A stretch of DNA of 38,345 nucleotides, taken from assembly GCA_016208465.1 (NCBI GenBank), contig JACQXZ010000020.1:1-38345 (forward strand), in the 5' to 3' direction. Position numbers and translations under genes: made by a program. The notes beneath the pieces are model-generated. The model worked only from the letters and a program-made list of their open reading frames with translations, ran no database searches and was not told the origin of the DNA. This DNA comes from Actinomycetota bacterium. Its GTDB lineage: Bacteria; Actinomycetota; Aquicultoria; JACQXZ01. Of the stretch, positions 1-38,345 are shown one piece after another (the first letter of the stretch is position 1; each line of letters starts with the position of its first letter).

Positions 1-452
1 AAATTTATACCTGTTTTTATTACAGGAATATACACGGTCGTAGAAATGTTTGCGTATCGGGTTACAACCAAACCTATTGCTATGGTAATAATTAACTGAA
101 CAAGAAGCTTATATCTTGCTTTTAAACCAAGGGATCTTACTCTGTTAACCTTCAAATAATCATCAATAAACCCCAAAAGACCACAGGAAATAGTCAAAAT
201 AACAGCAACAATGCTTGTGGTTGTCATTCTGGCTCTTAAGAGAAAAGGGATTAAAGCCGCAAATAAAATTAGAACGCCTCCCATCGTAGGCGTTCCTTGT
301 TTTGCTAAATGTTTTACTGGTCCATCAATTCTTATTTCTTCGCCTATACTCTTGGACTTTAAAAAAGCTATCCATGCGGGAGCAAGTATAATAGTTAAAG
401 CCAAAGATAAAAAGGCTACTGCAAATACTTCAAAAGTTGGATAAATTCTCAA
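1..452 (-). CDS. mraY: phospho-N-acetylmuramoyl-pentapeptide-transferase MraY, N-terminal part (runs off window edge)
   Basis: Reverse-strand translation LRIYPTFEVFAVAFLSLALTIILAPAWIAFLKSKSIGEEIRIDGPVKHLAKQGTPTMGGVLILF...GFIDDYLKVNR; GTPTMGG and DDYLK motifs; TTG start with an AGAGG-type RBS; follows murF. Confidence 0.9.
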   Translation of the reverse strand, partial: MRIYPTFEVFAVAFLSLALTIILAPAWIAFLKSKSIGEEIRIDGPVKHLAKQGTPTMGGVLILFAALIPFLLRARMTTTSIVAVILTISCGLLGFIDDYLKVNRVRSLGLKARYKLLVQLIITIAIGLVVTRYANISTTVYIPVIKTGIN

Positions 453-731
453 CTCTTTTACCTCTTAAGTTTTTTAAGATAGATGATTAACTAATCCAAA
501 TGAGTCGAAACCAAAGGAATAACTCAGATTTCAAATTATCACTCAAAAATCCAAAGTAGTAAAATCCAAATGACAAAGCTCAAAGTTCAAATGAAATCCA
601 AAACTCAAATGACTAAAATTTTTGACATTTAGATTTTGAACTTTGACATTTATTTGATATTTGGGCTTTGTCATTTGAACTTTATTTCTAAATATCCTGT
701 CAAAAATTGCACAGATTTGAATTATAAAACA

Positions 732-2144
732 CTAGTGCAAAAGTTTCTGGCTTAATCCGTTTATTATATATTCAAAATGCATTGCACGGGATGCCTTAAC
801 TAAAATAATATCATCAGACTGAATATTTTTAATCAAAAACTCCACTGCTTCCTGAAGGTTACCAAAACTATGAATTTCTACATAGTGACCATTCTTCTCC
901 ATTGCGCCTTTAGCAATTGATTTTGCCTTTTCTCCGACAGTTACTAAAATATCAATTTCATTATTTCTAACCAGTCCTCCTACCTCTAAATGAGACTTGT
1001 GACTAATGCTGCCCAATTCTAACATATCGCCTAAAACAGCAATTTTTCTCCTTTTTCCCGCAGCCTCATTTAAAGCTTTAAGAGCTTCTCTCATTGAGTC
1101 AGGACTTGCGTTATAAGCATCATTTAAAACAGTAACACTTTCTGGCATTTTTAAAATTTCCATTCTCATCTGCGACAACACTGCCTTCTCAAGCCCATCC
1201 CTTATTGCTTTTAAATCTAATTCCATTCCTAATGCCACAGCGCCCGCCGCAAGAGCGTTATAGATATTGTATAAACCATAAACAGAAAGGTTTACTCTTA
1301 CACAATTCTTTTTATATTTAAAATCAAAAGAAGGTAATCCGTCAATTAACTCTATATTTTCCGCCATCACTTCCGAGGTATTATTAATCCCATAAGTTAT
1401 TATTCTCGAATGTGTTAATGACTTAAACCTATTAAACCATTTATCATCGCGATTCAAAACAACTATGCCATCATCTGAAACAGAAGAAATCAGCTCACTT
1501 TTTGCTTCTGCAATTTTTTCTTCTGAACCCAAAAACTCAAAATGCGTCTTTCCCACATTGGTTATAACTCCAAAATCAGGCAGTGCAATTTCTGTCAATT
1601 CTTTAATTTGATTCATTCCCCGCATCGCCATCTCAAGAATAATAACCTCAGTATCTTCTTCTGCTCTTAATATAGTAAGAGGCGCTCCTATTTCATTATT
1701 AAAACTGCCTAAGGAATAAACAGTTTTAAAATTATCCGCGCAAATGCTTGCCAGCATATCTTTTGTGCTTGTCTTTCCGGTGCTTCCCGTTATTCCAACT
1801 ACTCTGCTTTTTAATCTTTTTCTGGAGTACAAAGCTAAGTCCTGAAATGATTTTAATGCATTTAAAACTTTAATTACTACCAGATTGTTAGAAGCTTTAC
1901 TGATTAAATCATTTAAGAACTCATCATTTTCATATTCAGTTAAAAAACCAATAGCGCCTTTTTCAAGCGCTGCTGAAATAAAATTATGACCATCAAACTT
2001 ATCGCCTTTTAAAGGAATAAACAAATCTCCTTTTTTGATAGTTCTAGTATCGATACTAACGTTTTCGATTATATCTACATTTGAACAATAAAGTAATTTT
2101 CCTTTGACTGCATTTAAAAATCCGTCCAAACTTAAAGAGAGCAA
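732..2144 (-). CDS. murF: UDP-N-acetylmuramoyl-tripeptide--D-alanyl-D-alanine ligase MurF
   Basis: Mur ligase motif GITGSTGKTSTKDM, LNDAYNASPDSM; dcw context. Confidence 0.95.
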   Translation of the reverse strand: MLSLSLDGFLNAVKGKLLYCSNVDIIENVSIDTRTIKKGDLFIPLKGDKFDGHNFISAALEKGAIGFLTEYENDEFLNDLISKASNNLVVIKVLNALKSFQDLALYSRKRLKSRVVGITGSTGKTSTKDMLASICADNFKTVYSLGSFNNEIGAPLTILRAEEDTEVIILEMAMRGMNQIKELTEIALPDFGVITNVGKTHFEFLGSEEKIAEAKSELISSVSDDGIVVLNRDDKWFNRFKSLTHSRIITYGINNTSEVMAENIELIDGLPSFDFKYKKNCVRVNLSVYGLYNIYNALAAGAVALGMELDLKAIRDGLEKAVLSQMRMEILKMPESVTVLNDAYNASPDSMREALKALNEAAGKRRKIAVLGDMLELGSISHKSHLEVGGLVRNNEIDILVTVGEKAKSIAKGAMEKNGHYVEIHSFGNLQEAVEFLIKNIQSDDIILVKASRAMHFEYIINGLSQKLLH

Positions 2145-3613
2145 CGCATTAACTCCTTTAATGCCTCATAGGCAACCTGATGATCATCGAAAGGAACTAT
2201 TCTATCAACAAATATTTGACCCTGTTCGTGTCCTTTTCCTGCAATTATAACAGTATCACCATTTTTAGCCAAAGCTACTGCCTGAAAAATCGCGTCCCTT
2301 CTATCTGCAATTTTGCAATATCTTGCTTTAGGGAATTCTTCTATAAACCCTCCCTCGATCTGGTCAATGATTTCCATTGGATCTTCGCTTCTTGGATTAT
2401 CGGAAGTGATAATAAAGAAATCGCTTAGCTCTGCCGCGATAGCTCCCATAAGGGGTCTTTTACCCTTGTCCCTATCTCCGCCACAACCAAAAATAGTAAT
2501 TATTCTGCCGTCAGAAATTCTCCTTATTGTTTTAAGAACGTTTTCCAAACTGGCAGGCGTATGAGCATAGTCTATAATAACATTAAATTCCTGACCGTAA
2601 TCCAGTGGTTCAAAACGTCCTGGTATTAAACGAATTGCTTCAAGGCCAAGTTTTATGTCTTTAAGACTAATTCCCAATGATAAACCTGCCCCAATCGCTC
2701 CCAAAGCATTGTAAACATTGAATACGCCCTTAAGTCTCATCTTTACAAATAAAGGACCCTTAGGGGTAGTGGTCTTAAAAGATGTTCCTTCTTTTGTTAA
2801 ATTAATATCTGAAACTGTTATATCAGCCGGAGTGTTTAATCCATAAAAATAACCCTGCATCCCAACCATCTTCGCTATTTCTCTTCCGTAAAAATCATCA
2901 ATGTTAATCACATAATTAGGCACAATTATTTCATTGGCGCTGTTTTTAAAAATTCTGCTCTTAACCTTAAAATAATTTTCCACATTCTCATGATAATCAA
3001 GATGATCCTGAGACAAATTTGTAAACACTAAAACTCGAAACTGACAACCTGTCACTCTCTCAAGGTCTATCGCATGAGACGTAACTTCCATAACAACAGA
3101 ATCAACCTTCTGCTTCAACATCTCATCAAACATTATTTGCAAATCAAGAGATTCAGGAGTAGTGCAATATGAGGGATAAAATTTATTATCAATTCTGTAT
3201 TCAATCGTGCCTAAGAGTCCTGTTTTTTTACCCGCGGCCTTTAAAATACTATCTATCATATAAACAGTAGTCGTTTTTCCATTGGTGCCTGTAACTCCTA
3301 TCAGCTCTAATCTGCTTGATGGAAAACCAAAAAATATATTTGACGCAACAGCTAATGCCTTTCTGGAACTTTCAACCACTATTTGAGAAGATTTTAATCC
3401 TTCTGTCGGCCGCTCTACAATAAATGCAACAGCTCCATTCGTTAATGCATCTTCTGCGTAAAGATGACCGTCATCTTTAAATCCTTTTATGCAAACAAAT
3501 AAATCTCCCGGCTTAACCTTATTTGAATTATAAGCTATGCCTCTTATATCTAAATCGATATTACCTTTTATTTCTTTTGGAGATAACGATTTAATAAGTC
3601 TGTTTAGATTCAT
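2132..3613 (-). CDS. murE: UDP-N-acetylmuramoyl-tripeptide synthetase MurE
   Basis: GVTGTNGKTTTVYM, CTTPESLDLQ, DYAHTPASLENVL, DNPRSEDP motif; dcw context. Confidence 0.95.
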   Translation of the reverse strand: MNLNRLIKSLSPKEIKGNIDLDIRGIAYNSNKVKPGDLFVCIKGFKDDGHLYAEDALTNGAVAFIVERPTEGLKSSQIVVESSRKALAVASNIFFGFPSSRLELIGVTGTNGKTTTVYMIDSILKAAGKKTGLLGTIEYRIDNKFYPSYCTTPESLDLQIMFDEMLKQKVDSVVMEVTSHAIDLERVTGCQFRVLVFTNLSQDHLDYHENVENYFKVKSRIFKNSANEIIVPNYVINIDDFYGREIAKMVGMQGYFYGLNTPADITVSDINLTKEGTSFKTTTPKGPLFVKMRLKGVFNVYNALGAIGAGLSLGISLKDIKLGLEAIRLIPGRFEPLDYGQEFNVIIDYAHTPASLENVLKTIRRISDGRIITIFGCGGDRDKGKRPLMGAIAAELSDFFIITSDNPRSEDPMEIIDQIEGGFIEEFPKARYCKIADRRDAIFQAVALAKNGDTVIIAGKGHEQGQIFVDRIVPFDDHQVAYEALKELMRCSL

Positions 3614-3701
3614 CTATTCCCTCCTTTATTTATATTATTTTAACATAATAATATATTTAGATATAACTGCAATTCAGATAACAGACAACAGACTTCAGAG
3701 A

Positions 3702-3820
3702 TTGTTGAAAAATGTTTTATTTGACTTCGGACTCTTCGTAATTAATGTAGTTGCCTGATTTATCAGGCATTCTTGGGCTCGATGAATCGAGCAACTACAA
3801 AATTCAGACTTTTTCAACAA
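3702..3820. repeat. MITE/REP-like element with 11-bp terminal inverted repeats and internal cloverleaf palindromes
   Basis: TTGTTGAAAAA (3702-3712) / TTTTTCAACAA (3810-3820); inner GTAGTTGC/GCAACTAC enclosing TGCCTGATTTATCAGGCA and GCTCGATGAATCGAGC. Confidence 0.7.
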
Positions 3821-3979
3821 CCCCCCTAGACTAAAACTCAAAATCGTAAATTCTATAAAATTCTATAATACGTTAAAATATCAAAAACTCAGAGTTTCAA
3901 GATTGCTAAGTAAAAATTTAAGCTTGTTTTTCTTGTCTTAAATCTGTAATCTGTTGTCTGTAATCTGTAATCTGTATTT

Positions 3980-5698
3980 TTAATTCACAACCGCAGGAAG
4001 TACTTTTAAGCGACGCAAACTATATTCAGACACATTACTAAAAACAGGAGCCGCTATAGATCCACCCCATATCACGCCTTGTGGTTCATCTATGATAACA
4101 ATAACAGCCAGCTTAGGATTATCCGCAGGAACAAAACCCACAAAAGAAGCAATATATTTACCCTTCTCGTATCCCTTGCCGTTCGATTTAGGTTTCTGCG
4201 CTGTTCCTGTTTTTCCTGCTACCTCATAACCTGAAACACGAGCATTTCCCCCTGTTCCTTCCGCGACAACTTCTTTTAAAATATTCTTAAGCTGCTGTGA
4301 GGTTTCATGCGAAACAACTCGTCTGCTAACTGGTTTAATTGATTTAGACTTTCCATTGCTGTCAGCCGTCTCATTCTTCAACACATCTTTTAACAAATAA
4401 GGCTTAACTATTACACCATCATTCCCGATTACCGCCACAGCTCTCAACATTTGCAAAGCAGTCACAGATATACCTTGTCCTATAGGAATATTTCCAATTG
4501 TTGAACCATACCATCTGTAGAGAGGAGGCAGGTATCCCTTTACCTCACCCGGATAATCTATTCCGGTTTTCTCCATAAGACCAAAAGATTTAATGTATCT
4601 GAATATTCTTTCTTTTCCCAATTTTAAACCAATGGTAACCGCGCCAACATTACTCGATTTACTGACAATCTGTGAAAATGTAAAATTGCCCGGCGGTCTT
4701 TCGTGAGCTTCTTTTATCTCCTTATCAGCAACCTTAATCGTGCTTGGCAAATAAAAAACATCCTGTGGACGAACTATTTTCTCTTCCAGCGCGGAAGCGG
4801 CTATAACTATTTTCATTGTGGAACCAGGTTCATACACATCGGTTACCGCGCGGTTTCTTAAAGTTTCAACTTCTGCCTGATTATATACATTAGAATCAAA
4901 AGATGGCATATTTGCCATTGCCAAGATTTCTCCTGTCTTGGTATCCATAACTATAACCACGCCTGCTTTAGCTTTACTGCTTTCAACCGCTTTTTTTAAT
5001 TCGCTCTCTGCTACAAATTGAATGTTCTTATCAATAGTTAGAACCACATTATCTCCATCAATTGACGGAGATAAATTCAAAACTCCATCCGGAATAGACC
5101 TTCCCAATGGATCTATTTCAGTCACCAATTCTCCGCTTTCCCCTTGCAATAAAGCATCGTAATATAACTCCAGACCAGTAAGCCCTTTATTGTCCATTCC
5201 GGCAAAACCAATCAATTGAGGAGCTAAATTACTGCCGGGATAATATCTCTTGCTTTCTCTTAAATAACCTATTCCTTTCAGCTTTAATTTTTTTATTTTC
5301 TTTGATTTATCTTTATCTATTTTTCTCGCAATATAAACAAATCCACTTTTTCTGGTCAATTTTTGCTTTATTATCGATTTATCCATCCCTAAAATCAAAG
5401 AGAGCTTTTCAGCAGTATTATCGGGATCTTTTACAAAACGGGGTGTCGCGTAAACTGAATCGACTTCAATACTCATCGCCAGAACATTTTTGTTTCTGTC
5501 ATAAATAATACCCCTTTTAGGAGTTAACTTAATCTTTCTGAGTCTTTGCCTTAAAGCCTGTTTATTAAATTCTTCTGATCTTATTACCTGAATATAAATT
5601 AAACGCGCTGTGATTCCTGAAAAACAAAGAAAGATAAACGAGAAAATTATTATTAATCTATGATAAACAATCTTCTCGCGGGAGCGAGGTGCCGACAT
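3980..5698 (-). CDS. ftsI: peptidoglycan transpeptidase FtsI/penicillin-binding protein
   Basis: EPGSTMKI (SxxK), SKSSNVG (SxN), AGKTGTAQ (KTG) motifs; N-terminal TM; dcw context. Confidence 0.93.
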   Translation of the reverse strand: MSAPRSREKIVYHRLIIIFSFIFLCFSGITARLIYIQVIRSEEFNKQALRQRLRKIKLTPKRGIIYDRNKNVLAMSIEVDSVYATPRFVKDPDNTAEKLSLILGMDKSIIKQKLTRKSGFVYIARKIDKDKSKKIKKLKLKGIGYLRESKRYYPGSNLAPQLIGFAGMDNKGLTGLELYYDALLQGESGELVTEIDPLGRSIPDGVLNLSPSIDGDNVVLTIDKNIQFVAESELKKAVESSKAKAGVVIVMDTKTGEILAMANMPSFDSNVYNQAEVETLRNRAVTDVYEPGSTMKIVIAASALEEKIVRPQDVFYLPSTIKVADKEIKEAHERPPGNFTFSQIVSKSSNVGAVTIGLKLGKERIFRYIKSFGLMEKTGIDYPGEVKGYLPPLYRWYGSTIGNIPIGQGISVTALQMLRAVAVIGNDGVIVKPYLLKDVLKNETADSNGKSKSIKPVSRRVVSHETSQQLKNILKEVVAEGTGGNARVSGYEVAGKTGTAQKPKSNGKGYEKGKYIASFVGFVPADNPKLAVIVIIDEPQGVIWGGSIAAPVFSNVSEYSLRRLKVLPAVVN

Positions 5699-5719
5699 TC
5701 AGAATCCCCCATAACAGAT

Positions 5720-6235
5720 TTATCGTGTTTTTGCCTGTGCATTAAAATCTGTTTCAAATATTTTATTAAGCTTTTCTAAAATCTGATTATAGATGGTGGA
5801 TAAAAATGATTTTTTCTCGGTTGAATTATTTTGAAGTAAATGAGGCATTTGTAGTTTCTTTGAATTAATTTTTTGATTGAAATATTTTATATAATTAATT
5901 TCCATTGGCTTAACCATACCTAGTTTTTCTATTGCAATCTTTTTCATTCTTTCAGGAGATTTCATGCTGTCAACCTGCATTTGCAGCTTTTCATTTTTTA
6001 CTTGTTCATTCTGTAAAACTGTTTTTAGCTCATCGCTTCGAATCGCATGCTGAGCAATTAAAGCATGCTGGGAAATATTTATTGTAACAGCGATTGTCAA
6101 CATTACCAATGTTACCATAAAACGTGAAAAATAGTTCGTTTTATTGCTTGATCTATGTTTTCTTTTTGCAATTTTAAAACTGGGTTTTTCAAAAATATGG
6201 GGTGAGTATACCCTTGCTTTTCTTGCCGCCTGCAT
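5720..6235 (-). CDS. FtsL-like cell division protein
   Basis: Single TM followed by coiled coil, positioned between rsmH and ftsI. Confidence 0.65.
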   Translation of the reverse strand: MQAARKARVYSPHIFEKPSFKIAKRKHRSSNKTNYFSRFMVTLVMLTIAVTINISQHALIAQHAIRSDELKTVLQNEQVKNEKLQMQVDSMKSPERMKKIAIEKLGMVKPMEINYIKYFNQKINSKKLQMPHLLQNNSTEKKSFLSTIYNQILEKLNKIFETDFNAQAKTR

Positions 6236-6253
6236 TTTAATTACCTTTCTTTT

Positions 6254-7189
6254 TTATATTCTTTTTGCCACACGTAATTTTGCGCTTCGCGATCGAGGAT
6301 TTGCGATAATTTCCTGAGGACTGGGCCTTATCGGCTTCCTGGTCAACAGTTTTATCTTACTTTCCATTTCGTGCCGATATATGCGGGGCGCTGCTGAACC
6401 TGTTTCCTTGCCTGACAGTTTCTTTAATGTATTTTTCGCGATTCTGTCTTCAAGGGAATGATAAGTTATTATAGCTAATTGTCTGCCAGCTTTTAAAAAG
6501 TCAACCGCTTTAATAATCGCCTTCTCGATAATATTCAGTTCATTATTTACTTCTATTCTTAGTGCCTGAAACGTTCTTCTGGCTGGGTTGCCTCCTTTTC
6601 TACGCGCACTGGCTGGTATAGCTGCCTTAATAATATCTACTAATTGACTAGTTGTTTTAATCTCACTTTTTTTTCTGGCTTCAACAATAAATTTTGCGAT
6701 TCTGCTTGCCCATTTTTCTTCGCCGTAATCTTTTATAACCTGAGTTAGTTTGTCTTCTGAGTAAGTGTTCACAACATCGGACGCACTAAAATCTGAGGAT
6801 TGATCCATTCTCATATCAAGCTCTGAATCGTGTTTGTAACCAAATCCTCTCACTGCTTCATCCAATTGAAACGAAGAAACACCTAAGTCAAATAATATTC
6901 CATCTACTTCTTCTATCTTTAAATCTGTTAAAATTTTATCAATGTTAACAAAATCATCTTTTACAAAAATAATTTGCTGGCTGAAGCTCGCTAGTTTGAT
7001 TTTTGCTGCGTTTATAGCTGCTTCGTCTTTGTCAATTCCTATTACAATCCCTGCTGGTGTGATTTTATTGAGTATCGCTTCTGCGTGTCCCCCGCCTCCG
7101 AGGGTACAATCTACAATTATATCTCCATCTTTGCAGTCCAGATACTCTATCACCTCAGCCAGCAAAACTGGTATATGTTCATAATGCAT
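6254..7189 (-). CDS. rsmH: 16S rRNA m4C1402 methyltransferase RsmH (MraW)
   Basis: HIPVLLAEVIEYL, DCTLGGGGHAEAIL, DLGVSSFQLDEAVRGFGY, ITYHSLEDRI. Confidence 0.96.
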   Translation of the reverse strand: MHYEHIPVLLAEVIEYLDCKDGDIIVDCTLGGGGHAEAILNKITPAGIVIGIDKDEAAINAAKIKLASFSQQIIFVKDDFVNIDKILTDLKIEEVDGILFDLGVSSFQLDEAVRGFGYKHDSELDMRMDQSSDFSASDVVNTYSEDKLTQVIKDYGEEKWASRIAKFIVEARKKSEIKTTSQLVDIIKAAIPASARRKGGNPARRTFQALRIEVNNELNIIEKAIIKAVDFLKAGRQLAIITYHSLEDRIAKNTLKKLSGKETGSAAPRIYRHEMESKIKLLTRKPIRPSPQEIIANPRSRSAKLRVAKRI

Positions 7190-7191
7190 TA

Positions 7192-7659
7192 TTATGTTCC
7201 TAATTTTTCCGGCTCTAAACTCTTAGTGAATCCCAATTCCAAACTCCTAGCAATTTCAGCATACTTCTCTTTTGCTATTCTGATATGCTCTTCCCATTTA
7301 TCTTTATCCCAAATCTCCAATTTTTTTCTTGCTCCTACAACAACAACTTCTCTGCTTAGTCCTGCGTGATCTCTCAAAGATTGCGGAATAACTACTCGCC
7401 CTTGCTTATCTACGGTAGAAGTTGTATCGGCCCCACCAAATAAAAGACGATCAATCATCCTGCCTTCTTCTGTTAGCTGAGAACCCTGGAGTCTGTCCGC
7501 AAATTTTTCCCATTCATTTTTAGGATAAACAAGAATACATTCTTCTATTCCTTTCGCCATTACAATGCCGTATTCTTCGAATTCACCTCTAAAGCGTGAT
7601 GGCAAAACAACTCTCCATTTTTTATCTAACGACTGTCTTTGTTCTCCAGAAAAATCCAA
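7192..7659 (-). CDS. mraZ: transcriptional regulator MraZ
   Basis: DKKWRVVLPSRFR, DKQGRVVIPQSLRDHAGL; precedes rsmH. Confidence 0.92.
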   Translation of the reverse strand: MDFSGEQRQSLDKKWRVVLPSRFRGEFEEYGIVMAKGIEECILVYPKNEWEKFADRLQGSQLTEEGRMIDRLLFGGADTTSTVDKQGRVVIPQSLRDHAGLSREVVVVGARKKLEIWDKDKWEEHIRIAKEKYAEIARSLELGFTKSLEPEKLGT

Positions 7660-7675
7660 TTAAATCCCTTCTTCT

Positions 7676-7867
7676 TTATAACTCACACTCCTTTGCCGCC
7701 TGCCGCCGCAACCAAAGATCCAATCTCTTTTCTACTGCCCTGTGATGCTTTGCAAGAAGTGCTCGCCATTCCCTTTCCGAAAACAAATGAATATTTTGCG
7801 GGTTTATCTGTCTTTGTCTTGGTAAATCTGCAACCTTGCTTAATTCTTTCGTTTGGATATTTTCCAC
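7676..7867 (-). CDS. small hypothetical protein upstream of mraZ
   Basis: Within track ORF 7676..7894; GTG start at 7867 preceded by AGAAGGTGG; 63 aa, ends just before mraZ. Confidence 0.4.
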   Translation of the reverse strand: MENIQTKELSKVADLPRQRQINPQNIHLFSEREWRALLAKHHRAVEKRLDLWLRRQAAKECEL

Positions 7868-8035
7868 TATAAACCACCTTCTATAAAATTTCAACTATTT
7901 TTATATATAAATTTTAAATATTTTAGGGATATACTTCCACTTAGCTTTATTTCCACCTGTATTTAAAAAATCCTGCATTTTTAAAAAAAAATTTTATTTT
8001 TAAATTTCCCGTCTATCCGGCCAATTTTTGCCAAT

Positions 8036-8062
8036 AAAAAAGAACACTTAACGTGTTCTTTT
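8036..8062. terminator. bidirectional-type intrinsic terminator
   Basis: AAAAAGAACAC TTAAC GTGTTCTTTTT hairpin with A/T tracts on both sides. Confidence 0.75.
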
Positions 8063-8093
8063 TAATCTATCTTCGCTTAAACATCTCTAAAAC

Positions 8094-8288
8094 TTACCTT
8101 GATTCTCTTTTTCTTTCCCTTTCATCCATTACATTGTAAATTGCTTCAGCGCCCTTGTTTATCTTCTTCTCGCAATCATAACAAATATGCCAGCATGCCT
8201 TGCCAAAAACTGATCCAGCGGCTTCATAGCAAAACAGATGAATATCTTTGTGTTCCTTTCCGCAATAAAAACATTTTGTTTCTTTCAT
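8094..8288 (-). CDS. small zinc-ribbon-like protein (paralogue 1)
   Basis: CxxCGKE...EAAGSVFGKACWHICYDC; two CxxC-type knuckles. Confidence 0.65.
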   Translation of the reverse strand: MKETKCFYCGKEHKDIHLFCYEAAGSVFGKACWHICYDCEKKINKGAEAIYNVMDERERKRESR

Positions 8289-8349
8289 TTAAATCACCCC
8301 TTGTCTGATTGTCTGTTGCTTTTTATCGACCTGGAACAAAAATACTTAA

Positions 8350-8538
8350 CTAATGCCTGCCTTTTCCGCAAACAGCATAAGATGAGTTTGCTGACCTGCT
8401 TTTTTCGCGAACTTTATTTCGGCAGGCTTTACAAATATTCCAGCAGACTTTACCATAACCGCTCCCCGGAGCCTCAAACCAAACAGGATTCTTCCCGTCC
8501 AGCTCCCGACCGCAACAATGACACCTGTTCTTTTCCAT
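8350..8538 (-). CDS. small zinc-ribbon-like protein (paralogue 2)
   Basis: MEKNRCHCCGRELDGKNPVWFEAPGSGYGKVCWNICKAC; collinear with 8094..8288 product; ATG preceded by GGGAGGAA. The track start at 8547 is 9 nt upstream. Confidence 0.65.
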   Translation of the reverse strand: MEKNRCHCCGRELDGKNPVWFEAPGSGYGKVCWNICKACRNKVREKSRSANSSYAVCGKGRH

Positions 8539-8597
8539 TCTTGTCACTTCCTCCCATTAAAAGGAATCAAATTGCAACATATTAATCGGTAAACAAA

Positions 8598-8623
8598 AAA
8601 GACACTTTAAAATAAAGTGTCTT
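8598..8623. terminator. bidirectional-type intrinsic terminator
   Basis: AAAGACACTTTA AA TAAAGTGTCTTT hairpin. Confidence 0.7.
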
Positions 8624-8788
8624 TGTTGTTATTATTTTTTCTGGGCTATTGGCTAAAATCAGCGATTTTTTACGTATTGGTTGGCTCAAAACGAAATGAA
8701 AAAGCAGACCAATTTTTGTCAAGACTAACCAATTTAGGAGCTTTAAAGCGGTTATCTGCTTTAATCAGAGAGATAATAGAGTCACGAT

Positions 8789-8971
8789 TTACTTCAGCTT
8801 TATATTCTTAATCATTTCAATTGTCTCTCGGAGTTGACTTTCAGTCTGAACAAAAGAAAAAAGACAATCAAAGTTGTCCTTAACGCTTTTAATCTTTAAT
8901 TCGATCTCGGATGGACAATATAAAACGCGCACCCTCTGAAAGCTGCTGATTTTTAACTTATGTAAATCCAT
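8789..8971 (-). CDS. hypothetical 60-aa ORF
   Basis: ORF only; ATG start, no recognised family. Confidence 0.2.
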   Translation of the reverse strand: MDLHKLKISSFQRVRVLYCPSEIELKIKSVKDNFDCLFSFVQTESQLRETIEMIKNIKLK

Positions 8972-9004
8972 GTAACCCCCCGAATGCTTATCGTACAGTC
9001 AGGT

Positions 9005-9033
9005 TGTGTCCCACAAAAACTGTCTGCTCGAAT
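9005..9033. repeat. direct repeat copy 1 flanking DUF2283/DUF4258 pair
   Basis: TGTGTCCCACAAAAACTGTCTGCTCGAAT; near-identical to 9584..9611. Confidence 0.75.
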
Positions 9034-9078
9034 AAACCGAATCAACTGCGGCATATTCGCTTAAAAGCAATGAATTTA

Positions 9079-9306
9079 TTAAGCAATCTTTTGGGTTAAT
9101 GATTTCTTGTCTAATTCAAGCGAATAAGATAGTATCGTTTTAATATCTATTTTTTTTGAAGCATCAAGAATTTCGATACCAATTATCTTGCCTTCAGAAG
9201 TTGTATCTATATTAATCCCCTCTGAAATTTCAATAACCCCCTCTGGTTTCTTAGTTCCTAACTTTATATATAAAGCATCTATTTCATTATCATAATGTAC
9301 TTTCAT
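9079..9306 (-). CDS. DUF2283 family protein
   Basis: MKVHYDNEIDALYIKLG...EGINIDTTSEGKIIGIEILDAS signature. Confidence 0.85.
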   Translation of the reverse strand: MKVHYDNEIDALYIKLGTKKPEGVIEISEGINIDTTSEGKIIGIEILDASKKIDIKTILSYSLELDKKSLTQKIA

Positions 9307-9533
9307 TTTTTCCTTCCTTTCCTTAATGGATAATTTGTTATTATTACTATTATATCACCTTCAACAGCAACAACAATTTTTAGTGGATATTTAAATCCCT
9401 TAACCTCTTTTACAATTTCATGCTTACCCTGAGATAAATTCATATTCTTCAAAATACCTGTTATTGTTGGCTCTGAGATCTTATAGAGTTTATATCTTCT
9501 CTTTGCATGACGCGAAATTTTTATCTCCACCAA
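9303..9533 (-). CDS. DUF4258-like protein (possible toxin partner)
   Basis: ISRHAKRRYKLYKIS...IVVAVEGDIIVIITNYPLRKGRKK; overlaps the DUF2283 gene by 4 nt. Confidence 0.75.
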   Translation of the reverse strand: MVEIKISRHAKRRYKLYKISEPTITGILKNMNLSQGKHEIVKEVKGFKYPLKIVVAVEGDIIVIITNYPLRKGRKK

Positions 9534-9583
9534 TTATCCACCTTATCCTTATAATCTTTTTATGCCCAACAACCGCATCAAGC

Positions 9584-9611
9584 TGTGTCCCACAAAAATG
9601 TCTGATCGAAT
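9584..9611. repeat. direct repeat copy 2 flanking DUF2283/DUF4258 pair
   Basis: TGTGTCCCACAAAAATGTCTGATCGAAT. Confidence 0.75.
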
Positions 9612-9641
9612 GGATTATTCCCAAGCGCGAATCAGTGCAGT

Positions 9642-9717
9642 TGGTAGCGCATACGGGATTCGAACCCGTGATCTCCGCCTTGAGAGGGCGGTGTCCTAAC
9701 CGCTAGACGAATGCGCC
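9642..9717 (-). tRNA. tRNA-Glu (CTC)
   Basis: Cloverleaf; stem-loop CCGCC-CTCTCAA-GGCGG; GGTTCGAATCCC T arm; encoded CCA. Confidence 0.95.
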
Positions 9718-9740
9718 GTGAAAATTAATTTTATAATTAT

Positions 9741-9815
9741 TGGCTGGGGAGGAAGGATTCGAACCTTCGACTTTCTGATCCAGAGTCAGACGTCCTACCG
9801 CTAGACGACTCCCCA
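9741..9815 (-). tRNA. tRNA-Gln (CTG)
   Basis: Acceptor TGGGGAG/CTCCCCA; TCTGA-CTCTGGA-TCAGA anticodon arm; encoded CCA. Confidence 0.95.
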
Positions 9816-9854
9816 TTGCAGATGAATAAATAATAACATTCAAGTTTTTCTAAT

Positions 9855-11300
9855 TCAATTAATCATTTCTTTGGCTCTTTTTATTCTTTCTGCCGACTTT
9901 TCCTGTCCCAGCAATTCAATAGTTTCAAATAACGGCGGGCTGATTAATTTTCCTGCCACTGCAACTCTGATGGTCTGAAATACCTGTTTTGGTTTAAGAT
10001 TTAATTCTTCCGGAATTTTTCTTAAAACTAACTCAATCTCATTCACATTAAAATCAGATAGAGACAACAATTTCTTCTCGGCTGTTTCTAATATACTCAT
10101 TGCTTCAGATTTTTTAAACATCTTTTCTACAGCGCCTTGGTCGAATTCAATCAAATCTTTAAAAAAGAAATCAGTTAAACCAACAACCTCTTTTAAGCAT
10201 TTGATTCTTTCCTGAATCAAAGCAATAATTTTCTTCAGGTTGCCTCTTGGAATATCTATTTTAAAACCAGCTTCCTCAAGAAACGGCAGTACCATATCTG
10301 TTAATTCATCTACATCAAGCTGTCTGATATAATAACCATTCATCCACTCCAGTTTTGCTAAGTCAAATATTGCCGGACTTTTTGTAACTTTACCCAAAGA
10401 AAACTTTTCTATCAATTCATTCAACGAAAATATAGTAGTTTTCTCATCATAAGACCATCCCAAAAGAGCTAAATAATTAATCAACACTTCCGGTAAATAA
10501 CCTTTTTTAAAATACTCATCTATTGCCACGTCTGCGTGCCGTTTGGAAAGGGGGGTTTTATCTGAACCAAAAATTAAAGGAAGATGAGCAAAAACCGGCA
10601 ACGGATAACCTAACGCTTCATAAATAAGAATCTGACGGGGAGTATTGGATAAATGATCGTCGCCTCTTATTATATGTGTAATTTTCATCATTGCGTCATC
10701 TATCACTGCCGCAAAATTATAAGTAGGCGTGCCGTCGGTTCTTACTATTATCAAATCGTCTAAAAATTTATTTTCAAAGTTTATCTCGCCACGGATAATA
10801 TCGTTTACTCTTATAGAACCATCCTGAACAACCTTAAATCTAATTACCGGCTTTCTTCCCTCTTTTTCTAATAATCCTCTTTCCTCTTCAGCTAAATTTC
10901 TGCATCGACCATTGTATTTTGGAGATGCCCCCTCTTTTAGCGCTTCTTTTCTTCTTTTTTCCAACTCTTCAGGCAAACAGTAGCAGAAGTATGCTTTTCC
11001 TTCGTTTAATAACTTTTCAGCCGCTTCTTTATACAAATTTAATCTTTCCGTTTGTCTGTATGGTCCAAAATCACCGTCAACATCAGGACCTTCGTCCCAA
11101 TTTAAACCGAGCCGGGAAAGAGACTTAATTATAGAACCTATTGCTTCATCAGTAGATCTTGTTCTATCTGTATCTTCTATCCTTAAAACAAACTTGCCTT
11201 TATTTGCCTTAGCGAAAAGCCAGTTATAAAGCGCTGTTCTGGCTCCGCCTAAATGTAAATATCCTGTTGGACTTGGCGCAAAACGAACTCTTACAGTCAT
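9855..11300 (-). CDS. gltX: glutamyl-tRNA synthetase
   Basis: VRFAPSPTGYLHLGGARTALYNWLFA; class I HIGH-like motif and PLSKRH (KMSKS-like). Confidence 0.96.
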   Translation of the reverse strand: MTVRVRFAPSPTGYLHLGGARTALYNWLFAKANKGKFVLRIEDTDRTRSTDEAIGSIIKSLSRLGLNWDEGPDVDGDFGPYRQTERLNLYKEAAEKLLNEGKAYFCYCLPEELEKRRKEALKEGASPKYNGRCRNLAEEERGLLEKEGRKPVIRFKVVQDGSIRVNDIIRGEINFENKFLDDLIIVRTDGTPTYNFAAVIDDAMMKITHIIRGDDHLSNTPRQILIYEALGYPLPVFAHLPLIFGSDKTPLSKRHADVAIDEYFKKGYLPEVLINYLALLGWSYDEKTTIFSLNELIEKFSLGKVTKSPAIFDLAKLEWMNGYYIRQLDVDELTDMVLPFLEEAGFKIDIPRGNLKKIIALIQERIKCLKEVVGLTDFFFKDLIEFDQGAVEKMFKKSEAMSILETAEKKLLSLSDFNVNEIELVLRKIPEELNLKPKQVFQTIRVAVAGKLISPPLFETIELLGQEKSAERIKRAKEMIN

Positions 11301-11321
11301 ATTATTCTCCTAATATATATC

Positions 11322-11356
11322 TCTAGTAGGACAGGCGAGACGCCTGTCCTACTAGA
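11322..11356. repeat. perfect 16-bp-stem hairpin of repeat type
   Basis: TCTAGTAGGACAGGCG AGA CGCCTGTCCTACTAGA. Confidence 0.8.
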
Positions 11357-11385
11357 ATTTGACCTTGCCATAAATTCAAAAAATA

Positions 11386-11405
11386 AAGGCACTTCTCAGT
11401 GCCTT
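11386..11405 (-). terminator. rnpB intrinsic terminator
   Basis: On minus: AAGGCACT GAGA AGTGCCTT followed by TATTTTTTG. Confidence 0.8.
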
Positions 11406-11416
11406 GTTAGAGGAAA

Positions 11417-11791
11417 ACGAAAGTAGTCCGTAAGCCGAGTTCTGTGCCCCGAAGGACTTCGGGGTGACAATCATCTATCTAGGCGATAAGTTACCTTACC
11501 GCTCATGCGATCTACCCGAGAGAATAGCGGGTCACTATTGTCCCTAAGGACTTCTCTCCTATTAGATCTTGCTCCAGATGGGGTTTGCCAAGCCTTCGGA
11601 TCACCCCGAAGCTGGTGAAGCTTTTACCTCACCGTTTCAGCTTTGCTCCTAACTAACGTCAGGGGCGTTTTCTTTTCTGTGGCACTTTCCTTGAGGTCAC
11701 CCTCACTGGGTGTTACCCAGCATCCTGCCCTGTGGAGCCCGGACTTTCCTCCCCGATGAAACATCAGGGCGATTGCCTGTCCTACTTTCTT
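11417..11791 (-). ncRNA. rnpB: RNase P RNA (bacterial class A)
   Basis: P1 GAAAGTAG/CTACTTTC; GAGGAAAGTCCGGGCTCCA; ACAGAACTCGGCTTACGGACTA near 3' end. Confidence 0.95.
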
Positions 11792-11904
11792 TTCTCTCTA
11801 AAATCATAGTAACAAAGGAATTTGAAAGTGTCAAAAAAAAGGAAAAAACATCTTTTTATAGAAAGAGTATTTATATATCTGTCTGATGTGAGGAGGTGTT
11901 TAAA

Positions 11905-12138
11905 ATGACTACTGCTTATGTTTTAATTAAAACAGAACCGGGAGAGGCGGGTAATGTAGTTAAAAAAATTATAAAGATTAAAGGCATAGTAAGCGCATAC
12001 GCAATCGCTGGTCCTTTTGACATCATAGCTTTGGCAGAAGCAGAGGATTTTAACGCAATTGGAAAAATGGTAGTTGCAAGAATCCAGAAAATAACAGGTG
12101 TCAGTCAGACAATTACTTGTCAAACAGTCGACCTCTAA
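11905..12138 (+). CDS. stand-alone Lrp/AsnC ligand-binding (RAM) domain protein
   Basis: TAYVLIKTEPGEAGNVVKKI..IKGIVSAYAIAGPFDIIALAEAEDFNAIGKMVV; ATG with AGGAGGTG RBS (track start GTG 11896 is 9 nt upstream). Confidence 0.85.
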   Translation: MTTAYVLIKTEPGEAGNVVKKIIKIKGIVSAYAIAGPFDIIALAEAEDFNAIGKMVVARIQKITGVSQTITCQTVDL

Positions 12139-12204
12139 AAATTTTTTAAAATTTTTTTTTAAAACATATTGACTAATTATTTAAAAGTGATATTTTTAAT
12201 TTAG

Positions 12205-12406
12205 AGTCCCAAGAAGTTTTCAAAGAGTGGACAGTTATTTCATTGGCTTAAGTCCCGATGTAACGTCGGGGTAGATCTTAATGGTTTATCGAAATACTTA
12301 AATTATAATGCCAATCTTATAATTTAAGAAGATTGGTTAGAGTAGATAATACCAAAGATCAAAACTGACAGGAATAACAAAAATCTCAGAGAAGCTACTT
12401 GGGACT
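12205..12406. other. structured intergenic region between convergent genes
   Basis: AGTCCCAAG (12205-12213) / CTTGGGACT (12398-12406) ends; CCCGA..TCGGG hairpin; alternative hairpins 12297-12336. Confidence 0.45.
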
Positions 12407-12411
12407 TTATT

Positions 12412-12870
12412 TTAAAAGATCTTTGCCTGCGAAGACTCACCAAAAGAATAAACTGCTTTCTTTCCAGCTTCAAATAAGTCTATCGCCTGATTAGCCAGTT
12501 TATCTGCTTCTTTGTTTTCTTCCCTTTCAATGTGAAAAATTTCTACTTTTTGGTAAGGTCTAAGAAGTGACTTTGTTTTCTCATAAAGAGGTTTTAGTTT
12601 CTGATCTTTTACCCTGTACGAACCTTGCAGTTGACGCACTATAAGCTGACTGTCCAGATAAACAGCTACCTGAGCAGCGCCAAAAGATAAAGATGATTCA
12701 AGACACAAAATTAATGCTTTATACTCAGCAACATTATTTGTTGCTTCACCTATATATTCACTTATCCTCAATAACGTTTGATTTTTATCGTCACAAATTA
12801 ATCCTCCAATGCCTGCCTTGCCGGGATTACCCCTTGCGGCGCCATCGGAGTAAATAATTATTTTTTTCAT
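12412..12870 (-). CDS. ribonuclease H (RNase HI family)
   Basis: IIYSDGAARGNPGKAGIG, NNVAEYKALI, YLDSQLIVRQLQGSYRVK, EREENKEADKLANQA. Confidence 0.9.
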   Translation of the reverse strand: MKKIIIYSDGAARGNPGKAGIGGLICDDKNQTLLRISEYIGEATNNVAEYKALILCLESSLSFGAAQVAVYLDSQLIVRQLQGSYRVKDQKLKPLYEKTKSLLRPYQKVEIFHIEREENKEADKLANQAIDLFEAGKKAVYSFGESSQAKIF

Positions 12871-13580
12871 CTAAGGAATATCCTTCTACAATGCTCGCAT
12901 CGCCATAAAATTTGAGTTTCGGAGTGGCTCATCTTATCTGCCTCTTCAGCGGAAAGCTCCATCCCGCATCCCTGACATATTCCGTCTTTTAACTCAACCA
13001 CAGCGAGACCATCTTTTTCGGCCCTTGTTTCCTCGTACAAAGTCAAAAGATCGTTGTCAGTCAAAGAAGCTGTTTCTTCTCTTTGTTTACATAGTTCATC
13101 TAATTTAATATCTATATCTGAAATTGTACTATTTGTTTTTTTCTCTAATTTATCTTTAGCGATTAAAAATTCTTCTTTTTGATTATTTAATTTAACTAGA
13201 ACTCCCTTCAGGTTGTCAACCAAATCTAAGTGCTCAATTAGTTCAGTTTCTGTCTCGTCTTTTTTGTTATTTAGACTTTCTATTTCTTTTTGTATAGCGC
13301 CAAGCTCTTTCGAATTACTTATAACGCCACTGTAAAGTCTCTTTTCTTCTGATTTCACTTTGTTAGTTATTGTATCTATTTCTCCCTCTAATTTCTTTTG
13401 TTTCATCTCTACTTTATGAAACTCTTCTTCTTTCTTTGAAAGATAATTAGTCAGCCTGTCTAACTCTTTACATAAAGAATCAAGCTTATCTTTTTCAGGC
13501 AGATTAACTTTTTCTCTTCTGAGTCCATCAATAATTAAATCCAATTCCTGTAATTGCTTCAAATTATCAAAATCTGCCAT
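12867..13580 (-). CDS. coiled-coil protein with C4-type zinc ribbon (DUF164/CT398-like)
   Basis: Long coiled coil then CQGCGMELSAEEADKM...WRCEHCRRIF; start set at ATG 13580, since the track N-terminus MFGLGDN derives from a dispersed repeat. Confidence 0.85.
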   Translation of the reverse strand: MADFDNLKQLQELDLIIDGLRREKVNLPEKDKLDSLCKELDRLTNYLSKKEEEFHKVEMKQKKLEGEIDTITNKVKSEEKRLYSGVISNSKELGAIQKEIESLNNKKDETETELIEHLDLVDNLKGVLVKLNNQKEEFLIAKDKLEKKTNSTISDIDIKLDELCKQREETASLTDNDLLTLYEETRAEKDGLAVVELKDGICQGCGMELSAEEADKMSHSETQILWRCEHCRRIFLR

Positions 13581-13586
13581 GTTATC

Positions 13587-13614
13587 CCCTAACCCGAACA
13601 AATCGGAATTGAAA
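13587..13614. repeat. dispersed repeat CCCTAACCCGAACAARTCGGAATTGAAA, copy 1
   Basis: 27/28 identical to 31627..31654. Confidence 0.8.
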
Positions 13615-13687
13615 TTCGTAAGTCACAGATCACAGGTTAAAAATTTCTTCACTTGTGACTTGTGTCCTTGTGACTTTGTGACCTATC

Positions 13688-14206
13688 TTAAGCATTCCAC
13701 GGATTCGTATCTATTGTTGAAGTCGAAACTTCAACTTTAAGATTTAATTCCTTGCGTTTCAGCTCTATCTCTCTAGCCAGCTTAGGAAGAATTAATCTCT
13801 CAGTAAAATTATGACCAGCGTCTATTAATGCTATTCCCATATAGGTTGCCGATAAAGCTGTGTGATATTTTATATCTCCTGAAACAAATACATCTGCTTC
13901 CATTGATTTTGCCTTCGGAATTAAATCACCGCCAGCTCCGCCGCAAACCGCGACCCGTCTGATTTTTTTACTCAAATCACCTGAAACTTTCAAATTTTTA
14001 TTTCCTAATTTTAAAGACCATTCCTTAACGCAATCTCCTAATAAAACTTCCTTTTCGAGATTTCCTATTCTGCCAAAACCTGTTCTTGAAAACCTCTCTA
14101 CTCTATACATATCGTATGCAACTTCTTCGTAAGGATGCGCTTTAAGCATTGCTGATATAACTGGTTTTATCCTGCCCTTCTTAACCAACAGCTCCGCAAA
14201 TTGCAT
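13688..14206 (-). CDS. Nif3-like (DUF34) C-terminal fragment
   Basis: KAHPYEEVAYDMY, GFGRIGNL, VAVCGGAGGDLI, DVFVSGDIKYH, LIDAGHNFTE. Confidence 0.85.
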   Translation of the reverse strand: MQFAELLVKKGRIKPVISAMLKAHPYEEVAYDMYRVERFSRTGFGRIGNLEKEVLLGDCVKEWSLKLGNKNLKVSGDLSKKIRRVAVCGGAGGDLIPKAKSMEADVFVSGDIKYHTALSATYMGIALIDAGHNFTERLILPKLAREIELKRKELNLKVEVSTSTIDTNPWNA

Positions 14207-14663
14207 CAGTCAACTCATCAATATTTTCAAAAGGAACAAACACAACTAACTTATAGGAATCTGATTTAATTTCATCAGGAAAAAGAACTTCTGTATCCTT
14301 CAGTCCCAATTCCTCCGCTAAGACATCGCTTACGCCGCCAACAACTTTATCTAAATTCGTATGAGCAATGTGTATGTTAATATCATTCTTAATTGCTTTT
14401 CTGATAATATGGCCAACAAACTCAGAATCAACAACTGCTTTAAGTTCATTAAAAATTAAAGGATGATGAGAAATGATAAGCTGGGCATTTGTGTCAATTG
14501 CTTCTTGTAAAACCAACTCATTTATGTCTAGAGTTATTAAGATATGATTTACAGATGCGCCTTCTCCCCCCACCTGTAAACCAATTTTATCATCATCAAT
14601 TGCCAAATATTCTGGAGCAATCTCATTTACTATTCTTATTATATCTGAAACCTTAGCATTCAT
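14181..14663 (-). CDS. Nif3-like (DUF34) N-terminal fragment
   Basis: APEYLAIDDDKIGLQVG, LITLDI, LIISHHPLIF, INIHIAHTNLDKVVGGVSDVLAE. Confidence 0.85.
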   Translation of the reverse strand: MNAKVSDIIRIVNEIAPEYLAIDDDKIGLQVGGEGASVNHILITLDINELVLQEAIDTNAQLIISHHPLIFNELKAVVDSEFVGHIIRKAIKNDINIHIAHTNLDKVVGGVSDVLAEELGLKDTEVLFPDEIKSDSYKLVVFVPFENIDELTDAICGAVG

Positions 14664-15483
14664 TTACCAACCTCTTATAACCTGCTGATAACAATTCAGT
14701 CACTTCACCAACACAACCTTTTCCTATTTTTTGGAAATTCACTGAAGTAACCGGCATTACCTCCATTAATGAATTAGTTAAAAAACATTCATCAGCGGTA
14801 AAAATCTCTTCCTTCTTTATACTTCTTTCCTCTACTTCTAAAGACAATTCTTTAGCCAGTTTTATCACAATCATTCGAGTGATTCCCGGTAGAATTCCGT
14901 CTTCCAATGCAGGAGTAGTTAAAACTTTATTAATTACTATAAAGATATTGCTTACCGTACCCTCAACAATATCATCATTGTAGTTTAAAAATATTCCCTC
15001 GTCTACTCCAGCCTCCGCTGCTTCTGTTCTTGCCGTCAAGTTACTTAAAAAATTTAATGTTTTATGTTTTACAATTTTTGAATGTTGATCTCTTTTTGCT
15101 TTAACAATAATTGTCTTCATTCCTTCTCTATATAAAAGATCAGAATAAGGAGAAAAATATCTTGCAAAAATAACTACTGTTGATTCTTCATCCACGCCTC
15201 GTGAAACTGTTAATCTTATATAAGCATCTTTTAAATTATTTACCTCCAAAATTTCATATACAGCATCCTCTAATTGAGCTTTGCTAATTTGTGTTTTTAT
15301 GTCCAGCTCATATAAAGAACTAAATAACCTTGCTAAGTGTTCCTTAAGCTTAAACACTTTCCCATCATAAGATCTCATTGTTTCAAAAAGACCGTCTCCG
15401 TATAAAAACCCACGGTCAAAAACAGAAATTTTTGCTTCATCTTTTAAAACATAAGTTCCATTTAAATAAATATATTCTTTCAC
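14653..15483 (-). CDS. pabC: aminotransferase class IV, probable aminodeoxychorismate lyase
   Basis: IYLNGTYVLKDEAKISVFDRGFLYGDGLFETMRSY; adjacent to pabB. Confidence 0.85.
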   Translation of the reverse strand: MKEYIYLNGTYVLKDEAKISVFDRGFLYGDGLFETMRSYDGKVFKLKEHLARLFSSLYELDIKTQISKAQLEDAVYEILEVNNLKDAYIRLTVSRGVDEESTVVIFARYFSPYSDLLYREGMKTIIVKAKRDQHSKIVKHKTLNFLSNLTARTEAAEAGVDEGIFLNYNDDIVEGTVSNIFIVINKVLTTPALEDGILPGITRMIVIKLAKELSLEVEERSIKKEEIFTADECFLTNSLMEVMPVTSVNFQKIGKGCVGEVTELLSAGYKRLVNEC

Positions 15484-16958
15484 GTTAACTCCCTAACAGA
15501 TAATTTTGACGCGGCCTCAAGTGTCTCAATTAAAGCTTTTGCTTTCTGAAGACTTTCAAAATATTCTTTTGCAGGATCAGAATCCGCAACTATTCCGGCT
15601 CCTGCCTGAACATATACAACCTTGTCTTTTAAAACAAAAGTTCTGATTGCAATATTTAAATCCATGTGGCCCGAAAAACTTATATAACCGATTGACCCCG
15701 TGTAAATTCCTCTTCTAACATTTTCTAATTCATCAATTATTTCCATTGACCTGAGTTTTGGACAACCGGTTATTGTTCCACCGGGGAAACAAGCCTTAAG
15801 CACATCAAAACAATCTTTTCCTTTAACGATTTCTCCTCTTATATTTGATACTATATGAATAACATGAGAATAATTCTCTGTAACCATTAACTCATCAACC
15901 TTAACCGTTCCAAAATTGCTTATCCTGCCAATATCGTTTCTCTCTAAATCAACCAGCATGATATGTTCAGCTCTCTCTTTTGGATTTAATATCAATTCAG
16001 AACTTAATTCCTCATCTTCATTAAAATCAATTCCTCTCCTTCTTGTGCCCGCAATTGGCCGCGTCTCGATAACACCATTCCCATCTAAACATATTAGTCT
16101 TTCCGGCGATGAACTGATAATCTCTACGTCGCCAAAATTTAAATAACCCGCAAACGGCGATGGATTAATTTCCCTTAAAATTTTATAAAGACTTAATCCC
16201 TCCCCTTCAAAATATGTGTTCAAACGAAGCGATAAATTAACCTGAAAAATATCTCCCGCAAAAATATATTCTTTTGCCCTTCTGACAATATCTTCAAATT
16301 CATGCTGGCTAAAATTAGACTCTACTTTTCCGCTTTTACAAAATAAGTCTGGCTGATGACTAGATTTATTTTTAAGATTGGCTTCAATTTCTAAAATTTT
16401 ATCCACTGCGCTTTCATATGCTTCTCCCAAATCATTTTTAATTTTCACACTATGGATAATAAAAATTTTATTTTCGAGATGATTAAAAACAATCGCTGTG
16501 TCAAAAAACATAAAATAAGCATCAAAAACATCTACATCGTTTCTAGTGGTTTTTGGCAACTGTTCGAACCAATGGACAAAATCATAGCTGAAATAACCAA
16601 TAGCGCCTCCGCAGAAATCAGGTATTCCATTATAAGAAGAAGCCTTGTTATCCATCATTATTTTTCTTAATTCCTTTAATGGATCGCCATAAAAACTGAT
16701 ACTTTTTTCCTTTTCAATAATTTCTATAAAATTCTCTTTACTCCTAAAAACCAGAAATGGATCGATGCCAATTATCGAATACCGGGTAATCTTAGAAGAT
16801 CCCTTTAAGCTCTCAAGAAGTACACATTGTTTTTTCCGTCCAAGTTTTAAAAAAATATCAAACAAAGATTCACAAACAGGTAGAGCTTTATAAACTGCCG
16901 CTCTTTTTCTGCCTTGAGAAAGATTTTTAAATTGATCAAAAGACGGGAAAATCGACAT
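15480..16958 (-). CDS. pabB: aminodeoxychorismate synthase component I / anthranilate synthase component I family
   Basis: ETRPIAGTRRRG, ERAEHIMLVDLERNDIGR, FPGGTITGCPKLRSMEII, YVQAGAGIVADSDPAKEYFE. Confidence 0.85.
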   Translation of the reverse strand: MSIFPSFDQFKNLSQGRKRAAVYKALPVCESLFDIFLKLGRKKQCVLLESLKGSSKITRYSIIGIDPFLVFRSKENFIEIIEKEKSISFYGDPLKELRKIMMDNKASSYNGIPDFCGGAIGYFSYDFVHWFEQLPKTTRNDVDVFDAYFMFFDTAIVFNHLENKIFIIHSVKIKNDLGEAYESAVDKILEIEANLKNKSSHQPDLFCKSGKVESNFSQHEFEDIVRRAKEYIFAGDIFQVNLSLRLNTYFEGEGLSLYKILREINPSPFAGYLNFGDVEIISSSPERLICLDGNGVIETRPIAGTRRRGIDFNEDEELSSELILNPKERAEHIMLVDLERNDIGRISNFGTVKVDELMVTENYSHVIHIVSNIRGEIVKGKDCFDVLKACFPGGTITGCPKLRSMEIIDELENVRRGIYTGSIGYISFSGHMDLNIAIRTFVLKDKVVYVQAGAGIVADSDPAKEYFESLQKAKALIETLEAASKLSVRELT

Positions 16959-16984
16959 CAGTTATTCCTCATTTCATAAAAAAA

Positions 16985-17003
16985 CACCCAGCAAAGCTGG
17001 GTG
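16985..17003. terminator. intrinsic terminator-like hairpin at integron/chromosome boundary
   Basis: CACCCAGC AAA GCTGGGTG. Confidence 0.6.
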
Positions 17004-17112
17004 CCAAAAAGGCTTTCATGCTTTATAGAGCGAAGTATAAATTACCAGAGCATTTATTGCAATATTATGTGCAAACTATGTCCCCGTTCGCTCAGTCCGG
17101 TTGAATGAGTTG

Positions 17113-17565
17113 TTAAACATCTTTATTTTTCTTCAGATAATTGGCGTCTAATTTATCTTTTTCTCTGCCCGTGGCTTCTTTGTTTTTAATAAGATTTCCC
17201 TTGGAAAGAAAGGGAATAGAAATACTTTCAATTTCTATATTTTCTTTACCCTTATAAGCTTCAATAAATTCAACCCCATCAATAAACGTTAATATATCTA
17301 TTCGTCTCGGCGCTACACCAATTTGGAAAACAATCCCTTCTTCAGTAAAAGTTTCAGGATTTATTTGTCCAAGTGGAGCACCAAATTCAGTAAGGGAATT
17401 ATATACTTTTTTTGAATTTTCAGGTGATGGTTCAACCCATATATCAAAATCTCCAGTTGCACGGGGATAACCTTGCGCGCCCATCGCGTACGCGCCAACA
17501 ACAAGGAATTTTACCTTATTGTTTAATAAGATTTGTAACATTTCTTTGTAATCTTCGTTCAACAT
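17113..17565 (-). CDS. nucleotidyltransferase-fold protein (MNT/DUF6036-like)
   Basis: KFLVVGAYAMGAQGYPRATGDFDIWVEPSPEN (GxxAMxxxGxxRxTxDxDIW); ATG with GAGAGG RBS. Confidence 0.8.
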   Translation of the reverse strand: MLNEDYKEMLQILLNNKVKFLVVGAYAMGAQGYPRATGDFDIWVEPSPENSKKVYNSLTEFGAPLGQINPETFTEEGIVFQIGVAPRRIDILTFIDGVEFIEAYKGKENIEIESISIPFLSKGNLIKNKEATGREKDKLDANYLKKNKDV

Positions 17566-17725
17566 ATAACGATCCTCTCAATGACCACAATTCAGCCGTT
17601 AGTTCCCACATAAAACTAATACATTGTTGTGGGGAGGCAGTAACAAAAGGGTCATCAATTTTTGACATCTTAATTAACTTAGTTTCATTTCTCAATATTT
17701 TCATAATTATATTATACCATAGCAT
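17516..17725 (-). CDS. small protein upstream of and overlapping the nucleotidyltransferase gene
   Basis: PFVTASPQQCISFMWELTAELWSLRG...ERRLQRNVTNLIKQ; 50-nt overlap with NTase gene. Confidence 0.65.
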   Translation of the reverse strand: MLWYNIIMKILRNETKLIKMSKIDDPFVTASPQQCISFMWELTAELWSLRGSLYVERRLQRNVTNLIKQ

Positions 17726-17736
17726 ATGTTTCTAAC

Positions 17737-18134
17737 GAGGCTGTCGAAAAAGTCATTTTAAAAAATTTATTCGGCCTTAATTTTGATTTTTTATTTAAAA
17801 CGTAAATTCTTCCGGAAATTTCAAAAATATTTTTTTATTTTATCTTTAATTATTACTTTTATTAACTTAATTTCCGGTTTACTACTTATTTCTACGCAAA
17901 CCCCGTTCCGTATCTGTATATTTTACCAATATTATGAATGATTGCGAACAATTTCCATTGGATATTTATTTTTTGTTTTCTTCTTAATGTAAATCCATTT
18001 AATCCCGGATTGTTTTTTATGTTTCCAAATACAGGTTCAATTATTCCCATTCGTTTATTATAATTTACAATTATATCTGATATTTTAGTCAAAAGAAGGT
18101 ATTTTTCTTGTAAAAAAAGTTTTTCGACAGCTTC
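17737..18134 (-). mobile_element. 398-bp IS remnant/MITE-like insertion with transposase C-terminal fragment
   Basis: Terminal IR GAGGCTGTCGAAAAA / TTTTTCGACAGCTTC (14/15 complementary); flanking AAC on both sides; contains transposase-like ORF 17892-18092. Confidence 0.8.
17892..18092 (-). pseudogene. transposase C-terminal fragment (DDE family, IS1182/IS5-like)
   Basis: NKRMGIIEPVFGNIKNNPGLNGFTLRRKQKINIQWKLFAIIHNIGKIYRYG resembles transposase C-termini (EPVFG.IK...L.G...V..QW.L....HN..K). Confidence 0.75.
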
Positions 18135-18189
18135 AACGTCAGAAATCAGCGGCGGCGTTTACGCCGTCCGCTGAAGTGATTTGTTAGGC
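18131..18189 (-). repeat. attC3 (R' interrupted by IS remnant)
   Basis: Minus: GCCTAAC AAATCACTTCAGCGGACGGCGTAAACGCCGCCGCTGATTTCTGAC GTTGAAG. Confidence 0.85.
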
Positions 18190-18320
18190 GCTCCAAGAAA
18201 ATAAATCCCCTTTTCTCACATGGGCCGATTTGTGAGGGCGCTAGCGCGATCCGGTGCAACCATCGGCTAGCCACGATATGTGTACTGACCTGTACTTCAT
18301 TTTCACATTCGATGTCATAG

Positions 18321-19820
18321 TTATCCACTTTTTTGTCGCTCAAGTGTTCGTAGGAGCTCTGAGTCATTTTCAAAATATCGCTTGGAGATGAGATAATATT
18401 GTAGGAATTCTTTTTTCTTTTTTGGGGGTAAACTATCGATAATTCTCGCCACATCCAAGTTTTGGTCTCCCTTTGCATCAAGCAAGTTTTTTTCTCGACA
18501 CCAATCACCCCATGCCTTGTTCTTAATTTTCAATTGTGAAAACCATTTTACGACCTGTGAATAGGGAATCTGCTTCAATATAGGATTAGGACTATATATA
18601 AACTGGTTGATTGTGCTGATTATGACTGGGAACCACCGGTCGTAATCAAGGCTTCTCTGGAGGGGATGACCCAACCCCTCGACTTGCAGGATGTTTAAGC
18701 CCCGAAACTCTGTGTTGGTTGCAACATGGTCCTCTTTCTTAAGAAACTGCAAGAGGTGTTCAGCTGGAGAAACGATATCTGCTCCACCTGCAATGAAGAG
18801 GAGCTTATGCGCGTTTTGGCGAAAGACGTTGGCTATTCGCTCATCATTGAATGGTCGCTCAAAAAGCACTTCATTGAGGAAAGCCCGCTCATCACCTATG
18901 TCATCTGGCAGATGAAACCTAATCTCATGGCATTTGCGCTTAATCTCTTTCCATTCGTCATCATAGATCCCTACCGGCTTAGTCTTGAGGTCGTCAATGG
19001 AGGCGCCTGAGTTCACTAGTATGCAATGGTCGAATAGGTCAGGATTCCTCAAAAAGGTGAACAGAGCCTGTAAACCGCCGAGAGAATAGCCTAAGAGGTG
19101 TACTTTCAGGTTGGGTCGATCGAATAAATAGTCGTAAAAGTAGTTGTCATTGGAATCCATGTTGACAGACGCATCCGCCGTATTTGTAGAGCCATGCGAC
19201 TTGCGGAGGTACCTAGCAAAGCTAGTTATCTCATTTGCTATCTGTTTAAAGCAGTAAAAAAGTGATTCAGGACGTGAAAGCATACTTTTATGCGGTTTAC
19301 GCATCATTGTAGGAGCACCCGGTGCTTGTGGCCACCTTTGCTTTGAGTTAGAACGATTTTCGTACCGTGTCCTAAATCGCTCCTCGAGGTAGCTTGTCCG
19401 ATTCAGGTGAAATGGCGTAGGAAATAGAACGGCTCCTATATACCTTAATGCGAGAGATGCGCCTATACGATCGTAGTGTGAATAATGGATATGTTCGATT
19501 TCGTTTAGGCCGTTAAGCATAATGAGAAGGTTTTGGATCTTCTGAAGAGGCAAACTCACGGCGTTTAAGGGCACATAGAAAGATAAATCAAAAGACTTCA
19601 CATGTTCACATACCCAATGAAACTCGTTCTTTCTAGCCTTTTCTTGTGAACTATTAACGACTTCATCATAAAACCTCACAAGCTTGACATTGATGTTTTT
19701 AAGAAGACCCATAGTTTCTTTGTCCAGACTGAAAGTGATGGGGAATTTGTGCGATTTTGGAGGCCACTGACGTGCGCCGAGCCGTCCGAGCGTAGGCAAA
19801 TCCTGTCTCTTGTTCTTCAT
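18321..19820 (-). CDS. alpha/beta hydrolase-fold protein, integron cassette gene
   Basis: Nucleophile elbow GYSLGG, GGADIVSP acid loop, GLGHPLQ histidine; RBS AGGGGG. Confidence 0.75.
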   Translation of the reverse strand: MKNKRQDLPTLGRLGARQWPPKSHKFPITFSLDKETMGLLKNINVKLVRFYDEVVNSSQEKARKNEFHWVCEHVKSFDLSFYVPLNAVSLPLQKIQNLLIMLNGLNEIEHIHYSHYDRIGASLALRYIGAVLFPTPFHLNRTSYLEERFRTRYENRSNSKQRWPQAPGAPTMMRKPHKSMLSRPESLFYCFKQIANEITSFARYLRKSHGSTNTADASVNMDSNDNYFYDYLFDRPNLKVHLLGYSLGGLQALFTFLRNPDLFDHCILVNSGASIDDLKTKPVGIYDDEWKEIKRKCHEIRFHLPDDIGDERAFLNEVLFERPFNDERIANVFRQNAHKLLFIAGGADIVSPAEHLLQFLKKEDHVATNTEFRGLNILQVEGLGHPLQRSLDYDRWFPVIISTINQFIYSPNPILKQIPYSQVVKWFSQLKIKNKAWGDWCREKNLLDAKGDQNLDVARIIDSLPPKKKKEFLQYYLISKRYFENDSELLRTLERQKSG

Positions 19821-19860
19821 ATAGCTGTCCCCCTTAACATACTTGGTCTCTTGAAAAAAC

Positions 19861-19940
19861 GCCTAACGCCATAAATCAGCGGTGGTTACACGCGGCGCCT
19901 TTGGCCGCATTTAAGCATCCGCTGGATTGATTTGTTAGAA
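19861..19940 (-). repeat. attC2
   Basis: Minus: TTCTAAC AAATCAATCCAGCGGATG...CCACCGCTGATTTATGGC GTTAGGC. Confidence 0.9.
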
Positions 19941-20002
19941 GATTTTTATTTTTTTAAGTTGGCAAGCTGACTGCGTCCCATATGTTTATTTTATGGGTCA
20001 AG

Positions 20003-20623
20003 CTATATTTCTTTTATCCCAAAGATTATTTCAACAAAAGCTACTCTTGCATAAAAAGCTCTTGTGGTGCTTCCATGTCCAGATCCTTTTGTGCGAGGTT
20101 GAATATATTTACCCATACTACCAGTCAAAGCATTGAAACCCTCTGTTTTAATTGTATGTCGTACAAGCTCGTAATCTTCTTTGATTTGTTGCCAAAAATT
20201 TGTTGAAAGCAAATCAAAACTGTTTACATAAAGTAATTGTGATGAACTTTCTTGATTATCTACTCTTTCGCGACCGCAAATAATCATTTTTTTCATTTTG
20301 TCGAACAAGTGGCTCTTTTCAAAAGGTTTGGCAAGTACATCATCGGCATTGATCATAGTTATTGCCATTGTCTCTTTCACTTTCCAAACGCCATTCTTTT
20401 TTAGAAGTGGAACAAGTTTCAACTCCCAATAATCACCATTTGAGGCTTGTATACAATTATTACCAATACCAATAGCTTTTTCTAAAGTTAAACCCGCCCA
20501 TCCTTTATTAAATTTTTCATTTTTGAAAACTGTAATATTGTTTTTATCAGCAAGTTTTCTTAGGTCTTGTCCGATAAGTTTTTGTAGAAGTTGTGTTGCT
20601 TCAAAGCGAGTAATATTTTTCAT
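20003..20623 (-). CDS. type II restriction endonuclease, MutH/Sau3AI-like
   Basis: KGWAGLTLEKAIGIGNN...NGDYWELKLVPLLKKNG..KVKETMAITMIN; ExK-type motif; ATGA overlap with methyltransferase. Confidence 0.7.
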   Translation of the reverse strand: MKNITRFEATQLLQKLIGQDLRKLADKNNITVFKNEKFNKGWAGLTLEKAIGIGNNCIQASNGDYWELKLVPLLKKNGVWKVKETMAITMINADDVLAKPFEKSHLFDKMKKMIICGRERVDNQESSSQLLYVNSFDLLSTNFWQQIKEDYELVRHTIKTEGFNALTGSMGKYIQPRTKGSGHGSTTRAFYARVAFVEIIFGIKEI

Positions 20624-21507
20624 TGGGCAGGTATTAAATTTGTTAAATGTTTATAGTTTTCAATTTTTATCGGCTTAGATTTTATTTGTTTTTCTGATTT
20701 TTTCTCATAAAATTTTACTAAATTTTTTTTTAATTGTTCAAATCTTTTTATAGATAAATCCAAATATGATTTTTCGATTTCAATTCCAATAAATTTTCTT
20801 CCATAAAGATGAGCCATAAGTCCTGTTGTGGCACTTCCAGTAAAAGGATCAAGAATTGTATCACCTTTATTTGTGCTTGCTAAAACAATTCTTTTTAATA
20901 AATCTTCAGGTTTTTGCGTTGGGTGTTTGCCAAACTTTTTTTCAATTGGTTTTGGTGTATTAATAGACCAAACTGATCTCATTTGTAAATTTGGTTTCTT
21001 GAGCTGATCTTCCGGAAAGTCGCCATTTTTCATAGCTTCATAATTAAAAGTATGCTTAGCTTGTTTATCTTTTCTTGCCCAGATCAAAGTTTCATGACTT
21101 GCTGTAAAAAAACGACAAGAAAGGTTTGGAGAAGCATTCGGTTTAAACCAAGCAACATCATTGAGAATATGAAAATGATGGACTTGTAAAGCAAAACCAC
21201 ATTGATAAATTGAGTGATAAGTACCGCTAATCCAAATAGTTCCATTAGGTTTCAATACTCTTTTACAAACTTCAATCCATGCAAGATGAAAATCAAAATT
21301 CTTTTTCGTGCCATTTGATAAATCCCAATCGCCTTTTTTTACACTAACCATTTTCCCGTTTTGACATGTAAAAGTTCCACTTGAAAGAAAATAAGGAGGA
21401 TCGGCAAAAATCATATCCACAGAGTTTTCTGGGATTTGTGCCAAAATATCAAGACAATCAGCTTGATATAATGTGAAGTTTGACTTTTCGTAATATGGTT
21501 TATTCAT
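20620..21507 (-). CDS. DNA adenine methyltransferase, DpnA/M.HinfI-like (beta class)
   Basis: DMIFADPPYFLSSG (DPPY), KGDWDLS, WFKPNASPNLSCRFFTASHETLIWA, GKHPTQKPEDLLKRIVLAS, ILDPFTGSATTG. Confidence 0.92.
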   Translation of the reverse strand: MNKPYYEKSNFTLYQADCLDILAQIPENSVDMIFADPPYFLSSGTFTCQNGKMVSVKKGDWDLSNGTKKNFDFHLAWIEVCKRVLKPNGTIWISGTYHSIYQCGFALQVHHFHILNDVAWFKPNASPNLSCRFFTASHETLIWARKDKQAKHTFNYEAMKNGDFPEDQLKKPNLQMRSVWSINTPKPIEKKFGKHPTQKPEDLLKRIVLASTNKGDTILDPFTGSATTGLMAHLYGRKFIGIEIEKSYLDLSIKRFEQLKKNLVKFYEKKSEKQIKSKPIKIENYKHLTNLIPAQ

Positions 21508-21588
21508 AGTTTAAAAACGACCCCTATTTGATTTTTTCACCATGAGTAATACTACCAAAAATTTTTATGTTTTTCTATTATCTTTTTT

Positions 21589-21646
21589 TTCTAACGTCTG
21601 AAATCAGCGGCGGCTATCAGCCGTCCGCTGGAGTGATTTGTTAGCC
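21589..21646 (-). repeat. attC1
   Basis: Minus: GGCTAAC AAATCACTCCAGCGGACGGCTGATAGCCGCCGCTGATTTCAGAC GTTAGAA. Confidence 0.92.
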
Positions 21647-21651
21647 CTTTT

Positions 21652-21933
21652 TCATCGTTTCTTTAAATAATGTTTCAAGTCTCGATAATAATTTTCATGA
21701 GGCCCAATCATAATTAACTCTAAATCCTCTCCAAGCAATCGATAGGCAAGAAGATATTGCGTCGTTTTAATTTTGAATTTATGAACAAATATTTCTCTTA
21801 AGTCTCCTTTCTTTTCATTTCCGATAGATGGATTATCTGCAATTTTCCTTATCTCCTGATCTAATATCTTTTTTTCTGGTTTAGATATTTTTTTTACCTT
21901 TTTTTCAAAAGACCCTGATTGGTATATTTTCAT
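21652..21933 (-). CDS. RelE/ParE superfamily toxin
   Basis: SGSFEKKVKKISKPEKKILDQEIRKIADNPSIGNEKKGDLREIFVHKFKIKTTQYLLAYRL. Confidence 0.85.
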   Translation of the reverse strand: MKIYQSGSFEKKVKKISKPEKKILDQEIRKIADNPSIGNEKKGDLREIFVHKFKIKTTQYLLAYRLLGEDLELIMIGPHENYYRDLKHYLKKR

Positions 21934-21939
21934 TAGACT

Positions 21940-22158
21940 TTATCCAAATTTATATTCAGATTTTTCGCCTTGCTCCAATTCTTCTATTCCAAATAAAATT
22001 TCTTTGATGAGCGAATAGGTCAAATCCGGATTTTCCTCAACACACTTACCTATTCGGGCCCAGTGTTCAATTTGACCAGTTAATGATCTATGGTCTATCC
22101 GGCTGTATTTTTTTGCCTCATTAACAAGTTTTTCAGAGATTCTAACTGCGGCTGCCAT
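21940..22158 (-). CDS. ParD-like antitoxin
   Basis: AAAVRISEKLVNEAKKYSRIDHRSLTGQIEHWARIGKCVEENPDLTY. Confidence 0.85.
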   Translation of the reverse strand: MAAAVRISEKLVNEAKKYSRIDHRSLTGQIEHWARIGKCVEENPDLTYSLIKEILFGIEELEQGEKSEYKFG

Positions 22159-22200
22159 AGTGCTTACCTCCTTATCTTATGCTTGTCACGTTATGTTATC

Positions 22201-22229
22201 AATATACTGCATATAGCAACATAATGCAA
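22201..22229 (-). promoter_or_regulatory. candidate sigma70-type promoter of first cassette
   Basis: Minus: TTGCAT-17 nt-TATATT upstream of antitoxin gene. Confidence 0.5.
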
Positions 22230-22264
22230 CGCTGCACTTTGCAGGGTTTTTGTGATTTATTTGG

Positions 22265-22271
22265 GGCTAAC
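22265..22271 (-). other. attI-type recombination junction
   Basis: Minus GTTAGCC(CC) matches the complement of attC1 R'' (GGGCTAAC), as expected for cassette 1 inserted at attI. Confidence 0.75.
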
Positions 22272-22353
22272 ATTTACTTTTATCTTTATTCTATATTTAA
22301 TAACAATATACAAATATGATCTCAAAAAGTCAAAAAATTTACCCAATTTTTTA

Positions 22354-22381
22354 TTGAAAAGCATGCAATATTCCATATAAT
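22354..22381 (+). promoter_or_regulatory. candidate intI promoter
   Basis: TTGAAA-16 nt-TATAAT. Confidence 0.55.
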
Positions 22382-22397
22382 AATGCTATTAAATATT

Positions 22398-22416
22398 TTA
22401 TACCGATTCGGTATAA
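22398..22416. promoter_or_regulatory. candidate operator, perfect 19-bp palindrome in intI leader
   Basis: TTATACCGATTCGGTATAA. Confidence 0.6.
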
Positions 22417-22431
22417 TTTAGGAGTTTTGTT

Positions 22432-23664
22432 ATGTTAAAGGAATTTAAAGAATATCTGCTCCAAAAAGGCAAGGTAAAAACAAATCAAATCCCTTATTAC
22501 TTAAAGTGGACAGGAAACTGCTATGCCTTTCTAAATATTTCTGATTCAACCCTGCTAAATAGCGATCAAAAAAAGCAGTTTTTAATGCATATGGCAAAAA
22601 ATCATGAGGATTGGCAGGTAAGTCAGGCTGATACAGCGTTGAGACTATACAGTTATTTTCTTTCTCAAAAATTTAAGACATCAATTCCAGTAAGTATCAC
22701 AAAAGAAAGTTGGAACATCGTAGAAGAAAAATTGCGCGAATCACTAAGGCTTCGTCACAGATCGTATTCTACTGAAAAGACCTACATTGCATGGGCAAGA
22801 AGTTTTCGATCGTTTTTGAATCACAAGGAACCAAAAGAGCTAGATAGTAGAAACCTTCAGGATTTTCTGAGCCATCTTGCTGTTGAAAAAAAGGTATCGC
22901 CTTCCACGCAAAACCAAGCCCTTAACGCCATTATTTTTCTTTATCGCTATGTGTTTGAAAAAGATATAGAGGGTATGATAGATGCAGTGCGGGCGCGACA
23001 GAGGAGAGGACTTCCTGTAGTTTTAACTATAAAAGAAGTACATTCAATTTTTGATTTACTTTCAGGTATTAACCGTCTTATAGCAATGCTGATTTATGGA
23101 TGCGGTTTACGGCTGAATGAATGTCTGGGACTTAGAATAAAAGATATTGATCTGGAACAAAACATTTTAATTGTAAGGGCAGGAAAAGGAGATAAAGACC
23201 GTAGGACCATGCTTCCTGAAACATTGAAAGATAACCTTATTCATCATATCTCAGAAGCAAGGGCAATATACGATGAGGATAGGGCAAAAAATCTGAATGG
23301 TGTATATCTGCCAAATGCTCTTGAAAAAAAATATCCCAATGCGGGCAAGGAATGGGGTTGGTTCTGGCTTTTTCCTTCAAAATCGCTTTCGGTAGAGCCA
23401 CGTACTCATGTTGTCCGGCGTCATCATGTCCATCCAGCATCTCTTCAAAAGGCATTTAAAACGGCTGTTATAAAATCGGGCGTTACAAAACAAGCATCCG
23501 TTCACACACTCAGGCATAGTTTTGCGACTCATCTTTTGGAAAACGGATATGATATCAGAACCATCCAGGAATTGCTTGGACATCAAAACCTCCAAACAAC
23601 AATGATCTATACTCATGTCGCAACAAAAAACATCTTGGGAGTGAAAAGTCCCTTGGATGGATAA
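22432..23664 (+). CDS. intI: integron integrase IntI (extended N-terminus)
   Basis: Tyrosine recombinase; IntI-specific region GVYLPNALEKKYPNAGKEWGWFWLFPS...RRHHVHPASLQKAFKTAV; HTLRHSFATHLLENGYDIRTIQELLGHQNLQTTMIYTHV...GVKSPLD. Confidence 0.95.
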   Translation: MLKEFKEYLLQKGKVKTNQIPYYLKWTGNCYAFLNISDSTLLNSDQKKQFLMHMAKNHEDWQVSQADTALRLYSYFLSQKFKTSIPVSITKESWNIVEEKLRESLRLRHRSYSTEKTYIAWARSFRSFLNHKEPKELDSRNLQDFLSHLAVEKKVSPSTQNQALNAIIFLYRYVFEKDIEGMIDAVRARQRRGLPVVLTIKEVHSIFDLLSGINRLIAMLIYGCGLRLNECLGLRIKDIDLEQNILIVRAGKGDKDRRTMLPETLKDNLIHHISEARAIYDEDRAKNLNGVYLPNALEKKYPNAGKEWGWFWLFPSKSLSVEPRTHVVRRHHVHPASLQKAFKTAVIKSGVTKQASVHTLRHSFATHLLENGYDIRTIQELLGHQNLQTTMIYTHVATKNILGVKSPLDG

Positions 23665-23796
23665 TCCAAAGCGTAAGGCATACAGAAAAAAACAAACATA
23701 GAGTTAAATCCAAGTTTGGCAGCATTATTTCTTAATTTTTCAGCGGACTCTTTGATGCCTAAATCATAGATGATTTCATTTCTACACACCCCTGCG

Positions 23797-23814
23797 CCCC
23801 TCTTTTTAGAGGGG
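23797..23814. terminator. hairpin CCCCTC TTTTTA GAGGGG
   Basis: Inverted repeat downstream of intI. Confidence 0.5.
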
Positions 23815-23965
23815 AAAGAATAAAATCCGTTAACTGTCAACTTCTTTTTAGAGGGGAATATTTATTTACTTACCCTCGTTTTGATTATGGCAACGAAATA
23901 AACTGGAAGTTTTTTAAAACTTAGTTTAGATGTTATAATCTCTACAAAAGCCCTCGGGAGGAAAG

Positions 23966-24928
23966 ATGAATTTTTCTGATTACTCAAAGGCAAGATTGTT
24001 TTTAGAAACAATCGGTGAACCTTTTACATATTTAATAATAATAACTGTTTTTTTCTTAATTGTTTTATCTTTCTCAAAAAAATATTATATTTACACGCGT
24101 TATCTTATTTTGGCAACAACCTCAATCTTATTTATTGGTTTTCTTTTAATAGCGTGGTTTCATCTAAAAATTTACAATACAATTACAATTTATAATCCAG
24201 TCAACAATAACATTGCCGGAAAATACCTTATTCCACTCTGGATTGAAAACGAAAAATTATATTTCTGGGCATTAATTCTTGGATTACTTTCAAGCTTCAT
24301 AAATCGAAATCAAAATAATCAAAAATTTAATCGCTGTTTAAATATTGCGTTCGGTCTTTTTGTGCTTCTTGTATCATTCGTGTCAAATCCTTTCAGATCT
24401 CCGCTTCCAATGTTTCATCAGGAAATAACTTATTATTACAATGCAATTTCTCAAGGTGACTGGCAGGCTAAACTACAAGCTTTTAATAATACTTATGGAA
24501 GAATGATTTATTATTATAACTCAGCCTATATGTGGATTCATCCACCTTTATTATTCGTCTCTTACGCCGCGTTAAGCGTATCCTTTCTCGGAAGTATTTT
24601 TATGCTTATTTATAAATACAAAAAAATATATGATAAAATTGCTTACAATTATGGAAAATTCGGCTATCTTTTTCTCACAGCAGGCATACTGATAAGTTAT
24701 CCATGGGCAATCAGCGCGTGGAAAAATGAACCGTGGTGGTGGTCTCCAAAAATTAATATGTCCCTGATGATGTGGGTGCTTTATACCGCGTACCTGCACA
24801 GCAGACTTTATCTTAATCGCAAAAATATGTGGAACACAACAGCTATAATTGGTATTCTTTGTTTTCTTGTTTTAATATTTACTTATCTGACAACTTACTT
24901 AATTCCGGGGGTCCATTCTTACAGGTAA
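23966..24928 (+). CDS. cytochrome c assembly (CcmF/CcsA-like) membrane protein
   Basis: MWIHPPLLFVSYAALSVSF; WAISAWKNEPWWWSPKINMSLMMWVLYTAYLHSRLY resembling the WWD domain. Confidence 0.75.
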   Translation: MNFSDYSKARLFLETIGEPFTYLIIITVFFLIVLSFSKKYYIYTRYLILATTSILFIGFLLIAWFHLKIYNTITIYNPVNNNIAGKYLIPLWIENEKLYFWALILGLLSSFINRNQNNQKFNRCLNIAFGLFVLLVSFVSNPFRSPLPMFHQEITYYYNAISQGDWQAKLQAFNNTYGRMIYYYNSAYMWIHPPLLFVSYAALSVSFLGSIFMLIYKYKKIYDKIAYNYGKFGYLFLTAGILISYPWAISAWKNEPWWWSPKINMSLMMWVLYTAYLHSRLYLNRKNMWNTTAIIGILCFLVLIFTYLTTYLIPGVHSYR

Positions 24929-24933
24929 ACATT

Positions 24934-25548
24934 ATGAAGAGATATGATTTTATTTTAATAATTTTAACAATCATAGTTTTGGTCTCAATTGGACTGGTTT
25001 CTGTTTACGGAACTGTTTACAGCTATATGCTCTCTGCCTCAAATTCAAACTGGACTTCCACATGGCTTTATCAGGAATATCTTAACAAAATGAATTATTA
25101 TGCTTATCCTTTTGTAGTTTCGTTGATTATTCTACTTGGTCTCTGCATTCCTAAACGTATTTTTCCACGCCGCATTCTCATATGGACCAGTATTCTTTTG
25201 GTTTTAATATTAATTGTTCTTGGACTGTTAATTGATTATAGTTTTTCTCTTGGCTTTTTGTTGATTGTTTCTATGATAATTCAATTAGTGGTTATCGTAG
25301 AATTGTTTTTGAAAAGCAAGCTTTTAAACTTCGAAAAGGAAGGATTTTTTGCCCAGATGGGATCATCTCTATTGCATCTTGGATTTATAGTTTTTGTTTA
25401 TGATTTCGTACTGCTTCAAGAATCTTCTTTACATTTAGCTATTTTCTGGATATCAACTTTTCTGCTTACAATTGGGATGATTTTTTCGTTTTATAATAAA
25501 GAATTGGGCAGGAATTTTAAAAAGAACAAAGCGCCTTGCTCACGATAA
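24934..25548 (+). CDS. multi-TM protein, probable partner of the CcmF/CcsA-like protein
   Basis: MKRYDFILIILTIIVLVSIGLVSVYG..., start ATG 24934 just after preceding stop; track start 24829 overlaps upstream gene. Confidence 0.65.
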   Translation: MKRYDFILIILTIIVLVSIGLVSVYGTVYSYMLSASNSNWTSTWLYQEYLNKMNYYAYPFVVSLIILLGLCIPKRIFPRRILIWTSILLVLILIVLGLLIDYSFSLGFLLIVSMIIQLVVIVELFLKSKLLNFEKEGFFAQMGSSLLHLGFIVFVYDFVLLQESSLHLAIFWISTFLLTIGMIFSFYNKELGRNFKKNKAPCSR

Positions 25549-25597
25549 TATCGAAGGCAAAATCTGATACGGCTAAACTTACAAGCTATTTTTGATA

Positions 25598-25711
25598 TTA
25601 GATTAAACCAACCAAACGAGAAACTATAAGAATTAGCGCTATTACTACCAATAAAATTACTCCTCCCACTAAAGGAGAAGCATGTTCTGCGCTATTATGA
25701 TGTTCACTCAT
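25598..25711 (-). CDS. 37-aa single-TM small protein
   Basis: MSEHHNSAEHASPLVGGVILLVVIALILIVSRLVGLI; AGAAAGAAG upstream; below ORF-track size cutoff. Confidence 0.5.
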   Translation of the reverse strand: MSEHHNSAEHASPLVGGVILLVVIALILIVSRLVGLI

Positions 25712-25791
25712 CGCTTAACATCTTCTTTCTTATAAATTGATTTTTTCCTCTTGCTTGTGTCCTTGTGACCTTACGACTTGTGACCTATTTT

Positions 25792-25868
25792 TGGTGGGCC
25801 CAGTAGGATTTGAACCTACGACAAACGGATTATGAGTCCGCTGCTCTGACCAACTGAGCTATGGGCCC
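25792..25868 (-). tRNA. tRNA with CAT anticodon (Met or Ile2)
   Basis: Acceptor GGGCCCA/TGGGCCC, anticodon loop CTCATAA, encoded CCA. Confidence 0.93.
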
Positions 25869-26111
25869 TTGAACCCGGATATTGCAATAGATTTAGCGAC
25901 AAGCTTGTTATTTCCTACGCTTTTCATCAAAACCTATCGCAATATCTGGGTTGAAGCTTTTAAAATTATACACAGCGCTCAAATTTTAATCAAGAAATTA
26001 CCCGAAAACAATCTTAAGGCATTAGACATCGAGGATCAGATATACTAATTATAATCTGATTTTCCCTTTTTAGTCTAATGTCTGACGTCTATTCCATTAA
26101 AACCTTAAGAT

Positions 26112-26369
26112 TTATTCTGGATGCAATCTCTTCTTTTTTTCTAATAATTCTTCTTCGGTCTCCTGATGATCCGGATCTGCAACACATGCCTCCATCGGAC
26201 AGACTTCAGCGCACTGCTGAGTATCATAATATCCCATACATTCAGTGCATTTATCTGGATCTATTATGTAAATATCTTCCCCCTCAGTTATCGCCTCATT
26301 TGGACACTCTGGCTCACACGCCCCGCAAGCGCTACATTCCTCTGTTATTTTAAATGCCAATTTATTCAC
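26112..26369 (-). CDS. 2[4Fe-4S] ferredoxin, YfhL-like
   Basis: CSACGACEPECPNEAI ... CTECMGYYDTQQCAEVCPMEAC. Confidence 0.9.
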   Translation of the reverse strand: MNKLAFKITEECSACGACEPECPNEAITEGEDIYIIDPDKCTECMGYYDTQQCAEVCPMEACVADPDHQETEEELLEKKKRLHPE

Positions 26370-26604
26370 CTCCCTCTAAAACAAGGATTATAAATTTTAT
26401 CTAATATAATCTAACATTATTACTCAATCTGTCAAAATATTCAATATTTATATAAAAAGATTCTTCTTCATTTCTGCCTACTATCTCTTAGAGAAAAGCC
26501 TGAAATTAATGTTCTTAATCAATATAATAAACCGATAAAAGTAATGTAAATTAACTAAACCTGTTAACTCAACAGGTAAAATATGGAAAAAGGAGGAGAT
26601 TACA

Positions 26605-28044
26605 GTGTTATCCCCAAACAAGACAGTTCTTAAAATAATATCAATTGCGCTCTTGGCAATGTTGATTGTTCCGGAAATAGCCTTTGCCGCAGATAAAACG
26701 GATGACCCGGGTATTGCGCCGGATAGTCCGTTTTATATATTCAAAAGATTTGGTGAACGCATAAAACTGTTTGTTGCTTTTTCGAAAAAAGCTAAAGCGG
26801 AACTCAAAGCATCTATCGCTGAGGAGCGATTGAAGGAAGCCCAATTTATGATAAAGAAAAAAGAACTGGAGGAAGCAAAAGATCTGATTGAAGAATACAA
26901 AGAAGGAATAAAAGAAGCTATAAGAAATGCAGAAAAAGCAAAAGATGAAGAGGATGTTAAGCCTGAGGAAATCGGTAAAACCTTTAAAGAATTAACCAAA
27001 GAACAGTCAGGAGACATTGAGGTCCTCGGCGATATGGCAGAAAAAATGCCGGAAGATTACAAAAAACATATTCTCGAAACCATCAAAGCTAACCTAAGAA
27101 ACATAAACAGAAACGGAGACAACCTGAACGAAATAGCCAAAAGAGTGCCTTTTAAAGAAAAGAGCAAATTCTTCGGCATACTAAGAGACACTACAGACGA
27201 AATCGATGACGCCAACGAAAGCGTATTAAGATTTATCGAAAAAATACCTCCGGAGAAAAAAGCTGAAATGGAGTCAACTTTTAGAACTGTAAGAGACGCT
27301 ATAAAGAAACGAGACGAAGTCCTTCGTTCGGTTTTCAACACAATGCCTCCTGAAGCATTAGAAGAAATAAAACAAAGAATGGAAGAAAGAAGAAAGAATC
27401 AAGAGGCAATATGGAATAAAATGGAAGAAGAGGGCAGATTCGAATCTTTCGATAGACCAATTGTAATTGACTTTAGACCACCAGAAATACCATTTGAAGA
27501 AATAGTAGACAGAATGAAACGCGAAGGCAGATTTGATTTCAGTAAAGTACCTGAAGGAACACCACCCGAAGAAATGATAAAAAGATTCGCACCCCCACCA
27601 TTCGTTGATATGAAAAACCGTCCACCTGAACAACCATGGTATCAACCGCCTAAAGATGGTGGAACTAGTGGAGAATACAGACCCCCATTTTACCCAAGAC
27701 CGCCCGAAGGTGACAATAAGGGTTATCGTCCACCTGAACAACCATGGTATCAACCGCCTAAAGATGGTGGAACTAGTGGAGAATACAGACCACCGTACTA
27801 TATGCCAAAACCAGGTGAAGGTGAAAACAAAGACTATCGTCCACCTGAACAACCAATATATGAACCTCCTAGAGATGGAGGAACTAGCCCAATGCCGCCA
27901 GTCACAAGCCCTGCTCCGTCGCCAGAGCCTGTTGTAAGCCCTGCTCCGCCAGCAGAGCCGGTAAGTCCTACTCCTCCGCCTGCAGAGCCAGTGGTTAGTC
28001 CCCCGCCTGCAGAGCCTATAAGTCCTCCTCCAGTTGGACAATAA
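26605..28044 (+). CDS. secreted DUF5667-like protein with C-terminal proline-rich tandem repeats
   Basis: Signal peptide; DPGIAPDSPFYIFKRFGERIKLFVAFSKKAKAELKASIAEERLKEA; repeats YRPPEQPWYQPPKDGGTSGEYRPP. Confidence 0.75.
   Translation: MLSPNKTVLKIISIALLAMLIVPEIAFAADKTDDPGIAPDSPFYIFKRFGERIKLFVAFSKKAKAELKASIAEERLKEAQFMIKKKELEEAKDLIEEYKEGIKEAIRNAEKAKDEEDVKPEEIGKTFKELTKEQSGDIEVLGDMAEKMPEDYKKHILETIKANLRNINRNGDNLNEIAKRVPFKEKSKFFGILRDTTDEIDDANESVLRFIEKIPPEKKAEMESTFRTVRDAIKKRDEVLRSVFNTMPPEALEEIKQRMEERRKNQEAIWNKMEEEGRFESFDRPIVIDFRPPEIPFEEIVDRMKREGRFDFSKVPEGTPPEEMIKRFAPPPFVDMKNRPPEQPWYQPPKDGGTSGEYRPPFYPRPPEGDNKGYRPPEQPWYQPPKDGGTSGEYRPPYYMPKPGEGENKDYRPPEQPIYEPPRDGGTSPMPPVTSPAPSPEPVVSPAPPAEPVSPTPPPAEPVVSPPPAEPISPPPVGQ
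27619..27888 (+). repeat. tandem coding repeats (periods 108 and 111 nt)
   Basis: CGTCCACCTGAACAACCA... at 27619, 27727, 27838. Confidence 0.85.
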
Positions 28045-28058
28045 ATGGAGGTAAACAA

Positions 28059-28090
28059 CAGAGCCGTTGTGTTACAACACAACGGCTCTG
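28059..28090. terminator. strong hairpin terminator between convergent genes
   Basis: CAGAGCCGTTGTGTT AC AACACAACGGCTCTG, then ATTTATTT. Confidence 0.85.
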
Positions 28091-28096
28091 ATTTAT

Positions 28097-28549
28097 TTAA
28101 TCTTCCTTTAAAACATTTGCGTCATACTCTGTTTCAATTCCCAGTTTGTGTTTTGCTTCTTCTTGGGCTAATAATTGAAAAAGCTTTTTTATCTCAGAAT
28201 CACTAGTTTTCTCAGCTAAATCTGAATAGAGTTGATGTGCTTTCTCCTCTCTCTTCATTGCAAGAATTAATACTTCCTGATAATCCATGTCAGGCTTAAA
28301 ATCTTCTTCTATCATATAATCACTAATTTTTAAATCTCTAATGTCTTCAATCTTGCGTTCTTCTACATCTTTTTCTGTTATCTGTTCTAATTTTTGTTTA
28401 TGCCCTAATTCCATAAATGACATTTCTTTAAACATCTGTTTAACATTAGGACTTTCAGCCAAGTCGCTGGTTGCTTCGTAAAAAGAAGCGGCTTCGATTT
28501 CCTTCTCTATTGCATAATCAAGAATATCCTTAAAAGCTTTATTATTCAT
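28097..28549 (-). CDS. ferritin-like/rubrerythrin-family diiron protein
   Basis: EIEAASFYEATSD...ELGHKQKLEQI...REEKAHQLYSDLAE...EEAKHKLGIETEYD. Confidence 0.85.
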   Translation of the reverse strand: MNNKAFKDILDYAIEKEIEAASFYEATSDLAESPNVKQMFKEMSFMELGHKQKLEQITEKDVEERKIEDIRDLKISDYMIEEDFKPDMDYQEVLILAMKREEKAHQLYSDLAEKTSDSEIKKLFQLLAQEEAKHKLGIETEYDANVLKED

Positions 28550-28575
28550 ATAACATTCCTCTTTCTTTTATGTAT

Positions 28576-28734
28576 TTACAATTTTACAAATAAATCTTTA
28601 GGAGCGCCACATTCAGGACAGACCCACTCGTCTGGTAAATCTTCAAAAGACGTTCCTGTTTCTATGTCATTCTCAGAATCGCCAGTTTCTGGATCATAGA
28701 TGTATCCACAAATTGTACATTGCCATTTATCCAT
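28576..28734 (-). CDS. rubredoxin
   Basis: [52 protein letters not shown]; not in ORF track. Confidence 0.95.
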
Positions 28735-28765
28735 ACGCACACCTTAAATTATTAATAGTATATTT

Positions 28766-29287
28766 TCAATAATTCTCACATAAAAGTTCATAAAAATTTT
28801 GGGGGTGAGCACAAGCAGGACAGATTTGAGGAGCCTGATCTCCCTTATGAATATAACCACAATTACGACATTTCCATTTTACAACCTTGTCCTTCTTAAA
28901 AACTTTGCCCTTTTCTATGTTTTCCAACAAAGCTGTATATCTTTTTTCATGCTCCTCTTCCACTTCTGCAACTTCTTTAAAAAAATCGGCTATTTCTGTA
29001 TATCCTTCCTCGCGAGCAACTTTTTCAAATTCCGGATACATTTGGGTGTGCTCATAGTTCTCTCCATCAATCGCAGTTTTTAAATTTGCTCTTGTGTCTC
29101 CAATGCCTTCTAAAAATTTAAATATTCTTTTAGCATGTTCTTTCTCGTTATCCGCCGTTTCAAGAAAAATACTATGTATCTGTTCGTAACCTTCCTTTCT
29201 TGCCACGCTCGCAAAATAAGTATATTTATTTCTTGCCTGCGATTCGCCCGCAAACGCCTTCCATAAATTTTCCTCTGTCTTACTCAT
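28766..29287 (-). CDS. rubrerythrin
   Basis: [29 protein letters not shown]-terminal [30 protein letters not shown]. Confidence 0.95.
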
Positions 29288-29327
29288 AAAAACTTCCTTT
29301 CCTTTTGCTGAAATAATTTACACTTTA

Positions 29328-29855
29328 CTATAGAGTTTTTAGATAATCAACGAGATCATTCAAGTCTTTTTCAGACATGCTCCATACCGGCATAGGAAAA
29401 CCTAATCGTTCTCCTTTATGATCAATTCCCTTCGTGATTGCTCTTTTTAACAATTCATTTGTATAGGGAGGTTTTTCTTCTTCTGTTAATTCTTTATGAG
29501 TAATATTTGGAACTTTAAATGTTCCCATCATCATTCTAATCGTTCCGCCTTTGCCATCCTTACCATGACAACTCGCGCAACTCATCATTGGAAAATTCAT
29601 AGCCATCATACCCATATTAGCAATAATAGAACTACCTGATTTACTGGTGGCTGTAAAATAAATCTGCTCTCCGTTTGAAGTATACTTTTTAGGATAGAAA
29701 TTGATTCCACCCATCATATTATTATAAGTACTCCATTCATTAAAACCTAAATTCGCGTAATCAGTTCCTGTATAAAAATATTCTATATAAATTAAACCCA
29801 CAATCCCTATTGCAAGTAAAGCAAAGCCTATCACCATTGATTTGGTTGTTTTCAT
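29328..29855 (-). CDS. membrane-anchored monohaem cytochrome c
   Basis: N-terminal TM, CASCHGKDGKGG. Confidence 0.85.
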   Translation of the reverse strand: MKTTKSMVIGFALLAIGIVGLIYIEYFYTGTDYANLGFNEWSTYNNMMGGINFYPKKYTSNGEQIYFTATSKSGSSIIANMGMMAMNFPMMSCASCHGKDGKGGTIRMMMGTFKVPNITHKELTEEEKPPYTNELLKRAITKGIDHKGERLGFPMPVWSMSEKDLNDLVDYLKTL

Positions 29856-29883
29856 TTTGCCTCCTTTTTATAAAAGCGGCTTT

Positions 29884-30129
29884 TTACATTAAATCTTTTT
29901 TCTTTTCCTCAAATTCTTCTTTATTAATTTCTCCTTTTGCATATCTCTTTTTTAGAACCTCGAGCGCATCTTCCTCTTTATAAGGCTGACCCTGCCTGCC
30001 CTGATCAACAAAAATCCATTTTAGAATAAAAATCCCTCCAACTAAAATCAATATCCAGAAAACCGTCATCAAAAACATCCCAATGCCGCCTGTTATACCA
30101 TATCCGTATCCATATGGACCCATCATCAT
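29884..30129 (-). CDS. SHOCT-domain membrane protein
   Basis: TM then EDALEVLKKRYAKGEINKEEFEEKKKDL. Confidence 0.85.
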   Translation of the reverse strand: MMMGPYGYGYGITGGIGMFLMTVFWILILVGGIFILKWIFVDQGRQGQPYKEEDALEVLKKRYAKGEINKEEFEEKKKDLM

Positions 30130-30148
30130 TTTAATTCCCTCCCTTCAA

Positions 30149-30730
30149 TTAAGAACTCTTAATAATTTCCACAACTTTTTCTCCTAAAGAAAAGCTTTGA
30201 GATAAAGCATTGGAGTGTTTTAAAATATCCTTCTTTTTATCAATGTTCCTAAACAAAAGACTCTCGAAATACTTAACGCCTATTGCTTTAAAAAAATATC
30301 TTACGGTTAGAATCGAGCCGTCAAAAACTTTTTCTCCGCCTGTTCCGGCAACAGAAATAAAAACCCCTAATCTCTCTTTTCCCTGAGTTAAATCCTGACC
30401 CAAAATATTTTGTTTCGCCCACAAACACTGAGAACGATCAATTAACGCTTTTGCCTGAGCTGTTACACTGTAAAAATATATAGGAGAAGCCAGAACAACA
30501 CAATCCGCCTCTAATAATTTTTCATATATTTGCTGCATATCGTCTTTTATGTCACACACGCCTGTTTTAAAACAAGCATTGGTAGCATTACAAGGCGCTA
30601 TTTTTAGCTCGCTTATTACAATTTTCTCAGTTTTTCCGCCTTTATGAATTGTTCCTTCCAGAAATTTATCCAGTAAAATTTCTGAATTACCACAACGTCT
30701 CGGACTTCCTGCTAATCCAAGCGCTTTCAT
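30149..30730 (-). CDS. flavodoxin-fold NAD(P)H-dependent FMN reductase family
   Basis: MKALGLAGSPRRCGNSEILLDKFLEG; DCVVLASPIYFYSVTAQAKALIDR. Confidence 0.88.
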   Translation of the reverse strand: MKALGLAGSPRRCGNSEILLDKFLEGTIHKGGKTEKIVISELKIAPCNATNACFKTGVCDIKDDMQQIYEKLLEADCVVLASPIYFYSVTAQAKALIDRSQCLWAKQNILGQDLTQGKERLGVFISVAGTGGEKVFDGSILTVRYFFKAIGVKYFESLLFRNIDKKKDILKHSNALSQSFSLGEKVVEIIKSS

Positions 30731-30797
30731 TATAAAACCACCTTGTTTATTTATAATATTTTACTAACTACCGTTGTTTTCCTTTAAATGTATTACT

Positions 30798-31616
30798 TTA
30801 TGTCTTATTGTGATGTAAGTGTCCCAAGAAATGGCCATGAGCGTGAATATGTCTGAGGTTTCCATGAGTATGTGTGTGTTCGTGAATTAAATTTGCTTTA
30901 AGGAGAGTGTCTTTATCATCTAAAACTTTACCTGCAGTATCATCAACCAACAATGTGTGATCTTCACCCAAAACAATAGCCCGCATAGAAATATCTTCAA
31001 CTATGCTTAAGTCATGAGTGGCAGTTATGATTGTTTTTCCTGTCTTTTTTAACTCATTTAACAGTTCAATCAGCCAAACCTGACTCCTGGGATCCAATCC
31101 ACTGGTAGGTTCATCAAAAATTAAAACGCTTGGATTTATTGATAAAACACTTCCAATTGCCACTTTTTTCTTTTCGCCTCCGCTTAACCCAACCGGTGAA
31201 CGACCTTTTAAATTTGAAATGCCCAGTAAATTGATTACATCGTTAGTTCTTTTGATAACCTCATCTTTTGGTATTCCAAGCTGGAGAGGACCAAAAGCAA
31301 TTTCATCATAAACTGTCGGACAAAAAAGCTGAATGTCCGAATCCTGAAATATGAATCCTATGTTTTGACGAAAATATTTTCTAAAATCAGGCTGATTTAA
31401 AATATCTTCATTTAAACTTTCTCCAAAAGCTTTAATAATCCCTGAATCAACATAAATCAATCCGCCTAAAATAGACAAAAGTGTAGACTTCCCCGAACCA
31501 TTTGCCCCTAAAATCACCACTTGCTCGCCCAATGCAATATTAAAGCTTACATCATTTAAAGCAACCGTGTTGTCCGGATAAGCATATTTAATGTTTGAAA
31601 GTTCAAATATATTCAT
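30798..31616 (-). CDS. ECF nickel/cobalt transporter ATPase (CbiO/NikO) with His-rich tail
   Basis: Walker A GANGSGKST, VGLSGGEKKKVAIGSVLS, HEHTHTHGNLRHIHAHGHFLGHLHH. Start set at ATG 31616. Confidence 0.9.
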   Translation of the reverse strand: MNIFELSNIKYAYPDNTVALNDVSFNIALGEQVVILGANGSGKSTLLSILGGLIYVDSGIIKAFGESLNEDILNQPDFRKYFRQNIGFIFQDSDIQLFCPTVYDEIAFGPLQLGIPKDEVIKRTNDVINLLGISNLKGRSPVGLSGGEKKKVAIGSVLSINPSVLIFDEPTSGLDPRSQVWLIELLNELKKTGKTIITATHDLSIVEDISMRAIVLGEDHTLLVDDTAGKVLDDKDTLLKANLIHEHTHTHGNLRHIHAHGHFLGHLHHNKT

Positions 31617-31626
31617 AATCACAAGA

Positions 31627-31654
31627 CCCTAACCCGAACAAGTCGGAATTGAAA
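31627..31654. repeat. dispersed repeat CCCTAACCCGAACAARTCGGAATTGAAA, copy 2
   Basis: 27/28 identical to 13587..13614. Confidence 0.8.
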
Positions 31655-31693
31655 GTTGGAAATTCCAAATAACAAATTACAATGTTCACCTCA

Positions 31694-31916
31694 AAGATAA
31701 AAAAATTAAAAATCAAAAATAAAAAATCAAAAATACATATCAAAATGAAAAAATGTAATGCAAGAGTCAAATGACCAATAATGTTATAGGACTTTTAGAG
31801 ACTTCACTCTTAAACCTCATGTCTTTAACCTAAGACCTATAATGAATCCTCAACCCATTTTGTGTGTTCATTTTTGAATTTTAATTTGTCATTTTGATTT
31901 TTTATTTTTTATTTTA
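31694..31916. repeat. imperfect long inverted repeat region
   Basis: AAATAAAAAATCAAAAAT... and ...ATTTTGATTTTTTATTTTTTATTTT arms. Confidence 0.5.
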
Positions 31917-31951
31917 AAACTTATCTGGCGCTTATTTATTATATGGTATTC

Positions 31952-32869
31952 TCATATTGTTAAATATTTTGCCAAAAAACCAATTAGCATAGCTCCAGAA
32001 ATCCATAAAACATCAACTTTTTTAATCTTAAAATCGCTTAACGTTTTTACTTCCCCTGTAAATCCACGAGATACCATCGCAAGATAAACATCGTTGCTCA
32101 TTTTAAAAGATTTATTAAAAACAAACGCGATTTGCGAAGCAATCCATCTCTGATTTTCCTTTACTTTTAAGGCTCCAATCAGCCTGCTTTTATAGGCGAG
32201 ATGCATCTCTTTGACTATTTCAATAAACATCAGAATGTAACGAAAAGTCATCCCAAAAACCAGAATAAAAACATCCGGAATTTTAAACACTTTCAATGCC
32301 TTAAATAAATCATTCCATTTGGTAGTTAAGGTAAGCAAAACAACCATTGAAACCGAAACAGCAACCCTTGAAACAAACACTAACGCCCCGAAAAAACCTT
32401 CTTTGGTAATTGCTAGTTCTTGCGGGATAAAAAAATATTTTTCGTTTAGATGATAAAGAACCAGTAATTGCCTGCCCGGTGTAATAAGATTAAACATCGA
32501 CGGCAACGCAATTATTCCTGAAAAGAGAGGAATAAAAAACCAAACTCGTTTTATAAAAAAAGAATTTTTTATTTTTGAAAAAAAAGCAGTTGATAAAGTT
32601 AATAAATAAAATAATATAAGTATCTCAAGTTTTCTTGTGAGGCTTATGTATATTAAAAAAAATACCATTGTTGCTATTTTTATTTCCGGATTGACTGTCT
32701 GAAGCAAACCATCTTTTTGAGAATATCTTTCTTCTGAATAAAACTCTTTCAGCAATTTTAAAAGAGCGTTAATTGTTTTATCAATAAAATTTCTTTTTTT
32801 AATTAAAACAGGGTTATAGTCAGAATAAGAAATATTTTCCGGATTTGATTTTAACCATTCAGGAATCAT
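31952..32869 (-). CDS. ECF nickel/cobalt transporter transmembrane protein (CbiQ/NikQ)
   Basis: CbiQ-like TM protein with AMVSRGFTGE motif; operon context. Confidence 0.85.
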   Translation of the reverse strand: MIPEWLKSNPENISYSDYNPVLIKKRNFIDKTINALLKLLKEFYSEERYSQKDGLLQTVNPEIKIATMVFFLIYISLTRKLEILILFYLLTLSTAFFSKIKNSFFIKRVWFFIPLFSGIIALPSMFNLITPGRQLLVLYHLNEKYFFIPQELAITKEGFFGALVFVSRVAVSVSMVVLLTLTTKWNDLFKALKVFKIPDVFILVFGMTFRYILMFIEIVKEMHLAYKSRLIGALKVKENQRWIASQIAFVFNKSFKMSNDVYLAMVSRGFTGEVKTLSDFKIKKVDVLWISGAMLIGFLAKYLTI

Positions 32870-33246
32870 GAATTATCTTCTTTCGATTCTTTTAAAACTT
32901 GTCCCGAACTTGCTTCGGAATAAAGAATTTTGCCAATCAAATAACACAAAAAGATAATAATAAATGTTCCGATAATGGCTGACAAAATATATCCCAGACC
33001 GGAAAGCGCCCATCCATTAAAACCCGGAAAATTATAACCGGGAATTTTCGCGCTCCAGATCGTTTCAAGTTTTTTCATTCCTTTCGGAACAAAACCAATC
33101 ATACTTTTTATTTCATCAGAACCCCATTCACCCCACGCAGAACCAGCATTGAATTTTGCCGGAATTATTATTCCAAGCGGTGACAGAATAATTAAAACAA
33201 CCAGCCCAATCCATAACTTTTTATATTCTTTTATCATTTTGTTCAT
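32866..33246 (-). CDS. NikN/CbiN-like (PDGLE-type) accessory membrane protein
   Basis: Two TM segments, located between M and Q components. Confidence 0.65.
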   Translation of the reverse strand: MNKMIKEYKKLWIGLVVLIILSPLGIIIPAKFNAGSAWGEWGSDEIKSMIGFVPKGMKKLETIWSAKIPGYNFPGFNGWALSGLGYILSAIIGTFIIIFLCYLIGKILYSEASSGQVLKESKEDNS

Positions 33247-33271
33247 TTTATTGCCCCTGATAAATTAAACA

Positions 33272-33967
33272 TTAGACAAACAATTTGATTCTTTCAAAAT
33301 TTTTGCTCAACAAATTATCTGTTTTTTGCAAATAAGCAACCACTAGACCGGTTGCCACTGCTTCCACAAAGCCGAATAAAAATAAATGTTCAATCATTAT
33401 CGCGGGAACAGCAATCTTTAAAGGAAATGGAGCATACAACGGCTGTCCTGACGCGGTTTGAGCTATAAGCGGCTGAAGACCAAGTTCAACAGATGTAAGT
33501 AAAGCGGCAATGTTTAAAGCTATATAACCGCCAACAGATGCTCCAATCCAGTGTCTGCGAGAAAGCGGATCCGCGTTTTTGCTAATAATTCGATAAATAA
33601 AATATCCAACAAATGGCATAACAAAAGCCATATTAAAACAATTCGCACCAATCGCGGTTATCCCGCCGTCTCCAAAAAGAAAAGCCTGAACAATCAAGGC
33701 AACAGAAATCACAATCACTGCTGTCCAAGGACCTAAAAGAACTGCCACAAGAACACCGCCTACCGCATGACCGGTTGTTCCTCCGGGAATTGGAATATTG
33801 AACATCATTATAATAAAACTAAAAGCGCTTCCTATCGCAAGCAACGGCACTTGAGATGCTTTTAATGTCTTTTTTACAAAACGCGAAGCTATCCCCCAGA
33901 CAGGAATCATAATCGCAAAAAGTGGACCATATGTTTGCGGGCTTAAATATCCGTCAGGAATGTGCAT
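33272..33967 (-). CDS. CbiM/NikM substrate-specific component
   Basis: MHIPDGYLSPQT (metal-binding N-terminus), GGTTGHAVGGVL. Confidence 0.95.
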   Translation of the reverse strand: MHIPDGYLSPQTYGPLFAIMIPVWGIASRFVKKTLKASQVPLLAIGSAFSFIIMMFNIPIPGGTTGHAVGGVLVAVLLGPWTAVIVISVALIVQAFLFGDGGITAIGANCFNMAFVMPFVGYFIYRIISKNADPLSRRHWIGASVGGYIALNIAALLTSVELGLQPLIAQTASGQPLYAPFPLKIAVPAIMIEHLFLFGFVEAVATGLVVAYLQKTDNLLSKNFERIKLFV

Positions 33968-33970
33968 ATT

Positions 33971-34390
33971 CTAAACCAACTCTTTCCCAGTGGTTGTCAT
34001 TGTTAACTTCCCATGCTTTACGCCTTTTGTTCCAATTAATTCATCCGCAATCTTTTTGACCTTGTCTCCTCTTCCTTTAACCACTAAAACCTCAAGACAA
34101 TTGTGTTCATCCAGATGAATATGAAGGGTTGATAAAATATTTCCATGATAATTATGTTGAAGATGTGTAAGTTTATCTGACAGGTCTCTTATTTCGTGAT
34201 TGTAAACAAGTGTGATAGTTCCGATTGTTTCTTCTGAGCCGCTTTCCCATTTAGTTCCGACTAATTCATTCCTGATTAAATCACGAATCGCCTCAGATCG
34301 ATTAGCGTATTTTTTCTTGTTTATCAATTTATCAAAATCAGTTAACAGTTTAGATTCAATTGAAACTCCAAACCTGATTAGCTGTCCCAT
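33971..34390 (-). CDS. nikR: nickel-responsive regulator NikR
   Basis: [55 protein letters not shown]. Confidence 0.94.
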
Positions 34391-34404
34391 ATTACAATTC
34401 CTCC

Positions 34405-34432
34405 GTGTTACTAATTATGTAAAAAGTAGCAC
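34405..34432. promoter_or_regulatory. candidate NikR operator
   Basis: GTGTTAC-N14-GTAGCAC directly upstream of nikR. Confidence 0.65.
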
Positions 34433-34487
34433 TTAATTATAGTGAAGTCAATATAGATTAAAAATAAATTTAGGGAGATTAATAGGG

Positions 34488-34574
<87 letters not shown>

Positions 34575-34753
34575 ATTAACCAAGATATTGCAATAGCTTG
34601 GTTCAAACAAAACAATTATATCGATGAGAAAAATAGGTGTCAATTTAATTAATTTCTTGTCTTTATCTTTATTGACAAATATAATAAATTTGTGATACTT
34701 TGGCACTATGAGTGGTCGGAAGAGGTGTTGATCTCTCAAAAGGAAAAACAACA

Positions 34754-37174
34754 GTGCCAGAACAATTCTCTACCAATAAGGCAAGAATACAGTTCTTGTA
34801 TCCCTTCAAAGTGGATCGATGGGAATCCTTTCGCAATGGTATAAATGCGTTTCTGGATGAACAAAAAGATGATTTATTTTCAGAACTGTTTGAAGTAAAA
34901 GACCGTTTACTTACAGCTTTTTCCTCAAATATAAATTTATCACATAAAATAGAAGAAATACTTGGTTCTTGTCTAAATAGATACATGCATCATCCAAATA
35001 ATCGAAAATCTAATGCAAGCATGATTGCTGAGATTCAAGCTCTTGTTGGAAAGCTACCAATCGATGCTCATGGAAGTTATCAATTTGGACAAAACCTCTG
35101 CCATATCGAATTAGCCGAACTAATCCAAAAACACGAAGCTAAATTTCCAGAAAATCTAATGGAGTTTGTGTGCCAGAAAATAAATGCAAGTCAAATTCCT
35201 TTGCTTAGAGAAGCCGAATATCACCCTGGTGACGACCGGGGAACACGTGGTTATTTAGAGCGAAAACGCCCCTACGTCGACACTAAACTAAAAGCCCAAA
35301 ATGTAGCAATAGCAAACCCCCAAACCTTGCCCGACATAATAAAAAAACTCTCACACCATTCGTCGTTTCGAGGAAAGCGTGTAATAAGATTAGCGTCATC
35401 GCTACGACTGATGTCAAATGGTTATGGTTGTCTAAGGCTAAAGGTTCATTTGGTAAATAAAGAGGGTCTTTTTGAATTAGTTGATGAAATTGTATTTGCA
35501 ACTGAGGGGTATCAAGGAAAATCTACCCCTTTGATTCTAAAAAAGAGGGTCTTGCTTGCTAAGAAACTAGAAGAACTAATTGTAGAAGCGATTCGACGAA
35601 GAAGCATCTCAACCATGGAGGTTGTGCTCCAAGAATACTCAACCCATCTTAACACAAAAAGCATTAAAGAGAGATTGCAAACAATAGTTGATGAAATAAC
35701 ATTGGTACAGGGTGAACTATCAACTAACGATATTATAGATATCGAAAACCTCGATCGTGGTCTTGCCCGAGGACAAGAGCCCTTGCTTATTTGGGAAGAG
35801 TCAGATGGAGAAACCTATCTTTGCAAATATTTCGAGCACATAATACAAAATGTCTTCCTGAAAAATCTAAAGGAAGTCTTGGCGCAAGATCGAAACATTC
35901 TTCAATTTATCAATCGTCCTGAACAAAGGCAAACCTCCGAGAGAAAAAATGGCACCTCAAAAGAGCAGTTGATAAGTTCACTGCTGAATCTCGCTTTTCA
36001 GAACCCTTCGCTAACTATTGAAGAACATCCCTATATTACAACTTTCTTAAGCGCACCAGCATTCTTTAAAAAACCAGAAGCAAGAGAAACGAAGGAACTT
36101 GTTGAGCATTTCCGCGCTATGATCAAAAAACATAGAGAAGACTTAGCTCGAATACAAATGAAGTCAAAGTGGGCCGAAATCAGATCCAATTGGCGACCAG
36201 CTATAAGTGTTCTAGAGAATGTTTTTTACTCTGATCTCATCCATATGTCAGTACATGGTAGAAGCACACTTTACTTAGCTTATACTTTATCAAACGCTGA
36301 TGAATATCGACTTATTCCAGATCTAGCTTCGGCTTATAAGTACCGACAGGAACTAAATGATACCCTTCAAGCTCAAAGGATACTCTGGTATGCGTACGTC
36401 ACCTCTGATGATTTGGTAACTCAAGATATAAGGAATATCTCCGCCGCTCTTGAAACTCTAAAAGAGAGGAGTTTAAAAGAAGAGTTTCCAGAGGTAATTG
36501 AGGGACTTGCAGATATAACAAGAGGAATTGACCATCGCAAAGTAGCTCTAGCAGAAATCATGGAAGATCCTTCGAGCAGAAAAGGAGGTAGTTCCCTTTT
36601 TTCGGAACTAATCGAAAAGACTAACCGCGCATTTTATCTGAAAATACTCTATGAAAATCTCCACAACAAGGTTGAACGCTTAGATATGCTTGGTATGCAT
36701 GTAGTTGAAAATGTTCAAGAATACTCCAGTCTGCTTGTCCAAGAAGGTACACGCTCAGCCCAGCTTACCTTAGAATTCTTGGAAGCTATAATAGTAGCCT
36801 TTTACATTACTGAACTGACCCACATTAGCTTTGGAGAAGAAAAGAGAGGTATTCCTCCTTTTGAAGAACAATCATGGGCGTACTTCGTTGTAGCAATAGG
36901 TGTTTTTCTCACTGCTTTGCCGCTTATTACTTCCATTAGGAGAGGAAGATCAAAGCTCTATTTTGAAAATCCTCAGTGGCTAGAACGATTAGAAAACTTT
37001 GGCAAAATTGCTGGTCCAGCCCTGCTGTTTGTTGTTACTTATTTAACAATAGATCCTAAAGGTCCTACACGGAGATGGATAATTGTTATCTTTGTCAGCA
37101 TAATATTTCTAGGCTGGCTCGAGATATTAACAAAATGGTTTGAAAAGTTTTTGGCTTGGATTAAAAACCAATAA
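34754..37174 (+). CDS. large orphan protein with C-terminal TM helices
   Basis: Long ORF (track 34712, 820 aa; GTG at 34754 is an alternative start after AAAAGGA); C-terminal hydrophobic segments; no family recognised. Confidence 0.75.
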   Translation: MPEQFSTNKARIQFLYPFKVDRWESFRNGINAFLDEQKDDLFSELFEVKDRLLTAFSSNINLSHKIEEILGSCLNRYMHHPNNRKSNASMIAEIQALVGKLPIDAHGSYQFGQNLCHIELAELIQKHEAKFPENLMEFVCQKINASQIPLLREAEYHPGDDRGTRGYLERKRPYVDTKLKAQNVAIANPQTLPDIIKKLSHHSSFRGKRVIRLASSLRLMSNGYGCLRLKVHLVNKEGLFELVDEIVFATEGYQGKSTPLILKKRVLLAKKLEELIVEAIRRRSISTMEVVLQEYSTHLNTKSIKERLQTIVDEITLVQGELSTNDIIDIENLDRGLARGQEPLLIWEESDGETYLCKYFEHIIQNVFLKNLKEVLAQDRNILQFINRPEQRQTSERKNGTSKEQLISSLLNLAFQNPSLTIEEHPYITTFLSAPAFFKKPEARETKELVEHFRAMIKKHREDLARIQMKSKWAEIRSNWRPAISVLENVFYSDLIHMSVHGRSTLYLAYTLSNADEYRLIPDLASAYKYRQELNDTLQAQRILWYAYVTSDDLVTQDIRNISAALETLKERSLKEEFPEVIEGLADITRGIDHRKVALAEIMEDPSSRKGGSSLFSELIEKTNRAFYLKILYENLHNKVERLDMLGMHVVENVQEYSSLLVQEGTRSAQLTLEFLEAIIVAFYITELTHISFGEEKRGIPPFEEQSWAYFVVAIGVFLTALPLITSIRRGRSKLYFENPQWLERLENFGKIAGPALLFVVTYLTIDPKGPTRRWIIVIFVSIIFLGWLEILTKWFEKFLAWIKNQ

Positions 37175-37203
37175 TGTATCTCCCTTACTCATCTTCACCC
37201 CAA

Positions 37204-38220
37204 CTATCTCCCCTCAAGGGATAGAGAGATGGATTTAATCGGGTTTTCTTTTGCGAAATGACAGGCGACAAAATGTTTTGGATTAACTTTTTTAAATTCA
37301 GGTTTAACCTGCCTGCAAATATCTTCTGCAATTGGACAACGTGTATTGAAACGACACCCATATGGCGGATTAACTGGACTTGGTATATCCCCTTTCAGAA
37401 CAATTCGCTTATGCTCCACAGCTTTTTTGGGATCTGGAACCGGAACTGCTGAAAGTAAAGCCTGTGTGTAAGGATGATGGGGTGATTTAAACAATTCCAG
37501 AGTTTCTGCAAACTCAACTATCTGACCCAGATACATAACCGCGACAGAATCACTGATATGTCTAACAACGCTTAAATCATGCGCAATAAACAAATAACTC
37601 AGCTTGAATCGCTTTTGAATATCTTCTAATAAATTAATTATTTGAGCCTGAACAGAAACATCTAAAGCAGAAACAGGTTCGTCACAAATGATTAATTTTG
37701 GATTAAGAGCAAGCGCGCGGGCAAGACCAATTCGCTGTCTCTGACCGCCGCTAAACTGATCAGGATAATCTTTTGAAGAATCAGGATCAAGACCTACTGT
37801 CTCTAACAGTTCATTAACTTTCTTTTTGCGTTCTTCCTTCTTTCCGATTTTGTGAATTATAAAAGGCTCGCTTATAATTTCGCCGATCTTCATCCGCGGA
37901 TTTAAAGAAGCATAAGGATTTTGAAAAACTATTTGTATCTGACGTCGAAGATTTTTTAACTCGGAATGTCTGTATTTTAATATATTTTCGCCTTCAAAAT
38001 AAATAGAACCAGAATCAGGCTCAATTAAACGAAGAATGATTCGGGCAATCGTGGACTTGCCACATCCGCTTTCTCCAACCAAGCCTAGTGTTTTCCCTCT
38101 TTCCACTGAAAAACTTACTCCATCAAGCGCATGAGTCAAACCTGCTTTTCTTCTAAAAATATATTTTCTTCTCATCAAAAAATATTTTACTATCTCATTA
38201 ACTTCTAAAAGTTCAGACAT
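37204..38220 (-). CDS. oligo/dipeptide ABC transporter ATP-binding protein (DppF/OppF type)
   Basis: GLVGESGCGKSTIARIILRL, QFSGGQRQRIGLARALALNP, C-terminal NPPYGCRFNTRCPIAEDIC. Start set at MSELLEV. Confidence 0.93.
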   Translation of the reverse strand: MSELLEVNEIVKYFLMRRKYIFRRKAGLTHALDGVSFSVERGKTLGLVGESGCGKSTIARIILRLIEPDSGSIYFEGENILKYRHSELKNLRRQIQIVFQNPYASLNPRMKIGEIISEPFIIHKIGKKEERKKKVNELLETVGLDPDSSKDYPDQFSGGQRQRIGLARALALNPKLIICDEPVSALDVSVQAQIINLLEDIQKRFKLSYLFIAHDLSVVRHISDSVAVMYLGQIVEFAETLELFKSPHHPYTQALLSAVPVPDPKKAVEHKRIVLKGDIPSPVNPPYGCRFNTRCPIAEDICRQVKPEFKKVNPKHFVACHFAKENPIKSISLSLEGR

Positions 38221-38345
38221 ATCCGATTTCACTCTTTCTCTTTCTGGCAAGATGACAAGCAACAAAATGGCTTTCCGAAATTTCTTCTAACTGTGGTTTT
38301 ACCAGACTGCAAATATCCTGAACCAGCTCGCATCTTGGATGAAAA
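38213..38345 (-). CDS. oligo/dipeptide ABC transporter ATP-binding protein (DppD/OppD type), C-terminus only
   Basis: FHPRCELVQDICSLVKPQLEEISESHFVACHLARKRKSEIGYV*, overlapping the start of the DppF-type gene. Confidence 0.85.
   Translation of the reverse strand, partial: FHPRCELVQDICSLVKPQLEEISESHFVACHLARKRKSEIGYV

Follow-up and report, generated by a model that had tools for sequence, protein, structure and literature searches.

The window analysed here, a stretch of 38,345 nucleotides from an Actinomycetota bacterium, carries an integron whose cassettes are read on the minus strand, and the third of its recombination sites, attC3, is interrupted by a short element bounded by inverted repeats. 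The features to which we refer below are the following.

22432..23664, plus strand: integron integrase gene intI, 410 aa (NCBIfam TIGR02249, 413 bits, cut-off 265)
21589..21646, minus strand: attC1, uninterrupted
19861..19940, minus strand: attC2, uninterrupted
18321..19820, minus strand: cassette gene owning attC3 (the site entered), alpha/beta hydrolase fold
18135..18189, minus strand: arms of attC3, from R'' GCCTAAC (18183-18189) to R' GTT (18135-18137)
18135..18137: target duplication, copy 2 (AAC on the plus strand, GTT on the minus strand)
17737..18134, minus strand: 398-bp element, a probable internally deleted member of an IS1182 clade, with the transposase remnant on the minus strand
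18108..18134: terminal inverted repeat on the transposase 5' side, adjoining the attC3 arms; the minus strand reads GAAGCTGTCGAAAAAC
17895..18134, minus strand: 80 open codons starting at the inverted repeat; residues 24-74 resemble the C terminus of IS1182 transposase
17737..17763: terminal inverted repeat on the transposase 3' side, adjoining the following cassette
17734..17736: target duplication, copy 1 (AAC on the plus strand, GTT on the minus strand)
17730..17736, minus strand: remainder of the attC3 R' core, GTTAGAA, separated from the arms by the element
17113..17565, minus strand: cassette gene downstream of the element, nucleotidyltransferase-like by eye

In the intI reading frame (22432-23664), about 97 residues precede the start of the match to the integron-integrase model. 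The first cassette beside the integrase (21652-22158) bears a ParD-like/ParE-like toxin-antitoxin pair, and toxin-antitoxin cassettes are the usual stabiliser of large arrays. Between attC1 and attC2 (20003-21507) lies a cassette with a CcrM-like DNA methyltransferase and a Sau3AI/MutH-like endonuclease, which probably form a restriction-modification pair. No family match was found for the cassette gene at 17113-17565; past this last cassette gene, at 17092-17116, there is a possible degenerate fourth attC (GTTGAATGAGTTGTTAAAC), whose clear partner arm is absent.

A preliminary description of this DNA had reported an element at 17737-18134 with inverted repeats and AAC on both sides, inserted within the GTT crossover triplet of attC3. 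This was confirmed: the repeats (17737-17763 and 18108-18134) are imperfect arms of 27 nt each, 81% complementary, and AAC stands at 17734-17736 and 18135-18137. The accompanying claim, that removal of the element and one AAC gives a sequence close to attC1, also stood, as the attC3 flanks joined over one AAC read TTCTAACGTCAGAAATCAGCGGCGG and attC1 from 21589 reads TTCTAACGTCTGAAATCAGCGGCGG, with one base different over 25. The capacity of sites to form an attC hairpin was scored on a purpose-made scale, with a threshold of at least 15 and random sites as controls, which misses degenerate sites; attC3 scored 32, a value reached by 0/479 random GTT sites.

The last part of the 80-codon frame matches DDE_Tnp_1_6 (PF13751) with 39.1 bits (cut-off 25.1), and the remnant aligns to positions 437-487 of the IS1182 model NF033551 with 42.6 bits, a score below the whole-protein cut-off because the remnant is truncated; L097, a full-length relative, reaches 278.5 bits with the same model (cut-off 270). 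A complete DDE catalytic domain is absent from the window copy, which keeps the last 60 or so residues, the missing part of the transposase amounting to about 1.4 kb. Since the N-terminal part is gone, the copy would be non-autonomous; judged from its sequence, it cannot move itself and is a remnant of an IS1182 member, not a working one. It may have been inserted already short, or a full element may have been deleted later, two histories which the sequence cannot tell apart.

The search for a full-length parent of the element, as envisaged in the preliminary description, succeeded only in part: intact or longer relatives exist in several gammaproteobacteria, in a Manganitrophaceae metagenome-assembled genome (MAG) and in an unclassified MAG, whereas no intact copy was found in the source genome (1.75 Mb in 105 contigs, 89.5% complete). 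The latter holds three further remnants of the same kind. Those on contigs C52 and C90 have GTT against a full attC, and that on C41 has lost its attC side and retains an end with GTTAGTCC beside it; including the window copy, 4/4 remnants lie at an attC or at GTTAG/attC-like cores. The C52 remnant has kept the start of the transposase, MARYKNYSYTQT, resembling MARFKDYSYEQ and MARYKHYDTNQ of the relatives. Miniature elements of 127 bp with similar ends (GRGSCTGTTGAAAAA) also occur in this genome (C22:16207, C50:15063-15189, C77:4160-4287, C81:4213-4340 and C92:10244-10371; loci L021, L026, L028, L030 and L032). They were considered as relatives and rejected, having TAAA/TATA-like flanking repeats, no attC, no linkage to integrons and a target unlike that of the attC element. 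A second, different integron integrase is encoded on C41 (L034, 1485-2462), and cassettes bearing attC sites lie on its left, whereas the sequence on its right is cassette-like but degraded.

Scanning of genomes with the 80-residue tail revealed three loci in three MAGs, one unclassified (86% identity), one of Manganitrophaceae (63%) and one gammaproteobacterial (52%); plasmid records added relatives in Pseudoalteromonas and Catenovulum, and further copies were gathered from genomes carrying the first relatives. The set includes MAG contigs. When a full-length relative served as the query, matches were obtained in 24/369 genomes of the gammaproteobacterial class. The 397 genomes of the host's own phylum yielded mostly relatives of about 30% identity, which were used as the outgroup, and when these 397 genomes were queried with DNA, every match beyond the source genome was short. 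No relatives were found in viral contigs or among phages. In Pseudoalteromonas plasmid pPBSW1 (L089, 2147-2296), a miniature of about 144 bp occupies the GTT that immediately follows a longer element, and represents a second insertion nested at an already occupied core.

Of 29 transposases placed in a tree, the 17 users of GTT fell on one side of a branch with support of 100/100 and form one clade. The tail preserved in the window is too short for the tree, and it was placed by the 86% identity of its residues 25-80 to L075, a member of this clade. Outgroup IS1182 elements have CTAG wherever a duplication was recognised. Among the gammaproteobacterial genomes, intI was present in 20/24 with a transposase match versus 120/345 of the others (p = 3e-6); in one of the former, G509, the sole element belongs to the outgroup, and its exclusion gives 19/23 (p = 8e-6).

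In the orientation of the transposase, the ends of the relatives read CGTT/GAGGCTGTNGAAAAA ... TTTTTCNACAGCCTC/GTTA. Over 51 loci, 38/39 left-end matches abut GTT, the sole exception lying inside L109 and being a probable false match. The 45 right-end matches abut GTT in 41 cases, AAC in two (L084 and L146, which are reversed insertions), GTC in one and ACC in one, the last being a second, doubtful match in L146. The base before the left GTT is C in 35/36, and that following the right GTT is A in 35/41; insertions are thus mostly of the form CGTT/IS/GTTA, in one orientation. The window copy shares with the relatives its terminal inverted repeats, its junction, a GTT duplication at attC R', and its orientation. 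Hairpin scores of at least 15 were obtained at 21/34 scorable insertion sites, in comparison with 3.4% of random GTT and 7.4% of random CGTTA sites from the same loci (p = 8e-23 and p = 7e-16, respectively), a control that is conservative because these loci contain real attCs. Some of the 13/34 sites under the threshold (L096, L109) resemble degenerate attCs by eye. The preliminary description had named copies at random AAC/GTT sites outside attC as evidence that would speak against its reading; most relatives proved to reside at the GTT of attC R'.

Genome G641 is informative, as it contains four 1735-bp copies differing by at most one base, in four contexts unrelated on both sides, although copies from the same genome are not fully independent. 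Two of them are at clear attCs and two at hairpin-free CGTTA sites. Together with L095, L131 and L132, which are CGTT/GTTA sites without a clear attC, the latter two indicate that attC is preferred, not obligatory. Loci L105 and L129 of this intI-bearing genome show the same insertion sequence at CGTT/GTTA without an attC hairpin, and represent secondary targets.

On the basis of these data, we consider it highly probable that the 398-bp element is what internal deletion has left of a member of an IS1182 (DDE) clade that prefers the GTT of attC R'. An insertion by an element with a relaxed 3-bp target, whose position at attC is coincidental, might be proposed, since other members of IS1182 make no use of attC; however, the junction is common to the four remnants of the source genome and to dozens of ends elsewhere, and this census refutes coincidence, leaving such an explanation next to no credence. 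It might also be argued that the element is an ordinary gene cassette, or the start of one, and that IntI recombination put different attCs beside the same sequence. Indeed, GTT repeats mark the limits of every cassette, the duplicated triplet is exactly the repeat found at such a boundary, and GTTGAAG, at the left end of the element, resembles GTTRRRY. Nevertheless, the other end has no attC of its own and bears instead an inverted repeat, matching that of the first end, directly against GTTAGAA, and the element carries a DDE transposase. Moreover, the near-identical copies in G641 have different flanks on both sides, including non-cassette sites, which shows that the element moves alone and not as a cassette; this largely refutes the cassette reading, and we regard it as very improbable.

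Recognition of a short sequence only, such as RCGTTA, with the enrichment at attC reflecting that attCs carry this core, deserves more attention, but we find it unlikely. The C before and the A after GTT are nearly invariant, two G641 copies occupy such cores without a hairpin, and tolerance of insertions within arrays could raise the share of attC. On the other hand, chance CGTTA sites, with thousands expected per genome, are far commoner than attC, yet most scorable insertion sites are attCs, and only 7.4% of random CGTTA sites score at or above the hairpin threshold. The intI-rich hosts and the single orientation also fit attC recognition better than targeting of a short sequence.

If attC is indeed the preferred target, the following course of insertion may be proposed. 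The transposase would recognise the foot of the attC hairpin, perhaps on the folded strand, together with a core resembling RCGTTA, and would cut GTT with a 3-nt stagger, joining in one orientation. Comparison of the insertions shows the element between two GTT copies, with the attC hairpin almost always at the transposase-start side and the next cassette at the transposase-end side, so that the transposase reads in the cassette direction. Inverted repeats are also the insertion sites of IS1272, a member of the same family (PMC5678879), and hairpin sensing may therefore be an ancestral trait that this clade has adapted to attC.

At occupied sites, GTTGAG or GTTGAA follows the attC arms, and the next cassette begins with a GTT of its own. 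The element begins with GAA in the window copy and with GAG in most relatives; therefore, an occupied attC still ends in GTTRRR beside its arms. As GTT is duplicated, the crossover triplet is present on both sides and the next cassette keeps its own copy. In the outer R box of attC3, five paired positions are reduced to the GTT core plus wobbles, as counted from the sequence, and the site, which the preliminary description had thought probably disabled or altered, may be weakened rather than destroyed. A more far-reaching proposal, which we put forward only tentatively and consider rather doubtful, is that members of the clade sense the attC hairpin in its folded state and, through the duplicated GTT, come to form the leading portion of the next cassette, mobile by both their own transposase and the integron integrase. 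If this were true, such an element would be mobile in two ways, parasitising the cassette system without breaking it.

A separate problem is the relation of this clade to other elements found at attC. Group IIC-attC introns insert at attC in a fixed orientation, as the clade does, but they consist of a ribozyme and a reverse transcriptase, unlike our element; no group II intron was matched by Rfam in the window, and no reverse transcriptase reading frame was found in the element. The IS1111-attC group (ISKpn4, ISPst6), reportedly described by Tetu and Holmes in 2008 and by Post and Hall in 2009, likewise comprises insertion sequences specialised on the attC sites of cassettes. However, the enzyme of IS1111 is of the DEDD type and guided by RNA, and the repeats are subterminal (PMC11187229), whereas the clade combines a DDE enzyme with terminal repeats and duplicates 3 bp at the R' crossover triplet, and the window element, with its DDE_Tnp_1_6 match, terminal repeats and GTT on both sides, lacks the marks of the IS1111-attC group. 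The suggestion in the preliminary description of a distinct attC-targeting lineage is thus supported by insertions mostly at the GTT of attC R', in one orientation, by one transposase clade unrelated to IS1111. With IS1272 and the IS1182 family (PMC5678879) the clade shares a DDE transposase matching NF033551 and PF13751 with DUF772, terminal inverted repeats and a preference for inverted-repeat (hairpin) targets; IS1272, however, replaces the target hairpin without duplication, whereas the clade duplicates GTT and the attC hairpin stays at its flank. The 'dif hunters' of the IS1202 family, which insert 5 bp from the XerC site of dif/pdif with a 5-bp duplication (PMC10132070), are similar in targeting the site of a tyrosine recombinase, in keeping to one orientation and in duplicating only a few bases, but differ in family, in target and in duplication length.

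In the literature searched, the known attC specialists are the IS1111-type elements (PMC11187229, PMC12444791) and group II introns (PMC7923331). No description of an attC-targeting IS1182 clade was found in the open literature, and prior naming in subscription papers or in ISfinder is possible; open papers naming both 'IS1182' and 'attC' describe no such targeting, as far as, for the most part, their titles tell. The clade looks like an unreported IS1182 branch specialised on integrons, distinct from both IS1111-attC elements and group IIC-attC introns. As only IS1111-type elements and group II introns specialise on integron attC in the literature searched, a clade of DDE insertion sequences from several bacterial groups, inserting precisely at the crossover triplet, would add a third solution, independent of these two. 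The clade makes the choice of a folded recombination site by a DDE transposase tractable, provides a link to the hairpin targeting of IS1272, and may explain the accumulation of some transposase genes inside cassette arrays.
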